Shown in pieces: positions 1-64,000 of a stretch of DNA of 64,000 nucleotides. Position 1 is the first letter of the stretch. Each line of letters opens with the position of its first letter. Made by a program: the position numbers and the translations under genes. This DNA comes from Gemmatimonadota bacterium (lineage in GTDB: Bacteria > Gemmatimonadota > Gemmatimonadetes > Longimicrobiales > Gaopeijiaceae): NCBI GenBank assembly GCA_028873815.1, contig JAPPNN010000040.1:63405-127404 (forward strand), in the 5' to 3' direction. The notes below the pieces were generated by a model. It was not told where the DNA came from. It made no database searches and worked only from the letters and a program-made list of their open reading frames with translations.

Positions 1-85
1 CGGCGGCGAGGAGCGGCAGTGTCGCCAGGGCGAGCAGACCGCGGCGGGCGGGGCGTCGGATGCGGCGGGAATGGCGGGCGATCAT
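1..85 (-). CDS. Exported protein, N-terminal fragment (runs off the window)
   Basis: Only the first 28 codons are inside the window. Reading leftwards from the ATG at 85, the peptide begins with an Arg-rich stretch (MIARHSRR, then RRPARRG) followed by a hydrophobic LLALATLPLLAA core, which is a signal peptide. A good Shine-Dalgarno (GGAGGTG, complement of about 91-97) sits 6-7 bases upstream, which fixes the start. The mature protein is outside the window, so no function can be given. It could be Sec or Tat; the RR pairs are compatible with either. Confidence 0.6.
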   Translation of the reverse strand, partial: MIARHSRRIRRPARRGLLALATLPLLAA

Positions 86-294
86 CGGGGCACCTCCAAC
101 TGCGCAGGGCTTGGTCCGTGGCGCGACAGCGCACCGTGTCAACTTGTGGCGGCGGGGCGCGGGAGGCTAGTGTGCGTGGCGGTCGGTGATTCCGACATCG
201 GTCCGGCCGGCTGCCTTCCAGGCGCGGATCCGATCGAGGGTCCGTATCCGTGCGGTGCGAAAAGTGACGATCATCCTCCAATGTTCTTTCGACG

Positions 295-1551
295 GTGACA
301 AGAGGTCTGTGGGCAGTCGGCATTGGGGCGATTGGTGCCATCTGTGCTGGTTGCGCTGAGGTTCTTGCGCAGGGCCGTCCGTGTGATGCTCAGTGGGAAC
401 TCGAAGAGACCCTGCAACTGGCGTCAGGCAGCGGCGAAGTAGAGCTAAGTCCGTTATACGACTTGGATCTAGGGCCCGACGGCCGTATCTACGCCATCCA
501 GAGTTGGGACCATCACGTGTCGCTGTTCCTGCCCGACGGTCGACCGACAGGACGAATTGGCCGGGCGGGTGGTGGACCCGGGGAGTTTGCGGCACCGCCT
601 CGCCGATTGGGGTGGCTCGCGGACACACTTTGGGTGAGCGAGCGATTCGCTACTCACTTCTTCCTCGCAGACGGAACACCTGTGCGTCGGGTCAGCTTTC
701 GGATTCCATTCGTCAACGAGGGGTCGGTGTTTGCCCCAGGTACGCCGCTCACCGACGGTACCTTCCTGCCGTGGCGCAGCGTGACTGAACGGCAGGAGCG
801 CTTCATGCTAATGCTGCGGACACCTCTTCGACGGCTTTCGGCATCCGGCGAGATTGTTGATACCGTTGCAACGATCGAGCGCCACTTGGCCGAGCATGTA
901 ATACACAGGGAAACGGACAGCAGGGGCTTCGGCATGTTGGCCGCCCACCCGTTGGCACCGTTGACCGAGGAGTCGTGGCTCCCCGTGGTTACAGCCGCCG
1001 ACGGTTCCGCCGTTGTTTTCATCGGGAATGTGCAAGGGGAGGACGATCAACCGACCTTCGACCTGTTCCGGATCGGTATTGCTGGTGATACGCTGCTGCA
1101 CAGGGCCATTCCATATGTGCCGCTTTCGGTCACGGGAGCGGAACGAGAGTTGTTGCGCGAGCAGTTCGCCGCAGGGCAGGCGGGAGATTGGGTCCCTGAC
1201 CGGCTCAGACCCCCGTGGGGCGACCGAGACGCAGAGCGCCGGCGGCAGGTAGCTCGCGAAGCCATCACTTTCCCGGAGCGGCATCCTCCGGTTCGGCGTA
1301 TCGTTGCGGGGAGCGACGGCTCGATCTGGCTCAAGCGCGAGGGATGGCCACGTGCGGCAGATCTCTGGGAAGTCTACGATCAAGCTGGGAACCTGGAAGG
1401 CAGCGTCCGATTGGAAGAGACGCGCCCCGGTGATCGGAGCTCACGGCTATACATCTTCCATGCCAGCCGGGACCAAGTGTGGGGGCAGATCCGGGGGGAG
1501 TTGGATATACCGCACGTTTACCGGTACGAGATTCGTCGAGGCTGCAGGTAG
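295..1551 (+). CDS. 6-bladed beta-propeller exported protein
   Basis: 418 aa from a GTG start. The ATG at 281 hits a stop after five codons, so it is not the start. The N-terminus is a hydrophobic signal segment (residues 5-25) with a Cys in an A-G-C context, so it may be a lipoprotein. The body shows the family pattern of Gemmatimonadota 6-bladed beta-propeller proteins: DLDLGPDGRIYAIQSWDHHVSLFLPDG, split over residues 59-85, then a Gly-rich GRIGRAGGGPGEF turn near residue 90, which is characteristic of NHL-type blades. No catalytic residues are evident; probable periplasmic or surface scaffold or sensor. It stands alone. The 209 bases upstream of it hold no gene. Confidence 0.7.
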   Translation: MTRGLWAVGIGAIGAICAGCAEVLAQGRPCDAQWELEETLQLASGSGEVELSPLYDLDLGPDGRIYAIQSWDHHVSLFLPDGRPTGRIGRAGGGPGEFAAPPRRLGWLADTLWVSERFATHFFLADGTPVRRVSFRIPFVNEGSVFAPGTPLTDGTFLPWRSVTERQERFMLMLRTPLRRLSASGEIVDTVATIERHLAEHVIHRETDSRGFGMLAAHPLAPLTEESWLPVVTAADGSAVVFIGNVQGEDDQPTFDLFRIGIAGDTLLHRAIPYVPLSVTGAERELLREQFAAGQAGDWVPDRLRPPWGDRDAERRRQVAREAITFPERHPPVRRIVAGSDGSIWLKREGWPRAADLWEVYDQAGNLEGSVRLEETRPGDRSSRLYIFHASRDQVWGQIRGELDIPHVYRYEIRRGCR

Positions 1552-1720
1552 CCGGGTAGCTCGGCCGCGCATCCGTATCCGTCCCGGTTGCTGAGGGGGC
1601 GAGCGCTCTTCGTTGCTCGGCTTCGCGGCCGCTCCCAGATTGAGCAGACATGAGGGGCCTGTCCAATGCGGCGCGCGATGCGTGGCAAAGAGCTTGTCGG
1701 CAGACTGGAGAGAGGTGTTT

Positions 1721-2944
1721 GTGAACAGGAAAGCGGCGTTGGTCAACCGGAGAGAGGCCCTGGCGCTGATGGCGGCGGGAGTGGGCGCGGCCGCGTGTGC
1801 GCCCGAGGGCGCGAGCGTCGGCGGTTCGGGGCCCGGCGGGGCATCGGGCGTGGCACCCGGGGCGGGCGCGGGAGGCGGGGGCGAGGGCGCGGCCGGGATC
1901 TGGGTGAAGGATCCCTCTCGGTTCGTCCAGCACGGCACCAACCTGGAGACGCGCCTGGAGGACCTCGACGGCCTCCTCACCCCGAACGACCTCTTCTTCG
2001 TGCGCAACCACGCGCCAACGCCGGTGATCGACCCGGCTTCGTATGTGCTGACGGTGGGTGGGCCGGGCGTGGAGTCGGAGGTCCGGTTGAGCCTCGACGA
2101 CCTGCGCGCGCTGCCCAGCCAGACGCTGATCGCGTACATCGAGTGCGCGGGGAACTGGCGGGGCTTCTTCCAGTCGGTCACGGGTCGCACGGCGGCGGGC
2201 AGCCAGTGGGGGACGGGGGCGATCGGGTGCGCCGAGTGGACCGGTCCCAGCATCGCCGACGTGCTGGCGGTCGCGGGTGTGCGCGACGACGCGCTCGAGG
2301 TGAACGTGATCGGGCTCGACGACGGCGCGTGGGAGCGCCCGATGCCGCTCGCGAAGGCGCTCGACCCGGCCACGATCCTGGCGCTCACCATGAATGGCGA
2401 GCCGCTGCCACCCGATCACGGGTTTCCTGTGCGCGCGGTGGTTCCCGGGTGGGTGGGGTCGTCCAGCGTGAAATGGGTGGGGCGCGTCGAGGTGGCGACC
2501 GAGAAGGTGTGGGTGCGCGCGAATACGTCGTCGTACGTGCTGGTGGGGGATGAATGGCCCGCCGACCGGTACGCGCCCGCCGACGGCGCCCCGATCACGA
2601 CCGGCAGCGTGAAGAGCGCGCTGGCGTTGCCGCGGCCGGCCCGGCTCGCCGCCGGGACGCATCGGTTGAGGGGGTTCGCCTACTCGCCGCGAGGACCGGT
2701 GGCGGGCGTGGAGTGGAGCGCTGACGACGGGCCGTGGGCACCGGCGCGTCTGATCGGGGTGTCGGCCGACCATCCCTACGCATGGAGCCGCTTCGAGTTC
2801 GCGTGGGAGGCGGCACCTGGGGAGCACGTGCTGCGCACTCGCGCTACGGACGCGTCGGGTGAGACCCAGCCGCTCGAGGGCGTCTACAACGAGAAGGGCT
2901 ACCTGTTGAACGTGGCGCTGCCGCACCCGGTGGAGGTGGTGTGA
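1721..2944 (+). CDS. SoxC/sulfite-oxidase-type molybdopterin oxidoreductase
   Basis: 407 aa from the GTG at 1721, which has a strong Shine-Dalgarno (GGAGAGAGG). Upstream in-frame starts would only add unlike sequence before the export signal. The N-terminus carries a twin Arg (residues 10-11), a hydrophobic stretch and Cys26, indicating a Tat-exported, possibly lipid-anchored enzyme, followed by a Gly/Ala linker. Residues about 75-280 form the molybdopterin-binding domain; Cys142 in the YIECAGN motif is the expected Mo-ligating cysteine of the sulfite oxidase family. Residues about 290-400 match the dimerisation (Ig-like) domain. The family oxidises sulfite or related substrates and passes electrons to a c-type cytochrome. 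The overlapping next gene encodes one, supporting a SoxCD/SorAB-like pair. The substrate is not proven. Confidence 0.85.
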   Translation: MNRKAALVNRREALALMAAGVGAAACAPEGASVGGSGPGGASGVAPGAGAGGGGEGAAGIWVKDPSRFVQHGTNLETRLEDLDGLLTPNDLFFVRNHAPTPVIDPASYVLTVGGPGVESEVRLSLDDLRALPSQTLIAYIECAGNWRGFFQSVTGRTAAGSQWGTGAIGCAEWTGPSIADVLAVAGVRDDALEVNVIGLDDGAWERPMPLAKALDPATILALTMNGEPLPPDHGFPVRAVVPGWVGSSSVKWVGRVEVATEKVWVRANTSSYVLVGDEWPADRYAPADGAPITTGSVKSALALPRPARLAAGTHRLRGFAYSPRGPVAGVEWSADDGPWAPARLIGVSADHPYAWSRFEFAWEAAPGEHVLRTRATDASGETQPLEGVYNEKGYLLNVALPHPVEVV

Positions 2945-3336
2945 ATGCTGCCATGCGTCTCCGGCGCGGTTGGCTGATTGCCGCGCCAGCCTGGCTCGTC
3001 GGCTGTTCTCCCGACGCCGAGGCCCCCGAAACCGCCGCCGTCGACGGCGAGTGGGCCTACACGGTGCGCTGCAGCTACTGCCACGAAGTGCCGAACAGCA
3101 TCGGGGCCGCCGTCACGCCCAGCGTCCTGGCTGCGTATTCCACGGTGGGACAGCTCGACCGCTACCTGCGGGTGGCCATGCCGCACGAGGCGCCCGGCAG
3201 CCTGCCGGACAGCGAGTACGACGCGATCCTGCTGTACCTGATCGAGAGCCGCGAGATGGTGCCTGGAGGCAGCGATGCGTGGCCGCTGCCGGATTCGACG
3301 CGGCTGCGGTCGTCGGCAGCACCGAGCGATGGATAG
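2941..3336 (+). CDS. Monohaem c-type cytochrome lipoprotein (SoxD/SorB-like)
   Basis: 131 aa; the GTG at 2941 overlaps the stop of the molybdoenzyme gene (GTGA), and an ATG at 2953 is an alternative. A lipobox (LVGC, Cys22) follows the signal peptide. The haem site is CSYCH (residues 44-48), and a downstream Met in AMPHEAPG is a plausible sixth haem ligand. Size and position fit the electron-accepting subunit of a periplasmic sulfite dehydrogenase. Translational coupling to the upstream gene supports one complex. It could also serve as a generic mobile cytochrome. Confidence 0.8.
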   Translation: MNAAMRLRRGWLIAAPAWLVGCSPDAEAPETAAVDGEWAYTVRCSYCHEVPNSIGAAVTPSVLAAYSTVGQLDRYLRVAMPHEAPGSLPDSEYDAILLYLIESREMVPGGSDAWPLPDSTRLRSSAAPSDG

Positions 3337-4018
3337 ACTTCCGGGTTTCATAGTGATGGCGTTGTTCGGCGTGATCCTGCAACCGCCCATTACCGAGGTA
3401 GGGATCAGCGGGGGGCCGTACTGGCCGGAGATCGACGACCGTGAGACGTTTCGCCGAATGGCTATCGGGCTCACCGCACACACTGCCTTCAACGAGTACT
3501 TCGGGGTGCAGTTCGGCGGTGGGTACAAGCAGGGCGGCGTCGAGAGGTGCGTGGCTCGCCCGAAGGACGAAACCTACCTCCCCGCACTACGCCAGACGTC
3601 GATCGGGGCCACCCCACCGTGCGTCCTGCCGGACATGCTGGATACGCACGAAGCCGAAACCGTGCACCGCCTGTACGACTACATCGATTTTTCCATGCTC
3701 GGGCAGGCACGGATCCCGGTAGTTGCCCAGCTTGATGTCCGCTTCGTCTTCGGCCCCACGTGGGGCATTCCGGTCAAATGCCGAAGGAAAAGCGTCTCGC
3801 ATGGGGGGGTGCAGGATTGCTCGGCAGCCTTCCTCAGCTCCGATTGGCGACTGGTGATCGGCGCCGGGGCGGGGCTCCAGGTCTCGCCCCGCCTCGACCT
3901 GTCTCTCGACTATCGGTATGGCGCCGACGTGAGAGACCTGATCGGCTACGGGCTGGATCCCTGGTTGGGCATCGCGTCGTCGCTCATCGCCGGGCTGCAC
4001 TACCGGATCGGGAGTTGA
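3329..4018 (+). CDS. Probable outer-membrane beta-barrel protein
   Basis: 229 aa. The ATG at 3329 overlaps the cytochrome stop by 8 bases, and a longer in-frame extension would run 62 bases into the cytochrome gene, so this start is preferred. After a short hydrophobic N-terminus the sequence alternates polar and hydrophobic residues in short strands (for example LDLSLDYRYGADV, then IASSLIAGLHYRIGS at the very end). A terminal amphipathic strand of this kind is typical of small outer-membrane barrels. It has four or more Cys residues, unusual for a barrel. No specific family is recognised. Being third in the operon, it may be unrelated to sulfite oxidation. Confidence 0.5.
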   Translation: MDRLPGFIVMALFGVILQPPITEVGISGGPYWPEIDDRETFRRMAIGLTAHTAFNEYFGVQFGGGYKQGGVERCVARPKDETYLPALRQTSIGATPPCVLPDMLDTHEAETVHRLYDYIDFSMLGQARIPVVAQLDVRFVFGPTWGIPVKCRRKSVSHGGVQDCSAAFLSSDWRLVIGAGAGLQVSPRLDLSLDYRYGADVRDLIGYGLDPWLGIASSLIAGLHYRIGS

Positions 4019-4038
4019 CCGCGCGTAGCACCCTGGAT

Positions 4039-4067
4039 TTGTAACATCTCATATGATATCATATCTT
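4039..4067 (+). promoter_or_regulatory. Promoter with palindromic operator of the PIN/RHH TA operon
   Basis: TTGTAA (4039-4044), 17 bp, TATCTT (4062-4067), then only five bases before the ATG at 4073, so transcription would begin at or near the start codon. A perfect 14-bp palindrome ATATGATATCATAT (4051-4064) overlaps the -10 box, and a second palindrome, CTTATAAG, covers 4065-4072. This is a likely autorepression site for the RHH antitoxin. There is no Shine-Dalgarno. Confidence 0.6.
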
Positions 4068-4072
4068 ATAAG

Positions 4073-4516
4073 ATGCGCATCGTCCTCGACACCAACGTGG
4101 TCGTCACTGGTCTGCGAAGCCCGTCCGGAGCGTCGGCCGCATTGCTCGAACAGGCGCTCGACCGGCGATTCACCCTGCTGCTCTCGGTACCGCTAGTGCT
4201 CGAATACGAAGGGACCTGCAGAGATCCGGCCCAGCGAATCGGCTCCGGCCTTTCCGAGTCCGAGGTCGCGACGATCGTGTCGGCGCTGTGCGCGGTGGCC
4301 GAACCGGTTTGCACCTGGTTCCTCTGGCGACCGCAACTGCGGGATCCGGCAGACGAGATGGTGCTCGAGACGGCGGTGAACGGAAACGCGGATGGACTCG
4401 TGACCTTCAACTGGCGGGATTTCGGCGATGCTCCCGGCGCCTTCGGGATCGAGATGTTGTCGCCGCGTCAGGCACTTGGCAAGATCGCCGAGAGGCGGAA
4501 AGGGAGGCCGAAATGA
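4073..4516 (+). CDS. PIN-domain toxin
   Basis: 147 aa. It starts MRIVLDTNVVV, the PIN signature with the first metal-binding Asp at residue 6. Further acidic candidates are Glu44 (LVLEYEG) and Asp94/Glu95. At the C-terminal site the usual Asp is replaced (LVTFNWRDF). Members of this family (putative toxin, PIN family) are Mg-dependent ribonucleases. The toxin gene comes first and overlaps the antitoxin gene by ATGA, the reverse of classical VapBC but normal for this subfamily. The start is fixed by the promoter spacing and the Asp motif. Confidence 0.85.
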   Translation: MRIVLDTNVVVTGLRSPSGASAALLEQALDRRFTLLLSVPLVLEYEGTCRDPAQRIGSGLSESEVATIVSALCAVAEPVCTWFLWRPQLRDPADEMVLETAVNGNADGLVTFNWRDFGDAPGAFGIEMLSPRQALGKIAERRKGRPK

Positions 4517-4785
4517 CCGAGCGAAAGAAGCAAGCCACCGTCTATCCGCTCCGAATGCCGTCGTCCCTCAAGCAGGCCGTCCGGGAAGTGAGCCGCCGGG
4601 ATGGGACGAGCATCAACCAGTTCGTCAACACCGCAGTCGCGGAGAAGCTATCCGCCATGCGGACTGCCGAGTTCTTCGCCGAGCGAGGTTCCCAGGCGGA
4701 CATCGAAGCCGCGCGGCGCCTGTTGCGACGGCGCGGCGGCCAGCCACCGGATCCATCGGATCGGCTGGACGACCAGGAGGTGTGA
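4513..4785 (+). CDS. Ribbon-helix-helix antitoxin
   Basis: 90 aa, ATG overlapping the stop of the PIN gene. Residues 8-50 (ATVYPLRMPSSLKQAVREV, then DGTSINQFVNTAVAEKL) form a beta-strand plus two helices of the Arc/HicB-like RHH fold, which dimerises on DNA. The C-terminal part (AERGSQADIEAARRLLRRRG) is the likely toxin-binding tail. It is expected to neutralise the upstream PIN protein and repress the operon through the palindrome at 4051-4064. Confidence 0.8.
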   Translation: MTERKKQATVYPLRMPSSLKQAVREVSRRDGTSINQFVNTAVAEKLSAMRTAEFFAERGSQADIEAARRLLRRRGGQPPDPSDRLDDQEV

Positions 4786-4968
4786 TCCGAACGCGATCTG
4801 TCGGATTCCTGCACATCTGCATTTCAAATGCAAGATTGCACGAATCTGGTCGCTCCGATCCGCATCCTGAATCTCTGGGCAGGCACCCCCGGGTAAGCTC
4901 CCGGCCGCAGCGGGCAAGCCGACCCAGCCGTGCCCCACGCCGCCGCCCTCCTACCCAAAGGCCCCCTC

Positions 4969-6774
4969 CTAACGCCCCTCCATCCACGCCGTCGACGCCC
5001 CCTCGGGCGCGTTGTCGGCCACATGGGCCGCCATCTGACGCACAAGCTCGGCGTTCGTGAAGGGAGACCAGCCGTGACCCTTCATCGGGGCGCCGTGGAT
5101 GAACTCGCCGGCGTAGTAGGGATCGGTCGTGCTCTCGAGGAACTCCTCCATCAGGTAGACCGCGTACGGCAGGTAGAAGTGGTCCATCTCGGGGTTGTAG
5201 ATCCTGATCTTGCCGACCAGGTCGGGTCCGATCCGCGACCAGTTCTCCTCGGCGTAGTGGCGGAGATCGTAACCGTTGTCGCGCATGTAGTACGCCACCT
5301 CGCGGTCGATGACGCCCGTGTCCAGATCCCACAGTCGCCGGGGATAGCCGTCCTCGTCGGTCGGTCCGTAGGCCGCGTGCCAGGCGTCGAGCTGTCCCGC
5401 GCCCCGCCCCCGCGAGCCCTGCGCCACCTCCAGCTGGCTGATCTGGCGGTTGCTGCCCACGGGCTGGCCCTCGACCGTCCGCTGGAACATGCGCTCCGGC
5501 GCGCCCGGCACCGACCCCGGCACGATGAACGCGCTCTCGTCCTCGTAGATGTTCACCAGCTGGTACCGCCGGAAGTCGATCGGATCGGGGTAGTAGGTCC
5601 ACGTGCCCCCGTAGTACGTCGGGTAGTGCAGCATCTTGGCGAGCGAGATCCAGCCGCCGGTCGAACCGCCGGTCATCACGCGCGCGTAGGGTTCGCCGAT
5701 CAGCCGGAAGTTTTCCTCGATGTACGGGATCAGCTCTTCGTGGATGGCGTCGCCGTAGGGTCCGTTGTTGGCCGAGTTGAGGCCGTAGGAGTCGTCGAAG
5801 TAGGGCGTCGGGTGCTGCAGGATGACCGCGACGACGCGTGGGAAGTCGTCACCCATCCATGCCTGCGCGAATTCGTAGCCTGATTCGCGCAGGCCGCCCG
5901 CCTCGCGCCGCATCTGCGAGAACAGCGCCTCGCCGCTGGGCGGCTCGGTGGTGAAGCCGAAGACGGGGTCCAGTTGGAAGTGTCCCTCCTCGATCACGAG
6001 CGGATAGCGCATGTCCGGGTTCTCGTCGAAGCCGCGGGGCAGCAGCACGACGGCACCCAGGTACATGGGATGTCCCCACCACTCGGAGAGGATCTCGCTT
6101 TGGATCTTGACGCGCTTCACCCATTCCGTGTCGGGCGGCACCTCGATCGGCGGAAGCTCGCCGGTGAGTTCGAAGCTGATGACGTCGTCGCTGGCGGGAT
6201 CGATCCGGACCCGGCGCGCCTCGCTGAAGTAGTTGCCCGGCGAGAAGGCCCAGCGCTGGCCTTCCCACTGGTCCTGGGGCGCCCAGATGGTGTGCCCGTC
6301 GGCGCGGTTGTACTCGGTGTAGACGTGCAGGATCGCCTGGACCCAGTAGTCGCCGGCGGGCAGGCCACCCAGGCGGCGGTACGGGTAGCCGTCGGCGCCC
6401 GCGTCGATGACCATGGCGTCGCCGGGGGCGGCCTGTTCGACGTCGGCGGAGAAGAAGGGGACCTCGCCATTGCGCTGGCGGGCCGAATTGTACCCCGCGA
6501 TGCGCGGCTCGGGGTCGTTGGAGAGCGCGAACACCGTGTACAGGCGACCGGTCAGCGGGCCGTCGTGGAGCGCGGCGTCGTGCGTGACTTCGATGCGAAG
6601 TTGGGCGGGGGTTGCGGCGGCCGAGGCCGGGTTGCCGGAAGCGGTGCCCCCGGCCTGGGGGGCCGGCTGGCAGGTCGCGGCGACTGCGGCGATGGCGGCG
6701 ACGGCGGCGATCCGTGCGGCGGCGTGAGGGGTCGAACGGGCGGGCGAGCGGGCGAGCATGGACAGTGCGCGCAT
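4969..6774 (-). CDS. Exported esterase-type alpha/beta hydrolase
   Basis: 601 aa. The ATG at 6774 has GGAGGA just upstream, whereas a start 30 bases further up lacks it. The signal sequence ends at a Cys (VAATC), so it is probably a lipoprotein. The N-terminal third is a beta-rich domain. The C-terminal half has the putative-esterase fold with nucleophile motif GGSTGG near residue 367, preceded by an RLIGEPYARVM stretch typical of the Fes/IroE-like esterase family. A His in the C-terminal FIHGAPMKGHGW segment may complete the triad. It likely hydrolyses an ester or peptide substrate outside the cytoplasm; the substrate is unknown. It converges with the PIN/RHH operon across a 183-base gap that contains only a short palindrome. 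Confidence 0.75.
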   Translation of the reverse strand: MRALSMLARSPARSTPHAAARIAAVAAIAAVAATCQPAPQAGGTASGNPASAAATPAQLRIEVTHDAALHDGPLTGRLYTVFALSNDPEPRIAGYNSARQRNGEVPFFSADVEQAAPGDAMVIDAGADGYPYRRLGGLPAGDYWVQAILHVYTEYNRADGHTIWAPQDQWEGQRWAFSPGNYFSEARRVRIDPASDDVISFELTGELPPIEVPPDTEWVKRVKIQSEILSEWWGHPMYLGAVVLLPRGFDENPDMRYPLVIEEGHFQLDPVFGFTTEPPSGEALFSQMRREAGGLRESGYEFAQAWMGDDFPRVVAVILQHPTPYFDDSYGLNSANNGPYGDAIHEELIPYIEENFRLIGEPYARVMTGGSTGGWISLAKMLHYPTYYGGTWTYYPDPIDFRRYQLVNIYEDESAFIVPGSVPGAPERMFQRTVEGQPVGSNRQISQLEVAQGSRGRGAGQLDAWHAAYGPTDEDGYPRRLWDLDTGVIDREVAYYMRDNGYDLRHYAEENWSRIGPDLVGKIRIYNPEMDHFYLPYAVYLMEEFLESTTDPYYAGEFIHGAPMKGHGWSPFTNAELVRQMAAHVADNAPEGASTAWMEGR

Positions 6775-6874
6775 GGGTCCTCCGGGGCTGCGGTGAACGG
6801 TCAAGGTGCGGGGGTGGTGAACGCGGCGGCAAGGGTGGGCAGGCCGCTGCGGCGGCGCGTGGCCGGCGCCCCGC

Positions 6875-8383
6875 CTAATTCGGCTGCGGCGTCACCCGTG
6901 GCAGGCGGTCGAACCATGGGCGCGCTTGCTCCAGTTGTCCGGCGAGGCGCAGGAGGGTCGCCTCGTCGCCGACGCGCGCGACGAAGTGCACCCCGACCGG
7001 AAGCCCGCTTGAGTTCCAGTGGAGAGGTACCGACATGGCGGGTTGTCCGCTGATGTTGAAGACGGGCGTCCAGGGTGTGTACTCGAACGCGCTGTCGGCG
7101 ATACGCTCCAGCATCCCGCCGGCCTTGATCAGGCGTCCCGATCCCAATGCGCCCACGAGCCGCAGCTGAAGGTGCTCGAACCGGCTCGGCGGCAGCGCGC
7201 CGAGCTTCGGTGGCGGCGTGGCGACTGTGGGCGTCACCAGGACGTCATAGTCGGTGAAGAACTGCGCGACGACCTTGCCGACGCGCTCCAGCGTCCGCAG
7301 TGAAACGGCCAGTTCCCTGCCCGATACGGCCCTGGACACCAGGCCGAGCGCCCAGGTGAGCGGCTCGAGTTCCGTGCGGCGGGGCCGCCGCCCAAGGATC
7401 CGCGCAAGATCCTCGAACTCGGCGCCGACCTCGCCCGCGACCATGTGCATGAAGGCGCGGGCGAAGGCCCTGCCGTCGATGCGGGGTGCGGCCTCGGTGA
7501 CGCGGTGGCCGAGCTCTTCCAGCAGTCCAGTCGCTTCGGCAACCGCCTGGACGCAATCCGCGCTGGGTTGAGTCGACCCCACGAGCGGCTCGGTCGTCCA
7601 CGCGATCCGCAGGCAACCGGGGTCGGCGTCCACTTCGTGCGCGAATGGTGCGGCCGGTGGCGCGATCCTGTACGGTGCGCCCGACTCGGGACCGTGGGTG
7701 GCGTCGAGCATGGCCGCGCTGTCGCGCACCGAGCGCGTGAGCACGTGCTCCGCGACCGATCCGCGCCATGGCTCCGCGTCTCGGGGGCCTGGAGGGGGGA
7801 TTCGTCCCCGGGTCGGCTTCAGCCCGAAGAGGCCGCAGCACGAAGCGGGCATGCGGATCGAGCCCGCCCCGTCGCCACCACCAGCCATCGGTACGATCCC
7901 CGCCGCGACCACAGCCGCCGAGCCCCCGCTCGACCCACCAGGCGTGCGATCCAGCGCCCATGGGTTCCGGCACGGTCCCCACAGCTCCGGCTCGGTGTAC
8001 GGCAGGAGGCCGAATTCCGGCACATTCGTCTTCCCCAGAATCGACACCCCGGTCGCGCGCACGCGGCGCACCAGCTCCGTGTCTCTCTCGACGACGAGGT
8101 CCCTGGCCACCCGGCTGCCGCCGGACGTCGGGTGCCCGGCGTAGCCGCTCAGCAGATCCTTGGCAAAAAATGGCACGCCCGCGAAGACGGCGTTGCGGTC
8201 CACCCCGGCCGCGCGTTGGCGGGCCTCCGCGTCCATGCGGTACACGACGGCGTTGACGGCCGCATTGACCTGCTCAAGGCGCCGCACCGCGACCTCAATC
8301 AGCTCCAGCGCGGTGACCTCGCCGGTGCGCACGAGCCCGGCCAGCGCCGTAGCATCGCAGCGCACGTATTCGTCGTGGGTCAT
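6875..8383 (-). CDS. Amidase (amidase-signature family)
   Basis: 502 aa. The Ser-cisSer-Lys triad is visible: Lys75 (PFFAKDLL), the GGSSGGS loop at 149-155 with the cis-Ser at 151, and nucleophile Ser175 ([12 protein letters not shown]). Length matches the family. It has no signal peptide, so it is cytoplasmic. The Gly-rich loop before the nucleophile reads AGGGDGAGS where most members have GTDxGGS, a minor variation. The family includes acylamidases, aryl-amidases and GatA; there is no GatB or GatC nearby, so a free-standing amidase is more likely than tRNA amidation. Confidence 0.85.
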
Positions 8384-8474
8384 TGCCTATCTCCTGTACG
8401 CCTCCCGCCTACTACATTGGTGAGAAGTTGGCGAAGTTCGGAAGATGCCACAGGAGTCACCCGGAGGACGATCG

Positions 8475-9995
8475 ATGAAACAGGGCGGCTACCTCGCCGC
8501 GCGGCCGGTCGCGCTGGCGGCGGTTTTCTGGTCATTCGGCTGCGGCTCGCCCCCGTCCGATGCGGTCGTCGCGGCCGACCACGCCCATGCCGGGGGCGGT
8601 CTGGTGACCTACCGGACCGACGTGCTCGAAGCCTTCGTCGAGTACCCGCCCCACGTCCGTGACGTCCCCGGCGATGCCTGGGCGATCCATCTGACCTGGC
8701 TTGCGGACTGGCAGCCTGTGGGCGAGGGAACGCTGACGCTGCTCTTCAGGGGCCCGGGCGGAGCCCGCGAAACGCTCGTCGTGGACGCGCCTGCCAGCCC
8801 AGGGATCTACACGCCGGTCGCGACGCTTGCCGTCACCGGCACCTGGCGCGCGGATTTATCCCTTTCCGCCCGTGGCCGCGAATACGCGATCCCGGTCGGA
8901 GAGTTTGAGGTGTTCGAAAGCGAGGACGCGTTGCCGCACGACGTGGCGGAGGCGCCGCCCGGACTCATCACGCTCACCAAGGAACAGCAGTGGTCGATGC
9001 CCTTCCTGGTGACGTCGGCCGAGGAGCGCCGAATACCCCGGACGATCCCGGTGGCTGGCGAAATATCCGCACCGGGCAACGGACTGGCCCAGGTTTCGAC
9101 GCTGACGGCAGGCGTGATCCTGGCCCGCGATGACCTGCTCGGTCCCGGCGACCCGGTCGCAGTGGGTCAGACGCTCGCGCTGATCGCCCCTACCAGCCTG
9201 GACGACTCGTATTCCCGCATGCGGGCAGACCTTCTGACCGCCGACCGCGAGGCCGAAAGCGTGGAGCGTCTCTTCGCGGCGGGCGCGACGAGCAGGCGCC
9301 GTCTCGAGCGGGCCCGGCACGATCTGGAGGTAGCGCAGGCGGCCTTTGATGCGGTTGGCGGGATTCGACCGACAGAGGAGGACGACGGTTCGGACCCCCA
9401 CCTCTTCCACCTGCGGAGTCCGATACGGGGACTCGTGTCATCCCGCCATGTGTCACCGGGACAGCATGTCGAGGCTGGAGCGCTCGCCTACACGGTGGTG
9501 AACCCGGAGACGCTGGTGTTCGTCGCCCGGGTCCCGGCACGGTACGCAGCGGACGCGGGAGACTTCAGGGGAGCCTGGTTCACGGTGGAGGGCGGGTCGC
9601 GCATACATACGGCCAGTGTGGTCGCATCCATCGGCACCGTGATCGACCCCGAGAGCCGTACCCTCCCCGTGCGCTTCGCGGTGCCCAACCCCGAACGCGT
9701 GCTCAAGGTGGGAATGCTGGCCGACGGGAGCCTCCTGCTCGGGGAGCCCGTCGACGGCGTGGCCGTGCCGGCCGCGGCGGTCCAGGCGGAGGACGGACTC
9801 GCAGTGGTGTACGTGCAGGTCGGCGGCGAGTCCTTCCAGCGGCGGATCGTCCAGCTCGGCCCCTCGGACGGATCCTGGACCATCCTCACGTCGGGGATCG
9901 CGAGCGGTGAGCAGGTCGTAACGAGCGGCGCCTACCAGGTGAAGCTCGCTTCGCTTGGAGACGCCGTGATCACGGACCACGGCCATCCGCACTGA
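8475..9995 (+). CDS. RND efflux periplasmic adaptor (CusB/CzcB-like)
   Basis: 506 aa from the ATG at 8475, which follows a good Shine-Dalgarno (CGGAGGACG). Signal peptide with lipobox (SFGC). Residues about 45-165 are an extra beta-rich domain resembling FixH/YtkA-like Ig folds. From about residue 190 come the split lipoyl/barrel-sandwich halves around an alpha-hairpin (residues about 245-295, Arg/Glu-rich) and then beta-barrel and membrane-proximal domains. The family bridges the inner-membrane RND pump and an outer-membrane channel. It lies 49 bases upstream of the pump gene. No outer-membrane factor is encoded nearby. Confidence 0.85.
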   Translation: MKQGGYLAARPVALAAVFWSFGCGSPPSDAVVAADHAHAGGGLVTYRTDVLEAFVEYPPHVRDVPGDAWAIHLTWLADWQPVGEGTLTLLFRGPGGARETLVVDAPASPGIYTPVATLAVTGTWRADLSLSARGREYAIPVGEFEVFESEDALPHDVAEAPPGLITLTKEQQWSMPFLVTSAEERRIPRTIPVAGEISAPGNGLAQVSTLTAGVILARDDLLGPGDPVAVGQTLALIAPTSLDDSYSRMRADLLTADREAESVERLFAAGATSRRRLERARHDLEVAQAAFDAVGGIRPTEEDDGSDPHLFHLRSPIRGLVSSRHVSPGQHVEAGALAYTVVNPETLVFVARVPARYAADAGDFRGAWFTVEGGSRIHTASVVASIGTVIDPESRTLPVRFAVPNPERVLKVGMLADGSLLLGEPVDGVAVPAAAVQAEDGLAVVYVQVGGESFQRRIVQLGPSDGSWTILTSGIASGEQVVTSGAYQVKLASLGDAVITDHGHPH

Positions 9996-10044
9996 GAGCC
10001 CGGGGCCCGTGGACCAACTCCGCTCAGCACGGGACCGCTAACCG

Positions 10045-13000
10045 GTGATCCTCAACCGGCTGGTCGGCGCTTCCCTCGAGCACCGCTTCTTCACGGTCTT
10101 CGCGGCCGCAGTACTCCTGGGCGGCGGTGGTTGGATCGCCGCCACGCTGCCCGTCGATGTCTTTCCCGACCTCACCGCCCCGACGGTCACGATCCTGACC
10201 GACGCACACGGCCTCGCCCCTGAAGAGGTGGAGAGCCTAGTGACGTTTCCGATCGAGACGGCGGTGAACGGCGCCGCCGACGTGCGGCGGGTGCGGTCGA
10301 GTTCCGCACACGGAATCAGCATCGTATGGGTGGACTTCGACTGGGGCACGGAGATCTTCCGCGCCCGGCAGACGGTGGGCGAGAGGCTGCAAACGGCGGG
10401 CACCCGGCTGCCGGAGGACGTCAGCCCGCCCGTGCTCGCGCCGGTGGCCTCGATCATGGGCGAAATCCTGCTGCTCGGGATTGCTGCGCCGGAGGACATG
10501 CTCACGGACGCGCGTACGGCCGCCGACTGGACGGTGAGGCCGCGGCTGCTGGCGGTCCCGGGCGTCGCGCAGGTCGTCGTCATCGGCGGCCACGTCCGTC
10601 AGTACCAGATACTCGTCGACCCCGAGCGGCTGCTCGCGTACGGCGTCGGCCTCGACGAGGTGCTCGACGCGGCCACGGAGTCCAACCGGAACGCTTCGGG
10701 CGGGATCTACCGCTCTGGCGGCGGTGAGGTCCTGATCCGTGGACTCGGGCGCGCCCGCAATTCGGAAGAGATCGGCCAGACCGTCGTCGCGGTCAGAAAC
10801 GGCGTCCCCGTGCTGATCGACGACCTCGCCGAGGTGACTATCGGCCCCCGGGTCCGCTTCGGGACCGCGTCCGTCGACGCCGAGCCGGCGGTGATCCTCT
10901 CGATCCAGAAGCAGCCCGGAGTGAACACCCTCGACCTGACCCGCCGGATCGACACCGAGCTGGACCGGATCGAGGCATCGCTGCCCGAGGGGGTCTCACT
11001 GGAGCGAAACATCTTCCGGCAGTCCGACTTCATTTCGCTCGCGGTGGACAACGTGATCACGGCGCTGCGGGACGGTGCGGTGCTGGTTGTCGCGATTCTC
11101 CTCCTGTTCCTGTGGAACGTGCGGACGACCGCGATTTCGGTGCTGGCCATTCCCCTGTCGCTCGCCCTGGCGCTCATCGTCCTGCGGGCCATGGGCGGCA
11201 CCATCAACACGATGACCCTGGGTGGGATGGCGATCGCGATCGGGGCGCTGGTCGACGATGCGATCATCTTCGTCGAGAACGCGCACCGCCGGCTCCGGGA
11301 CAACCGTCTCCGCCCGGAGCACGAGCGGCGGGGCTCGCTGGCCGTCATCCGCAAAGCCGCCGAAGAGATCCGCGCGCCCATCCTCAGCGCAACCGTCATC
11401 ATCACGATCGTCTTCGTGCCGCTCTTCTTCCTGTCCGGCGTCGAAGGACGCATGCTGCGGCCGCTCGGCCTCGCCTATGTCGTGAGCATCCTCGCCTCGC
11501 TGCTGGTCGCGGTCACCGTGACTCCCGCGCTCTGCCACGCGCTGCTCACCGGAGACCGCGCACTCGGCCGGCCGACCAGTCCATGGCTGCTGCGCGGACT
11601 GGAGCGCGCCTACGCTTTGGTGCTCGACCGGACCATGCGGCGTACCGGCATCGTGCTGGGGGGCACCGCGCTCCTGCTGGCCGCTACGCTCGCTGTGATC
11701 CCCGGCCTGGGCCGCGCGTTTCTCCCCGAGTTCCAGGAGGGCTCGCTTACGATTTCGGTCGTGAGCCTGCCGGGCACGTCGCTTGTAGAATCCGACGCGA
11801 TCGGCGCCCGCGTCGAGCGGCAGCTTCTGGCCCACCCGGCGGTGGTGTCGACCTCCCGGCGCACGGGACGCGCCGAACTGGACGAGCACGCCCAGGGGCC
11901 CAACGCCTCCGAGATCGACGCCCGCCTGGACCTTTCGGCCCACGAGCTCGCCGACGTCATGGCCGCGCTCAGGGCCGATCTGCAGGGACTCCCCGGCACA
12001 AACGTCACCGTGGGTCAGCCAATCGGCCACCGGATCGACCACATGCTCTCGGGCACCCGCGCCGCGATCGCCGTCAACCTCTTCGGGCCCGGCCTGCAGC
12101 GGCTCCGAGAGATCGCCGGCGAGATCCAAGTCGTCGCCGGAGGCGTGCCCGGACTCGTCGACATCGCTGTGGAGCAGCAGGCCGACGTGCCGCAGTTGCA
12201 GATTCAGGCGAATCGCCGCGCCATGGCCCGCTACGGGGTCACCCCCGGCGCGCTCACCCACGCCGTGGACGTGGCGTTTCAGGGCGAAGAAGTCTCGCTG
12301 ATCCGCGAGGACCAGCGGGCGTTCGAGCTGATCGTGCGCTACACCGACGCCTACCGCACCGACCCCGAGGCCATCGGCCGGACCCTCATCACCACGCCCA
12401 TCGGGGTCACCCTCCCGCTTTCGGAGCTCGCCGACATCGTCCCCGGACGCGGGCCCAACACCATCAGCCGCGAAAACGTGCAGAGGAAGATCGTCATCAG
12501 CGCCAACGTGGCCGGCAGGGACGTCGGAAGTGCGGTAGAGGAGTTGCAGGAGGGGGTTCAGAGCGCCGTCAGCCTCCCGGCGGAGTACTTCGTGCAGTAC
12601 GGTGGACAGTTCGAGAGCGGCCGCGAAGCTACGCGACGGATCACCATCCTGTCGCTGTTTTCGGTCGCCGCAATCTTCCTCATCATGTTCCGGACGTTCC
12701 GGAGCGTGCGCACGGCGGCGCTGCTCCTCGTAAACCTCCCCCTTGCGCTGGCGGGAGGCGTTTTGGCGGTGCTCCTCATCGGTGGCACCGTGAACGTCGC
12801 GACCATGGTCGGCTTCATCACACTCTTCGGCATCGCGGTGCGAAACGGCATCCTGCTGGTGAGCCGCTACCGCGACCTGCACGGCACCGGCCTGCCGCTC
12901 GCGGAGAGCATCCGCCGCGGCTCGATGGAGCGCCTCAGTCCGATCCTGATGACCGCGCTGACCGCGGGACTTGCCCTGATCCCGCTGGCGCTCGGGATCG

Positions 13001-13176
13001 GCGAGCCGGGCAAGGAGATTCAGGCACCGCTCGCGGTCGTGGTCCTCGGCGGCCTGCTCACCTCGACCTTCCTGAACATGGTGGTCGTCCCCGCGCTCTT
13101 CCTGCGCTTCGGACGGCTGGCTCCGGTGCCGGGCGCAGCCGAACCGGCCAACGAAACGGTTCGACATGTTCCCTAA
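10045..13176 (+). CDS. Heavy-metal-type RND efflux pump (CusA/CzcA family)
   Basis: 1043 aa from a GTG start, the usual length for the family. It shows the duplicated layout: TM1 then a large periplasmic loop (about 30-330), TM2-6, then the same in the second half (TM7 near 530, TM8-12 near 860-1030). The TM4 motif GALVDDAIIFVENAHRR (about residues 400-416) has the two Asp and one Glu of the heavy-metal RND proton relay. The protein exports cations by proton antiport together with the upstream adaptor. The metal, or other substrate, cannot be told from the sequence alone. Confidence 0.9.
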   Translation: MILNRLVGASLEHRFFTVFAAAVLLGGGGWIAATLPVDVFPDLTAPTVTILTDAHGLAPEEVESLVTFPIETAVNGAADVRRVRSSSAHGISIVWVDFDWGTEIFRARQTVGERLQTAGTRLPEDVSPPVLAPVASIMGEILLLGIAAPEDMLTDARTAADWTVRPRLLAVPGVAQVVVIGGHVRQYQILVDPERLLAYGVGLDEVLDAATESNRNASGGIYRSGGGEVLIRGLGRARNSEEIGQTVVAVRNGVPVLIDDLAEVTIGPRVRFGTASVDAEPAVILSIQKQPGVNTLDLTRRIDTELDRIEASLPEGVSLERNIFRQSDFISLAVDNVITALRDGAVLVVAILLLFLWNVRTTAISVLAIPLSLALALIVLRAMGGTINTMTLGGMAIAIGALVDDAIIFVENAHRRLRDNRLRPEHERRGSLAVIRKAAEEIRAPILSATVIITIVFVPLFFLSGVEGRMLRPLGLAYVVSILASLLVAVTVTPALCHALLTGDRALGRPTSPWLLRGLERAYALVLDRTMRRTGIVLGGTALLLAATLAVIPGLGRAFLPEFQEGSLTISVVSLPGTSLVESDAIGARVERQLLAHPAVVSTSRRTGRAELDEHAQGPNASEIDARLDLSAHELADVMAALRADLQGLPGTNVTVGQPIGHRIDHMLSGTRAAIAVNLFGPGLQRLREIAGEIQVVAGGVPGLVDIAVEQQADVPQLQIQANRRAMARYGVTPGALTHAVDVAFQGEEVSLIREDQRAFELIVRYTDAYRTDPEAIGRTLITTPIGVTLPLSELADIVPGRGPNTISRENVQRKIVISANVAGRDVGSAVEELQEGVQSAVSLPAEYFVQYGGQFESGREATRRITILSLFSVAAIFLIMFRTFRSVRTAALLLVNLPLALAGGVLAVLLIGGTVNVATMVGFITLFGIAVRNGILLVSRYRDLHGTGLPLAESIRRGSMERLSPILMTALTAGLALIPLALGIGEPGKEIQAPLAVVVLGGLLTSTFLNMVVVPALFLRFGRLAPVPGAAEPANETVRHVP

Positions 13177-13732
13177 CGCCCAGGTGCCAACCGAATCGCT
13201 ACCCCACGCGGAGCACGTCGACTGGCAGCCGCTGCATCCCCGCTTCGCCCGGCGCCTGCAGGCCGGCGTGCTTCTCCGTGTCCTGGTGTTCGGGGGAATA
13301 GGCGCGGGCCTGCACTACGGCGTCGCGACAGGGGGCATGGCGGTGCTGATCAGGGCCGCGCCCCTGCTGCCGACGGTCGTGTGGGCGGTGTTCGGGGTGA
13401 TCTCTCTCTGGGCGCTGGCATGGCCTGCGATCGCGGTGCCCTACCGCGGCTACGCCGTTCGTGACCGGGACATCCTGTACCGGTCGGGCGTGCTCTGGCG
13501 TTCGGTGCGGGCCGTCCCCTTCAACCGCATTCAGCACACCAAGACCGACAGCACACCCCTGGACCGGAGATTCGGTCTGGCCAACCTGTCCGTCTTCCCC
13601 GCTGGCGGCGGCGCTCACAAGATCCGCGGGCTTGGCGGAGAGACGGCTGAACAGCTATGGGTCTTCGTCTCGGCGCGAATCGAAGCCGAGGCCGCCAGGG
13701 CAACAGAGTCCAGTGTCCGCGAGCCGGCCTGA
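13166..13732 (+). CDS. Membrane protein with bacterial PH domain (YdbS-like)
   Basis: 188 aa, overlapping the RND gene by 11 bases. Two hydrophobic segments (about residues 35-55 and 65-90) are followed by a bPH2 domain (about 95-180) with the typical VPFNRIQHTKTDSTPLDRRFGL core. The gene overlaps a second, longer bPH2 gene, the same YdbS-YdbT arrangement seen in many bacteria. Those membrane pairs have been linked to envelope function, but the biochemical role is unclear. Coupling to the RND genes may be only co-transcription. Confidence 0.75.
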   Translation: MFPNAQVPTESLPHAEHVDWQPLHPRFARRLQAGVLLRVLVFGGIGAGLHYGVATGGMAVLIRAAPLLPTVVWAVFGVISLWALAWPAIAVPYRGYAVRDRDILYRSGVLWRSVRAVPFNRIQHTKTDSTPLDRRFGLANLSVFPAGGGAHKIRGLGGETAEQLWVFVSARIEAEAARATESSVREPA

Positions 13733-15347
13733 CTACGGCGTCTGGCGGCGAACCTCGCCGTTCGCGGTCGTCTTTTTTCTCGGCGCCACGGTCAGGGCGG
13801 TTGCCGGGAGCTATATCCAGCTGGTGGCCTCCTTCGGTGCCATAGCGTACCTCACCCGCTTCGATTTCCTGACCCGGGGCTCCTTGCCGTGGGCGATCCT
13901 GCTGGCCGTCCTGGCCATCGGCGCCGGCGCACTCCTCAGGTACTCGTTCTTCCGGTTCAAGCTCGAAGAAGACCGCATACTCATCCGCCAGGGCTTCGTG
14001 AAACGGACCGCGCTCGACGTGCCCTTCGACCGCGTCCAGGGCATCAACGTCGAGCGTTCCCTGGTCGACCGGGCGCTTGGCCTGGTGACCGTTCGGCTCG
14101 ATACCGCGGGCACCGCGACGGCCGAGGGGCGGCTCCCCGCCGTGAGTACCGAACTGGCCGACTGGCTGCGGACCCGGGTCGACCGTGGGCGGCGCGGGAA
14201 GCGGGTGGGCGATGGCGAGGACGGCCTGGGGCGCCCCGTGGGCGAAGCGGACGCCGGCGCCGAGGACCTTGCTGGAATGCCGGAGGACGCATCGGCTCCA
14301 GCCACCGGCAAGGTCCTTGTCAGCCTCACCAACAGCGACATGCTGCGGATCGGACTCGCCGACCGGAAGGCGCTGGTGCTGGCGGGGGCGCTGGCGGCAC
14401 TGGCACAGGCGGCCGAGCCCTTTGAGGAAGCGATCCTCGGCGTACTCGACGGCTTGCAGACGGCCGTCGCCGACCTCGGCACCTTCAGCCAGGCGACCGC
14501 CGTCATCCTCGTCGTGCTCGCCGGCCTGTTCCTCCTGCTTCTCGCGGTCGTCATCGGCGCGTTCCTTCGCCATCACGACTTCACGCTGTGGCGACAGGGC
14601 ACTGCGTTTCGCTCGCGCGGCGGGCTCCTCACCCAGAAGGAGGTTGTCGTCGAGTCCGCCAAGATCCAGCAGCTCACGCTTTCCCGGAATCTTGTCCTGC
14701 GCTGGTTTGGACGGTACCGGCTCGAAGCGCTTCCCGCCGGTGCGATACCGGTCCCGGGTGGCGACAACACCGGGAACCTCGAGATCGCGGAAAACCTCAC
14801 CGTACCGCTCCTCGACGGTTCGGTCGCCGAGCAGATGCGCCGGCAGGTGTTAGGGACGGAGGCGCCGGGACTCACACTCATCCCGGCCAGCCCCGGGTTC
14901 ATGCGGGTATCGCCGTACTATATCCGCGCGCTCGTGCTTCGGTCCGTTGCCGTTCCGGTTCTCGGCGGTGCGGTGTTCACTCTTGGACAATGGGGACCGG
15001 CGGCGATCACGAGCGCGCCCTTCGCCGCCTGGTGCCTCCTGTGGTTGGCGCTGTCGGGACTGATTGGCCTGCAGAGTTGGCGCCGCCGCGGCTACCTCCA
15101 CGACGAAGAGGGACTGGCAAGCCGCAGAGGGCTGATCGGCAGCAGGGTCGACGCCTTCCTCTTCCGCAAGGTTCAGGGAGTGACGGTGAAGCGGTCGCCG
15201 CTGCAACGCCGCAGGGGACTGGCGACGCTGGAGGTGCATCTTTCGTCGGGCGTCGTCACGGTTCCCTACATCGCGCGGGACACCGCCGCAGGGCTGCGGG
15301 ACTACATTCTCTACAAGGTGGAGTCGACCCGCTTGCCCTGGCACTGA
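13713..15347 (+). CDS. Multi-domain bacterial PH protein (YdbT-like)
   Basis: 544 aa from the GTG at 13713, inside the tail of the previous gene; any earlier start lies in that gene's reading region and adds non-conserved sequence. It contains three bPH2-type modules, each after a pair of membrane helices. Diagnostic stretches are VPFDRVQGINVERSLVDRALGL in the first, ESAKIQQLTLSRNLVLRWFGR in the second and FRKVQGVTVKRSPLQRRRGL in the third. It is an integral inner-membrane protein, expected to work with the 188-aa partner. A charged Gly/Glu-rich insert (about residues 165-205) separates modules one and two. Confidence 0.75.
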   Translation: MSASRPDYGVWRRTSPFAVVFFLGATVRAVAGSYIQLVASFGAIAYLTRFDFLTRGSLPWAILLAVLAIGAGALLRYSFFRFKLEEDRILIRQGFVKRTALDVPFDRVQGINVERSLVDRALGLVTVRLDTAGTATAEGRLPAVSTELADWLRTRVDRGRRGKRVGDGEDGLGRPVGEADAGAEDLAGMPEDASAPATGKVLVSLTNSDMLRIGLADRKALVLAGALAALAQAAEPFEEAILGVLDGLQTAVADLGTFSQATAVILVVLAGLFLLLLAVVIGAFLRHHDFTLWRQGTAFRSRGGLLTQKEVVVESAKIQQLTLSRNLVLRWFGRYRLEALPAGAIPVPGGDNTGNLEIAENLTVPLLDGSVAEQMRRQVLGTEAPGLTLIPASPGFMRVSPYYIRALVLRSVAVPVLGGAVFTLGQWGPAAITSAPFAAWCLLWLALSGLIGLQSWRRRGYLHDEEGLASRRGLIGSRVDAFLFRKVQGVTVKRSPLQRRRGLATLEVHLSSGVVTVPYIARDTAAGLRDYILYKVESTRLPWH

Positions 15348-15358
15348 AGGAGGAGCGG

Positions 15359-16294
15359 ATGAAGCCGCGGCGCACCGGTCGCCTACGACCGAGAGGCTAC
15401 GACATCACCGTCGATCTCGGACTCTTCCTGACCGCCCTGATATGGGGACTCAACTTCCCCGTCGTAAAGGCGGCGCTGCGAGAGATCGGCCCACTCGCAT
15501 TCAACGCCCTGCGGTTCCCGTGTGCGGCCCTGGCGGTCTGGATCCTGCTTCGGGCACAGGGACGCCGCCTCATGCCCGCTCGCAAGGACTGGCTTCCGGT
15601 CCTCGCGCTGGCCGTCTTCGGCCACGTCACCTTCCAGATCGGCTTCATCTACGGACTGGCCTGGACGCTGACCGGCAATGCAGCCCTGCTCCTCTCCACG
15701 AGTCCCGTCTGGGTCCTGCTCCTGGGACTGGCGGTGGGAAGGGAACGGTTCAATCCGCGCATCCTCGCAGGTGTCGTCGCCACATTGGCCGGCACGGTCG
15801 TCCTGATCACGGGGGGCGGCAACGAGGTCGGGGGAGCGCGGTGGGGCGACCTGATGGTTCTCGGGGCGGCGATCTCCTGGTCGATCTACACCGTCTACGG
15901 CCGCAGAATGACCAAGCGGCGCGGCGTCCTCGAAATGACCGCGTGGACGCTATGGGCGGCGATGCCCGTCCTCGTGCTCATGGGCCTTCCGGAGCTGCTC
16001 AGCATGGATTGGGCGGCCGTCTCCCTGGAGGCGTGGCTGGGGGTCGCTTACGCGGGGATCTTTGCGATCGCGGTCGGGTACCTGCTCTGGTATCGGGGCG
16101 TGCGCGTCATCGGCCAGAGCCGCACTTCGGTGTACCAGAACCTGGTGCCGGTGATCGCGCTCGGAGCCGCGTGGATCTGGCTGGGTGAGATACCAAACTC
16201 GCAGCAACTGATTGGCGCGGTGGTTATCCTGTCGGGGGTGGTGGTTGCGCGGAGGTCCGGATCGACCGCCGCGCAAAGGCTCCGCAAACGTTGA
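15359..16294 (+). CDS. EamA-family (DMT) transporter
   Basis: 311 aa; the ATG at 15359 follows AAGGAGGAG, a near-ideal Shine-Dalgarno, 11 bases after the previous stop. Two EamA repeats of about five helices each are visible (residues about 20-150 and 165-300), with the characteristic WGLNFPVVKAAL start of repeat one and the YQNLVPVIALGAAWIWLGE motif in repeat two. The family exports or exchanges metabolites such as amino acids; the substrate is unknown. It is the last gene of the run that begins with the RND adaptor. Confidence 0.85.
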   Translation: MKPRRTGRLRPRGYDITVDLGLFLTALIWGLNFPVVKAALREIGPLAFNALRFPCAALAVWILLRAQGRRLMPARKDWLPVLALAVFGHVTFQIGFIYGLAWTLTGNAALLLSTSPVWVLLLGLAVGRERFNPRILAGVVATLAGTVVLITGGGNEVGGARWGDLMVLGAAISWSIYTVYGRRMTKRRGVLEMTAWTLWAAMPVLVLMGLPELLSMDWAAVSLEAWLGVAYAGIFAIAVGYLLWYRGVRVIGQSRTSVYQNLVPVIALGAAWIWLGEIPNSQQLIGAVVILSGVVVARRSGSTAAQRLRKR

Positions 16295-16320
16295 CGAAAC
16301 GCGCGCGGGAACCCGAGTTT

Positions 16321-16387
16321 TGTCCGATATTGTCGTAAGTTGCTGATTTTGTCGTATTTGTGAGTTCACTTGCGACAAAATCGGACA
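16321..16387. repeat. Inverted and direct TGTCCGATTTTGTCG repeats
   Basis: TGTCCGATATTGTCG at 16321-16335 faces its inverted copy CGACAAAATCGGACA at 16373-16387 (one mismatch), and a truncated direct copy GATTTTGTCG lies between them at 16345-16354. The element is AT-rich against a GC-rich background and ends 29 bases before the methyltransferase ATG. It may be an operator, or the end of a vanished mobile element. No target duplication is visible. Confidence 0.5.
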
Positions 16388-16416
16388 GGTCAATCCCCTC
16401 CAACCCTTCCTGAGCC

Positions 16417-17256
16417 ATGATCGATATCAATGAAATCGGCGCGACCGCCTTTGTGATCGCGGCCATCCGGGCCGTGGAGTCCGAGAAGCCGCGTCCGCTC
16501 TTCAACGACCCCTACGCCCAGTGGTTTTCGAACGACCGGGCCCGGGCGGTCGCCCAGCAACTGGACGAGGTCTTTCCGCCCTCCACCAGCATGGTCCGTT
16601 TCCGCACCCGCTACTTCAACCGATTCATCGAGCAAGGGATCGCGGAAGGGGCCCGGCAAGTCGTACTCCTCGGGGGCGGTTTCGACATGCGCGCCCATAT
16701 CCATGCCGATGCGGGTGCCGACTTCTTCGAGGTCGATCAGAAGGCCGTCCTCGAATTCAAGCGCGTGATTCTGGGGCGCAACGGGATCGAGCAACCGCCG
16801 TCGCTCTTCGCCAACTACCTGGAAGCGGATGTGCCGGGCGGCCTGGCCGATCTCGGCCTGGATCCCGCAGCGCCGACGCTGATGGTCTGGGAGGGCAACA
16901 CCATGTACTTGCCACCCGAGAGCATCATGCCGTTCGTCAATCGGCTCGCCGACGCGATGACCTCGTTTCGCATCGCCTTCGACTACTTCGCGGTCGACCT
17001 GCAGAGCCGCGACTTCGATACCGACGAGGACAGAAAACGGCTCGAGGGCGTGGAGAAGGCGATGGGCGCCTCGTTTCCCACGGGATTCGCCGACCTGTCC
17101 GTGTTCGAGGAGCAGGCGCCGTTCAGGGTGGTGGAAGATGGCTCCTTCGCCAGCCTGGCCGAGGAGTTCGGATTGGGTGAGATGGTGGCGAACTACCCCG
17201 AGGACTGGCGCGAGACGCTCAAGGTGTACCGGTACTGTGTGCTGGAAAGGCGTTAG
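16417..17256 (+). CDS. SAM-dependent methyltransferase (LCM/TIGR00027-like)
   Basis: 279 aa. The N-terminal EIGATAFVIAAIRAVESEKPRPLFNDPYA segment is split at residues 5-33, and the following QVVLLGGGFDMRA SAM-binding motif (about 80-92) is diagnostic of the leucine-carboxymethyltransferase-related family. A second motif, LMVWEGNTMYLP (about 157-168), is also conserved there. Members methylate carboxyl or hydroxyl groups of small molecules; the substrate here is unknown. The gene is monocistronic, with the inverted repeat at 16321-16387 immediately upstream. Confidence 0.8.
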   Translation: MIDINEIGATAFVIAAIRAVESEKPRPLFNDPYAQWFSNDRARAVAQQLDEVFPPSTSMVRFRTRYFNRFIEQGIAEGARQVVLLGGGFDMRAHIHADAGADFFEVDQKAVLEFKRVILGRNGIEQPPSLFANYLEADVPGGLADLGLDPAAPTLMVWEGNTMYLPPESIMPFVNRLADAMTSFRIAFDYFAVDLQSRDFDTDEDRKRLEGVEKAMGASFPTGFADLSVFEEQAPFRVVEDGSFASLAEEFGLGEMVANYPEDWRETLKVYRYCVLERR

Positions 17257-17320
17257 TGGTCCCCCGGGCCGGCCGTTCCAGTCGGGGTCCGCACCGGGGA
17301 CCGCGTGTCGTTGCGCCTCG

Positions 17321-20300
17321 CTACCCTCCGTCCGCGATGATCACCATCCCGCGCGCCCTGAGCATTTCATTCAGCGCGGCAACCTCGTCCGCGACCAGCG
17401 CGTCCAGCGCCTCCAGGTGTTCCCGCAGTTGCTCGTGGAGCAGCACCTTCACCTCCAGTTCCTGGTCGGTGGGCGGGAAGTCGGCCACCGCGATCGCGCC
17501 GGTCAGGTAGCCCAGCTTCTGCAGCAGCTTCGCCTCGAAGCGCACGCCGTCCTGGCCCTGACCCGTGAGACGCAGGTCGACCATGTCCATCTGCAGGTCG
17601 ACGAGCTGGCCGCGCAGCGTGGCCATCGCGTCGGTGAGCGCGTCGTCATCGGCAAAGCGTGACATGGTGGCGAGCTGGACCCGGATCGCTTCGACCCGGT
17701 GGACCGCCGCGCCCGCCGCAACCACGTCGTCCCGGACCTCGCGGATGAAGGCTACCTGCGCCGCGATGTCGGCCTCGGATCCTGCCGAGTGGGGGTCTTT
17801 GATGACTGTGAGGGGCTGTTCGTGGGTCTCGCCGGCCGCGTTGAGCCTCACCGTGTAGCGCCCGGGCGGGAGCAGGATCGAGATCTGCCGTGCGCCGGGT
17901 GCGGCGCGTCCCTCCTCGCCGACCGCGATGTGTTCCGCGTACATCGGGCTGGTCAATAGCCGGATGGGCCCGTTGGGCTCGTCCCGCAGGTCCCAGTGGA
18001 TGCGGTTGACGCCGGCGTTGTTGGTGCCCGCGATCGTCCGCACGACCTCGCCTGCCGCGTCCAGGATTTCGATGGTCGTTGCTTCGGCCTCCCCGCCGGC
18101 CGCCGCCTCGGCCGCGGCCTCCCCCAGCCAGTAGTTGATCGACGCGCCGTACTCGGGATCCCTACCCTCGGTGGGGTCGCTGTAGGGGACCGACGGCGGC
18201 GTGATGGCGCGGAAGCGGTACGCGTCGCGCGGCGCAAACAGGTGTGCGGCCGACGCCATCACCTCGGGCGTGAGCTGCTGGAGCGGCGTCAGGTCGTCCA
18301 GGATCCAGAAGCCGCGGCCGTACGTGCCAACGACCAGGTCGCCGAAGTGCTCCTGCACGACGAGTCCCGACACCGGTGCCGCAGGCAGGTTGTTCTGGAG
18401 CGGCTGCCAGTTGTCGCCGTCGTCGAACGACACGTAGAGCGCGTTCTCGGTCCCCGCGTACAGCAGTCCCCGCCGCTTCGGGTCTTCGGCGATGACCTTC
18501 GTGTAGCTCAGCATGCTGGGCGGAATGCCGTTCGTGATCTTGTCGAACGAGGCGCCATAGTCCCGCGTTCTGTACACATGGGGATCGCGCACATTCACCT
18601 GGTGGCCGTCAATGGCCACGTAGGCCGTCCCCGCGTCGTAGCGGGAAGCCGCGATGGACCGCACCGCCATCCACTCCGGCAAATCCGGCATGTTGTCGGT
18701 GACGTTTGTCCATGTGCCGCCACCGTCCCGGGTGACCTGGAGCAGCCCGTCGTTGGTGCCCGCCCAGATCAGCCCTTCCTCGACCGGCGATTCGGCGATG
18801 CCGAAGACCGTGCCCGCGTACTCGACACCGATGTTGTCGCCCGTCAGCCCGCCGGAAAGCCCCATGCGGCTGCGGTCGTTGAGCGTCAGGTCCGGGCTGA
18901 TCACCTCCCAGCTCTGACCACCGTTGCGGGTGCGGTGCACGTGCTGGCTGCCCACGTACACGGTGTTGTTGTCGTGCGGCGAGATGTGGATCGGCGCGTC
19001 CCAGATGAAACGGTAGCGCACGCCCGACGCCGCGCCCCGGCTCTGCTCCGGCCACACCTCGACGGCGCGGTACTGGCGCCGGTCCTCCTCGTAGCGCACC
19101 ACGATGCCCCCCACCATGCCTGATCCCGACGCCGAGGACCACACAATGTTCGGATCGGTCGGATCCGGCGTCGCCCATCCGCTCTCGCCGCCGCCCACGT
19201 GGTGCCACATCCCGCGCGGTATGCCGGTAATCCGGCGCTGGCCCTGGATGCGGCTGTTGCTGGGTCCGCGGTAGGTCGGCTCGTCCTGCTTGTTGCCGAG
19301 CACGTTGTACGGGATCGCGTTGTCGACCGTCACGTGGTACATCTGCGCGTTCGTGAGCCGCTGCCGGAACCAGGTTTTCCCCCGGTTGATCGAGATCGAC
19401 AGCCCCTGGTCGTGCGCGACGATCATGCGGTCCGGATGCGTGGGATCGATCCACATGTCGTGGTGGTCGCCGCCGGGCGCCTGGGGCCGCGGGGTCACGT
19501 CCAGCGTGCGGCCGCCATCCGTCGAGGTCGTGAACGATGCCGTCAGGAAGTACGCCTCGTCCTCGTCGTTCGGCGAGATGACCACGCGCGAGTAGTAGTG
19601 CGGCCGGCCCATCGCGTTGCGGTTGCGGGTAATCAGCGCCCAGGTGCGCCCCCCGTCTTCCGAGCGCCAGAGCTGGCCGTCCTCGGTCTCGCGTCCCTCC
19701 CAGGGGATCCCGTCGCCGGTCTCGAGCATGGCGTAGACCCGGTCGGGATTCGACGGCGCGACCGCCACCGCCACCTTCCCGACCGGCTTCTCGGGCAGCC
19801 CGATCCCGTTGTCCGGCCCGTTCAGCCTTGTCCAGGTGTCGCCGCCGTCCCGCGAGACGTGCAGGCCGCCGCCGGGTCCGCCGGACGTCCGCCCCCACGT
19901 GTGGATCTCCAACTGCCAGGTGCCCGCAAACAGCACACGCGGGTTGGAAGGGTCCATGGCGATATCGGAACACCCCGTGTCCTCGTCGACGAAGAGCACC
20001 CGCTCCCACGTCGCACCGCCGTCCATCGTCCGGAACACGCCCCGCTCCGGCTGCGGCCCATACGCATGCCCCAGCGCGCACATGAACACGATGTCGGGGT
20101 TGGTCGGATGGATCACCATCCGCGGAATGCGCCCGGTCCGCTCAAGTCCCATCAGCGTCCAGGTAGCCCCCGCGTCGGTCGACTTGTAGACGCCCTGTCC
20201 CAGCGAGACATGGCTGCGGATCTTCCCCTCGCCGGTTCCGGCCCAGACGATGTTCGGATCGGCCTGCGCCACACCCAGCGACCCGATCGACTGCACGGGG

Positions 20301-20575
20301 TAACCGTCGAAGATCGCATCCCAGTGCACGCCTCCGTCCGTCGTCTTGTAGATCCCGCCCGACGCAGCGCCGACGTAATAGGTGTGCGGATCGCCGATGA
20401 TCCCGGCCGCCGCCGAAAAGCGGTTGCCCTCGGGGCCGATGTGCCGCCATTCGAGCGCCGTGTAGGTGGCGGGGGCGGGAGCCTGCTGGGCCATGGCGGT
20501 ATGCCGGTCGACCGCCGCGGAAAGCAGGACAGCGGGGGCGATGAGGAGCGAGAGCCGGGAACGATGAATGCGCAT
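17321..20575 (-). CDS. Large exported BNR/sortilin-like beta-propeller protein
   Basis: 1084 aa from the ATG at 20575; the open frame continues far upstream, but only from here is there a signal peptide (LSLLIAPAVLLSAAV, then AMAQ). The protein contains many Asp-box/BNR repeats: GGIYKTTDGGVHWD, GVYKSTDAGATW, GVFRTMDGGATWERV, LHVSRDGGDTWTRL, LWRSEDGGRTWAL and others between residues 45 and 700. This indicates two VPS10/sortilin-like 10-bladed propellers. The C-terminal 350 residues contain a beta-sandwich region (INRIHWDLRDEPNGP) and a helical tail. Homologues are annotated as glycosyl-hydrolase-like or sortilin-like, but no catalytic residues are evident. Likely secreted or periplasmic. Confidence 0.8.
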   Translation of the reverse strand: MRIHRSRLSLLIAPAVLLSAAVDRHTAMAQQAPAPATYTALEWRHIGPEGNRFSAAAGIIGDPHTYYVGAASGGIYKTTDGGVHWDAIFDGYPVQSIGSLGVAQADPNIVWAGTGEGKIRSHVSLGQGVYKSTDAGATWTLMGLERTGRIPRMVIHPTNPDIVFMCALGHAYGPQPERGVFRTMDGGATWERVLFVDEDTGCSDIAMDPSNPRVLFAGTWQLEIHTWGRTSGGPGGGLHVSRDGGDTWTRLNGPDNGIGLPEKPVGKVAVAVAPSNPDRVYAMLETGDGIPWEGRETEDGQLWRSEDGGRTWALITRNRNAMGRPHYYSRVVISPNDEDEAYFLTASFTTSTDGGRTLDVTPRPQAPGGDHHDMWIDPTHPDRMIVAHDQGLSISINRGKTWFRQRLTNAQMYHVTVDNAIPYNVLGNKQDEPTYRGPSNSRIQGQRRITGIPRGMWHHVGGGESGWATPDPTDPNIVWSSASGSGMVGGIVVRYEEDRRQYRAVEVWPEQSRGAASGVRYRFIWDAPIHISPHDNNTVYVGSQHVHRTRNGGQSWEVISPDLTLNDRSRMGLSGGLTGDNIGVEYAGTVFGIAESPVEEGLIWAGTNDGLLQVTRDGGGTWTNVTDNMPDLPEWMAVRSIAASRYDAGTAYVAIDGHQVNVRDPHVYRTRDYGASFDKITNGIPPSMLSYTKVIAEDPKRRGLLYAGTENALYVSFDDGDNWQPLQNNLPAAPVSGLVVQEHFGDLVVGTYGRGFWILDDLTPLQQLTPEVMASAAHLFAPRDAYRFRAITPPSVPYSDPTEGRDPEYGASINYWLGEAAAEAAAGGEAEATTIEILDAAGEVVRTIAGTNNAGVNRIHWDLRDEPNGPIRLLTSPMYAEHIAVGEEGRAAPGARQISILLPPGRYTVRLNAAGETHEQPLTVIKDPHSAGSEADIAAQVAFIREVRDDVVAAGAAVHRVEAIRVQLATMSRFADDDALTDAMATLRGQLVDLQMDMVDLRLTGQGQDGVRFEAKLLQKLGYLTGAIAVADFPPTDQELEVKVLLHEQLREHLEALDALVADEVAALNEMLRARGMVIIADGG

Positions 20576-21094
20576 GACTGACCTTGGGTGGGGGATGATA
20601 GCGAACGCGTCCTTGCGGTGAGCCGAGCCGCGCCACGCGGTGAACGCCACGGCGCGGTACGGAGGGAGAGCGTAGACTCCGTTTAGAGAGGGTGTGGCGC
20701 AAGTGGCGGCTGCTGGCTGCACGGCACGAGCCACCCAGTCCCCCGTTGCACACCACACTGAGGAACGGCCATGCCTCGACCCGTTGGACAGATTCAGCAT
20801 GGAATCTGTCCGTTCGGCAAGCCCACGCCCAGTTATCTTCGGAGAATTTCTGCCGAATTGCCAGATGAAATCTTGCCGAATTGCCAGATGAAGTCTTGCC
20901 GAATTGCCCGCTGGAGTCCTGCCGAATCCTCGGTTGGCACACCGCCCTCCGCTCTGGCGGTGATCGTGCCCAACGGATACGGTCATGTGCGCGGCGGCGA
21001 GGTGGGCGTGATTCCGATTGGAGCGCTGGGGCCCTAGCCACTGGCAGCACGCTGCGGCGAGGGGCATTCCGAAGCGGACAGGAGCGAAGCACCC
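20576..21094. other. 519-base intergenic region between divergent genes
   Basis: It separates the BNR protein (leftward) from the permease (rightward) and must hold both promoters. No RNA gene or purine-riboswitch-like fold is recognisable. It contains the 23-bp tandem repeat described separately. The permease has AGGAG about ten bases before its ATG. Confidence 0.6.
20848..20930. repeat. 23-bp tandem repeat, 3.6 copies
   Basis: Units at 20848-20870, 20871-20893 and 20894-20916 and a partial unit at 20917-20930 share the core TGCCGAATTGCC. Units 1 and 2 differ at only two positions; unit 3 diverges in its last third. Because 23 is not a multiple of three, the tract is unlikely to be coding. 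Confidence 0.8.
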
Positions 21095-22384
21095 ATGATG
21101 AGCCACTTCCGGCTGGAACAGCGGAACACCAGCGTTCGGACCGAGGTGCTGGCCGGGTGCACGACGTTCCTCACGCTCTCCTACATCATCTTCGTCAACC
21201 CGCTGGTCCTGGCGGGCGCGGGGATGGACGCGGGGGCCGTGCTGGTCGCCACCTGTCTCGCCGCGGCCTTCGGGTCGGCGGTGATGGGACTGTACGCCAA
21301 CTTCCCCATCGCGCTGGCCCCGGGCATGGGGCTGAACGCCTACTTCGCGGCGGTCGCGGTGGGCACCCTGGGCCTGTCCTGGCAAACGGCGCTGGGGGCG
21401 GTCTTCTGTTCCGGGGTCCTGATGCTGATCCTGTCAGTGCTGCCGGTGCGGGAGTGGGTGGTCAACGCCATTCCGCGCTCGCAGAAGCTGGCCATCGCGA
21501 CCGGAATCGGGTTCTTCCTGGTGATTATCGGGCTCCGCAACGCGGGTGTGGTCATCGCCAGCGAGGCGACGCTCGTCACGCTGGGCACGCTGACCCAGTG
21601 GCCCGTGGTGCTGGCCGCGCTGGGATTCGTCGGGATCGTCGCGCTGGAACAGCGCAAGCTGCCCGGTGCGGTACTCATCTGCATACTGGCCGTGTCGCTG
21701 ACCGGGTGGATCGCGGGGCAGTCTCCCCCACCCGAGACGGTCCTGGCCACCCCGCCCTCGCTCGCCCCGACATTCCTTCAGCTGGACATCGCGGCCGCGT
21801 TCGAGGTGGGGCTCGTGGCGATCGTGTTCGCGTTTCTCATGGTGGACCTCTTCGACACCAGCGGCACGCTTGTCGCCGTACTCAACGAGGCGGGGCTGAC
21901 CGACGGCACCGGCCGCGTGCCGCACCTGCGCCGCGCCCTGGTAGCGGACAGCTCAGCCACGATCGTGGGCTCGCTGCTCGGCACTTCGACGACGACTTCA
22001 TACATCGAGAGCGCGGCCGGCGTGCGCGCCGGCGGGCGCACGGGCCTGACGGCGCTGGTGGTCGCGGGCCTGTTCCTGATCGCGATCCTGTTCGCTCCGG
22101 TTGCCACCTCCATTCCCGAATACGCGACGGCTCCTGCGATTGTCTTCGTCGGGTGCGTTATGGCCAGGGCGCTTCGCGGCGTGGAGTGGGACGACCTGAC
22201 GGAAAGCGTCCCGGCCATCGTCACCGCGATCGCCATGCCCTTCACCTATTCGATCGCCACCGGGATCGGCCTCGGCTTCATCGCCTACGCCCTGATCAAG
22301 GTGCTGGCGGGCCGCCGTCACGAACTGAACGCCGCGGTGGCCACCGTGGCTGTGCTGTTCGCGATCCGGTTCGTGGTCACTTGA
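21095..22384 (+). CDS. NCS2-family purine-type permease
   Basis: 429 aa with 12-14 hydrophobic helices. The N-terminal EVLAGCTTFLTLSYIIFVNP motif and ALAPGMGLNAYFA (about residues 72-84) are signatures of the AzgA/PbuG adenine-guanine-hypoxanthine branch of NCS2 transporters, as is the later GTSTTTSYIESAAGV motif. It imports nucleobases by proton symport across the inner membrane. Substrate specificity is inferred from the subfamily. The next gene starts 17 bases downstream and may be co-transcribed. Confidence 0.85.
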   Translation: MMSHFRLEQRNTSVRTEVLAGCTTFLTLSYIIFVNPLVLAGAGMDAGAVLVATCLAAAFGSAVMGLYANFPIALAPGMGLNAYFAAVAVGTLGLSWQTALGAVFCSGVLMLILSVLPVREWVVNAIPRSQKLAIATGIGFFLVIIGLRNAGVVIASEATLVTLGTLTQWPVVLAALGFVGIVALEQRKLPGAVLICILAVSLTGWIAGQSPPPETVLATPPSLAPTFLQLDIAAAFEVGLVAIVFAFLMVDLFDTSGTLVAVLNEAGLTDGTGRVPHLRRALVADSSATIVGSLLGTSTTTSYIESAAGVRAGGRTGLTALVVAGLFLIAILFAPVATSIPEYATAPAIVFVGCVMARALRGVEWDDLTESVPAIVTAIAMPFTYSIATGIGLGFIAYALIKVLAGRRHELNAAVATVAVLFAIRFVVT

Positions 22385-22401
22385 CGGCCCCCGGCGCCCG
22401 G

Positions 22402-23733
22402 ATGTCGACCCCCGACCGCCGCCGGTTTCTTCGGCAATCCGCCCTGTGGGCCGCCGCAGCGCCCGTCGTGCCCGTAGAGCGGCTCGCGGCCCTGCACTCG
22501 GGCGCGTCTGCCCAGGCTGCGGAGCCCCTCGCCCCGGCGAGTCCAACGGCGGCCTCCACCCACCCGCAGGACGCCTGGGTGGCCCGCGCCCGCGCCGAGA
22601 TCCCGGCCGCGACCGGCAGCGTGTACTTCCAGACCGGAGGCATCGGTCCCTCTCCGAACGCGGTCATGGCCACGGTTGCCGAGCGCCTGGACTTCCAGAA
22701 CCGCGGTCCCGCCGATCCCCGTTACGCGACCGACATGGCCACGATCGAACCCGATCTGCGGGCTCAACTCGGACGCGTCTTCGATGCGGGGACCGATGAG
22801 GTCGCGCTCACGCACAGCACATCGGAAGGCATCTCGATCGTGGCCTGGAGCCTGAACTGGCAGCCGGACGACGAAGTGATCATCTCGAACGTCGAGCACC
22901 CCGCCAACGTCATCCCCTGGTACGTCCTGCGCGACCGGTTCGGCATCGCGATCCGGGAGATCGATCTCACCGCCGGGACTTCGCTCATCGACGAGATCAC
23001 GGCCCAACTGTCCCCCCGGACGCGGATGGTCAGCATCAGCCACGTGTCGCGCAACAACGGGCGCACGATCCGCACCGACGAGTCCGCCGAACTGGGCCGC
23101 CTGCTCCGAGCGCGGGGCGTGCGCTACCACCTGGACGGTGCCCAGGGCCCGGGTTGCGTCCCCACCGACTTCCACTCACTCGGCTGCGACTGCTACTCGA
23201 CCTGCGGCCACAAGTGGCTGCTCGGCCCCAAGGGCACGGGCGCGCTCTTCGTCCGCGGCGACGTGCTCGGCGATGTGCAACTCAGTTGGGCAGGCTCACA
23301 CAGCCACGCGACCATGGACTACGAGGGCAACTACACCCTGCTCCCAAGCGCGGCCCGCTACGAGTTCGGCACGCGGGCACTGGCCGACTTCGCCGGCTTC
23401 GCCAGCGCCGTCGAGTGGATGGAGGGCATCGGCCTCACAAGGATCACCAACCGCATCCAGGCCCTGGTCGGCCACGCGATCGGGACCGTGGACGCGACCG
23501 ACGGCCTCTCCGTGACGTCGCCGCGCGCCCGGCCCGACCGCTCAGGCGTTTTCGTGCTCCAGCTCCCCGCCGACTGCGACGCCACCGACCTCTACAACGA
23601 CCTGCGCGAAAACGCCGGCATTCTGGCCTCGCCGGTCAAGCAGCCCCGCGACTTCCGCCTCTCCATACACTTCTTCAACACCCGGGACGAGATCGACGGC
23701 GCGGTTGCGGCGATCAGCGAACGGTGCCTGTGA
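22402..23733 (+). CDS. Class-V aminotransferase-fold PLP enzyme, Tat-exported
   Basis: 443 aa from the ATG at 22402 (a TTG at 22381 overlapping the permease stop is possible). The N-terminus has DRRRFLRQSALWAAAAP, a Tat signal. The fold shows HSTSEGISIVAW (phosphate loop), YHLDGAQGPG with the PLP-contacting Asp, and CGHKWLLGPKG with the Schiff-base Lys near residue 271, as in the isopenicillin-N-epimerase/cysteine-desulfurase-like group. Export of a PLP enzyme in folded form is consistent with the Tat pathway. The reaction is not predictable beyond a PLP-dependent transformation of an amino compound. Confidence 0.8.
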   Translation: MSTPDRRRFLRQSALWAAAAPVVPVERLAALHSGASAQAAEPLAPASPTAASTHPQDAWVARARAEIPAATGSVYFQTGGIGPSPNAVMATVAERLDFQNRGPADPRYATDMATIEPDLRAQLGRVFDAGTDEVALTHSTSEGISIVAWSLNWQPDDEVIISNVEHPANVIPWYVLRDRFGIAIREIDLTAGTSLIDEITAQLSPRTRMVSISHVSRNNGRTIRTDESAELGRLLRARGVRYHLDGAQGPGCVPTDFHSLGCDCYSTCGHKWLLGPKGTGALFVRGDVLGDVQLSWAGSHSHATMDYEGNYTLLPSAARYEFGTRALADFAGFASAVEWMEGIGLTRITNRIQALVGHAIGTVDATDGLSVTSPRARPDRSGVFVLQLPADCDATDLYNDLRENAGILASPVKQPRDFRLSIHFFNTRDEIDGAVAAISERCL

Positions 23734-23771
23734 CGTCCCGACGCCTGCCAACCAAACTTCGGACTCGACTC

Positions 23772-25691
23772 ATGACATTCTCCCGCCCCGCCCCACCCAC
23801 CCCCACCGACCCGCGCGGCCCCCACACCCACACCACCACCGCCGCCCTCCTCCCCCTCCTCCCCCTCCTCATCCTCCTCTTCCTCCCCACGCTCCCCACC
23901 CCCGCCACCGCCCAGACCGGCCCCGTCATCGAAAACGGCCAGGCCCAGATCGTCCCCGCCTTCGCCGACTCGGCCACCTGGGTCCGCCACGACCTCTGGG
24001 TCGAGACCGAGTTCGACACCGACGGCGACGGCCGCCCCGACCGCGTGCACGTCGCCGTCACCCGCCCCGGCCAGACCGACACCGAGGGGCTCACCGTCTC
24101 TGCCATCTACGAGACCAGCCCCTACTACTCCGGGGTCGCCGGGCTCAACTTCGACCACTTCTGGGACCTGCGGCAGGAGGTCGGCGGCGATCCCCCGGCC
24201 CGCGACCCCTTCCCCGCAACCATCCGGCACATCGAGCGCCAGCCCGTCATCTCGAACTCGCACGTCCGCACCTGGGTGCCCCGCGGCTTCGCGGTCATCC
24301 ACTCGCAGTCGCCCGGCACCGGCCAGTCCCAGGGCTGCCCCACCGTCGGCGGCGCCAACGAATCGCTCGCGCCCAAGGCCGTCATCGACTGGCTGAACGG
24401 GCGCGCGCGCGGATTCACCAGCGTGGACGGCGGCGAGCCGGTCGAAGCCTACTGGGCGACCGGCAAGGTCGGCATGACCGGCACCTCCTACAACGGCACC
24501 CTGCCCCTGGCGGCCGCCACCACCGGCGTCGAGGGTCTCGAAGCGATCATCCCAGTCGCGCCCAACACGTCGTACTACCACTACTACCGCTCGAACGGCC
24601 TCGTGCGCTCGCCCGGCGGCTACCCCGGCGAGGACATCGACGTCCTCTTCGACTTCATCTTCAGCGGCTACCCCGACGTGCGCGACTATTGCATCGCCCA
24701 CGTACGCGACGAGATGTACGCCGAACTCGACCGCACCACCGGCGACTACAACGACTTCTGGGCCGGCCGCGACTACCTCAACCACATCGACGGCGTCCGA
24801 GCCGCCACCCTCATGACCCACGCCTTCAACGACTGGAACGTGATGCCCGAGCACAGCTACCGCATCACCGAGGCGCTCAAAGCCCGCGGCGTCCCCGTCC
24901 AGATCTACTATCACCAGGGCGGCCACGGCGGTCCCCCGCCCCTCGAGCTCATGAACCGCTGGTTCACCCGCTACGTCCTGGGCGTCGAAAACAGCGTCGA
25001 GAACGACCCGCGCGCCTGGATCGTCCGCGAGACCGACGACCGCCAGCAGCCCACCGCCTACCCCGATTATCCGCACCCCGAGGCCGAGGGCGTCCCCCTG
25101 CACCCCGCGGGCGACGGCAACTGGACCGGAACCCTCTCGCTCAACGCCGGCGACGCGGACGGTACCGGCGGCATTGTGGACAATTTTGCTTTTGAGGGCG
25201 GCCAACTCGCCGCGGCGGAATGGTCGAACCACCGGCTGCTATATGCGACACCGTTGCTCCAGCAGGATGTTCACCTCTCGGGCGCGGCCACGGTGCGCGT
25301 GCGCGTGGCCTCCGATGCAGCCGCGGCAAATCTCACCGTCTGGCTCGTCTCGCTCCCCTGGACCGACAGCGACGACATCAACGACAACGTCATCACCAAG
25401 GGCTGGGCGGATCCGGCCAATGCGGGCGCGGCGGACATTGCGAGTCCTCGGTCCGGCGCGGACCTCACGCCTGGCGAGTTCGTCGAGCTGGAGTTCGCGC
25501 TGCAACCGGACGACCAGGTGATCCCGGCGGGCGCGCGGATCGGGCTGATGGTGTTCTCGAGCGACAAGTACTTCACGCTGCACCCGGATCCCGGTACGAT
25601 GCTGACGGTGGATCTGCGCGGGACGAGTGTGGTGTTGCCGGTGGTGGGGGGTGTGGAGGCGCTGAGGAGGGCGCTCAGGCCGGTGAGCTGA
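23772..25691 (+). CDS. CocE/NonD-family hydrolase (X-Pro dipeptidyl-peptidase type)
   Basis: 639 aa from the ATG at 23772. The N-terminus has a Pro/His/Thr-rich run, then a long Leu/Pro hydrophobic signal segment encoded by an almost pure pyrimidine tract. The S15 catalytic domain follows: WVETEFDTDGDGRPDRVHV, the nucleophile motif GMTGTSYNG (Ser about residue 239), DWNVMPEHS for the acid region and HQGGHGG for the His. The last 200 residues form the PepX_C jelly-roll domain. Expected to be a secreted serine peptidase or esterase; whether it cleaves Xaa-Pro peptides is not determinable. Confidence 0.85.
   Translation: MTFSRPAPPTPTDPRGPHTHTTTAALLPLLPLLILLFLPTLPTPATAQTGPVIENGQAQIVPAFADSATWVRHDLWVETEFDTDGDGRPDRVHVAVTRPGQTDTEGLTVSAIYETSPYYSGVAGLNFDHFWDLRQEVGGDPPARDPFPATIRHIERQPVISNSHVRTWVPRGFAVIHSQSPGTGQSQGCPTVGGANESLAPKAVIDWLNGRARGFTSVDGGEPVEAYWATGKVGMTGTSYNGTLPLAAATTGVEGLEAIIPVAPNTSYYHYYRSNGLVRSPGGYPGEDIDVLFDFIFSGYPDVRDYCIAHVRDEMYAELDRTTGDYNDFWAGRDYLNHIDGVRAATLMTHAFNDWNVMPEHSYRITEALKARGVPVQIYYHQGGHGGPPPLELMNRWFTRYVLGVENSVENDPRAWIVRETDDRQQPTAYPDYPHPEAEGVPLHPAGDGNWTGTLSLNAGDADGTGGIVDNFAFEGGQLAAAEWSNHRLLYATPLLQQDVHLSGAATVRVRVASDAAAANLTVWLVSLPWTDSDDINDNVITKGWADPANAGAADIASPRSGADLTPGEFVELEFALQPDDQVIPAGARIGLMVFSSDKYFTLHPDPGTMLTVDLRGTSVVLPVVGGVEALRRALRPVS
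23885..23913 (-). other. G-quadruplex-type motif inside the signal-peptide coding region
   Basis: The minus strand has four G-runs (3, 5, 4 and 4 G) separated by loops of 7, 1 and 5 bases. The plus strand is correspondingly C-rich, within a longer C/T-rich tract of about 23780-23913 that encodes the Leu/Pro export signal of the CocE-type hydrolase. This satisfies the simple G3-N1-7 rule. Folding is inferred only. Confidence 0.4.
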
Positions 25692-25730
25692 GGAGGGCAG
25701 GGCGGGTTCCTGTCGGGTGGCGACGTCAGC

Positions 25731-26024
25731 TCACCGGTTACTTCGGTCGCCTTCCAGTTCACTCCGCAGCGCGGATAGCGGAGCTTCCGGAGGCCCGCCG
25801 CGCGGGGGCTCGGATCCTGGAGAGAGTGCGGGCGTCAACCAACCCTTCCGCACCGCATCGGCAAGCATGGCGTCCGTCAGGATCGGAATCCTCTTGCCTT
25901 GCGGAGGGCCGATTTCAGCCACGACACGCCCCCGGTCCGTAACGAGAACGGTTTCGCCACCAGCCGCCAGCCGCAGGTATTCGCTGAGGCTGCTGTTCAA
26001 CGCCTTGATTCCGACATATCTCAT
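25731..26024 (-). CDS. Phd/YefM-type antitoxin, no partner toxin
   Basis: 97 aa; MRYVGIKALNSSLSEYLRLAAGGETVLVTDRGRVVAEI is the typical prevent-host-death N-terminal fold, spread over residues 1-38. The C-terminal half (ADAVRKGWLTPALSPG) is the usual toxin-wrapping tail. An ATG at 26045 would extend it by seven residues. No toxin gene is adjacent: downstream is the convergent CocE gene and upstream a divergent propeller gene. It is either an orphan antitoxin or it works with a toxin elsewhere. Confidence 0.8.
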   Translation of the reverse strand: MRYVGIKALNSSLSEYLRLAAGGETVLVTDRGRVVAEIGPPQGKRIPILTDAMLADAVRKGWLTPALSPGSEPPRGGPPEAPLSALRSELEGDRSNR

Positions 26025-26031
26025 GGAGACA

Positions 26032-26053
26032 ACGTAGCTACACATGGCTACGT
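26032..26053. promoter_or_regulatory. Inverted repeat, probable Phd operator
   Basis: ACGTAGC (26032-26038) and GCTACGT (26047-26053) are perfect 7-bp arms separated by 8 bases, just upstream of the antitoxin start. Phd-family proteins autorepress through such palindromes. The site also lies in the region upstream of the divergent propeller gene. Confidence 0.5.
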
Positions 26054-26135
26054 TCGTGAACGCGACCCCTGCCGACGAGTCGTGGACATGACGATCATTG
26101 ACGACGACTCCAATCTTGGAGCATCGTTCCAAACG

Positions 26136-27491
26136 ATGAAAACCTGGATCGACCGGGCATCTTTCCCCGGCAGCCTGTTCCACGTTTCGCTGATTGTCGT
26201 CCTGGCGGGCTGCGCCGATGGTTCGAATCAGGCATCAGCGCCCGGTGCGACGACGGTCCGGGACAGCGCGGGCGTGCGTATCGTGACCAGTGCGGCGCCG
26301 CTGTGGGGCGCGGGAGCCGAGTGGACGGTGGCCCCTGAGCCATCCGTTACGACCGGCAACGACGAGCCGATGGGCAACGGGGCGGACATCCTCTTCGGAT
26401 CGATTCGAGCCATGGTGGTGCTGCCGAGCGGGCGCTTCGCAGTCGCCGACGAACACTCCGCCGTCGTTTCGGTTTTCGATCCCGACGGGCAGTTCGTCCA
26501 CCGCTTCGGCGGCCGTGGAGAAGGGCCAGGCGAAGTTGGCGGCATCTGGGACCTTTACGCATGCGCTGGAGACACGGTCATCGTGCGCTTTCGAACCGAA
26601 CTCAGCTTCTTCGGCGGCGACGGCGAGTTCATGCGCCGCATCAACAGTTCGGGCGCGGGCACGACCTGGTCACTCGAGGCGGTGGCGCCCGACTGCCGCA
26701 ACTTCATCGCCTCGCGATCTGCGGCCGGACCAACGCCGCCGTCAGGTCAGGAGTGGCTGTTGCACAGCGTGCTCGTGCACACTGACGATGGGTTTGTCGC
26801 CACCGACACCGTGGCCCAGGAGGTGACAGGCGAGGGGTTCACGGGTTCGCCGCGAGGAGAGGACGTCTTCGTGGCGCTCCCCTGGACACCGGTCGACGCC
26901 AATGTGGAGCTCAGGGGCGACCAGTTGCTTGCGGGATACGGGCGGTGGGCGGAGTTCCGGATCCATTCCCTCGGCAGGGGCCTTGAGCAGCTGATCCGCT
27001 GGCACGCCACTCCCGACGAGGTCACGGCCGCCGACCACGACCGGTACATGGCCAAGCGCAGTGAGTTCCTCGCCAGGTACGAAGGCAGTCCCGACGCGCT
27101 ATTCGCCTTCCCCTCGCTGCGCGAGTTTCCACGGGTCCCGACCCACAAGCCGTTCTTTGACCGTTTCCTGATCGACGACGCGGGCAACATCTGGGCTCGC
27201 CACTTTCCATCGACCGGGCTCGGCATCCAGGATCTGCGTCCGCCGCGCGACCCCGCCCCGCCCGCAACCTGGACGGTGCTCGACTCAGCTGGTGTCTGGT
27301 TGGGACCCGTGCGCCTGCCCGACGGGTTCGCCGCGCACGAGGTGGCGAACGGCTGTGTATACGGGGTCCACACCTCGCCGCTCGGGGCACAGACTGTCAG
27401 GGTCTATCGACTCGTCCGCGGGGCCTCGACTGGCGACGGGCCGCCTCACCCTTCCTCGGTACGTAGTACATGCCTGGACGCCCCGTTGTGA
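26136..27491 (+). CDS. 6-bladed beta-propeller lipoprotein
   Basis: 451 aa from the ATG at 26136, which puts the signal peptide (MKTWIDRASF, hydrophobic core, LAGC lipobox) at the N-terminus; an in-frame ATG at 26088 would add 16 residues before it. Propeller blades show as SVFDPDGQFVHRFGGRGEGPGEV (about residues 108-130) and similar NHL-type turns. DSAGVRIVTS, shortly after the lipobox, is recurrent in this Gemmatimonadota family. No enzymatic motif is seen. Probably an outer-membrane or periplasmic lipoprotein of unknown function. Confidence 0.7.
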   Translation: MKTWIDRASFPGSLFHVSLIVVLAGCADGSNQASAPGATTVRDSAGVRIVTSAAPLWGAGAEWTVAPEPSVTTGNDEPMGNGADILFGSIRAMVVLPSGRFAVADEHSAVVSVFDPDGQFVHRFGGRGEGPGEVGGIWDLYACAGDTVIVRFRTELSFFGGDGEFMRRINSSGAGTTWSLEAVAPDCRNFIASRSAAGPTPPSGQEWLLHSVLVHTDDGFVATDTVAQEVTGEGFTGSPRGEDVFVALPWTPVDANVELRGDQLLAGYGRWAEFRIHSLGRGLEQLIRWHATPDEVTAADHDRYMAKRSEFLARYEGSPDALFAFPSLREFPRVPTHKPFFDRFLIDDAGNIWARHFPSTGLGIQDLRPPRDPAPPATWTVLDSAGVWLGPVRLPDGFAAHEVANGCVYGVHTSPLGAQTVRVYRLVRGASTGDGPPHPSSVRSTCLDAPL

Positions 27492-27639
27492 GCAAGCCTG
27501 AGTTCCGAGGCGGGTCGCGGCATTGTGGTCAGGTACTGTCATATGTCCGGCCTCTTGATGCGGCGCTCATGGGCCGCGGGCCCGTGTGGTGGTCGTGAGA
27601 TCGGATCCAAATCGGTATAGGGGGCTTTCAGGCCATCCG

Positions 27640-27839
27640 AAACGAACTGGTGTTCCCGACCCCGGCCAGCTACGGATCCGCTTTCTCGCCGCGCCGGCTC
27701 GCTTGCTGAACAACCGCCATGGCTCCTGTGCAGAGGAGCCGCCTCAGGTCGCGCTGGCCCACCTTCGATATCCTGCCAGCTTCGGGTTACCCCCGGTCGT
27801 GTGCTGCCGGGGCACAACGCCGAGCCACGCTGAGAAGCG
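27640..27839 (-). pseudogene. IS110-family transposase remnant (C-terminal part)
   Basis: Read leftwards from 27839, the sequence encodes RFSAWLGVVPRQHTTGGNPKL, then after a frameshift GQRDLRRLLCTGAMAVVQQAS, then RRGEKADP and a stop followed by LAGVG. This is the order of motifs in the C-terminal transposase_20 domain of IS110-family proteins. Frameshift, stop and loss of the N-terminal RuvC-like domain make it inactive. It abuts the IS481 remnant at about 27839/27840. Confidence 0.7.
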
Positions 27840-28035
27840 GACGACCTGGTACGAGAGCCTCGAGGAGATGCAGAAGGACTTGGACGGCTATCTTGAGACT
27901 TACAACACCCGCCGGCCCCACCGCGGCCGCGGCATGGAGGGTGCGACGCCCTACGAGGTCTTCAAGGCCAAGCTCCCGCGGCAGCTGTCCACTCGGAAGC
28001 CTGCAGCCAGAAAGGAGGTCAAGACCGCAGCGTAG
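27840..28035 (+). pseudogene. IS481-family transposase remnant (C-terminal part)
   Basis: The last 65 codons carry TTWYESLEEMQKDLDGYLETY, then NTRRPHRGRGMEGATPYEVF, the conserved end of IS481-type DDE transposases. The catalytic DDE core is missing. Just downstream (about 28058-28083) is a stretch starting TGTCAGGT and ending TTGTACA, which resembles an IS481 terminal repeat and probably marks the right end of the old element. The open frame continues leftwards through the IS110 debris by chance. It lies immediately beside the low-GC NTPase gene. Confidence 0.75.
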
Positions 28036-28095
28036 ACCTGACCTCGGCGAGGCCGGATGTCAGGTGATTACCGTACTTGTACAGCCGAGCAGTGA

Positions 28096-30282
28096 CTACT
28101 GCGCTACGAGCAGGTCCAGGTACGCAGCGGCCATTGCCGTCTCTTCCGCACCATCTTGTTGAAGACCTCGGACACTCTGCTCTATCGTGTCGGGAATCCA
28201 TCTCCTGATTACTGGCAAGACTTCCTTAGCGGGATCCGCATCCCTCATGTAGGATACCACGTCGCGACAAGCCTCACAGAACGAAAGCAATCGTTCTCGG
28301 TCGCCTATACGTGTCGCAATCACCTCTCTTACTCCTGCATCTATACACTCTTTGATCTCACGGCGCATGATGTTATTTCCGTGTTCCGCACTCCAATCCA
28401 CACTCAACAAGTAGTACCAACGATACGACCGCCAAAACTCGTCTTGCGCTGCATCCTGAAGGATGTTGGCGGAAAGTCGTTGGCCAAGGTCCCTCACAAC
28501 CTCGTCCGTAGTACCACTGTATTCATTGATTGTCTGAGACTCTGACAGGTACTGAAACACTTTTGTAACAACAAAGCGATTATACTCTATCAGATTCCGC
28601 AAGAAGCCCACTTGATTGTTCCCCTGCTGATAAGTGGTACATTCGTGTATAATCCGCCCAAGTAGCGTACCGTCGTTGTCGCAATCGCGTAACCGGAGAT
28701 CATCCTCAGGGTCAATAGTACACAACGCTTGTGCGATCCTTTCTACGGCAGCAGGACCGAGGTTTGGTGCGTTACTCTTCCCAATCTCTCTTGCTACCTC
28801 GCAAAGAGCTTGCAGCAATCCTCTAGTCCTACCTTTTCTCCCAACAATTCTGGACCACTCACAAAGTACTCCCTTCACCTCAGCATCGCCTTCTGTTCCG
28901 GTGTCCGCCGCCCTCGTCAACTGCGTCGCAAACCTGACTCGTTCTTCTGGCGATAGCTCTTCACTAGGAATAGTGAACAGAAAATACCGATCAATAGTCC
29001 GACGACAGCACACGCGTCGCTCCATTGACCACCGTGCTTGTCTGTCACCATGCGCAGCACTCTCATTCCCTTCTCTCAGCTCTGGAAAAGCGCCGCAGAT
29101 CAACTGCGTCAACGAGGTAGTGATATTCGGCGGCATCTCCAAGTTCTTCAACGATGTCGCCAACCAAACAGAAGGGGGATCATCGTCAGAGACCCCGTCT
29201 TCCCCGCTCTCGCCAATGAGCCTATACCTGCTGGCACTGAGCATGGCATACACCTCGGGATAGACCACGCGACACAGTTCGATGACAAAAAAGTCGATAA
29301 GATCAACTCTCCCCTTGACGGGTGGCAGGGATAGCCTAAGGGCATTGACGTAGCGCTTTATTCCACGAACGGTGCTAAAGTGCGTCGCCATACCCTGCTT
29401 GAGCATCTTTTCGTAGCGGCGCGGGTTGAGCGGTTCTTTCGACACAAGCCTTCTGACGTCATCCAGCTCCTCTGTTAGGATTGTACGCAGTGCTGCGCGC
29501 CCGGGTCTCGGAATATTGTAGGAAACATGAATGATCTTCTCCAGGTACCTGCGACCCGACACTGGGTCATCGCGATCCAGGTGTCGCTCCACGACAGCGC
29601 TGTCGAATGCAAGTACGTATGTGATGTTCTTGAAGTCGGCGCATAGTCGCACCGTCCGAAAAAGCAACTCTGTGACATCAGGCTCAAGTCTGTCGATATC
29701 GTCCACAAACACGATGACTCGTCGCCCGAGCGACTCTAGCTTGCGGTCGATGGCCTCTTTACGATCGGAGATACTCTGCTTGCTGAGTTGATTCCCTATG
29801 GCCTTTGTAAGCGCCGCTGTTCCAGGAGGCACCACCGGACACAATGACGCGATGAGAGGACCGAATTCCTTCAGTAGTTTGCCTATGTTCGAATTGCCAG
29901 CGTTCGCGCCAATCTTGTCGGCAAGTTGCGCAAAGAACATCCGAATCAACTGCTCGACATTGCCGTAGAGCCAAGGATTAAAGTTGACAATAATTGGCTG
30001 AAGACGCGAACTGTCATGAGGTGTCGTTTCATCTGGCCGCTTTGAGCCTGACTCAAGACGACCAGAAAGCAGGTGGAGGAATGAGGACTTCCCTGTACCC
30101 CATGGAGCGTTTAGTCCTATGACTATGGGCTGGTGAGTGTCCGTGGCTTCGATCTGCCGAGCCAGGGCTTCGACTAGTTGGTCTCGACTTAGGAGGTCCT
30201 TTTGTGTCTTGCGAATCGGTTCGTCGTCCCGCAGTGACTCAATCGACAACGGCCTGTCGGGATTCCCAGGGTTGTTACTCAT
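28096..30282 (-). CDS. KAP-family P-loop NTPase, low-GC acquired gene
   Basis: 728 aa from the ATG at 30282, with CCGGAGG about 13 bases upstream. Walker A is GLNAPWGTGKSS (residues 56-67), FNPW at 101-104 is the conserved KAP motif, and Walker B is RVIVFVDDIDRL (188-199), followed by the ITYVLAFD sensor strand. The usual membrane hairpin of KAP proteins is not obvious; residues 141-160 are only moderately hydrophobic, so the protein may be soluble. The C-terminal 400 residues are helical and unassigned. Base composition drops to roughly 35-50% GC, far below the neighbours, and both sides are transposase debris, so the gene is very likely acquired. KAP NTPases occur in several anti-phage systems, for example as ATPase components, but a defence role here is inference. 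Confidence 0.8.
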   Translation of the reverse strand: MSNNPGNPDRPLSIESLRDDEPIRKTQKDLLSRDQLVEALARQIEATDTHQPIVIGLNAPWGTGKSSFLHLLSGRLESGSKRPDETTPHDSSRLQPIIVNFNPWLYGNVEQLIRMFFAQLADKIGANAGNSNIGKLLKEFGPLIASLCPVVPPGTAALTKAIGNQLSKQSISDRKEAIDRKLESLGRRVIVFVDDIDRLEPDVTELLFRTVRLCADFKNITYVLAFDSAVVERHLDRDDPVSGRRYLEKIIHVSYNIPRPGRAALRTILTEELDDVRRLVSKEPLNPRRYEKMLKQGMATHFSTVRGIKRYVNALRLSLPPVKGRVDLIDFFVIELCRVVYPEVYAMLSASRYRLIGESGEDGVSDDDPPSVWLATSLKNLEMPPNITTSLTQLICGAFPELREGNESAAHGDRQARWSMERRVCCRRTIDRYFLFTIPSEELSPEERVRFATQLTRAADTGTEGDAEVKGVLCEWSRIVGRKGRTRGLLQALCEVAREIGKSNAPNLGPAAVERIAQALCTIDPEDDLRLRDCDNDGTLLGRIIHECTTYQQGNNQVGFLRNLIEYNRFVVTKVFQYLSESQTINEYSGTTDEVVRDLGQRLSANILQDAAQDEFWRSYRWYYLLSVDWSAEHGNNIMRREIKECIDAGVREVIATRIGDRERLLSFCEACRDVVSYMRDADPAKEVLPVIRRWIPDTIEQSVRGLQQDGAEETAMAAAYLDLLVAQ

Positions 30283-30300
30283 CGATACATTGCCTCCGGA

Positions 30301-30622
30301 TGTAGCGGTCTCGGTTTATTGGACAAGTGGGCGGGGTCGACATCAGGGCTGCCCTTCTGCTGAGTTTCTCGCGGGCACCGGCCGGGGTCATGTACCCCGC
30401 CGCTGGAGGGGCAAGCTGCTGTTTGTAATGGTCGATGAAGGCCCCGATCCGCGCTCCGGCCTGCCACCCGAGTGGGCCCGCACCCCCACCGGCTCCAGCA
30501 CCGGGCAGCGGTCGCCTTTCTTCCCTACGTGCCAGGCGACGACGTCTGAGGTGCAGTGGTCGACGGCCGCGAAGAGCCAGCACCAGCGCCACGGCACCGA
30601 AGCCCCACGTCTGCGCGGTCAT
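30301..30622 (-). pseudogene. IS3-type transposase remnant
   Basis: On the minus strand one frame encodes WLFAAVDHCTSDVVAWHVG, then KKGDRCPVLEPV, the second-Asp region of an IS3 rve (DDE) domain. A shifted frame then gives GAFIDHYKQQ, with MTPAGAREKLSRR after it, matching the C-terminus of such proteins after an internal deletion. TGTAGCGGTC at 30301 looks like the terminal end of the element, 18 bases from the KAP start codon. No intact transposase remains. The KAP promoter must lie within this debris. Confidence 0.65.
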
Positions 30623-31461
30623 CGGACGCTCCGGGCCACCCGGAATCCGCGGTGGAGGCTCCGGCTGCTGGCGTCGCCCCGCCGCCGGTAGGCCGAACGG
30701 AGATAGGTCGGGGCGTAGTAGAAGCCACCGCCCCGCACCACGCGATAGTCACAATCCCCCGCGTACGATGAGCTTCCGTCGGACGGAGCATCTTCGTAGT
30801 CGCCATAACAGTCGTCCAACCACTCCCACACGTTCCCCAGTACATCGTACAGGCCGAAACCATTCGGTCGGTACGAGCCGACTGGCGCCGCATACTCCTG
30901 TCGGTCCCGACAGCCGACACTACTGTCGCCGTTGGCATACTGGCACTGCTCGCGCGTCCCGTCCCCCCAGTATCGAGCCGTTTGAGTTCCTGCCCGCGCC
31001 GCGTACTCCCACTCAGCTTCACTCAGCAGTCGGTACTCCTCTCCCGTGTGTTCCGTCAACCAATCCGCATACTGCCACGCATCCTCCCATCTCACTTCGG
31101 ATACAGGACGCCTGCCGCGGCCGTACCAGTCATATGGTTCGTAGCCTCCACATCCGCCTCCCTGCACGCATGCATCCCACTCATCGAACGTGACTTCGTA
31201 CACGCCCACGGCGAACGCGTAGCCGATCGTGACCTGGCGCTGAGGCCCTTCGTTCTCCCGCCGCCCATCCTCCGTCTCCGGCGACCCCATTTTGAAGCTG
31301 CCAGCGGGCACCACGACCATCTCGGGACACACGTCGCAGTCCCGGAACACTTCGCCCATTTCCTGGCCCACAACTGATCTCGCCGGCATCAAGAACCCAA
31401 TCGCCGTCAGCGCGAACAATCCTGCCAGTCCCCCCCACCGGGTCGCACGGAATCGGGTCAT
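30619..31461 (-). CDS. Exported formylglycine-generating-enzyme-like (SUMF1-domain) protein
   Basis: 280 aa; the ATG at 31461 overlaps the stop of the ankyrin gene (ATGA). A signal peptide (about residues 10-32) precedes the FGE-sulfatase domain: PEMVVVPAGSFKMGSP, LLSEAEWEYAARAGT, YDVLGNVWEWLDD, then RVVRGGGFYYAPTYLRSAYR and GFRVARS. These motifs define the fold. The paired active-site Cys of true formylglycine-generating enzymes is not evident, so it is probably a SUMF1-fold protein of other function. It forms a two-gene operon with the upstream ankyrin protein. Confidence 0.8.
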   Translation of the reverse strand: MTRFRATRWGGLAGLFALTAIGFLMPARSVVGQEMGEVFRDCDVCPEMVVVPAGSFKMGSPETEDGRRENEGPQRQVTIGYAFAVGVYEVTFDEWDACVQGGGCGGYEPYDWYGRGRRPVSEVRWEDAWQYADWLTEHTGEEYRLLSEAEWEYAARAGTQTARYWGDGTREQCQYANGDSSVGCRDRQEYAAPVGSYRPNGFGLYDVLGNVWEWLDDCYGDYEDAPSDGSSSYAGDCDYRVVRGGGFYYAPTYLRSAYRRRGDASSRSLHRGFRVARSVR

Positions 31462-32357
31462 GGACTCGTCGCCCCCGCTTCCCGAAGCATGCGCACGATG
31501 TTGTCTCGCTCGGATGCGTTGGAGCACGACTCGGCGACCTCGAGCGGCGTCTGATCGAGACCCCTCCTCGCGTTCGGGTCCGCTCCATACTCCAGCAGCG
31601 CACGAACGAGAAGCTGCCTGCACCTGTCGATGGCGATGTGTAACGGCGTCCCAAGGGTGGTCTTCGCGTTCGGATCGGCACCGACCGCCAACAGTGCCTC
31701 CAGCACTCGCGGATTCGTCGTGTTCTGAGCTGCATGATGCAGCGGAGTCACCGGTCCCCAGGATCCATTGGGATCTGCACCCCCTTCGAGGAGCAGTTCG
31801 ACTAGTGCGACGCTGTTGGGCTGATTGCCTAGGACGTGGTAGAGCGGCGTGTAGCCGAAGCGATCCGGGCCCAAATCCGCGTCTGCGTACAGCAGTGCGG
31901 CCACCACGCCGCGAACGACCGTCACGTTGTCGGTGCGCTGAACCGCCCAATACAGCGGGCTCTCCACCCCCCCGATGGGGTTCGGGTTCGCCCCAGCCTC
32001 CAGCAGCATCTGAACCACGGCGGGAAAGCGCGACCACTCGGCCGCGTGTCTCAGGATTCCGTCCGCCTCCGGATCGGCGCCGGCTTCAAGACACTCCGCG
32101 ATGTGCACCGGTCTCGCGTCATTCCACCAGACCTCCAGGAATTGAGTGTCTCGCTTCCACAGGTTGGGAGCATCCGAGTCGCACACGGGATTGTCGGGGC
32201 TCTGTGCTGCGGCGGGTGCGACAGCCAGCAGCGTGAGCGCAAAGGTGGCTAGCAGAACCTGAAAACTCCGCGCGCTTTCGAACGAGCGCAATGGCAACCA
32301 CTCCCGCTGGTGGTGCGCTTGAGTGCGGACCGTGAATCCAGACTGTCTGCACGACAT
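31458..32357 (-). CDS. Exported ankyrin-repeat protein
   Basis: 299 aa from the ATG at 32357; a TTG at 32393 or later starts are possible, as the N-terminal 30 residues look unlike an export signal and the hydrophobic segment (VLLATFALTLLAVAPAAAQ) begins near residue 34. Six or so ankyrin repeats fill residues 90-295, with the consensus tails LLEAGANPNP, LLEGGADPNG, LLAVGADPNAK and LLEYGADPNARR. Such proteins bind other proteins in the periplasm. Overlap with the SUMF1-fold gene suggests partnership. The upstream DNA is AT-rich with a near-palindrome CGATAATATCG at about 32363. Confidence 0.75.
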   Translation of the reverse strand: MSCRQSGFTVRTQAHHQREWLPLRSFESARSFQVLLATFALTLLAVAPAAAQSPDNPVCDSDAPNLWKRDTQFLEVWWNDARPVHIAECLEAGADPEADGILRHAAEWSRFPAVVQMLLEAGANPNPIGGVESPLYWAVQRTDNVTVVRGVVAALLYADADLGPDRFGYTPLYHVLGNQPNSVALVELLLEGGADPNGSWGPVTPLHHAAQNTTNPRVLEALLAVGADPNAKTTLGTPLHIAIDRCRQLLVRALLEYGADPNARRGLDQTPLEVAESCSNASERDNIVRMLREAGATSP

Positions 32358-32523
32358 TGGCGCGATAATATCGTAATAAATTCGTGATCGCAAGCCTGGT
32401 CACGCTTGACTGGGGTCTCGCTCCCCAAACCGCCGTCGGCAACCACCCTCCCCACCCCCATCCCCTCCATCAACCGGTTGCAACTACCTTGTAATCACCA
32501 ACCCTTCCAAGCCCGGCAACGCA

Positions 32524-32778
32524 ATGCGAACGCGACTCATCAGGATCGGAAACTCACGCGGCATCCGTATCCCGAAGGCGCTTATCGAGTCAGCTTGCCT
32601 CGACGTCTCCCTGCGAATGCGCATCGTCGACACGGGCCTGCTGATCGAGCGCATTGAAGACGACCCAAAGGCCGGCTGGGCCGAGGCAGCCCGCCAACTC
32701 GCGGGTCGCTATGAAGGTGGCCTCCTGGACGACCCGACTCCCACCGGCTTTGACGAGTCCGAGTGGGAATGCGGGTAG
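32524..32778 (+). CDS. MazE/AbrB-type antitoxin-like DNA-binding protein
   Basis: 84 aa; RLIRIGNSRGIRIPKALIESA (residues 4-24) is the swapped-hairpin AbrB/MazE DNA-binding motif. The acidic C-terminus (LLDDPTPTGFDESEW) resembles the toxin-binding tail of MazE antitoxins. No MazF/PemK toxin gene follows within the 132 bases before brnT, so it is an orphan or a stand-alone regulator. Confidence 0.75.
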   Translation: MRTRLIRIGNSRGIRIPKALIESACLDVSLRMRIVDTGLLIERIEDDPKAGWAEAARQLAGRYEGGLLDDPTPTGFDESEWECG

Positions 32779-32876
32779 ACCCGCCGAGGCGGGGCGATGT
32801 CGATCTGGTTGCCCTGGGTCCGACGCGTGGCTCGGAGATCAGGAACACTCCCTTCCGGCGGGCATGTGGAAACCCG

Positions 32877-32905
32877 TTGCTGTAACTACAATCTATATGT
32901 ACACT
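32877..32905 (+). promoter_or_regulatory. Promoter of brnT-brnA
   Basis: TTGCTG (32877-32882), 17 bp, TACACT (32900-32905), then five bases before the ATG at 32911. No Shine-Dalgarno is present, so the transcript would be leaderless. The spacing matches the PIN/RHH promoter exactly. Confidence 0.55.
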
Positions 32906-32910
32906 AGTCA

Positions 32911-33504
32911 ATGGAATTCGAGTGGGACGAGACCAAGAATCAGACGAACATCCGCAAACACGGCATCGGGTTCGACACCGCCAAGCGCATCTTCGAGGGA
33001 ACCGTGGCAACATCGCGCGACAATCGCAGGGACTACGGCGAGAATCGCTATATCAGCATCGGCCGGGTGGAGCCCGAAGCGCTGATCGTGGTTGCCCACA
33101 CCGAGCGCGGTGGGCGCATCCGTCTGATCTCGGCGCGCCCCGCATCGTGGAAGGAAAGGAGAGTCTACCATGAGCGGACGCTACGATCGGCCGCTCACGC
33201 CCGAGCAGATCGCGGCAGTGACGGACGAGGGCATCGACTTCAGCGACATCCCCGAACTGGACGAAGGGTTCTGGCAGCGGGCAGAGTTCGTCGAGCCCGA
33301 TCGCACCGACCAGATTACGATGCGCGTCAAGCGCTCCGTACTGGCCTATTTCAAGGCTCCAGGAAAGGGGTACCAGACGCGAATGAACCGCGTGCTGGAG
33401 AGCTACGTGCGGCACAGGACGGGGGAGGACACGAACCGCTGACGAGGGGTCCTCCCCCCTACCGCCTCCCCTCCGTCGCCACAGCCCCGTCACCCCCCAT
33501 GTAG
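32911..33504 (+). CDS. brnT: BrnT-type toxin; reading frame lacks the normal stop
   Basis: The first 88 residues are a complete BrnT: MEFEWDETKNQTNIRKHGI, the IRLISARPASWKERRVYHE end, and the core DYGENRYISIGRV. BrnT is a RelE-fold ribonuclease toxin. In relatives the frame stops at about the point where brnA starts. Here it stays open to 33504, adding about 109 Arg/Ala/Pro-rich residues read out of frame through the whole brnA gene and past its end. That tail looks non-native. Either the stop codon has been lost or a base error removed it. The functional unit is probably residues 1-90. Confidence 0.75.
   Translation: MEFEWDETKNQTNIRKHGIGFDTAKRIFEGTVATSRDNRRDYGENRYISIGRVEPEALIVVAHTERGGRIRLISARPASWKERRVYHERTLRSAAHARADRGSDGRGHRLQRHPRTGRRVLAAGRVRRARSHRPDYDARQALRTGLFQGSRKGVPDANEPRAGELRAAQDGGGHEPLTRGPPPYRLPSVATAPSPPM
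33170..33442 (+). CDS. brnA: BrnA-type antitoxin
   Basis: 90 aa; the ATG at 33170 is preceded by GGAAAGGAGAG within the end of brnT. The sequence GFWQRAEFVEPDRTDQITMR, then VKRSVLAYFKAPGKGYQTRMNRVLESYV, is the conserved BrnA pattern with its RHH DNA-binding C-terminal half. It neutralises BrnT and represses the operon. The whole gene lies inside the extended brnT frame. Confidence 0.85.
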   Translation: MSGRYDRPLTPEQIAAVTDEGIDFSDIPELDEGFWQRAEFVEPDRTDQITMRVKRSVLAYFKAPGKGYQTRMNRVLESYVRHRTGEDTNR

Positions 33505-35600
33505 CGATCGAAGAAGTCGTCCGTCGCATCAAACGTGATCAGCCAGCGCTCGTGCAGCAGGAAGTCGTGCACGTCGTCCGGGAACACGATCAGCTCGTGC
33601 GGCACGCCCTGCGCGCGGAGCAGTTGCACCAGGCCCACCGTCTGCGAGAACGCCACATTGCGGTCGTCGTCGCCGTGAATCAGCAGGATGGGTGACGTCC
33701 AGTTCTCGACCTCGGCCACCGACGACGACTGGTAGGACACCGTCTCCGGGTCGATCGAGTTCCCCCACAGGTGCACCCCGGCAATGTCGACGCCCGCCGC
33801 GAACAGGTCCGAGTCGCGCGCCAGTCCCTGCGCCGTGAGAATGCCCCCGTACGACAGCCCCCAGAGCCCGATCCGGGCCGCATCCACATCGCCGCGGTCA
33901 CGCAGGTACTCGCCAGCCGCCTTGATGTCGCGGTATTCGGTGTTACCCTGCCGCCCTCGCCCCGGCGCGTTGCGGAACTCGCGACCGTACCCGATCCCGC
34001 TCCGGTAGTTCACCGACAGCACCACGTAGCCCTTGTTCGCGAAGTACTGATTCATCGCGTAGGCCATGTGGTAGAAGTGCATGTAGTGGTAGCCGAGCAG
34101 CATCTGCCGCCGGGACCCGCCGTGGATGAAGATCATCGCTGGCCGCTTCTCGCCGGGCTGCAGGTCGGGTGGCAGGAAAAGCTGGTTGTAGAACTCGAAC
34201 CCGTCCTCGGCCTCGAGCGTGACCGCCTCGGGCAAAACGTGCTCGTCGAAGGGGTAGCGCGCCGGCAGCTCGCGGATCGTCCGCGCCTCACCGCCGTCGG
34301 CAGACACCACGGCCACGGTAAGCGGCTGCCTGGCATCCGCGTAGAGCACCGCCACTTCGCCCCCCGACGCGAGCGCCGCCGGGTAGGTCTCGATGCCGTC
34401 GCCGCGGGTGAGCTGCCGCGCCTCGCCCCCCGACGTGGGCACGCGCCACAGGTGGCGGCGGTCGATATCCCCCGCGTTGGTGGCGTAGAAGAGAGTGCGG
34501 CCATCCGGCGACAGCGAAATGTACTCCGCGATGCCGTCTCCCGGGGTAAGTTCGGCGGGTGAAGTGGTACCCCCTGCCGCCTCTACCGAGTAGTACCGGC
34601 GCCACCCGTCCGGCTCGGCCTGGAAGATGATGTGGTCGCCCGCCCAGATCACCGAGCGCACCTCGCGGTGGATCTCGTCGTCCGGGGCGTTGTGCCACAC
34701 CTCGCGCGCCTCGCCGGTGCGCACGTCGCCGACCCAGATCGAGAAGTCGTAGCCGCCCGCGAACCGCGCCTCGGTCATGCCGTCGGGCAGGTCGTCCGGA
34801 CTGGCCTCGCCCAGTTCGGCCCGCGCCCCGAACGGCAGTCCGGGTCTCCGGATAAAGGCGACCTGCGTGCCGTCCACCGACCAGGTCGGACTGGTGTCGC
34901 GGTCCACGGCCGGTCCCAGGTAGGTGATGCCTGGGTTGTCGGTGTCGTAGACGCCGATGAAGCTGTGATCTTCGCGGTCGCTCACGAAAGCGATTCTGCG
35001 CGAGTCGGGAGACCACACCGGGCTGCCCTGGCTGCCGAAGACGCTGAAGAGCGGCCGTTCGGGCTCGGTGGTCACCACGCCCGGGTTCACCGGCGCGCGG
35101 TAGATCGCACCGTCCTTCGCGTACGCGACCCATTCCCCGTCCGGCGACAGCGCTACGTTCCACGCCTCCACCACCCGCCAGGGCTCGCCGCCCGCCGTGC
35201 TCACCGCCCACACCGCGCGCTCGGCCCCCCGGGGATCGCTGGCCGGGTTCGCGATCCATCCCTCCCGGTTCGGGGTGTGGCCGCGCAGAAAGACCAGCGT
35301 GGAACCGTCGTCGGAGATGCGCAGGTTCGACAGGTCGCGCCCGTCGTCGTCCTCGTACCGCGTGAGCCGCACGGGTTCGAAGGCGGGCGCGGCCGCCGTG
35401 TAGACGTTGCGGCGCCCCTCCTCGTACTCGATCCACGCGATGCGGTCGGCCGCCTTCGCCGCGACCAGCTGGACCGGGTAGCCGGGGCTGAGAACGTCCT
35501 CGATCGAGAAGCGCTGGGCCTGTGCGGGCGCGGCGGCGAGTGTGGCCAGCGCGAGCGTAGCGAGGGCGAGAACGGGGACGAAGACGGTGCGGCGCTTCAT
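33459..35600 (-). CDS. S9-family serine peptidase (dipeptidyl-peptidase type)
   Basis: 713 aa; the ATG at 35600 has GGAGAG upstream and directly precedes the signal peptide (VFVPVLALATLALATLAAAPAQAQ). Residues about 40-450 form the beta-propeller domain (for example ISDDGSTLVFLRG, WSVDGTQVAFI). The catalytic domain has GLWGLSYGG with Ser near 583, Asp in LLIHGDDDRNV (about 640) and His in DDVHDF (about 677). It is a periplasmic or secreted oligopeptidase of the DPP-IV/acylaminoacyl-peptidase group. It converges with brnA and runs divergently from vapB. Confidence 0.88.
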   Translation of the reverse strand: MKRRTVFVPVLALATLALATLAAAPAQAQRFSIEDVLSPGYPVQLVAAKAADRIAWIEYEEGRRNVYTAAAPAFEPVRLTRYEDDDGRDLSNLRISDDGSTLVFLRGHTPNREGWIANPASDPRGAERAVWAVSTAGGEPWRVVEAWNVALSPDGEWVAYAKDGAIYRAPVNPGVVTTEPERPLFSVFGSQGSPVWSPDSRRIAFVSDREDHSFIGVYDTDNPGITYLGPAVDRDTSPTWSVDGTQVAFIRRPGLPFGARAELGEASPDDLPDGMTEARFAGGYDFSIWVGDVRTGEAREVWHNAPDDEIHREVRSVIWAGDHIIFQAEPDGWRRYYSVEAAGGTTSPAELTPGDGIAEYISLSPDGRTLFYATNAGDIDRRHLWRVPTSGGEARQLTRGDGIETYPAALASGGEVAVLYADARQPLTVAVVSADGGEARTIRELPARYPFDEHVLPEAVTLEAEDGFEFYNQLFLPPDLQPGEKRPAMIFIHGGSRRQMLLGYHYMHFYHMAYAMNQYFANKGYVVLSVNYRSGIGYGREFRNAPGRGRQGNTEYRDIKAAGEYLRDRGDVDAARIGLWGLSYGGILTAQGLARDSDLFAAGVDIAGVHLWGNSIDPETVSYQSSSVAEVENWTSPILLIHGDDDRNVAFSQTVGLVQLLRAQGVPHELIVFPDDVHDFLLHERWLITFDATDDFFDRYMGGDGAVATEGRR

Positions 35601-35684
35601 GGTTTGGCTCTCCGGCATTGGGTGGTGCGCGGCGCTTGGCCGCCGGGGTACGCGGGATGCCTACACGATGCCCCCTCAGGAACC

Positions 35685-35712
35685 TTGCGGGCAAAGATAA
35701 GTATGTTATACT
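35685..35712 (+). promoter_or_regulatory. Promoter of the vapBC-like operon
   Basis: TTGCGG (35685-35690), 16 bp, TATACT (35707-35712, five of six consensus), then six bases to the ATG at 35719. The gap leaves no room for a ribosome-binding site, so the mRNA should be leaderless. The ATGTT and AACAT arms around the -10 box (35704-35708 and 35717-35721, written on the plus strand) may serve as an operator. Confidence 0.55.
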
Positions 35713-35718
35713 CAAAAC

Positions 35719-36129
35719 ATGAGTAAGCGACTGCAGGTAGTGATGTCCGACGCCGACCTCGAGGAGGTCCGGGACGCGGCCAGGCGCAACAGCGTCACGG
35801 TGTCCGCGTGGGTGCGCCGCACGCTACGCGCCGCGGCGGAGCTGGAGCGGCGGGGCGGCAGGGCAGAAGTGCGCGAGGCACGACCCGAGTACGTCATCAA
35901 GCCGGAGTTCCTCCGCTACGTCACGGTCAAGGTGAGGCTGATGGAGGAAGACCTGGAAGCCGTGCGGCGGCGGTACGGGCTCCGCACCTGGGAGGGGGCC
36001 GTCAAGGAAGCGGTCTGCCGACAGGCGATCGTCCCAATGACCAAGGAGGAGGCCCTCGCCATGCGGGGCAAGGGGTGGTCGGGAGACCTTGAAGAGATTC
36101 GCGATCTGGGTCGGGTACGCGACTGGTGA
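35719..36129 (+). CDS. Antitoxin with two DNA-binding modules (RHH + VapB-like)
   Basis: 136 aa. Residues 1-48 ([33 protein letters not shown]) are a CopG/Arc-type ribbon-helix-helix. Residues about 68-95 ([31 protein letters not shown]) look like a second RHH, and the C-terminus [22 protein letters not shown] is the classic VapB toxin-binding tail. It overlaps the toxin gene by four bases. Antitoxins usually have one such module, so this appears to be a fused double antitoxin. Confidence 0.75.
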
Positions 36130-36569
36130 TTGTCGACACTTCGGCCTGGGTAGAGTACAGCCGGCGAACGGAGAGCCCATTCGACATCATGCTGGACGAG
36201 GCGGTCAGGGACGGACGGCCTATTGCCACGCCTGCACCCGTCGTCATGGAACTGCTGGTCGGCTGCCGGACCGAAGTTGAGTCGGTGGAGCTTCTCCAAC
36301 TGCTGTCCCGCTTTGAGATACTGATCCCGGACTCGCTCAGGGACTACGAGAACGCGGCGGGTATCTACCGCACCTGCCGCCAGGCCGGCTTCACGATCCG
36401 CTCGATGATCGACTGTCTGGTCGCCGCAACCGCGCTGGACAAGGACCGCCCCCTCCTGGCCCGCAACCGCGACTTCGCGGTGATCGCCCGCTACACCGGG
36501 CTCGAACTGGTCATCCCGCCCGACACCGGGCCGCCGAAAAAGCCGCCGCGGGGGTGGTCCGGGGAGTAG
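36126..36569 (+). CDS. VapC-type PIN ribonuclease toxin
   Basis: 147 aa from a GTG overlapping the antitoxin stop (GTGA). [11 protein letters not shown] has Asp4; Glu42 (VVMELLVG), Asp96 ([14 protein letters not shown]) and Asp116 ([10 protein letters not shown]) complete the PIN metal site. The residue commonly Asp before RDF is Asn here. VapC toxins cleave tRNA or rRNA. The C-terminal 15 residues are a Pro/Lys-rich extension beyond the usual end. Confidence 0.88.
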
Positions 36570-36627
36570 GCGTCCGGCCGCGTGGCCGTGCGACCGCAAC
36601 GCGCGGACCCGGGACTTCGCGCGCCTT

Positions 36628-36683
36628 AGCAGTCCGTGGACAGAATCCCCCCGGCATTTGAGCGGCTCTGTCCACGGACTGCT
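36628..36683. repeat. Perfect 16-bp inverted repeat between convergent genes
   Basis: AGCAGTCCGTGGACAG (36628-36643) and CTGTCCACGGACTGCT (36668-36683) are exact complements around a 24-base loop. The repeat lies between the ends of the VapC and amidase genes, so it could act as a bidirectional terminator. No T-tract follows either side, and a REP-like repeat is an alternative. Confidence 0.6.
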
Positions 36684-36686
36684 CCC

Positions 36687-38519
36687 CTACCCGATCGGCG
36701 GGCGGTGGTGATATACCGCCAGCCGCTCCTCGAGCGCCCGGGCCAGCGCGAGGATCTTCCCCTCTTCGAAGAGTCGGCCATGAAAAGCCACATTACGCGT
36801 GATCGTGTGCGGCTCACCCTGCGGATCGTCGGGAATGGGGCCCGCGCTTCGGGTCGGGCTCTGGTCCAGGCCGGCGCGCAGGCCGATCCCCGGGTGTCCG
36901 GTGTAGTTCATCGCCATCAGCAGCTCGAAGGAACCGTACGTCGGGGCGAATAGCGCGTCCACGTCGCTGTAGATCCGGTGGAAATCGTGCATGAGACCGC
37001 GGCGGAGGCGCTCGGCCTGCAGGTAGTCGACCGCGGACAGCATCCGCACCTGCCGCCACGCGTTGGGCCAGCCCTCCGTGGGGAGCTGGTCGTCGCGGCC
37101 GTCCAGCGTCAGTTCCTCGTAGATGGCCGCGGCTTCCACGTACAGGTTGGGGATCAGCGCACTGTACGGGAACGAAGGCAATTCGACCTCGATCATCTCG
37201 ACGTCCAGCGCGCGGAGGGCTTCCAGCGCCTCCAGGTGGGCGTCGGCGACCGGGACGGTGGCACCGGGCCCGAAGCCGACTTCGCGGAACCAGTCCGGCG
37301 AGTAGCCGACGCGCAGGGTGCGCGGGTCGAGGGCCTCATCGTAGTCGAACCCCATGTCGATGGAGCTGGCCGACGTCGGATCCGGGCCGTTGATCGCGGC
37401 CATGACCGGCACCGCATCCTCGACGCGGCGGGTAAGCGGCCCGATTCGGTCGAGGCTGGGGGTCAGGGGCATGGCGCCGGCGGTCGGCACCCGTCCGAAG
37501 GTCGCGCGCAGGCCGACGACGCCGCACTGGTCGGCCGGGTTGAGGATCGAGCCCAGGCTGTCGGTTCCGATCGAGAACGAGCACAGCGCTGCAGCGGTCG
37601 CCGAACCCGGCCCGGCGCTGGAGCCGCCCGCGTGCTCTTCGGTGTTCCACGGGTTGCGGACCCTCCCCCCGTACCACCGGTAGCCGTTGGCGAGGCTGGC
37701 GGTCGCGAGCTTGCCGAGGAGGACGGCGCCGGCGTCGCGGAGCATGGTCACGATGCGGGCGTCGCGGTCGGGCACCTGATCCCGGTAGGGGGTCGCGCCC
37801 CAGGTCGTGGCGATCCCGGCCGTGTCGAAGCAGTCCTTGATCCCGTACGGGATGCCGTGAAGTTCGCCCCGGTAACGCCCCGTGGCCAGTTCGCGGTCCG
37901 ACTCGGCGGCCTGTGCGAGGGCGTGGTCGGCGGTGACGGTGATGTAGCAGTAGAGGTCGGGCGCCAGCCGCTCGATCCGCGACAGGTAGATCTCGGTGAG
38001 GCGGCGGCTGGTGATCTGGCCCGTGCGGATCCAGTGGGCCTGCTCGCGGACCGAAGCGTAGGCGATGTCGGCCTCGTTGTCCGGCAAGGGTCCGGGGTTT
38101 TCGGAGGAGAGGACGACCCGGTTCTCCTGTGGCGGGTAGGACTCGCCCGGCAGCCGGGGGTCGAAGGTGATCGCAGGCTGGAGCGCCAGATCGCGCGGCA
38201 CGTCGCGGAGCTGGCGCACCCCGGCGACCTGCCCGCCGATCGACTGCAGCAGCTGTTCGCGCTCTTCGTCCGTATAGGTGACGGCGTGGAGCTTCTCGGC
38301 CTCGGCAATGGTGGCGGCAGTGATGTCGGGGGACGGCTGGGGGGCGGCCTCGCCGGGTTCGGGAGCGGACTGGAGCGGGTCTTCGCCGCCTGCCCCAGCC
38401 TCGGCCGGGCCGCTGCCCGCGCCCGCGTCACATGCAGCGAACCCGCCGGCGGCCAGCGCCGCGGAGCCAGCGAGAAAGTCCCTGCGGGTGGTCGTCGAGC
38501 GTTTGCGGGGGGACCCCAT
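36687..38519 (-). CDS. Tat-exported amidase (amidase-signature family)
   Basis: 610 aa. The N-terminus has TTRRDFLAGSAALAAGGFAAC, a Tat signal ending in a lipobox-like Cys30. A Gly/Pro/Glu linker and an N-terminal extension (to about 155) precede the amidase core. Lys228 (GIPYGIKDCFD), the GGSSAGPGS loop at 298-306 and nucleophile Ser324 (GTDSLGSILNPA) form the catalytic triad. Compared with typical members, GGSSGGS is altered to GGSSAGPGS. An exported GatA-like fold is more likely to act on peptide or small amides than on tRNA. It lies six bases from the ureohydrolase stop, in the same direction. Confidence 0.85.
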   Translation of the reverse strand: MGSPRKRSTTTRRDFLAGSAALAAGGFAACDAGAGSGPAEAGAGGEDPLQSAPEPGEAAPQPSPDITAATIAEAEKLHAVTYTDEEREQLLQSIGGQVAGVRQLRDVPRDLALQPAITFDPRLPGESYPPQENRVVLSSENPGPLPDNEADIAYASVREQAHWIRTGQITSRRLTEIYLSRIERLAPDLYCYITVTADHALAQAAESDRELATGRYRGELHGIPYGIKDCFDTAGIATTWGATPYRDQVPDRDARIVTMLRDAGAVLLGKLATASLANGYRWYGGRVRNPWNTEEHAGGSSAGPGSATAAALCSFSIGTDSLGSILNPADQCGVVGLRATFGRVPTAGAMPLTPSLDRIGPLTRRVEDAVPVMAAINGPDPTSASSIDMGFDYDEALDPRTLRVGYSPDWFREVGFGPGATVPVADAHLEALEALRALDVEMIEVELPSFPYSALIPNLYVEAAAIYEELTLDGRDDQLPTEGWPNAWRQVRMLSAVDYLQAERLRRGLMHDFHRIYSDVDALFAPTYGSFELLMAMNYTGHPGIGLRAGLDQSPTRSAGPIPDDPQGEPHTITRNVAFHGRLFEEGKILALARALEERLAVYHHRPPIG

Positions 38520-38525
38520 GTCTCC

Positions 38526-39827
38526 CTACCTGCGCGTGTCGCGCCTCGTCAGCGGACTCAGGTAGTCGCGGCTGCCAAGGCCCAGCTTGCGCAGCGCGAT
38601 GCCCGTCATGCATTCGTCCACGACCTGCTTGGCGTTGAGCGCGGTCGTGTAGCCCGGATCGACCAGGGGGTTGAGTTCGACCAGGTCGAACCCGACCACG
38701 TTGTTCTCGGAGCAGAGACCGCGAACGATCGGGAAGACCTCGCGTGGGGTGAGCCCTCCGGGCACGGGCGTGCCGGTGCCCGACGTGTAGGCCGGGTCCA
38801 TCACGTCGATGTCGAACGAGATGTGCAGGTACTCGGGCCCGTCGTTGGCCTCGTCCAGGACGCGCTGCATGACCGTGGTCCAGCCATCGCGGTCGATCTC
38901 GGCCATCGTGTGGTACCGGAACTCGTTCTCGCGCATCCATTCGAAGCCCTCCGGGCCCGGCCAGCTGCCGCGGAGCCCCACCTGGATGAAGTTCCTGCCG
39001 AGGATGTGGCCTTCGTCCACGAGGCGGCGCACCGGCTGCGCGTGCGAAATGAGGTGTCCGCTGCGGGTGCCCCCGGCGTCGTAGTGGGCGTCGAAGTGGA
39101 TGACGCCGACGTTCTCCTTGCCGTATACGTCGGCCAGGCCGGCCACGTTGGCGAACTCGATCGAGTGGTCCCCACCGATGATCACCGGAATCGCGCCGGT
39201 CTCGGCAATCTCGCGGACCATGCGGCGGATCGGCGGCATGCTGCGCTCCGTGCTGAGATTGTCGATCGGAGCGTTGCCGTAGTCCACCGCGGTCAACTCG
39301 CTTCGCCAGCGCACCATCGTCTCCATGCTGCCGACGCTGCGTCTCATGGCGCGGAAGGCGGTCGGTCCCTCGCCCGCCCCGCGGAAGCCGACACCCATGT
39401 CGACCGGCGCGCCCATGAACGCCACCTCGACCTCGCCCGCGACGAGGTCCTCGATCGTGCGCGCGACGGGCAGGCCGAAGAAGGTCAGGACCGATCCCAC
39501 CCGGATGGGACCGGGTTCCCGCGGGGGATCGCTCGAGATGTCGCGGTCCCGCCAGACTTCCAGGTTCGGGTCGTTGGGGTCGAGGCGGATGATCGCGGCC
39601 TCGGGGTCCGGGACCTCCTCCTGCGCCGAGTCCTGCGCCTCCTCTTGCGCGGCCTCTTCCGCCGCCTGGGCGGAGTCCGACCCCTCAGCCGCGTCCGCGG
39701 TCTGGGCGCCGGTTGCCTCGGCGTCGCCGGAACCCGGGGGCGGAGCCTCGCAGCCCCACGCAAGCATGCCGAATGCGACGAGCAGCGCAGCGGCGCGAAG
39801 CGATGACGGGGGCGACGGATCTCTCAT
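38526..39827 (-). CDS. Exported ureohydrolase (agmatinase/arginase family) lipoprotein
   Basis: 433 aa from the ATG at 39827. The signal peptide ends with a lipobox (AWGC), then a 50-residue linker of Glu/Ala/Gln/Ser repeats. The ureohydrolase core shows all Mn-binding motifs: GGDHSIE (about residue 220), FDAHYDAG (about 250) and SFDIDVMDP (about 337). The closest subfamily is agmatinase or guanidinobutyrase-like. These enzymes are normally cytoplasmic, so membrane-anchored, extracytoplasmic placement is unusual. The downstream Tat amidase could process related amide products. Confidence 0.85.
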   Translation of the reverse strand: MRDPSPPSSLRAAALLVAFGMLAWGCEAPPPGSGDAEATGAQTADAAEGSDSAQAAEEAAQEEAQDSAQEEVPDPEAAIIRLDPNDPNLEVWRDRDISSDPPREPGPIRVGSVLTFFGLPVARTIEDLVAGEVEVAFMGAPVDMGVGFRGAGEGPTAFRAMRRSVGSMETMVRWRSELTAVDYGNAPIDNLSTERSMPPIRRMVREIAETGAIPVIIGGDHSIEFANVAGLADVYGKENVGVIHFDAHYDAGGTRSGHLISHAQPVRRLVDEGHILGRNFIQVGLRGSWPGPEGFEWMRENEFRYHTMAEIDRDGWTTVMQRVLDEANDGPEYLHISFDIDVMDPAYTSGTGTPVPGGLTPREVFPIVRGLCSENNVVGFDLVELNPLVDPGYTTALNAKQVVDECMTGIALRKLGLGSRDYLSPLTRRDTRR

Positions 39828-39915
39828 GCGCACAGTGTATGCTCCGCGCCGTTTGCTCGCCAGCGTGGGCGACCGGCATGTTGTTTGCTCCGCTTCGCTT
39901 GACGGGAGAATCGCA

Positions 39916-41325
39916 ATGGCCGTTCCTCGAGTGGTCGCCAGCGTGTGGCCGATCATCGCTGTGGCAGCATTGTCGGTTGGCGCGTGCGGTCCCGAGGACG
40001 CGCCAACCAGCTCGCCGGCCGACCGGGCCACCGTCGCCATCGAATCCGTCACGGTCATTTCCATGGACGGGGAGCAGACGCTGAGAGACATGACCGTTCT
40101 GGTCGGCGACGGGCGCGTGCTCGCGGTGCAGCCCGCCGACGAGGCCGATGTCCCCGGCGGAGCCGTGCGGGTCGACGGCCGGGGCCGCTTCCTGATCCCC
40201 GGCCTCAACGACATGCACGTGCACTTTTCGGACTCGTCGGCTCTCGGCCGCTTTGTTGCGACCGGCGTGACGGGCGTGCGGGTCCTGTGGGGCGGCCCCA
40301 TCACAGTCGAATTCCGCGACCGGATCGCCCGCGGCGAACTCGTCGGCCCCGACATCTACACCGCCGGGACGATCATCGAGGGACTGCCCCCGCCCGAACT
40401 GGCTTCGGTCATCGACACGGCAGGACGCGTGATCGTGCACGACAGCATCGACGGCGCGGCAGTTGTGCGGGAACAGCACGCGGCCGGGTACGACTTCATC
40501 AAGGTCTACAACAACGTGCCCGCGGCGGCGTACCGGGGGATCGTCGCCGAGGCGGCTGCGCTGGGCATCCCGGTGGCGGGGCACATCCCCTTCGAAGTGG
40601 GGCTCGACGGCGCGCTCGCGGCGGGCCAGGCCAGCATCGAGCACCTGCGCGGCTACATCTGGCACCTCGTGCCGGAAGACGCGCCCAACCAGCCCGGGGC
40701 GGACCTCCGCTCCCGCACGCTGGCGTGGGCGCACGGCGACCTGTCGCGCATCCAGGCGCTCGCCGAACGCACCCGCGACGCCGGCGTGTGGAGCGTCCCC
40801 ACGCTCTCGGTCCGCATGATCATGAAGCCGGACCGCCTGGTCGAAGCGTACCTCGCCACCGAGGAGGCGTCCCACATGACCGAAGGCATGCGCGCCTTCT
40901 ACACCGAGCGCATGTCGATCCCCTGGATGAGCAACTTCACCCCGGACGATTTCGAAGCGGCCATGGACGGGTTCTCGGTCGCCGATTCGCTGATCCGCGC
41001 GCTGGTGGGCGTGGGCGCGCCGGTGATGGCCGGAACCGACACACCGCCGCTCGGCTTCGCGCTTCATCGCGAACTGGAGGAGCTGGTGGGCGCGGGTCTG
41101 TCCCCGTTTGAGGCGTTGCAGAGCGCCACGGTCCTCCCGGCCCGCTTCCTCGGTCGTGGCGAGGGAGCGGGCATGGTGACGGAGGGAAGCCCGGCGGACC
41201 TGGTGCTGCTGGAGGCCGATCCCCTGGCCGCCATCGGGAACACACGCCGAATCGCGGGGGTGGTGCGGCGCGGGGAATGGCTCGGCCGGGCCACATTGGA
41301 CGCCATGCTGGCGGGCCGCGGATGA
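39916..41325 (+). CDS. Exported amidohydrolase (imidazolonepropionase-like)
   Basis: 469 aa. The ATG at 39916 opens a signal peptide with a Cys after VGA (lipoprotein). The amidohydrolase (beta/alpha)8 fold shows LIPGLNDMHVHF (HxH metal motif, about residues 95-106), GHIPFEVG and SIEHLRGY for the further His ligands, and MAGTDTPPLGF for the Asp. The family includes periplasmic dipeptidases and imidazolonepropionase-like enzymes. It is followed by a paralogue 22 bases downstream. The substrate is unknown. Confidence 0.82.
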   Translation: MAVPRVVASVWPIIAVAALSVGACGPEDAPTSSPADRATVAIESVTVISMDGEQTLRDMTVLVGDGRVLAVQPADEADVPGGAVRVDGRGRFLIPGLNDMHVHFSDSSALGRFVATGVTGVRVLWGGPITVEFRDRIARGELVGPDIYTAGTIIEGLPPPELASVIDTAGRVIVHDSIDGAAVVREQHAAGYDFIKVYNNVPAAAYRGIVAEAAALGIPVAGHIPFEVGLDGALAAGQASIEHLRGYIWHLVPEDAPNQPGADLRSRTLAWAHGDLSRIQALAERTRDAGVWSVPTLSVRMIMKPDRLVEAYLATEEASHMTEGMRAFYTERMSIPWMSNFTPDDFEAAMDGFSVADSLIRALVGVGAPVMAGTDTPPLGFALHRELEELVGAGLSPFEALQSATVLPARFLGRGEGAGMVTEGSPADLVLLEADPLAAIGNTRRIAGVVRRGEWLGRATLDAMLAGRG

Positions 41326-41347
41326 ACCCGAGGGAGGCCACAGGACG

Positions 41348-42781
41348 ATGATCTCTCTTTCGCGCCTTATGGAGCCGACCCACACGCACCCCACCGACGC
41401 GCACCAAGCCGCGACGGTGCCGCTCGCCTCCGTGCTCGCCGCGACCTGCGTCCTCGCCGCGGCCTGCGCGCCCGCCCCCGTGGAAGACCAGAGCCAGCCC
41501 GGCATGCTGGCCGTGACCAACGCGACCATCATCGACGGGAAGGGCGGCGAGCCGGTCCCGGATGGCGTAGTCGTCGTCGAGGGCGACCGGATCATCGCGG
41601 TGGGGACCGCCGCCGAGGTGACCGTACCGGACGGAGCCACCATCATCGACGCGGCGGGCGGTTCGGTGATGCCCGGTCTCGCCGACATGCACGTCCACAT
41701 GGTGGGGGGCTGGGACGGCGTCAGCACCGACATGCTTGGGTATCGCCGCTACCTGAACTCACTGCTGTACGCGGGCGTCACTACAGTGCTCGACGTCGGC
41801 AACGTCCTGCCGTTCATTCAGCAGATCCAGGCCGAGACCGAGGCGGCCCGTCTCGCCGGCCCCCGGGTCTACATGGCGGGACCGCTCGTGGATGGGCCCG
41901 TGCCGATATGGCCGCCCATCACCTACTTCACCTTCGAGGCTTCGGCCATGCGGAGACACGCCACTCAGCTGGCCGCGGCCGGGGTGGACGCGCTCAAGGG
42001 GTACGCCGGCCTCGACGCGGAGATGGTCGACTCGCTGGTGCAGGCGGGCGCCGACTTCGGCCTGCCCGTGATCGTGGACCTGGGCTCGCGCGGCGACTAC
42101 CCGGCGGCGGTCGAGGCCGGTGTCCTGGCACGTGCACACGCGCCCTCCGGCCCGCTGAGCGACGACGAAATCGCGGCCATGGTGGAGCACGGCACGGCCT
42201 CGATCACGACGCTGGCCGTGCTGGAGTCGTTCGCGCGGCGACGGTTGCGCGACCTGGCGTTTCTCGACCACCCGCTCATCGCTGCGACCACTCCCCCCCG
42301 GTTTCTGGACGCGCTGCGTGAGCACGCCACGCGGACCCTGTCGGACGAGGAGACCGCGTTCGCGGCCACCATCGAGGAGCGCCTCGCGGCGGCCATGGCC
42401 AACGTGAAGCGGCTGAGCGACGCCGGTGTGCTGCTCGTCGCGGGCACCGACGCGCCCTACCCCGGCGTCTTCCAGGGCGAAGGCATCCACCGCGAGCTGG
42501 AGCTCCTCGTCGAGGCCGGCCTCACCCCGCTTCAGGCGATTTCCGCCGCCACCCACCACGCCGCGCGCCTCATGGACGCGGACGGCGAGTGGGGCGCCAT
42601 TTCACCCGGCCTGGCCGCCGATCTGCTGGTGGTGCGGGGCAATCCGGCCGCGAACATCGGCGCGACCCGCGACATCCTGGTCGTCATCCAGCGCGGCGTC
42701 GTCCTCGACCGCTCACGACTCGTGTTCAGCGCGCTGGACGACCCCGGGTTCAGGACGGTGGGATCGGTGGCCGCGAACTGA
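41348..42781 (+). CDS. Exported amidohydrolase, paralogue of the preceding gene
   Basis: 477 aa, ATG preceded by GAGGGAGGCC. The N-terminal 30 residues are polar, then a hydrophobic stretch ends at a Cys (LAAACAPA), so the true start may be a little downstream. Motifs are VMPGLADMHVHM (HxH), LARAHAPSGPL and VAGTDAPYPGVFQGEGIHREL (metal-binding Asp), and the C-terminal GAISPGLAADLLVV of metal-dependent hydrolases. The tandem arrangement suggests a shared pathway, possibly peptide or lactam degradation outside the cytoplasm. Confidence 0.82.
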   Translation: MISLSRLMEPTHTHPTDAHQAATVPLASVLAATCVLAAACAPAPVEDQSQPGMLAVTNATIIDGKGGEPVPDGVVVVEGDRIIAVGTAAEVTVPDGATIIDAAGGSVMPGLADMHVHMVGGWDGVSTDMLGYRRYLNSLLYAGVTTVLDVGNVLPFIQQIQAETEAARLAGPRVYMAGPLVDGPVPIWPPITYFTFEASAMRRHATQLAAAGVDALKGYAGLDAEMVDSLVQAGADFGLPVIVDLGSRGDYPAAVEAGVLARAHAPSGPLSDDEIAAMVEHGTASITTLAVLESFARRRLRDLAFLDHPLIAATTPPRFLDALREHATRTLSDEETAFAATIEERLAAAMANVKRLSDAGVLLVAGTDAPYPGVFQGEGIHRELELLVEAGLTPLQAISAATHHAARLMDADGEWGAISPGLAADLLVVRGNPAANIGATRDILVVIQRGVVLDRSRLVFSALDDPGFRTVGSVAAN

Positions 42782-42791
42782 ACGGGAAGTG

Positions 42792-43559
42792 CTACGGCTT
42801 TCTCGCGACGAAGAACATCCTGCCCTCGTGCAACGAGCCCTCCAGGATGGGTTCGTTCCCATCGAAGTTCTGCAGCTCCTCGAACCCGGCCGCTCGCAGC
42901 CGCTCCCTGATTTCACTCTCGTCATACCAGCGTTGAATCAGAGGGAAATCGGTCCGCGTCCAACCCGAACCCTTCAGTTCGAACAGGGTGACCTTGAGCC
43001 TTCCGATCTTCTCATCCGCATCATGTGAAGATCGAACCACGCAGACGTGGTTTTCCTCTACATACCCGAACGAGCCTTGCCACCTGGACCGGTAGCCTTC
43101 TTCCATGTTGAGGTCGAACGCGAAGCAGCCGCCGCCTTCCAGGACGGCGAATACGCATTGAAACACCTGTTCCAACTCGTCCAGACTCATCACGTGATTC
43201 AGGCTGTCGAAGGTTGAGAAAACCGCCGAAAACCTGCGGGACAGTTCGATGCTTCGGGCGTCCTGAACAACGAATTCCACGTCGGGAGCATTTTGCCTCG
43301 CGATCTCGATCATCTGTTCCGAACCATCCAGGCCCGTCGTGCGGTATCCTTGCCGCGAAAGCTCGGCGGCAAGCTGTCCGGTGCCGCAGCAGAGATCCAG
43401 AACAGCGCTCCCGGGTGGGAGATTCCGCAGGACCAGGTGATCGAGGATCGGGTACGCATCCGTCGCGAAGAAGCCCCAGTGCCGGTTGTAGATGCGCGCA
43501 AAGGGATCATACGCGTCGTAGCGGGTCACTTCGGGATCTCCTTCCGGGAAGGTTGACAA
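42792..43559 (-). CDS. Class I SAM-dependent methyltransferase
   Basis: 255 aa. Motif I is VLDLCCGTGQLAAELSRQGY (about residues 53-72), followed by TGLDGSEQMIEIAR and VVQDARSIELS, a standard Rossmann methyltransferase. The N-terminal YDAYDPFARIYNRHWG is common in this group. The substrate is unknown. It is convergent with the amidohydrolases and divergent from the sugar dehydrogenase gene, 61 bases away. Confidence 0.85.
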   Translation of the reverse strand: MSTFPEGDPEVTRYDAYDPFARIYNRHWGFFATDAYPILDHLVLRNLPPGSAVLDLCCGTGQLAAELSRQGYRTTGLDGSEQMIEIARQNAPDVEFVVQDARSIELSRRFSAVFSTFDSLNHVMSLDELEQVFQCVFAVLEGGGCFAFDLNMEEGYRSRWQGSFGYVEENHVCVVRSSHDADEKIGRLKVTLFELKGSGWTRTDFPLIQRWYDESEIRERLRAAGFEELQNFDGNEPILEGSLHEGRMFFVARKP

Positions 43560-43620
43560 TGCAGATTCGGTGCGTTGCTACCTTTAATCAATCGCACGCA
43601 ATCCGGACGATACATCTCAG

Positions 43621-44877
43621 ATGAACCATCCGCGCCACCTCCGCATTCTCGCCCTCCTCCTTCTGCCCGTCTCGGGGTGCAATCCGGGTGATTCGGACCC
43701 ACCGGTCAACGTCGTCGTCGTCGTCAGCACCGCGCACCACGATTTCCGGGTCGAAGCGGTGGCCGACGGCTTGGTGCGTCCGTTCTCGATGGCTTTCACC
43801 CCCGAAGGCGATCTCCTGGTAACGGAACGGCCCGGACGGCTTCGAGTCATCCGAAACGGGGTTCTCCTTCCTGACTCGGTCGAGGGTCTGCCGCCGATCC
43901 GGGCACTCGGGCGCGGCGCCCGTTCCATGAACGGCTTCGAGCAGGCCGGATTGCGCGACGCGATCCTCCACCCGGAGTTCGAGACGAACCGACTCCTCTA
44001 TCTCAGCTACGTGAAGCCGGGGCCGGATTCGCTGGGCACGATCGCGATCGCCCGGGGCCGGTTCGAGAACGACCGGGTGACGGATGTGGAGGAGCTTTTC
44101 CACGCGGACGCATTCGGGAATGGTACCGACCGGAGCTCGATGTGGGGCGGACGCCTGGTCTTCGACCACGACGGCTACCTGTTCATGACGCTGGGCGACC
44201 GGCAGTGGCCTTCGGCGGGCGACCTGGAGGCGCATCCGGCCCAGGATCTGTCGAACCACAACGGGAGCACGATCCGGCTCCACGACGACGGCCGGGTCCC
44301 GGAGGACAACCCGTTCGTGGGCCGGGAGGGGATCCACCCCGAGATCTGGACGTGGGGTCACCGGAACGCGCAGGGGATGGCGGTGCACCCGGAAACGGGG
44401 GACCTGTGGCAGAACGAGCATGGCCCGCAGGGCGGGGACGAACTCAATCTGATCGAAGCCGGCCGTGACTACGGCTGGCCGGTCGTGGGGTACGGCGTGA
44501 ACTACCGGACGGGCTCGCGCATCCACCCAGGCACCCTCATGGATGGCATGGAGCCGCCGGACCATGTCTGGGTGCCCTCGATCGGCGTCTCCGGGATGCT
44601 CTTCTACACGGGCGACGCATTCCCCGAGTGGCGCGGCGACATGCTCGTCGGCGGCCTCAGCGGACGGCGCCTCGTCCGGCTGCGGCTGGAGGGCCGTGAG
44701 GTGACGCAGGAGGAGACGCTCCTGCAGGGAATCGGCGGCATCCCCGACATCGGCCGCATCCGCGACGTACGGGAAGGACCGGACGGCTTCATCTACCTGG
44801 CCATCGACGGAGACACGCGGGACGTCGACGGGCCGGCGACCGGGATTGTGCGGCTCGTGCCGGCTGGACGCCGATAG
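43621..44877 (+). CDS. PQQ-dependent sugar dehydrogenase lipoprotein
   Basis: 418 aa. Signal peptide with lipobox (VSGC). The body matches the soluble aldose sugar dehydrogenase (YliI/GDH-B) propeller: VRPFSMAFTPEGDLLVTERPG (residues about 53-73), WGGRLVFDHDGYLFMTLGDR, IWTWGHRNAQGMAVHP, NEHGPQGGDELNLIEAGRDYGWP and GVSGMLFYTGDAFPEWRGD. These hold the His/Arg/Asp residues that bind PQQ and Ca. It oxidises sugars in the periplasm and passes electrons to the chain. It is followed after 52 bases by the DUF1592 cytochrome gene, a likely electron partner. Confidence 0.85.
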   Translation: MNHPRHLRILALLLLPVSGCNPGDSDPPVNVVVVVSTAHHDFRVEAVADGLVRPFSMAFTPEGDLLVTERPGRLRVIRNGVLLPDSVEGLPPIRALGRGARSMNGFEQAGLRDAILHPEFETNRLLYLSYVKPGPDSLGTIAIARGRFENDRVTDVEELFHADAFGNGTDRSSMWGGRLVFDHDGYLFMTLGDRQWPSAGDLEAHPAQDLSNHNGSTIRLHDDGRVPEDNPFVGREGIHPEIWTWGHRNAQGMAVHPETGDLWQNEHGPQGGDELNLIEAGRDYGWPVVGYGVNYRTGSRIHPGTLMDGMEPPDHVWVPSIGVSGMLFYTGDAFPEWRGDMLVGGLSGRRLVRLRLEGREVTQEETLLQGIGGIPDIGRIRDVREGPDGFIYLAIDGDTRDVDGPATGIVRLVPAGRR

Positions 44878-44929
44878 CCTATGTTGGAAGGTTGATCACC
44901 GACATCCGTCGTTCTCCAAGGACGGGCGC

Positions 44930-47413
44930 GTGAAAACACTGGGCGCAAGTACGATTCTGCTGCTCTGGTTCGCCCTCACGGGGCTGCCCTCGGGGGACCG
45001 TGCGTCCGTTCCGGCTCCCACCGCTCACGACCAGGATGTCGGTGTCGCCGCCGTCGACGACGCGGCGGATCTCACCGGCGTGGTCCAGCGCTACTGTGTT
45101 CGCTGTCACAACGAGCGCCTGCTGCGCGGGAACCTCACGCTGGAGGAGTTCGACGTGGCGAGCGCCCACGAGCGGGCGCCGACGGCGGAGAAGATGATCC
45201 GCAAGCTGCGCGCCGGGATGATGCCGCCGCCGGGCCAGCGGCGGCCGCCCCCGGACACGCTGCTCGCGCTGGTCGAGACGCTCGAGGCCGTGGTCGACCG
45301 CGAAGCCGCCCGTGACCGGAATCCCGGCTCGCGGCGTTTCCAACGGCTGAACCGGGCCGAATACGAGCGGGTAATCCGCGACCTTGTGGAACTCGAGATC
45401 GATGCGAGCCGCTGGCTGCCCGCGGACACCTACCTGGGCGCCTTCGACAACATGTCGGACGCGCAGGGCCTGTCGACCACGCTCCTCGAAGCGTACCTGA
45501 GGGCCGCCACCGAGGTGAGCCGCCTCGCCGTCGGCAATCCGGACGCCCTGTCGAAGACGGCCAAGTATACGAATCCGATCGATGTCTCCCAGCATGCGTG
45601 GGACCACATCAAGGGCACGCCGTACGGGACGCGCGGCGGAATGGTCGTGACCCACGACTTCCCCGTGGACGGAGAGTATGTGATCTCGCTCGAGACGCTC
45701 TTCGGTCAGGGGACCGGCTTCCAGGATGTCGACATCTCCGTCGACGGTGAGGGCGTGGCGCTGCTCGGTCTCGAGCACGGGGGGCGCTCCACGGTCCCGA
45801 TCCGCACCGAGCCGATCTTCGTGCGCGCGGGCCAACGCCAGGTTGCGGCGGCGTTCGTGCGCACGATCGAGGGACCGTATGAGGACCGTTTGAAAACGCC
45901 CGGCTGGTCGTTTGTCGGGGGTGAGGACTCACAGGCGTGGGCAAACTACGGGATCACGGCGCTTCCCCACCTGAGCGAGCTGATGATCACCGGCCCGCAG
46001 CGCAGCACGGGACTCTCGGAGACGCCGAGCCGGAGAAAGGTCTTCCATTGCCATCCGGACGAAAGGGCGGCGATGGGCGGCGCGGCGGCAGCGGCTGTGA
46101 CGGAGGCGGCAGCGACAGCGGCCACACAGGCGGCGGCCCGTGCGTGCGCCAAGTCGATCGTGGCCCGGCTCGCCCGCGAAGCCTACCGGCGACCGGTGAC
46201 CGAGGACGATCTCGCCGGACCGATGACCTTCTACGACCGTGCCGCCGCCGAGGACGGGTTCGAGATCGGCGTTCGGACCGCGCTCCAGGCAATCCTCGCT
46301 GGCCCGTCCTTCATCTTCCGCCTCGAGCAGGCTCAACCCGCGTCCGCGCCCGGGGAGAGCTACCGAATCGCCGACGTCGACCTTGCCTCCCGCCTTTCGT
46401 TCTTCCTGTGGGCTGCTAGCCCGGACGGCGAGCTGCTGGAACTGGCCGCGGAGCAGCGGCTGTCGGAGCCGCAGATCCTCGAATCGCAGGTGCGCCGGAT
46501 GCTTGCCGACCCGCGGGCCGACGCGCTCTCGGCGCGCTTCGCCTCGCAGTGGCTGCGGCTTCAGGACGCGGAGGACAACCAGCCCGAGCCCTATCTCTAT
46601 CCGGACTTCACGGGCCAGCTTCGCGAGGACCTGGTCCGCGAGACCCAGCTCCTCTTCGACCACCTGATTCGCGAGGACCGGAGTCTTCTGGAACTCTACA
46701 CGGCGGACTACACGTTCCTGAACGAGCGCCTCGCCGCGCACTACGGGATTGCGGGGGTCTCGGGCCCCGGGTTCCGCCGCGTGAGCTACCCGGACGACAC
46801 CCGACGCGGCGTGATGGGGCACGGCAGCGTGCTGCTCCTGACTTCGATGTCCGCGCGCACGTCGCCCGTCCTGCGCGGGAAATGGGTGATGGAAGTCCTC
46901 ATGGGCACGCCGCCTCCACCGCCCCCACCCGACATCCCCGCCTTTGACGACACTGAGTCGGCCCGGGACGGGCGGCCACTGACCACGCGGCAGCGGCTCG
47001 AGATCCACCGGGCGAATCCGACCTGCAATTCGTGCCACAGGTTCATGGACCCGATCGGGCTCGCGCTGGACAACTACGACGTGACGGGACGGATGCGGGT
47101 TCGCGAAAACGGGGTCGCGCTCGACACGCGGGGGACCTTCTACGACGGGACCGAGATCAGCACGCCCGCAGAACTCGTGGACGTGCTCGTCAAGCGGCCG
47201 GTCCCGCTGGTTCGAAACTTCACCGCGCAACTGATCTCGTACGCGATCGGCCGCAGAGCCGAGTACTTCGATGAGCCGACCATCCGGGCCATAGCCCGCG
47301 AGGCGGAAGCCAACGACTACAGAATGTCCTCGTTCATACTCGGCGTCGTGAACAGCGACGCCTTTCGGATGGCGCGTCCGGCGTCCGCCGTGGGCAAGGA
47401 GGGAGAATCATGA
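44930..47413 (+). CDS. DUF1592-type multi-domain exported cytochrome
   Basis: 827 aa from the GTG at 44930 (AAGGA upstream, directly before the signal peptide). Domains in order: haem site YCVRCHNE (about residue 60), DUF1587 (FQRLNRAEYERVIRDLVELEI, about 140-160), a DUF1592/DUF1595 region with REAYRRPVTEDDL and RLSFFLWAASPDGEL, DUF1588 (LTSMSARTSPVLRGKWVME, about 640-660) and DUF1585 with a second haem-like motif NSCHRFMDPIGLALDNYD. An Ala-rich low-complexity insert (about residues 385-410) is unusual for the family. These proteins occur with DUF1552 partners in Planctomycetota, Myxococcota and Gemmatimonadota; function is undetermined but redox-related. Confidence 0.85.
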   Translation: MKTLGASTILLLWFALTGLPSGDRASVPAPTAHDQDVGVAAVDDAADLTGVVQRYCVRCHNERLLRGNLTLEEFDVASAHERAPTAEKMIRKLRAGMMPPPGQRRPPPDTLLALVETLEAVVDREAARDRNPGSRRFQRLNRAEYERVIRDLVELEIDASRWLPADTYLGAFDNMSDAQGLSTTLLEAYLRAATEVSRLAVGNPDALSKTAKYTNPIDVSQHAWDHIKGTPYGTRGGMVVTHDFPVDGEYVISLETLFGQGTGFQDVDISVDGEGVALLGLEHGGRSTVPIRTEPIFVRAGQRQVAAAFVRTIEGPYEDRLKTPGWSFVGGEDSQAWANYGITALPHLSELMITGPQRSTGLSETPSRRKVFHCHPDERAAMGGAAAAAVTEAAATAATQAAARACAKSIVARLAREAYRRPVTEDDLAGPMTFYDRAAAEDGFEIGVRTALQAILAGPSFIFRLEQAQPASAPGESYRIADVDLASRLSFFLWAASPDGELLELAAEQRLSEPQILESQVRRMLADPRADALSARFASQWLRLQDAEDNQPEPYLYPDFTGQLREDLVRETQLLFDHLIREDRSLLELYTADYTFLNERLAAHYGIAGVSGPGFRRVSYPDDTRRGVMGHGSVLLLTSMSARTSPVLRGKWVMEVLMGTPPPPPPPDIPAFDDTESARDGRPLTTRQRLEIHRANPTCNSCHRFMDPIGLALDNYDVTGRMRVRENGVALDTRGTFYDGTEISTPAELVDVLVKRPVPLVRNFTAQLISYAIGRRAEYFDEPTIRAIAREAEANDYRMSSFILGVVNSDAFRMARPASAVGKEGES

Positions 47414-48837
47414 ACTTCATCACCGGCAGACACCTTTCGCGCCGCACTTTCCTGCGGGGAGCCGGCGCCAGCGTGGCATTGCCTCTGCTCGACGCGATGG
47501 TCCCCGCTCGACGGCTGCGGGCCGACCCGAGGAAGGCGGCGGAGTTCACGCGGCTCGTCTGCATCGAGGAGTCGATGGGCGTGGCCGGATCAAGCGACTG
47601 GGGTGACGCGCGTCACCTGTTCGCGCCGGCGGCCACCGGGCGCGACTTCGAACTGGTCGCGGACAGCCAGCTCAAGCCGCTGGAAGCGTTCCGCGAGTAC
47701 ATGACGATCGTGAGCAACACGGACTGCCGCTCCGCGGAAGCGTTTCGGGCCGAGGAAATCGGCGGCGACCACGACCGCTCGACCGCGGTGTTCCTGACTC
47801 AGGCGCATCCGAGGCAGACCCAGGGGTCCGACATCTTCCTCGGCACCTCGCTCGATCAACTGCATGCACAACGATTCGGGCAGGAGACGGTGCTCCCGTC
47901 ACTGGAACTCTGCATCGAGGGCATCGATCGCGGCGGTGGCTGCGCGTACAACTATCACTGCGCATACACGACCTCGCTGGCGTGGGCCTCGCCCAACCAG
48001 CCGCTTCCGGCAATCCGGGAGCCGCGCGTCGTGTTCGAGCGGCTGTTCGGCGCCGGTGACACGGCCGCGGATCGGGCGGCGCGGCGGCGTACGGACCGCA
48101 GCATCATCGACTGGATCGCGACCGAGGTCGTTCGGCTCAGAAGGACCTTGGGGGCGGCCGATCGCGTCGCGCTGGAGGAGTACGTCGACCACATCCGTGA
48201 GATCGAGCGCAGGATCCTATTGGTCGAAGCGCGGAACACGAGCGGTGAGGAGCGCGCGATGCCCGAGGCGCCGTCGGGTGTGCCGGACTCCTTCGAGGAG
48301 CACATGCAGTTGATGTTCGATCTGCAACTGCTCGCGCTGCAGACGGACCTGACGCGGGTCATCACCTTCAAGACCGGCTTCGACCAGTCGAACCGGACGT
48401 TCCCCGGCAGCGGCACAACGAGATCCATCCACGGGGCCTCGCACCACGGCAACGTCCCCGAGGACATCATGGACTTCAACCGGATCAATACCTACCGGCT
48501 CGGGCAGCTGGCGTACTTCCTCGAGAAGATGCGCGACACGGTGGAGGGCGATGCCTCGTTGCTCGACAAGACGGCGATCATCTGGGGCTCGCCGATGGCG
48601 GACGGGAACCTTCACAACCACCGACGCGCGCCGTTGCTCGTAATGGGCCGGGCGAACGGGGCGCTGGAGGGCGGCACCCACTTGCGCGCCCCCAATGGGA
48701 CCCCGATGGCCAACGCCTTCGTGAGCCTCATGCGCAAGATTGGACACCCCGAGATGGCAACGTTCGGCGACAGCGACGGCGTGTTCTCACTCGACTGGGC
48801 GGGCGGGGCGCCCTCTGGCGGGAGGGGTCCGGCATGA
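47410..48837 (+). CDS. DUF1552 protein, Tat-exported
   Basis: 475 aa; the ATG overlaps the DUF1592 stop (ATGA). SRRTFLRGAGASVALPLLDAM is a Tat signal. LEELD-free body with EYVDHIREIERRILLVEAR, MQLMFDLQLLALQTDLTRVI and YFLEKMRDTVEGD identifies the DUF1552 family, distantly related to sulfatase/DUF1501 folds. It always sits beside DUF1592 and is assumed to form a complex with it. No reaction is known. Confidence 0.85.
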   Translation: MNFITGRHLSRRTFLRGAGASVALPLLDAMVPARRLRADPRKAAEFTRLVCIEESMGVAGSSDWGDARHLFAPAATGRDFELVADSQLKPLEAFREYMTIVSNTDCRSAEAFRAEEIGGDHDRSTAVFLTQAHPRQTQGSDIFLGTSLDQLHAQRFGQETVLPSLELCIEGIDRGGGCAYNYHCAYTTSLAWASPNQPLPAIREPRVVFERLFGAGDTAADRAARRRTDRSIIDWIATEVVRLRRTLGAADRVALEEYVDHIREIERRILLVEARNTSGEERAMPEAPSGVPDSFEEHMQLMFDLQLLALQTDLTRVITFKTGFDQSNRTFPGSGTTRSIHGASHHGNVPEDIMDFNRINTYRLGQLAYFLEKMRDTVEGDASLLDKTAIIWGSPMADGNLHNHRRAPLLVMGRANGALEGGTHLRAPNGTPMANAFVSLMRKIGHPEMATFGDSDGVFSLDWAGGAPSGGRGPA

Positions 48838-50777
48838 GGGCCGCCGCGGTCGCGCTACTGCTCGCGGCGGTTCTGCCGTCGGCCCTGGCGGCGCAACAGG
48901 CCGTGGCGGGCAACGCGCTGCTGGATGCAGCCCGGCGCGGTGAACTGGAGGCGGTCCGCGATTTGATCGGCCGCGGTGCCGACGCGGATGCGAAGCGCGG
49001 CGACGGGATGACCGCGCTGCACTTCGCCGCCGAACACGGGCATGACGCGGTGGCCCGCGCGTTGATCGACGCGGGCGCGGCGGTTGATGCCGGGACTCGA
49101 ATCGGCCGCTACACGCCGCTCCACGTGGCTGCGCGGGCCGGATACGGCGCCATCGTCGCACATCTGCTCGAATCCGGCGCCGACCCGGACGCCGTGACGA
49201 CGAACAGCGGCGTGACGGCGCTGCACCTGGCGGCGGGCGCCGTGGAGGGCGAGGCGGCGGTAACTGCCCTGCTCGAGCACGGCGCCGACCCGAACGCCCG
49301 GGAGGGGTCGGCGGGTCAGACGCCCCTCATGTTCGCGGCGGCCGCGAATCGGCCCGGCGCGGTGACCGTGCTGATCGAGGCGGGCGCCGACCCCGACATC
49401 GCGACCGCCGTGGTGGATGTCCTGCCCAGTCTGGCGCTGGACCGTGAGGCCAACCGCCGGTTCCGCGACATGTTGGGCGCGGCACCGGAGACGCTCGGAC
49501 GATACGGGCCCGAGGCCGCTCCACAAGCCGGACGGCCCGACGAACCCGGTCCGGCCCGCGTCCAGGCAGCCATCCGTGCACAGCGGGAGTTCCTTCGCTC
49601 CGGCTACGATGTGGGCGAGGTCACCCCCCACTCGCTCGGCCGCACCGGGCCGGACTACCCGGGCGGCCCCGACCTCGTGCGGCCCCCGTACCGCGAGGTG
49701 CTCGTCGGTCGGACCGGCGGAATGACCGCGCTGCTGTATGCCGCTCGCGAGGGGCACACCGAAGCGGCCACGGCCCTGCTCGACGGCGGCGCGAACATCG
49801 ACCGGGTCAGCGCGGACGCCACGAGCCCACTGCTCATGGCGGCGCTCAACGGCCAGTTCGACCTGGCGCTCGTCCTGATCGGGCGCGGGGCCGATCCGGA
49901 TCTCGCCGCATCGACGGACGGCGCCTCGCCCCTGTTCGCCGTCCTGCAGACCCATTGGGCACCCAAGTCCAACTATCCACAGCCGCGCGCGCAGGACGTG
50001 CAGCAGGTAGGGCACATGGACGTGCTCCGCGCGCTGCTCGAAGCCGGAGCCGACCCCAACCCGCGCCTGAACACGCACCTCTGGTACTGGGAGTACGGGC
50101 TCACCAAGATGGGGATTGACCTCACCGGCGCGACGCCATTCTGGCGCGCGGCCTTCGCGCAGGATCTCGACGCGATGAAGCTCCTCGTCGCGCACGGCGC
50201 GGACCCCCACATCCCGACCCGGTGGCCTGAAGTCGGAATGCGCGAGCGGCGGCAGCAGGACGGCCGGCAGCAGGAAGACTCCGCTCTTCCCTGGATACCG
50301 GAGGGCGCGCAAAACGCCTGGCCGATCCACGCCGCGGCGGGAGGCGGATACCTGGGACTGGGGGCGTTCAGCGTCCGGAACCGGCCCGACCAGTTCATCG
50401 CCGCCGTCAGATACCTGATCGAGGAACTCGGCGCGGACGTCAACCAGCGCGATTCCTGGCTCTACACGCCGATGCACTACGCGGCCTCCCGCGGAGACAA
50501 CCAACTCATCGAGTACCTGGTTTCGCAGGGAGGCGACGTCACCGCGATCACGCGCCTCGGACAGTCCACGGCCGACATGGCCCGCGGTGGCCGGGCCGGT
50601 TTCTTCACCCGCGTCCCGTACCCGGAAACGGTCGAGCTGCTGACCGGTCTGGGTTCGTCCCTCCTGTGCCTCCACACGCATTTCCTGGATACCGGGGACT
50701 TCTGCACCGGTGCGGGCGTCGACGACCCCTGGGCGCCCGCCGCAACGGATGCGGAGCGAAAGCGGCCCGGTTCATGA
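48834..50777 (+). CDS. Large exported ankyrin-repeat protein
   Basis: 647 aa, ATG overlapping the previous stop (ATGA). Signal peptide at residues 1-23. Ankyrin repeats occupy about residues 25-215 (AARRGELEAVRDLIGRGADAD, ALHFAAEHGHDAVARALIDAG, and so on) and again 285-600, with tails such as LLDGGANIDRVS and LLEAGADPNPRLN. A spacer of about 60 residues separates the blocks. Fourfold translational coupling implies that it works with the DUF1592/DUF1552 pair, perhaps as an assembly scaffold. That is inference from context. Confidence 0.8.
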   Translation: MRAAAVALLLAAVLPSALAAQQAVAGNALLDAARRGELEAVRDLIGRGADADAKRGDGMTALHFAAEHGHDAVARALIDAGAAVDAGTRIGRYTPLHVAARAGYGAIVAHLLESGADPDAVTTNSGVTALHLAAGAVEGEAAVTALLEHGADPNAREGSAGQTPLMFAAAANRPGAVTVLIEAGADPDIATAVVDVLPSLALDREANRRFRDMLGAAPETLGRYGPEAAPQAGRPDEPGPARVQAAIRAQREFLRSGYDVGEVTPHSLGRTGPDYPGGPDLVRPPYREVLVGRTGGMTALLYAAREGHTEAATALLDGGANIDRVSADATSPLLMAALNGQFDLALVLIGRGADPDLAASTDGASPLFAVLQTHWAPKSNYPQPRAQDVQQVGHMDVLRALLEAGADPNPRLNTHLWYWEYGLTKMGIDLTGATPFWRAAFAQDLDAMKLLVAHGADPHIPTRWPEVGMRERRQQDGRQQEDSALPWIPEGAQNAWPIHAAAGGGYLGLGAFSVRNRPDQFIAAVRYLIEELGADVNQRDSWLYTPMHYAASRGDNQLIEYLVSQGGDVTAITRLGQSTADMARGGRAGFFTRVPYPETVELLTGLGSSLLCLHTHFLDTGDFCTGAGVDDPWAPAATDAERKRPGS

Positions 50778-51922
50778 AGACCGCGGCGCTATGTCTGACT
50801 CTTGCCGCCGCTCTTGCTGTCTCGGGGTGCGAGAGTGGCGACCGCGCCGCCACCGCAACGATGGGTGGGACGGACATCGTGAAGGGGGGAGACGACCGCA
50901 CGGGACCGTACGATCCGGTGGCTGGGTGGTGGAAGGCCGCACCCAACCACGACGACGAGTGGGGCTGGGGTCAGGTGGCCGGCGTGGCGGTGGACCACCC
51001 GGATCGAATCATCGTGGTCACGCGCGGCGACTGGCCCACCGATCGGTCGGTGCCCCGCGAGGGGCGGTTGCGGCGCACGAACTTCGTGGTCGTGGCCAAC
51101 GGGAACGGCGAGATCGTCGAACGGTGGGCCCAGTGGGACTCGATCTTCACGCTCCCGCACCAGGTGTACATCAACCCCTACGACCCCGACCGGCACGTGT
51201 GGGTGATCGACAGCGGGGGCGGCCAGGGCCATATGCAGGTCGTCAAGTTCACCAACGATGGCAGCGAGATCGTCATGCGCCTCGGCGAGCGCGACCATCC
51301 GAAGACGCGCGCTACCGCCCGTGCACGGTCAGACTGGGGCCCCTACACCTACGGCTGGCCGTCGAAGCTGGCGTTCCTCCCGGACGGGAGCTTCCTTCTG
51401 GCCGACGGGTACTGGAATTCGCGGATCATCAAGTACTCCGAGGACGGCGAGTTCATCATGCAGTGGGGCGGCCTCGGCACCGGTCCAAGCGAGTTCGACC
51501 TCCTTCACGGGCTCGCGGTAGACGATGACCGCGTCTACGTCGGGGACCGTCAGAACGAGCGCCTTCAGCTGTTCACGCACGACGGTGAGTTTATCGAGGA
51601 ATGGCCGAACATCTTCGACCCGGTGAACATCTGGCCCGATGAGAACGGCACCGTATGGGTCCTGGACGCCAGCCTGAACCGTGTCCTGAAGTACGACCGC
51701 GATGGCGTCCTTCGGGACTACTGGGGCGCATACGGCGCTGCCGGCGCGATCGGTCGCGGCACCTGGCCGGGCGGGCTGTCGTTGCCCCACCAGATGGACA
51801 TGGATGAGAACGGCACCCTGTACATCGCATCGTACAGCGGGGGCTGGATCAACAAGTTCACGCCGAAGCCGGACGCGGACCCGGACAGGCTCATCGGGCC
51901 CAGGCTGCTGCTCACGCGTTGA
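50774..51922 (+). CDS. NHL-repeat lipoprotein (peptidyl-alpha-amidating-lyase-like propeller)
   Basis: 382 aa; the ATG overlaps the ankyrin stop (ATGA). Lipobox VSGC. The propeller shows blades such as YGWPSKLAFLPDGSFLLADGYWNSRIIKYSEDGEF, split over residues 194-229, and DLLHGLAVDDDRVYVGDRQNERLQLF, typical of NHL/PAL-like six-bladed proteins. Metal-binding His residues of amidating lyases are not certain. It ends the coupled cluster. Confidence 0.8.
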   Translation: MKTAALCLTLAAALAVSGCESGDRAATATMGGTDIVKGGDDRTGPYDPVAGWWKAAPNHDDEWGWGQVAGVAVDHPDRIIVVTRGDWPTDRSVPREGRLRRTNFVVVANGNGEIVERWAQWDSIFTLPHQVYINPYDPDRHVWVIDSGGGQGHMQVVKFTNDGSEIVMRLGERDHPKTRATARARSDWGPYTYGWPSKLAFLPDGSFLLADGYWNSRIIKYSEDGEFIMQWGGLGTGPSEFDLLHGLAVDDDRVYVGDRQNERLQLFTHDGEFIEEWPNIFDPVNIWPDENGTVWVLDASLNRVLKYDRDGVLRDYWGAYGAAGAIGRGTWPGGLSLPHQMDMDENGTLYIASYSGGWINKFTPKPDADPDRLIGPRLLLTR

Positions 51923-52002
51923 GCCTGGAGTAACTGCCCGCCGAAAGGCCGATCGGCCCCAGCGGCTTCACACTGTTCCCGGCGTCGCCCTGTCCAACCA
52001 AA

Positions 52003-52051
52003 GCTGAATTCTCAACACAATGTTGATTTTTCAGCATCAGTCCGTTATCGT
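52003..52051 (+). promoter_or_regulatory. Promoter and 33-bp dyad operator of the blaI-M56 operon
   Basis: GCTGA-N4-TCAACA-N3-TGTTGA-N4-TCAGC (52003-52035) is symmetric in both inner and outer arms. TTGATT (52023-52028), 17 bp, TATCGT (52046-52051) is a plausible promoter whose -35 overlaps the dyad. BlaI-family repressors bind such sites, so this is probably the self-operator. Confidence 0.65.
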
Positions 52052-52113
52052 TAGGGATCGGCGGGCGACGACACAGAGTCGCTCGTCTTCACCGCAGGTC
52101 AAGCGAGGCCGCA

Positions 52114-52497
52114 GTGACCCACCTGCCACAACTCAGCCGACGAGAGCGCGAGGTCATGGACATCGTCCACGAAATGGGCGATGCAACCGCCGTCCAGATC
52201 CGGGAGCGAATGGCCGACCCGCCTACTGACTCGGCCGTCCGGTCGGTGCTGCGGATCCTCGTCGAGAAGGGACATCTGTCAAGCGCCTACGATGGGCCGC
52301 GCTACGTCTACTCACCCACGGTCCCGGCACAACGAGCGCGCAGCTCGGCCATGCGGCATGTCCTGAGGACGTTCTTCGGCGGCTCGGTGGAGGGCGCGGT
52401 CGCCACGCTGCTCCAGATGGAGGACAGCGAGCTCACACCTGAGGAGCGCGCGCGCATCAAGGCGCTGATCGACCAGGCATCCGAGGAGGGACGGTGA
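52114..52497 (+). CDS. BlaI/MecI/CopY-family repressor
   Basis: 127 aa from the GTG at 52114. QLSRREREVMDIVHEMGDATAVQIRERMAD, split over residues 6-35, then SAVRSVLRILVEKGHLSSAYDG, is the winged helix; the C-terminal helices (TLLQMEDSELTPEERARIKALIDQA) mediate dimerisation. Such repressors are inactivated by cleavage by an M56 protease, encoded directly downstream with a four-base overlap. The expected target is the dyad at 52003-52035. Confidence 0.9.
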   Translation: MTHLPQLSRREREVMDIVHEMGDATAVQIRERMADPPTDSAVRSVLRILVEKGHLSSAYDGPRYVYSPTVPAQRARSSAMRHVLRTFFGGSVEGAVATLLQMEDSELTPEERARIKALIDQASEEGR

Positions 52498-54671
52498 TGG
52501 ACTGGCTGACCGCACCTCTGTTCCAAAGCATGTTCGAGCTCCTCATAAGGGCGACCATCCTGCTGTCGGCAGCTCTGGCATTGGCGTGGCTCACCCGCAA
52601 GGGACCCGCGAGGGTCCGTCATCTGCTGTGGACGATGAACTTCGCGCTCCTCCTCTCGCTGCCTGCCCTCAGCCTCCTGGTCCCCTCATGGGAGGTGCCG
52701 GTCATCCCCTCCAAGGGTAGCGTTCCACCGGCAGTCGTCTCTCCTGAGCCTGCCCCGGTCAATGGTACGGCAAGCCTGTCCTTCACGCTGCCCGCACCCG
52801 TGCTCCCCGAGGCCAGACCCGCACGAGTCCCGGTGAGGGGGTCAGTGCCGCCGAAGCGCTACATCCCCATACCACTCCTTTTCTGGGGCGTAGGCTGCGC
52901 GGCCTCACTGGCGTCGCTGGCGATGAGCGGGCTTCGGTTCGCAAGACTGGTCCGCACGGCGACTCCGCTCTGCGATCCCGCCCGGCTCCGACAGGTGGAA
53001 GCGGTCCGCCAGCGATTGAGAATCCCCGGCGCGGTGCGGGTCGTTCTGAACCCGGCAGCCACGACACCCATGACGGGCGGGTTGCGGAAGCCTGTGGTCC
53101 TGCTCCCCATGTCGGCGACGCTGTGGACCCACGAGCGATGGACCGTGGTGCTGGCGCATGAATTGATCCACGTGCGTCGCCGTGACGTGCTCCGGCAACT
53201 CATGGTACGGGCCGGGCTCGCGCTTTACTGGTTCCACCCCTTGAGCTGGGTGGCCGCGTGGCTTGCGGCAACCGCGAGCGAGGAAGCCTGTGACGAGGAG
53301 GTGTTGGCCTTCGGTACCCGCCCCTCCAGGTACGCCACCCATCTCCTCTCGCTCGCAGGGGGCATGAGCCCCTATCGCCCCGTCTTGTCCCTGCCGATGG
53401 CCCAGCGCTCGCAGTCGCAGCTGGAGAGGAGAATCGCGGCCATCCTCAATCCGGACCCACCGCATCGGAGCAGCATGGCCACCGCAATTGTAGTCACGGC
53501 GATCGGCGCAGTGGGCGTCTCTGCGGCAGTCGCCGATCCTGTCCAGACCGTCCAGCAGGACACCGTCACGGCGGTGGTCGCCGCCCGGATAGGGGACGAG
53601 GCCATGGGCGCCGAGCGAGAGGAGTACATCTTCGGCGAGGTGACCTCCGTGGCCGCGGATAGTGACGGCCGGATCTACGTCGCGGACCAACTCACGCCGT
53701 CGGTTCGGGTCTTCGGGTCCGATGGGGAGTTCGTAGCATGGATTGGACGGGAGGGCGAAGGGCCCGGCGAGTTCACATGGCCGGTCGACATTCTGCCCGC
53801 AGCCGATGGAAGGCTCTTTGTGCGGGGATCGCGCGTCACAACGTTTGCGGCGAGTGCTTCGTCGGAGTATCCGGACGCGGTAGTAGACACCTGGAGAACT
53901 CCTGCGCTCTCCAATACCGGTTCCGAGCGGGCCCGACTGGTCGACGGTGTCTACTACTACCCGCACTATACCTCCATCCGCGATGAGCCCGTCGACTACT
54001 TCTACATGAAGTACGGTCCAGGGGGGCACACGGGTGACACGGTCAGAGTGCCCGCCGTGGGGAACCTCGGGAGACAGTTTACGGCGTTCTACATGGTCAA
54101 CGCGGGAGGCGGCTGGTTGGTCGATGGACTGAACATCGTACCCTTCGGTCCCCGCGCGGACTGGGACATGACCGAGCGTGGGACGATCATCGCGAGCGAT
54201 GGAGAGACCTACCGGATCCAGGAGTTCGACCAGGATGGCCGGCTTCTCCGGACGATCACCGGCCCGGAGATGGAGAGGCGAGCCGTGCCCCTCGCCGAAC
54301 GCGCGGACAGCATGAGGGCGCTCGAGGCGCGCATCGATTCCCTTCCCGTGCCGCTCGAAGATGTCATGCACGTCGCGCCGGAGATCCTGCGCGGTGAGAT
54401 CCCGGACTCGCTGCCGGCGTCCATCGCGCTTCATGTAGGCACCGGCAACCGCATCTGGGTAGAGCGCTGGCCCCCGGAAGGCCGAGGATCGTCCCGCTAC
54501 TACGACGTCCTGGAATACGACGGTCGCTACAGGGGCACCGTCGTCGTCCCGGCGCCATTGCTGGCGGACCCGCCGCCATTCTTCGGGGAAGACGTCATCG
54601 TCGGCGTTGTCATGGACCCGACAACCGAGGTGCACTCCGTCGTCGCTCTCCGCTTTCGCCTACCTGGGTAA
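52494..54671 (+). CDS. M56 (BlaR1-like) sensor protease fused to a beta-propeller
   Basis: 725 aa from GTG (or the ATG at 52497). TM segments are at about 10-33, 43-66, 125-147, 236-258 and 326-346. The zinc-protease motif HELIH lies at 222-226, with a Glu-rich ATASEEACDEEVLAFG downstream. After the last TM, residues 355-720 form a 6-bladed propeller (FGEVTSVAADSDGRIYVADQ, VRVFGSDGEFVAWIGREGEG). In BlaR1 the corresponding external region is a penicillin-binding sensor, so here the propeller is probably the ligand sensor. Activation would cleave the BlaI protein. Confidence 0.85.
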   Translation: MMDWLTAPLFQSMFELLIRATILLSAALALAWLTRKGPARVRHLLWTMNFALLLSLPALSLLVPSWEVPVIPSKGSVPPAVVSPEPAPVNGTASLSFTLPAPVLPEARPARVPVRGSVPPKRYIPIPLLFWGVGCAASLASLAMSGLRFARLVRTATPLCDPARLRQVEAVRQRLRIPGAVRVVLNPAATTPMTGGLRKPVVLLPMSATLWTHERWTVVLAHELIHVRRRDVLRQLMVRAGLALYWFHPLSWVAAWLAATASEEACDEEVLAFGTRPSRYATHLLSLAGGMSPYRPVLSLPMAQRSQSQLERRIAAILNPDPPHRSSMATAIVVTAIGAVGVSAAVADPVQTVQQDTVTAVVAARIGDEAMGAEREEYIFGEVTSVAADSDGRIYVADQLTPSVRVFGSDGEFVAWIGREGEGPGEFTWPVDILPAADGRLFVRGSRVTTFAASASSEYPDAVVDTWRTPALSNTGSERARLVDGVYYYPHYTSIRDEPVDYFYMKYGPGGHTGDTVRVPAVGNLGRQFTAFYMVNAGGGWLVDGLNIVPFGPRADWDMTERGTIIASDGETYRIQEFDQDGRLLRTITGPEMERRAVPLAERADSMRALEARIDSLPVPLEDVMHVAPEILRGEIPDSLPASIALHVGTGNRIWVERWPPEGRGSSRYYDVLEYDGRYRGTVVVPAPLLADPPPFFGEDVIVGVVMDPTTEVHSVVALRFRLPG

Positions 54672-54815
54672 TGGTGCTGGCCATACCGCCCAGCCCACCC
54701 GTCATCACGCGAAACCGACCCCCCGATCGAGCCGTAGGTGTCCAGTGTGACATGGGCGGTGCTGCAACGAATCGGGCCAGTTCGCTCATGGGTGCGACTC
54801 GGGCGGGAAGTCATC

Positions 54816-55907
54816 ATGGGAACAGGCACGAAGGTGTTTGTCGGCACGATCGTCGCCGGAGGCCTGGGAGCCTCGGCGTTCGCAATGTTCGCGGCCAGGG
54901 GGGGCGAGACCGAGGTGGACACCGTCCCCGTGGAGAGGGGCGAGATCGTGGACCGCGCCCTCGCGGTCGGACGCATCGAACCACTCGTCGAAGTAAGCGT
55001 GAAGTCCCAGCTCGCGGGCGTCGTGCGTCGGATGTTCAAGGAACCCGGCCAATACGTCCAGCGGGGTGAACCTCTGCTCGAAGTCCAGCCCAACCCGACA
55101 CCGATCGAACTGGTCGAGGCGCGCCGCTCCATCGAATTGCGCGAGATCGAGTTGCAGCAACTCGAGCGGCGTCGCGACCGGCTCGCCACGTTGCGCGAAC
55201 AGGGGCTCGCGTCGGAGGAGGAGTTCGAGGACGCCAGCTACTCGTTCAGCGAAGTCTCGCTCCAGCTCCAGATCGCCCGCGAACGCCTGGCCCTGCTCTC
55301 GGAAGGGCGCGTGACCATCGGAGACGAGGCCTTGGAGACGGTCATTCAGAGCCCCATCCAGGGCTTCATTCTCGAGAAGATGGTGGAAATCGGGGACCCT
55401 GTAGTCCCGCTGACGACGTTCCAGGAAGGGACCGTCCTCATGACGATGGCCGAGATGGACGAATTGCTCTTCCGGGGAACCGTCGACGAAATCGATGTGG
55501 GTCGGCTGACGGAGGGAATGCCGGTCGAGGTCACGATCGGGGCCCTTCCCGACGCGCGGGTCGACGGGCGACTGACGAAGATCTCGCTCACCGGACGTGA
55601 CGAGGAGAACGCCACCACCTTTCCGGTTGAAATCGCGGTCGTACCCGCCGCGGGCATCCTGCTTAGAGCCGGCTATTCGGCCAACGCCCAGGTGATCATC
55701 GAGCGTCGTTCGGACATCCTGATCATCCCGGAGCGCGTGGTCAGGTTCGAGGATGGAGGCACGTTCGTGACGGTTCGGCTGGGGCCCGAGCAGACCGAGG
55801 AGCGCGAGATCAGGACGGGGCTCAGCGACGGGATCAGTGTCGAGGTCGTCGACGGCCTCGCGGAGGGCGAGCGCGTCATGGAGCCCCCGCGGCGCGAGAT
55901 CACCTAG
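54816..55907 (+). CDS. HlyD-family periplasmic adaptor
   Basis: 363 aa from the ATG at 54816, with GGGAAG upstream; an in-frame GTG at 54738 would add a non-export-like N-terminus. One N-terminal membrane anchor (about 5-25), then barrel-sandwich halves (VSVKSQLAGVVRRMFKEPGQ, VIQSPIQGFILEKMVEIGDPV) around a charged coiled coil (about 100-165), then the beta-barrel and MPVEVTIGA region. Its genomic pairing with two MacB-like permeases suggests a MacA-type adaptor for an ABC efflux or export system. Confidence 0.85.
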   Translation: MGTGTKVFVGTIVAGGLGASAFAMFAARGGETEVDTVPVERGEIVDRALAVGRIEPLVEVSVKSQLAGVVRRMFKEPGQYVQRGEPLLEVQPNPTPIELVEARRSIELREIELQQLERRRDRLATLREQGLASEEEFEDASYSFSEVSLQLQIARERLALLSEGRVTIGDEALETVIQSPIQGFILEKMVEIGDPVVPLTTFQEGTVLMTMAEMDELLFRGTVDEIDVGRLTEGMPVEVTIGALPDARVDGRLTKISLTGRDEENATTFPVEIAVVPAAGILLRAGYSANAQVIIERRSDILIIPERVVRFEDGGTFVTVRLGPEQTEEREIRTGLSDGISVEVVDGLAEGERVMEPPRREIT

Positions 55908-55930
55908 GCTCGCGCGGTCGTGAAAACGCC

Positions 55931-57175
55931 GTGAGGCTGGTCGACGGGGTCCGGCAACTGTGGGCGGACCTTTCCGCGCAGCGTCTGCGGACGATCCTGA
56001 CCGTGCTCGGGATCACCTGGGGCACGGTGGCGGTCGTCGTTCTGCTCGCCTTCTCGGTCGGGCTCGAGCGCCAGACGATCAAGCGGTTTCACGGGCTGGG
56101 CGACCGGATCGTCGTGCTCTTCGGTGGACGAACGGTGCTGGCTCACGCGGGATTCAGGGAGGGGCGAACAATCCGGCTCCGCGAAACGGATGCTCAAATC
56201 CTCGCCCGCCAGATCCCCGACATCACGATGATCAGCCCGGAGTACTCGACGCGTGAGGCGCCTGTCCGCCGCGGCCGGAACTCGCTCAGTCCCAATATCA
56301 CCGGCATTCATCCCGTGTACGGCGAGATGCGGAACATCTTCCCGCTACCGGGTGGCCGATTCATCAACGAACGGGATCAGGATGAGCGGCGGCGCGTGGT
56401 GTTTCTCGGCGACGAGGTCGCCAGCGTCCTGTTCGGTGACATGGATCCCGTTGGCGAACAGGTGCGGATAGGGGACTCCCCCTTCACCGTGATCGGCGTC
56501 CTCCAACCCAAGGTTCAGAACAGTTCCTACAACTCGCGCGACGAAGACCGGGTGTTCATTCCGGCGAGCACGCACGCCGCCCTTTTCGGCTCGCGCTACG
56601 TCTCGAACCTGGTCTACCGAACCGCGGACGCCTCGCGCACCGAGGCGGTAGAAGCGCGAGTCTACGAGGTGTTGGGCAGGAAGTACCGCTTCAATCCACA
56701 GGACGAAGACGCACTCGAACTCTGGGACACGGCCGAATGGGAGCGCATGTTCGGCTACCTGTTCCTCGGGTTCAAGCTGTTCTTCGCGATCGTGGGCAGC
56801 TTCACGCTCAGCGTAGGAGGGATCGGCGTCGCGAACATCATGTACATCGTCGTGCACGAACGGACGCGCGAGATCGGGATCAAGCGCTCGGTCGGCGCGA
56901 CCCGACGGTCGATCCTCTGGCAGTTCCTCGTGGAGAGCGCCCTCATCGTGGCTGTCGGGGCCGCGCTCGGCGTCCTTGGTTCGGCAGGAATCGTGAAACT
57001 GATGTCTCTGCTTCCCATGCAGGAGTCCATGCAGGAGATCGTGGGCACGCCTGTGATCTCGCTCCAGGTGGCTGCCGTCACGATGGCGCTGCTTGCGTTT
57101 ATCGCGATGCTCGCCGGCTTGTTGCCCGCCCGTCGCGCTGCGGCGCTGGATCCGGTCGAATGTCTTCGTCACTAG
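55931..57175 (+). CDS. MacB-type ABC transporter permease
   Basis: 414 aa from GTG. TM1 (about 20-40) is followed by the MacB periplasmic core domain (about 45-260) and three C-terminal helices with the FtsX motif GIGVANIMYIVVHERTREIGIKRSVGATRRSI (about 295-330). No ATP-binding domain is fused, unlike MacB itself. It is a paralogue of the next gene and lies 23 bases after the adaptor gene. Confidence 0.88.
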   Translation: MRLVDGVRQLWADLSAQRLRTILTVLGITWGTVAVVVLLAFSVGLERQTIKRFHGLGDRIVVLFGGRTVLAHAGFREGRTIRLRETDAQILARQIPDITMISPEYSTREAPVRRGRNSLSPNITGIHPVYGEMRNIFPLPGGRFINERDQDERRRVVFLGDEVASVLFGDMDPVGEQVRIGDSPFTVIGVLQPKVQNSSYNSRDEDRVFIPASTHAALFGSRYVSNLVYRTADASRTEAVEARVYEVLGRKYRFNPQDEDALELWDTAEWERMFGYLFLGFKLFFAIVGSFTLSVGGIGVANIMYIVVHERTREIGIKRSVGATRRSILWQFLVESALIVAVGAALGVLGSAGIVKLMSLLPMQESMQEIVGTPVISLQVAAVTMALLAFIAMLAGLLPARRAAALDPVECLRH

Positions 57176-57231
57176 CACCGGCGCACCACGCCCGCGCATC
57201 GGCGCACCACACCCGCAGCGTGGTCTGACCG

Positions 57232-58476
57232 ATGTGGAAGATGCTCCTGGCGGAGGTGCTCGGCGACCTGCGGGCCCACCGCACCCGAACCTTTCTAACC
57301 ATCTTCGCCATGGTGTGGGGCACGATCTCGATCGTCCTGCTGCTTGCCTTCGGCCAGGGGCTCCGGAACCAGGTTTCGGTCGGCCTGCTCAATGCGGGAG
57401 AGCGAATCTTCATGGTCTACGGCGGCCAGACGAGCCTTGAGCACCAGGGTCTCTCGAAGGGACGCCGGGTACGGTTGCGGGAGGATGATCTCGACCTGGT
57501 CCTGCGTGCGATCCCGGAGTTCGAGTTCGGCAGCCCGTCCTACGGACGCGGCAGGACGCATATCGAGGCGGGCGAGAACCAGACCACGACCTACATGGAG
57601 GGCGTGGCCCCGATCTTCTCCGAGCTGCGGCGTATGTTCCCCGCCCCCGGCGGACGGTTCATCAATCAGCGCGACATCGATCAGCGGCGGCGCGTGCTCT
57701 TCCTCGGCGACGGGATCGCGGCGCGCCTGTTCGGCGACACACCGCCCGTGGGACAGGCCGTTCTGCTCGACGGGCTCTCCTTTCGGGTGATCGGAGTGAT
57801 GGAATCCAAGTTCCAGGACTCGAGCAACAACGGTCCGGATGAAGACCGCGCCGTGATTCCTGCCTCTACCTTCCGGAGCATCTACGGCAACGAGTTCGTG
57901 AACCACCTTCTCGTGCGCCCCCGCAACGTCGCGGACGCACCGGTCGCCAAGCGGGAGCTGTACCGGGTCCTCGGCGGCCGGCACAGGTTCGACCCGACGG
58001 ACGAACGAGCGCTCGGCATCTGGGACTTCATCGAGGATGAGAAGATCGTGGGTCAGATCGGGTTCGGCATCCAGGTCTTCCTGGGGCTCGTGGGTGCCTT
58101 CACCCTGCTGGTCGCCGGGGTCGGCGTCGCGAACATCATGTATGTCGTCGTGCGTGAGCGGACGCGGGAAATCGGCATCAGGCTCGCAGTGGGCGCGCGC
58201 CGACGGCACATCGTCAACCAGTTCCTGTGCGAGGCGATCCTCATCGCGGTCGGCGGCGGCCTGCTGGGACTCTCCATCGCCGCGCTCCTGGTGACCGGCA
58301 TCGACAGCATTCCCAGCGACAACCCGGCCATGGAGTACATCCTGAACCCGAAACTCTCGCTGCCGATCGCGTCGATCTGCGTCGGCATGCTCATGGCGAT
58401 CGGCCTCGTGGCCGGAATCCTGCCCGCGCGCAAGGCGGCGCGTCTCGATCCGGTGGAGTCGCTGCGGTACGAGTGA
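57232..58476 (+). CDS. MacB-type ABC transporter permease, paralogue
   Basis: 414 aa with the same architecture and length as the preceding permease: TM1 at 20-40, periplasmic core, and GVGVANIMYVVVRERTREIGIRLAVGARRRHI at about 300-330. The two may form a heterodimer. No ATPase gene follows: the next 42 bases lead to the tRNA scar. The ATPase must be encoded elsewhere or was lost with the island insertion. Confidence 0.88.
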   Translation: MWKMLLAEVLGDLRAHRTRTFLTIFAMVWGTISIVLLLAFGQGLRNQVSVGLLNAGERIFMVYGGQTSLEHQGLSKGRRVRLREDDLDLVLRAIPEFEFGSPSYGRGRTHIEAGENQTTTYMEGVAPIFSELRRMFPAPGGRFINQRDIDQRRRVLFLGDGIAARLFGDTPPVGQAVLLDGLSFRVIGVMESKFQDSSNNGPDEDRAVIPASTFRSIYGNEFVNHLLVRPRNVADAPVAKRELYRVLGGRHRFDPTDERALGIWDFIEDEKIVGQIGFGIQVFLGLVGAFTLLVAGVGVANIMYVVVRERTREIGIRLAVGARRRHIVNQFLCEAILIAVGGGLLGLSIAALLVTGIDSIPSDNPAMEYILNPKLSLPIASICVGMLMAIGLVAGILPARKAARLDPVESLRYE

Positions 58477-58518
58477 GCGGGGCTCGATGCGCCTCGCGTT
58501 ATCTCGCCGGGGATCCAA

Positions 58519-58560
58519 TGGGCCTGGGTAGACTTGAACTACCGACCTCACGCTTATCAG
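58519..58560 (-). tRNA. tRNA-Ile(GAU) 3'-half fragment, putative integration site
   Basis: Read leftwards from 58560 the sequence gives the anticodon loop CTGATAA, the 3' anticodon stem GCGTG, the variable region, the T-arm GGTAG-TTCAAGT-CTACC and the acceptor end AGGCCC plus discriminator A at 58519, as in bacterial tRNA-Ile. The match ends exactly at the 5' edge of the anticodon loop: the complementary stem strand, D-arm and 5' acceptor strand are absent. This is an att-type remnant, not a functional tRNA. Confidence 0.75.
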
Positions 58561-58736
58561 CCAACCTAACGGAGGGCGTGAATCCCGGCAAGAAATCGTC
58601 TAAGTTCAATCTGGACTGCACGATCTGCCGTTCTTGCCGTTGGATGATGTCTGGATCTGCCGTACTCAAATAGCCGGAAAACGGCCTCAAATGGCTGGCA
58701 TTTGGACGGACCGGCACGCCGGTCAAGCGGTCGTGG

Positions 58737-58991
58737 CTATCTTGCCCGCGGCGGGGTCTCTTCACCCGGAGGCGCGGCTCGTGACCCACCGGAACCGGTT
58801 GGGATCAGTGGAAGCTTGGCCTGCGGATCTTCGAACATGACATCTTCACGTTGAATGAGGTCAGCTTGAGCCATCAGCACTCTGGCCGCTTTGCGGCGGA
58901 CATGCGCCTGAGCGACTAGATGGCGCCGCTCAAAGTCCCAAGCTTCGCCAGCTAGCTCGCGGGCGACCGTGCGTAGTTTCTCGATGCTCAT
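58737..58991 (-). CDS. Small hypothetical protein
   Basis: 84 aa; GGAGGAC lies about 14 bases upstream of the ATG. It is helical and charged (LRTVARELAGEAWDFERRHL, then AQAHVRRKAARVLMAQADLI) with a Pro/Gly-rich tail. No family is recognised. It is the first gene inside the putative island. It may be a small DNA- or protein-binding accessory, but this is not supported beyond composition. Confidence 0.4.
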   Translation of the reverse strand: MSIEKLRTVARELAGEAWDFERRHLVAQAHVRRKAARVLMAQADLIQREDVMFEDPQAKLPLIPTGSGGSRAAPPGEETPPRAR

Positions 58992-59165
58992 CGTTGGAGA
59001 GGTCCTCCGGAAAGGGGGGTCAAATAGGTTCCCCCCTATGGTGCGACAACCCCATCATCAACCGATCACGGCCGCGTTGCTACACCGTTCCACTCGAGCG
59101 GCAGCGACCCTGAGTGCCGATCCGTCCAGTGTCGGCTTTACCACCCCGTCGACGGGTACGAGACG

Positions 59166-59981
59166 CTATGCCCAATCCCCTTCGGCTACGGCCCAGACCA
59201 GAGATAGCACTTGGGATTGGCGTGGGACCGCCAGCGTACTCTCAAATAGTTCAACGGGCTGGCGTTGCTCGTTCTCAAGCCACGCGTACGGGTCGAGAGC
59301 TTCAGCTTCTTCGTTTGCCTCCTCACCGCTGAAGACCGCCTTCGCGTGACTCTCCACGGGTACCGGATCACCCCGCCACGGAATGCGGTAAACGAAACCC
59401 TTGGACTTCGCGACCCACTCGATGATCCCATCACGGGCGCATACGAGACTGCATGAAGAGCGCGTGACCTCCACGTAACGAAGCGCAGCCGCCGTGCGAG
59501 AGACATCGTACATGTCCCGTTCCGCCAGTTCGCCGATCTCTCGGAAGTTGGGGTCTCGGCCTCGTGCGTCCTGGGAGAAAAGATGCCGAGGCATGAGCAA
59601 CTCGGCCGCGAAGTCGTTCGCCTCCCGCTCGTGGAGGCTCCCACGGTGCGCTCCAGCTGTCATATCGGCGTCGCCGCACCGTCGGGTCGCGCGATTCTTG
59701 TGGGTTGGAATATGGTAGTGGCCGAGCTCATGGGCTATGGAAAACCGTCGCCGGCCGCGGTTCTGACCAGGCGCGAGCATGATGCCGGCGGGCGAGTCGG
59801 GGGCCGGCCTAACGAGGCAAGCGGTGTAGCCGGGTTCTCGGACCTCTGACTCGACGACCTCAATGCCGTCGTCGGCGAGGATTGCATCCAGATCGCAAGC
59901 CCGCGCCCCGTCCGACAAACCACGTGCCCGCCGAAAGAGCTGGGCTACGCGCCGGCCGTTCCGACTTGGTCGGGTGGCCAT
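59166..59981 (-). CDS. ImmA/IrrE-family metallopeptidase
   Basis: 271 aa. HELGH at 84-88 is the zinc motif and HEREANDFAAELLMP (117-131) provides the third ligand Glu and conserved helix. The start follows the XRE gene stop by three bases, forming the typical XRE-ImmA pair. Such proteases cleave or remove their partner repressor on a signal such as DNA damage or infection. The C-terminal 90 residues (after about 180) are an additional domain of unknown role. Confidence 0.88.
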   Translation of the reverse strand: MATRPSRNGRRVAQLFRRARGLSDGARACDLDAILADDGIEVVESEVREPGYTACLVRPAPDSPAGIMLAPGQNRGRRRFSIAHELGHYHIPTHKNRATRRCGDADMTAGAHRGSLHEREANDFAAELLMPRHLFSQDARGRDPNFREIGELAERDMYDVSRTAAALRYVEVTRSSCSLVCARDGIIEWVAKSKGFVYRIPWRGDPVPVESHAKAVFSGEEANEEAEALDPYAWLENEQRQPVELFESTLAVPRQSQVLSLVWAVAEGDWA

Positions 59982-59984
59982 GGC

Positions 59985-60308
59985 TCACCCCGACTTGGTG
60001 TGCTTCTGGCTGAGGTACTCCGCGAAGTGTCGGATCTCCTCCTTCGCCTCGTCCGGCAGACTTCGGTACTGGCGGAAGTGAACCTGCTCAGCGGGTGACA
60101 GCTCATCGACATCCCTTCCGAGGAGGTGCCCAGGGCTTACGCCCAAGGCACGAGCCAGCCTTCTCAGCATTCGGAACGACGGTTCGCGTTCACCCCGTTC
60201 CATCTGCGAAATCGCACTTTGGGAGGTGTTTAGAGCGCGGGCAAGCCCGCTTTGAGTCAGTCCCGCGTCGGTCCGGATTTCCTGCAACCGCCTGCCGAAA
60301 TCGTTCAT
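59985..60308 (-). CDS. XRE-family HTH repressor
   Basis: 107 aa from the ATG at 60308; longer in-frame starts would add a stretch unlike the family. The HTH is FGRRLQEIRTDAGLTQSGLA, then RALNTSQSAISQMERGEREPS (residues 4-44). A C-terminal helix (LPDEAKEEIRHFAEYLSQKH) may bind the ImmA partner. It is divergent from the Ubl operon, with 188 bases shared between them, so it probably controls both. Confidence 0.88.
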   Translation of the reverse strand: MNDFGRRLQEIRTDAGLTQSGLARALNTSQSAISQMERGEREPSFRMLRRLARALGVSPGHLLGRDVDELSPAEQVHFRQYRSLPDEAKEEIRHFAEYLSQKHTKSG

Positions 60309-60347
60309 GAGCCTGGATCCCAGAGGAAGAAGGGGGTTATCATCGTC

Positions 60348-60375
60348 TTGACATCCATCGCGCACACGATATATT
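60348..60375 (+). promoter_or_regulatory. Promoter of the Ubl-E2-E1/JAB operon
   Basis: TTGACA (60348-60353, perfect -35) and TATATT (60370-60375) are separated by 16 bp, giving a leader of about 110 bases before the Ubl ATG. It lies 40-67 bases from the XRE start codon, so the XRE protein could regulate it. Confidence 0.6.
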
Positions 60376-60496
60376 ACTCCCAGTGCTTGAAACCTATCGC
60401 TGGCTGTCCCGCGGTAGCAAGTCGCCGAGCACCATGAGGGTGTCGCGGCACGGGGCCGGACCCCGCATGGGCTCACCACACACGGAGTGTCGATTG

Positions 60497-60781
60497 ATGA
60501 CTACGAAGCCTGACACGAAGCGCGCAGCGAAGCCTGACACGAAACCCGGGGGCGGGCCCTCGGTCACGTTCACGATCGACGGTGTAGAGTACACCACGGA
60601 CGATCGACCCCAGAAGGTGGCAGATCTCCTGTGCCTGGCGGGTGTCGATCCGAAAGATCACGACCTCGGCCTGGTCGGTCCTCAAGGCACCGTGAGGAAG
60701 CTGCCCGATGACGATGACGTTCGCATCAAATCTGGCGATCGCTTCGTCACCATCTACGACGGCACCACGCCGGTCGTCTGA
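60497..60781 (+). CDS. Ubiquitin-like beta-grasp protein (multiubiquitin family, single domain)
   Basis: 94 aa from the ATG at 60497 (GGAG about ten bases upstream). Residues 1-19 contain a duplicated KPDTK, reflecting a direct DNA repeat. Residues 22-94 are one beta-grasp domain: SVTFTIDGVEYTTDD, VADLLCLAG, LGLVGPQGTVRKLPDDDDV, RFVTIYDGTTPVV, the pattern of the prokaryotic Multi_ubiq family. The protein ends in TTPVV, with no C-terminal Gly-Gly for E1 activation. It is the first gene of a three-gene operon encoding E2-like and E1/JAB proteins. Confidence 0.8.
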   Translation: MTTKPDTKRAAKPDTKPGGGPSVTFTIDGVEYTTDDRPQKVADLLCLAGVDPKDHDLGLVGPQGTVRKLPDDDDVRIKSGDRFVTIYDGTTPVV

Positions 60782-60783
60782 CG

Positions 60784-61128
60784 ATGACCGGGCTCGGAGG
60801 GTTCATGGCCGGGCTTGAGGAGCTCGGTCTCACACCGGAGCAGCGGGGTTCGCTCGTCGTCGTGAAACTGGATATCACCATCGCCGGACGCGCTGATCTA
60901 AGCGTCGTGGGCACCGATCCTGCGGGAGATTTCCCGAACATCCCTCCGCACTGGCTGCATCTCCGAAAGGAGCTAGCGTTGCCGGAAGAGACAGGTAGGT
61001 CTTCGCAGCTCGGAGACGGTTGGCGAAAGTGGAGCCGGCAGCATCCGAGCTGGAGAGGTGGAGACAACGCCGTTCAGGCATGGCTCGCCCACGCACGTTC
61101 GCTTCTTCTCATGGCGACGCTGGCGTGA
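60784..61128 (+). CDS. E2-like protein without cysteine (Prok-E2_E type)
   Basis: 114 aa, starting two bases after the Ubl stop (an ATG at 60805 is possible). DFPNIPPHWLHLRKEL and WRKWSRQHPSWRGGDNAVQAWLAHARSLL are characteristic of prokaryotic E2-like family E. The sequence contains no Cys at all, so it cannot form an E2 thioester. It may bind the Ubl and E1 as a scaffold. The next gene's GTG overlaps the stop. Confidence 0.75.
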   Translation: MTGLGGFMAGLEELGLTPEQRGSLVVVKLDITIAGRADLSVVGTDPAGDFPNIPPHWLHLRKELALPEETGRSSQLGDGWRKWSRQHPSWRGGDNAVQAWLAHARSLLLMATLA

Positions 61129-62633
61129 GCGTGCGTCGGTCGGTCGCGATGACCGGATCCACAGAGGCGGAGTTCGCAGAACACCTGCTCCGGGACGATG
61201 GCCAGGAGGACCTGTGTTTTGGGGCTTGGCGGCCATCGACCGGTCGGCAGAGGCGGACGGCAATACTGCATCAGGCGATCCTCCCACGGCGTGGCGACCG
61301 GCTCGTCCATGGCAATGCATCGTTCGAACCCGCATATACGCTCAGGGCCGCCCAGGAAGCCGCTGCGGCCGGTTGCGGGCTAGCCTTCATGCACAGCCAT
61401 CCGAAGGGCGACGGTTGGCAGTCGCTGAACGAGACGGATCGGATCGCGGAGAGTCGAATAGCAAACGTAGCCCGCGAGTTGACCGGGCTTCCTCTGGTCG
61501 GTCTCACCCTCGCGGGAGATCGGTGCTGGTCGGCGCGCGTGTGGGAAGGTGCCGGCCGCGAGGTCACTCCCGTGTCCTGCGAGACCGTGAGGACGGTCGG
61601 TGCCACCTTCGGAGCTACCTTCGACGACAGCATCCTGCCAGTGCCCCAGCCTTCGGAAATGCAGGATCGCACCGTTCACACCTGGGGCGAGGAAATCCAG
61701 GCGAAGATTGCCCGCCTGAGGGTGGCGGTAGCCGGAGTGGGGAGTGTTGGGATGGCAATTGCCGACGTACTCGCCCGTACGGGGATCGAGTGCGTCGGCG
61801 TGTTCGATTTCGACACCGTTGAGTCAATCAACCTCGATCGACTTCGTGGTGCATCGCGCTTGGATGCGTTTCTCAGGAGATCAAAGGCCGATGTAGCTCG
61901 GCGGCTGTTGGCTGATGGATCGACTGCAGCAACGCCAAGACATGAGGTTCAGGAGTTGAGCATCTGCGAGCCCCAAGGCCTGACCCGACTACTCGACTTC
62001 GATCTCATCTTCTCCTGCGTTGACCGGCCGTGGCCCCGGCACGTCCTCAACCTGATTGCTTACACGGACCTCATCCCGGTCGTCGAAGGCGGGATGAGTG
62101 CGTTTCAGAATGTGGACGGATCACTGCGCAACGCGTACTGGAGCTCCACTGTGGTGAGACCCGGTCGTCCCTGCCTGGTGTGCCTGGGGCAGTATGATCC
62201 AGCGCTCGTCCAAGTCGAGCGCGACGGCAGTCTCGACGACCCGAGCTACATCGCCAACCTCCCCGCGGATTCGCCGCTTCGACGGCGGGAGAATGTAGCG
62301 GCGATCTCCACCTCAGTGGCGGCCGCCTTGCTGGAGCAGTTCATCGCGTACGTGGCTCGTCCATCCGGATTCGGAGATCCTGGTCCTCTCCGATTCAGCC
62401 TTCGCGACCACAGTGTGAAGCGACTGGACACAGCTTGTCGCGCTGGGTGTCCGTATCCTCTGCACGTCGGCGATGGGGACGTTCGGCTCGATCCAGCTGG
62501 GTCGCACGCTGCGGCGGAGCAGGCCCGACGGGCGCGATCAACTGTGCCGGTCAAGGTTGCCATGCTGCGGGTGCTGGCCGCTGGACATCACGCGCTCGGG
62601 GAGCGACTGGCCAGATTCGCACAACAATTCTGA
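61125..62633 (+). CDS. JAB deubiquitinase-E1 (ThiF) fusion protein
   Basis: 502 aa from GTG overlapping the E2-like stop (GTGA); the ATG at 61149 is an alternative. N-terminal JAB/JAMM domain (about 10-145): Glu28, the HSHP motif at 90-93 and Asp105 are in place, but the usual Ser is Asn102. ThiF domain (about 195-420): GVGSVG (204-209), DFD (228-230) and NLDRL for ATP binding. Cys350/Cys353 (PCLVC) and Cys438/Cys442 (ACRAGC) form a probable zinc site. It is predicted to adenylate and cleave the upstream Ubl, combining activation and processing. Confidence 0.85.
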   Translation: MSVRRSVAMTGSTEAEFAEHLLRDDGQEDLCFGAWRPSTGRQRRTAILHQAILPRRGDRLVHGNASFEPAYTLRAAQEAAAAGCGLAFMHSHPKGDGWQSLNETDRIAESRIANVARELTGLPLVGLTLAGDRCWSARVWEGAGREVTPVSCETVRTVGATFGATFDDSILPVPQPSEMQDRTVHTWGEEIQAKIARLRVAVAGVGSVGMAIADVLARTGIECVGVFDFDTVESINLDRLRGASRLDAFLRRSKADVARRLLADGSTAATPRHEVQELSICEPQGLTRLLDFDLIFSCVDRPWPRHVLNLIAYTDLIPVVEGGMSAFQNVDGSLRNAYWSSTVVRPGRPCLVCLGQYDPALVQVERDGSLDDPSYIANLPADSPLRRRENVAAISTSVAAALLEQFIAYVARPSGFGDPGPLRFSLRDHSVKRLDTACRAGCPYPLHVGDGDVRLDPAGSHAAAEQARRARSTVPVKVAMLRVLAAGHHALGERLARFAQQF

Positions 62634-62648
62634 CGAGTCCGAATCACT

Positions 62649-63998
62649 TCACTCGCCTGGTCCCTGAGCTCGTCGCAGCCTGTGTTCACCAAGCTGGTGC
62701 TGGAACCGGCGGGCCACATGGCCACCGGTTTCGCCACCCTGCGCTGCGGTCCAGAGGTCATGAAGGTCCTCTAGCGCCAAAACCACAACATCGTCACGCG
62801 CGGCCTTCTCCACCTCGACCGTGGACAGCGCCGCGCGCGGTCTGGCAGTCGCGAGGACCGCGACCACTTCGCTGTCAGGGAGTTGGCTCCGTACATCCTC
62901 TGACCGAGCGATGAGCTTGCCCAGTTTACCGCCGCCGTCCGGTGGCCCGACCGTACATTCGACCGCCAGAATCGTGGAAGAGCCGGGGTCATGAGCGAGG
63001 TGGTCTACAGCGTTTCCCATCCCCTTCTGAGCGCTCAGGGGGTCTACTTGGAACCCCAGGAAGAAGAGGAGTAGACCCACGGCAGTCTCGAATTCCTTCG
63101 CATTCCGCCATTCCTCGTCCCCGAGCTTCTCGAGGAACGCGTGACCGCTTCGGTCGAAGACTTTGTGCGCTCTCATCCGCGGATTGGAGCCCGCCAGGGG
63201 CACGGATACGCAGTCCACGCATCTGTCCCCGATGAGAATGAAGAGCGTAGCGGTGTCATCGCCTTTTCGAATCGGAACGTCCAGTTGGGAGTGGAGACCA
63301 GATCCCTCCTGCTTCCATTCGTGTTCACTGAGCTTGGTTGATCCGTGACGAACAGGCTCTCCCGCCGTCCCTAGGGTCCAGACAATCTCTGCCCTAGCCA
63401 CAAAGACCTCTGCGGCAGCCCGCAAGGCTATGGTCAGGCGTTCGGACGTAGACGCTACACGCTCGCGATCAAAGCGCACGGCTAGGGGCGCGATCAGCTC
63501 GACGACAGTGGTGTTGCCCTGGATCTCAAGGCCTCGCGGCCGAGAGCAGAACCTGCGCACCAAGTCGGGCAGTCCATCGTAGGCGTTCGGCCCGCCACGA
63601 ATCATGCCGTCCAACTCGAAGGGATCGCGCCCGGCCTGCCTCACGACATCGAAGATCGTGGAACCATAGCCTACGAGCGTGTGACTGCTCCACAGGTCGT
63701 ACTCGGCATTCTGGTACGAGGCGGCCAACTCGCTGAAGCAGTATCTCAGATCAACCGTAGGCTGACCCGACTTCTGGACGTATCTGACGGAGCGCGGGCG
63801 CAGCTTCGCCACACCATCGGCGATTCCGCACACCACAGCAGACAAATCCGCAATGGGACGAACGACTTGCCAAGCCCGGAAGTCTCGCCGGTCGACGGCA
63901 GAGCGTCGCGGCACCGACCGAGGCGTTCGGTGGTCTAGGAAGCCTCGGGTGACAAGGTTCACCCAAAGGCGACCGCTCCGGAAAGCACAGAAGCGCAA
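62649..63998 (-). CDS. Uncharacterised protein with nuclease-like C-terminal region (5' end uncertain)
   Basis: Up to 449 aa. The frame is still open at the window edge with only a TTG at 63998, so the true start may be outside or further in (a GTG at 63812 is one option). The C-terminal third reads EFETAVGLLLFFLGFQVDPL, NAVDHLAHDPGSSTILAVEC, TVGPPDGGGKLGKLIAR, which resembles the D-x(n)-E-x-(K/T) core of PD-(D/E)XK restriction-like folds, with the Lys replaced (ECT). The N-terminal half is unassigned. It converges on the JAB-E1 gene with only 15 bases between stops. An effector nuclease is a reasonable but unproven guess. Confidence 0.55.
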   Translation of the reverse strand: MRFCAFRSGRLWVNLVTRGFLDHRTPRSVPRRSAVDRRDFRAWQVVRPIADLSAVVCGIADGVAKLRPRSVRYVQKSGQPTVDLRYCFSELAASYQNAEYDLWSSHTLVGYGSTIFDVVRQAGRDPFELDGMIRGGPNAYDGLPDLVRRFCSRPRGLEIQGNTTVVELIAPLAVRFDRERVASTSERLTIALRAAAEVFVARAEIVWTLGTAGEPVRHGSTKLSEHEWKQEGSGLHSQLDVPIRKGDDTATLFILIGDRCVDCVSVPLAGSNPRMRAHKVFDRSGHAFLEKLGDEEWRNAKEFETAVGLLLFFLGFQVDPLSAQKGMGNAVDHLAHDPGSSTILAVECTVGPPDGGGKLGKLIARSEDVRSQLPDSEVVAVLATARPRAALSTVEVEKAARDDVVVLALEDLHDLWTAAQGGETGGHVARRFQHQLGEHRLRRAQGPGE

Positions 63999-64000
63999 AT

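Follow-up and report, generated by a model that had tools for sequence, protein, structure and literature searches.

The window (the whole 64,000-nt stretch of DNA analysed, corresponding to bases 63405–127404 of the 148457-base contig C38 of a 4.29-Mb draft genome with a completeness of 86%) contains a three-gene operon encoding a ubiquitin-like protein (Ubl), an E2-fold protein and a JAB-E1 fusion, divergent from a gene pair encoding an XRE repressor and an M78 metallopeptidase (Table 1). The operon genes abut or overlap, with the GTG start of the JAB-E1 gene overlapping the stop of the E2-like gene by 4 nt. The promoter ahead of them is the sole match to its pattern in 59000–63000, where 0.5 ± 0.8 matches are expected. 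The CapH operator was not located, as 60300–60500 holds no inverted repeat longer than 6 nt. A first-pass annotation had proposed the three-gene layout, the promoter and the divergent pair of an XRE repressor and an ImmA-type protease, and all of these were borne out, the layout by profile and fold matches to Bub proteins.

Table 1. Genes and features at the divergent locus (positions in the window)
Feature	Position	Strand	Remarks
capP-like M78 (IrrE/ImmA) metallopeptidase, 271 aa	59166..59981	-	HExxH intact
capH-like XRE repressor, 107 aa	59985..60308	-	3 nt before capP
Divergent control region, 188 bp	60309..60496	.	Between the divergent genes; likely holds the CapH operator
Sigma-70-like promoter, TTGACA-16-TATATT	60348..60375	+	11/12 consensus
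BubA-like single beta-grasp Ubl, 94 aa, C-terminus TPVV	60497..60781	+	
BubB-like E2-fold protein, 114 aa, without cysteine, Ser84 invariant among relatives	60784..61128	+	
BubCD-like JAB-E1 fusion, 502 aa	61125..62633	+	JAMM E28/H90/H92/D105; ThiF domain ~184-358
Probable zinc cysteines of the JAB-E1 fusion, C350/C353/C438/C442	61125..62633	+	

The M78 protein matches Pfam Peptidase_M78 (7.1e-14) and PADLOC capP (4.4e-52), and in the PDB it matches CapP alone (7t5t, 3.9e-14) at E up to 0.01. Its residues H84-E85-H88 are invariant in all 47 aligned proteins, namely the window protein and 46 of the 47 M78 proteins found upstream of related operons. The capP model is matched at 1e-5 or better by 44/47 M78 proteins, that of the window included; RmrA models also match many of them (one model up to 27/47), in some cases with E-values better than the best for capP. 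The XRE protein matches Pfam HTH_3 (1.6e-17), and PADLOC capH matches at 2.9e-19 on a longer open reading frame (59988–60479), alongside many other HTH models. An XRE repressor adjoining an HExxH M78 peptidase is the arrangement of CapH+CapP, a pair first named in CBASS, where it likewise lies next to the promoter of an immune-type operon. According to the accessible text of two papers, CapP is activated by single-stranded (ss) DNA and cleaves CapH (PMC13373217, PMC10904395), and ssDNA activation is also reported for PprI (PMC10904395).

To the right, in a sequence beginning one base past the window (L005:677-16850), lie genes for a DNA methylase and an endonuclease of the XhoI family, for GmrSD_N and SIR2_2 proteins encoded side by side, and for a CD-NTase together with a 2TM effector of the Cap15 type, the last two forming a CBASS system separate from the three-gene operon. 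The genes to the left read as ABC-transporter genes. The operon therefore forms the left end of a defence island, in keeping with the island location claimed at first pass. A convergent gene (62649–63998, minus strand, 395–449 aa) separates the operon from the island and is matched by no family of Pfam, PADLOC or NCBIfam up to an E-value of 1. Farther left, within 27001–31000, the G+C content drops to 0.53 near 28–30 kb, compared with roughly 0.62–0.72 elsewhere in the window; this stretch carries a called 614-aa gene (28099–29940, minus strand) and an apparent transposase fragment (27868–28032).

Kinship with Bub operons

On sequence comparison, the operon is best filed as Bub (bacterial ubiquitination-like), probably under CapH+CapP control. 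Among solved structures, those of Citrobacter BubCD and BubB and of bacterial multi-ubiquitin proteins come closest. A profile built from ten relatives of the JAB-E1 protein matches Citrobacter BubCD at 4.6e-34 over profile positions 6–408, and the protein matches Pfam ThiF at 8.9e-23. Searched singly against the PDB, the Ubl and the E2-like protein gave nothing useful. The Ubl profile reached multi-ubiquitin proteins at an E of only about 0.1, ranking behind proteasome subunits, and its identity as a BubA-like beta-grasp Ubl is settled by the predicted fold model (30 aligned rows, short single-domain Ubls only). For the E2-like protein (50 rows), the fold-model score of 8.4 is barely above the 7–8 background of the tool (VIA-align), and the assignment to the BubB-like E2 fold is carried by the sequence profile instead. 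The earlier reading of the 94-aa and 502-aa proteins as Ubl and ThiF/JAB is thus upheld, by the fold model and the BubCD match, respectively. Its E2 assignment holds for the family fold, but not for the enzyme: the window protein is not a classical E2, because it lacks cysteine and is closest to BubB/E2-variant (UEV) folds.

The solved Citrobacter system (PDB 9ea4, 9ea5, 9ea8, 9eae, 9eav) comprises a Ubl, an E2-fold protein and a JAB-E1 protein in the same domain order as the window, and its BubB, like the window protein, has no cysteine in the aligned part. In contrast to the single Ubl of the window, its BubA is multi-domain, judging from the residue numbers 155–229. The title of the paper on this pathway, as cited in PMC13373217, reports protein conjugation.

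A matching gene set appears in the accessible text of Iyer et al. 2006 (PMC1779556) as type 6e, which consists of a polyUbl protein, an inactive E2/RWD-like protein, a JAB-E1 protein and a metal-binding protein Y. As in the window, the E2-like protein is cysteine-free, JAB lies N-terminal to E1, and the one to three Ubl domains include a solo-Ubl case. The metal-binding protein, which we read as DUF6527/BubE from its cysteine/histidine pattern, has no counterpart in the window operon. The CapH+CapP pair, which here accompanies a Bub operon rather than CBASS, has also been reported with Bub, where CapW or CapH+CapP occurs in 219/544 operons (PMC13373217). Both the operon type and this pairing are therefore already in print (Iyer 2006, row 6e; EMBO J 2026), as far as the accessible text of these papers goes, and the first-pass description of a poorly described system calls for correction, as the type already has a name.

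The same annotation had placed the operon close to Bil and CBASS-type cassettes. Bil (BilA–D) and type II CBASS Cap2/Cap3 share Ubl-E1-E2-JAB chemistry but consist of other gene sets, with an E2 that has a catalytic cysteine. Membership of CBASS was rejected, because the PADLOC E1-E2 models match the ThiF stretch only, and no CD-NTase is present among the six proteins scanned in 59166–63998. A thiamine or molybdopterin E1 was also rejected, as each of the 25 NCBIfam models listed, out of 39, falls far short of its cut-off.

Two branches and the BubE gene

Another Bub operon of this genome (L006:8741-11802, contig C81) belongs to the Citrobacter-like branch. It encodes a multi-domain Ubl of up to 267 aa (the 164-aa form aligns with the solved multi-ubiquitin proteins), an E2-like protein of 126 aa and a JAB-E1 protein of 499 aa, followed by a DUF6527/BubE gene. 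Against Citrobacter BubCD, the JAB-E1 protein of this operon scores 121.6 bits across JAB and E1, whereas that of the window scores 38.8 bits in the ThiF part only. In a quick tree of 98 JAB-E1 proteins, from which Citrobacter itself is absent, 88 rows of the window type are split from 10 rows of the L006 type with 100% SH-aLRT support, along a branch of 2.13 changes per column at which the program warns that long branches meet. By score and tree, the window protein does not group with the Citrobacter-like branch, and these comparisons place its branch apart from the one with solved structures.

The branches also differ in BubE, which adjoins 6/10 L006-type genes. Using our own BubE profile, we found none in the window, in the 80 named window-type loci (0/80) or in the 11 window-type loci L030–L040 (four shared), an absence whose scope is set by the length of the flanks, since several of the 80 end close to the E1 gene. 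This profile derives from five DUF6527 proteins, of which four come from L006-type neighbourhoods, and its matches there are partly circular. PF20137, which is independent of the profile, is present in 8/21 genomes and has a single match in the window's own genome (86% complete), beside the other Bub operon (G000:C81). Because BubE is absent from the window branch, conjugation may differ from the Citrobacter pathway. In the literature outside the main Bub papers we found no description of a BubE-less Bub branch, and we do not claim that it is unpublished. What is added here is a branch far from the solved one, without BubE, with Ubl tails other than Gly-Gly, an invariant serine in the E2-like protein and M78 genes upstream.

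Conserved residues and the transfer step

Conservation in JAB-E1 was assessed in the window protein and 79 of the best 80 relatives (L062, whose E1 was called as two open reading frames, was omitted). The JAMM residues E28, H90, H92 and D105 are invariant in all 80 rows. The JAMM serine position is Ser in 70/80 rows and Asn in 10/80, including the window (Asn102), and JAB activity of the window protein may therefore be altered. The ATP-site residues G204, G206, G209, D228, D230, R239, K254 and D300 are kept in 79–80 of the 80 rows. Four E1 cysteines (C298, C350, C353 and C442) occur in every row, and C438 in 47/80; C298 sits two residues N-terminal to the ATP-site Asp300, whereas C350, C353 and C442 look like zinc ligands.

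The E2-like alignment comprises the window protein and the 54 of 80 relatives that passed length and spacing rules. It has no conserved cysteine (the best column holds 15/55), and 27/54 relatives have no cysteine at all. Ser84, by contrast, is present in 55/55, and a profile alignment places the same serine in Citrobacter BubB. Among the Ubls of the 51 of 80 relatives that passed such rules, none ends in Gly-Gly (0/51) and 47/51 end in Val or Thr followed by Ala or Ser. The Ubls of L112, L128 and L129 carry four residues beyond the conserved Val-Ser; trimming would therefore be needed, which points to maturation of the kind that eukaryotic Ubl precursors undergo.

Given this pattern of cysteine conservation, the invariant Ser84 and the Ubl tails, a classical E1-to-E2 thioester relay appears unlikely. 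Hypothetically, Ser84 might carry the acyl group; an invariant serine can equally be structural. A bolder proposal is a widespread route with cysteine at no step: the E1 would adenylate a Ubl ending in Val-Ala/Ser (Val-Val in the window), a UEV-like, cysteine-free E2 would either transfer it through the invariant serine as an oxyester or template direct attack on the acyl-adenylate, BubE would have no part, and interchangeable DNA-damage sensors (CapH+CapP, HTH-M78 fusions, a sigma factor with M78, or a sigma-like factor with an SMC-like ATPase) would gate the system. Taken as a whole, we consider this proposal speculative and rather unlikely.

Controllers, spread and function

A profile scan of genome contigs yielded 147 relatives, and the best 80 of these span Actinomycetota, Chloroflexota, Acidobacteriota, Pseudomonadota, Gemmatimonadota, Bacteroidota, Planctomycetota, Myxococcota and others. 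In a same-phylum sample, 21/395 genomes match at 1e-20, counting both branches and the window's own genome. The gene set proposed at first pass recurs: Ubl, E2 and JAB-E1 form the common core, and in the neighbourhood survey a downstream family is shared by a few loci at most. The nearest neighbour of the window operon, in Gemmatimonas sp. Dino_bin9 (67% identity), is broken: a piece of M78 meets a C-terminal piece of E2 (L030:6007-6519), and the Ubl and repressor were not found there. The contigs of L055, L112, L115 and L128 are apparently identical to those of L030, L032, L033 and L031, respectively.

An M78 protease gene lies upstream in 41 of the 70 non-redundant loci (the 80 minus 10 at ≥90% E1 identity). 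For comparison, 52 M78 matches in 21 genomes (~86 Mb) give a background of roughly 0.003 per 5 kb, a rough yardstick, as these genomes all belong to a single phylum and genes of this kind gather in islands. Classed by length alone, the 41 comprise 19 CapP-sized proteins, 17 of HTH-fusion size and 5 cases of a sigma factor, an unknown protein and M78. A further class, 7/70, has one or more of the proteins F3 (sigma-like), F7 (300 aa) and F4 (an SMC/RecF-like ATPase), and 22/70 have no recognised controller, 5 of these with less than 2.5 kb of upstream sequence. These classes come from a simple gene caller that can miss small genes; L055, for example, was classed 'none/other' despite a piece of M78. 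Pfam searches of scanned representatives returned sigma-70 regions, SMC_N, M78 and one HTH-M78 fusion.

The controllers take several forms. At L056, L060, L061, L063, L065, L069 and L076, a cassette of a sigma-70-region-4-like protein, a 300-aa protein without a family and an SMC/RecF-like ATPase (for example, L069:1901-5283) is divergent from or behind the Bub operon, its three genes not being called everywhere. At L064, L073, L100, L118, L122 and the plasmid locus L135, a sigma factor, an unknown protein of ~220 aa and M78 precede the operon on the same strand, an arrangement that suggests activation rather than derepression.

Plasmids also carry the operon: with the two branches counted jointly, there are 54 matching plasmid records at 1e-10, and in 22 of them the match covers ≥80% of the query. 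The first ten matches (44–49% identity) are likely of the window type by sequence identity; the rest of those listed (24–33%) are of uncertain branch. NCBI annotates a sigma factor and ImmA/IrrE on plasmid L135, a HigA-family antitoxin, a multiubiquitin protein and ThiF on L136, and ImmA/IrrE, a multiubiquitin protein and ThiF on L137. There was no tblastn match at 1e-5 among 50,697 phage records, and none of 40 pattern matches in viral contigs was confirmed.

Comparison of sequences and folds establishes the identities of the five genes, the intact residues of the protease, the JAB metal site and the E1 adenylation site, and the recurrence of the set. We consider it probable that the locus is a BubE-less Bub operon under CapH+CapP control, induced by DNA damage and conjugating its Ubl, in an inducible stress or anti-invader response. 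From what is known of its relatives, CapH would repress the divergent promoters until ssDNA from DNA damage (phage replication, nuclease attack or genotoxic stress) activates CapP, which would cut CapH and allow expression of the operon. The E1 domain would then adenylate the Ubl C-terminus with ATP, and the E2-fold partner, without a thioester cysteine, would bind E1 and Ubl and either position the target or carry the acyl group on another residue, Ser84 being the candidate. The Ubl would be attached to its targets, and the JAB domain would trim precursor tails and/or remove the Ubl. Within this scheme, induction by DNA damage has the strongest support; conjugation, by analogy with the Citrobacter pathway, comes next, and anti-phage action last.

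The first-pass annotation had made the operon a candidate for a defence or stress system, and defence genes do lie nearby; phage protection itself is something we infer, and for Bub operons it is, according to the accessible text of PMC13373217 (EMBO J 2026), undemonstrated. By contrast, a 2025 review regards action against phages as the apparent main role of bacterial Ubl systems and names Bub among them (PMC12687455, in excerpt). A general response to DNA damage or stress, rather than phage defence, is a serious possibility that falls somewhat short of probable: CapH+CapP answers ssDNA and DNA damage in general (PMC13373217, PMC10904395), and the EMBO J authors leave this option open for Bub, as far as the accessible text goes, whereas the nearby restriction-modification, SIR2 and CBASS genes, the patchy spread over many phyla and the presence on plasmids argue for defence.

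Far less probable is that no Ubl–protein conjugate forms, and that adenylation serves sulfur transfer or peptide or small-molecule chemistry, as in ThiS/ThiF, MoaD/MoeB or MccB-like pairs, with JAB and the E2-fold protein as accessories. In its favour, the Ubl tails never end in Gly-Gly (0/51), the E1 profile also matches MoeB, ThiF and MccB, and the conserved E1 and E2 cysteines are limited to C298 by the ATP site and the probable zinc ligands; yet the best matches are BubCD, BubB and multi-ubiquitin/BubA, of a pathway titled as protein conjugation, no biosynthetic gene family is common to the neighbourhoods, and the controllers are of the DNA-damage type. An addiction module resembling toxin–antitoxin systems, an idea on which Iyer et al. 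2006 speculated (PMC1779556), would fit the opposing modifying and de-modifying activities on one mobile cassette, its carriage on plasmids, the HigA-type antitoxin beside one plasmid copy and a single HigB-like toxin match in a scan of 66 proteins, but is similarly improbable, because with JAB and E1 in one polypeptide, toxin and antitoxin cannot decay at different rates in the usual way.

Bub operons are the bacterial kin of the ubiquitin-conjugating machinery of eukaryotes. With a single Ubl and no BubE, the branch described here offers a compact set for asking what suffices for cysteine-free Ubl transfer, and its controllers tell when the system is needed. The serine route, if true, would bear on the origin of the thioester relay.
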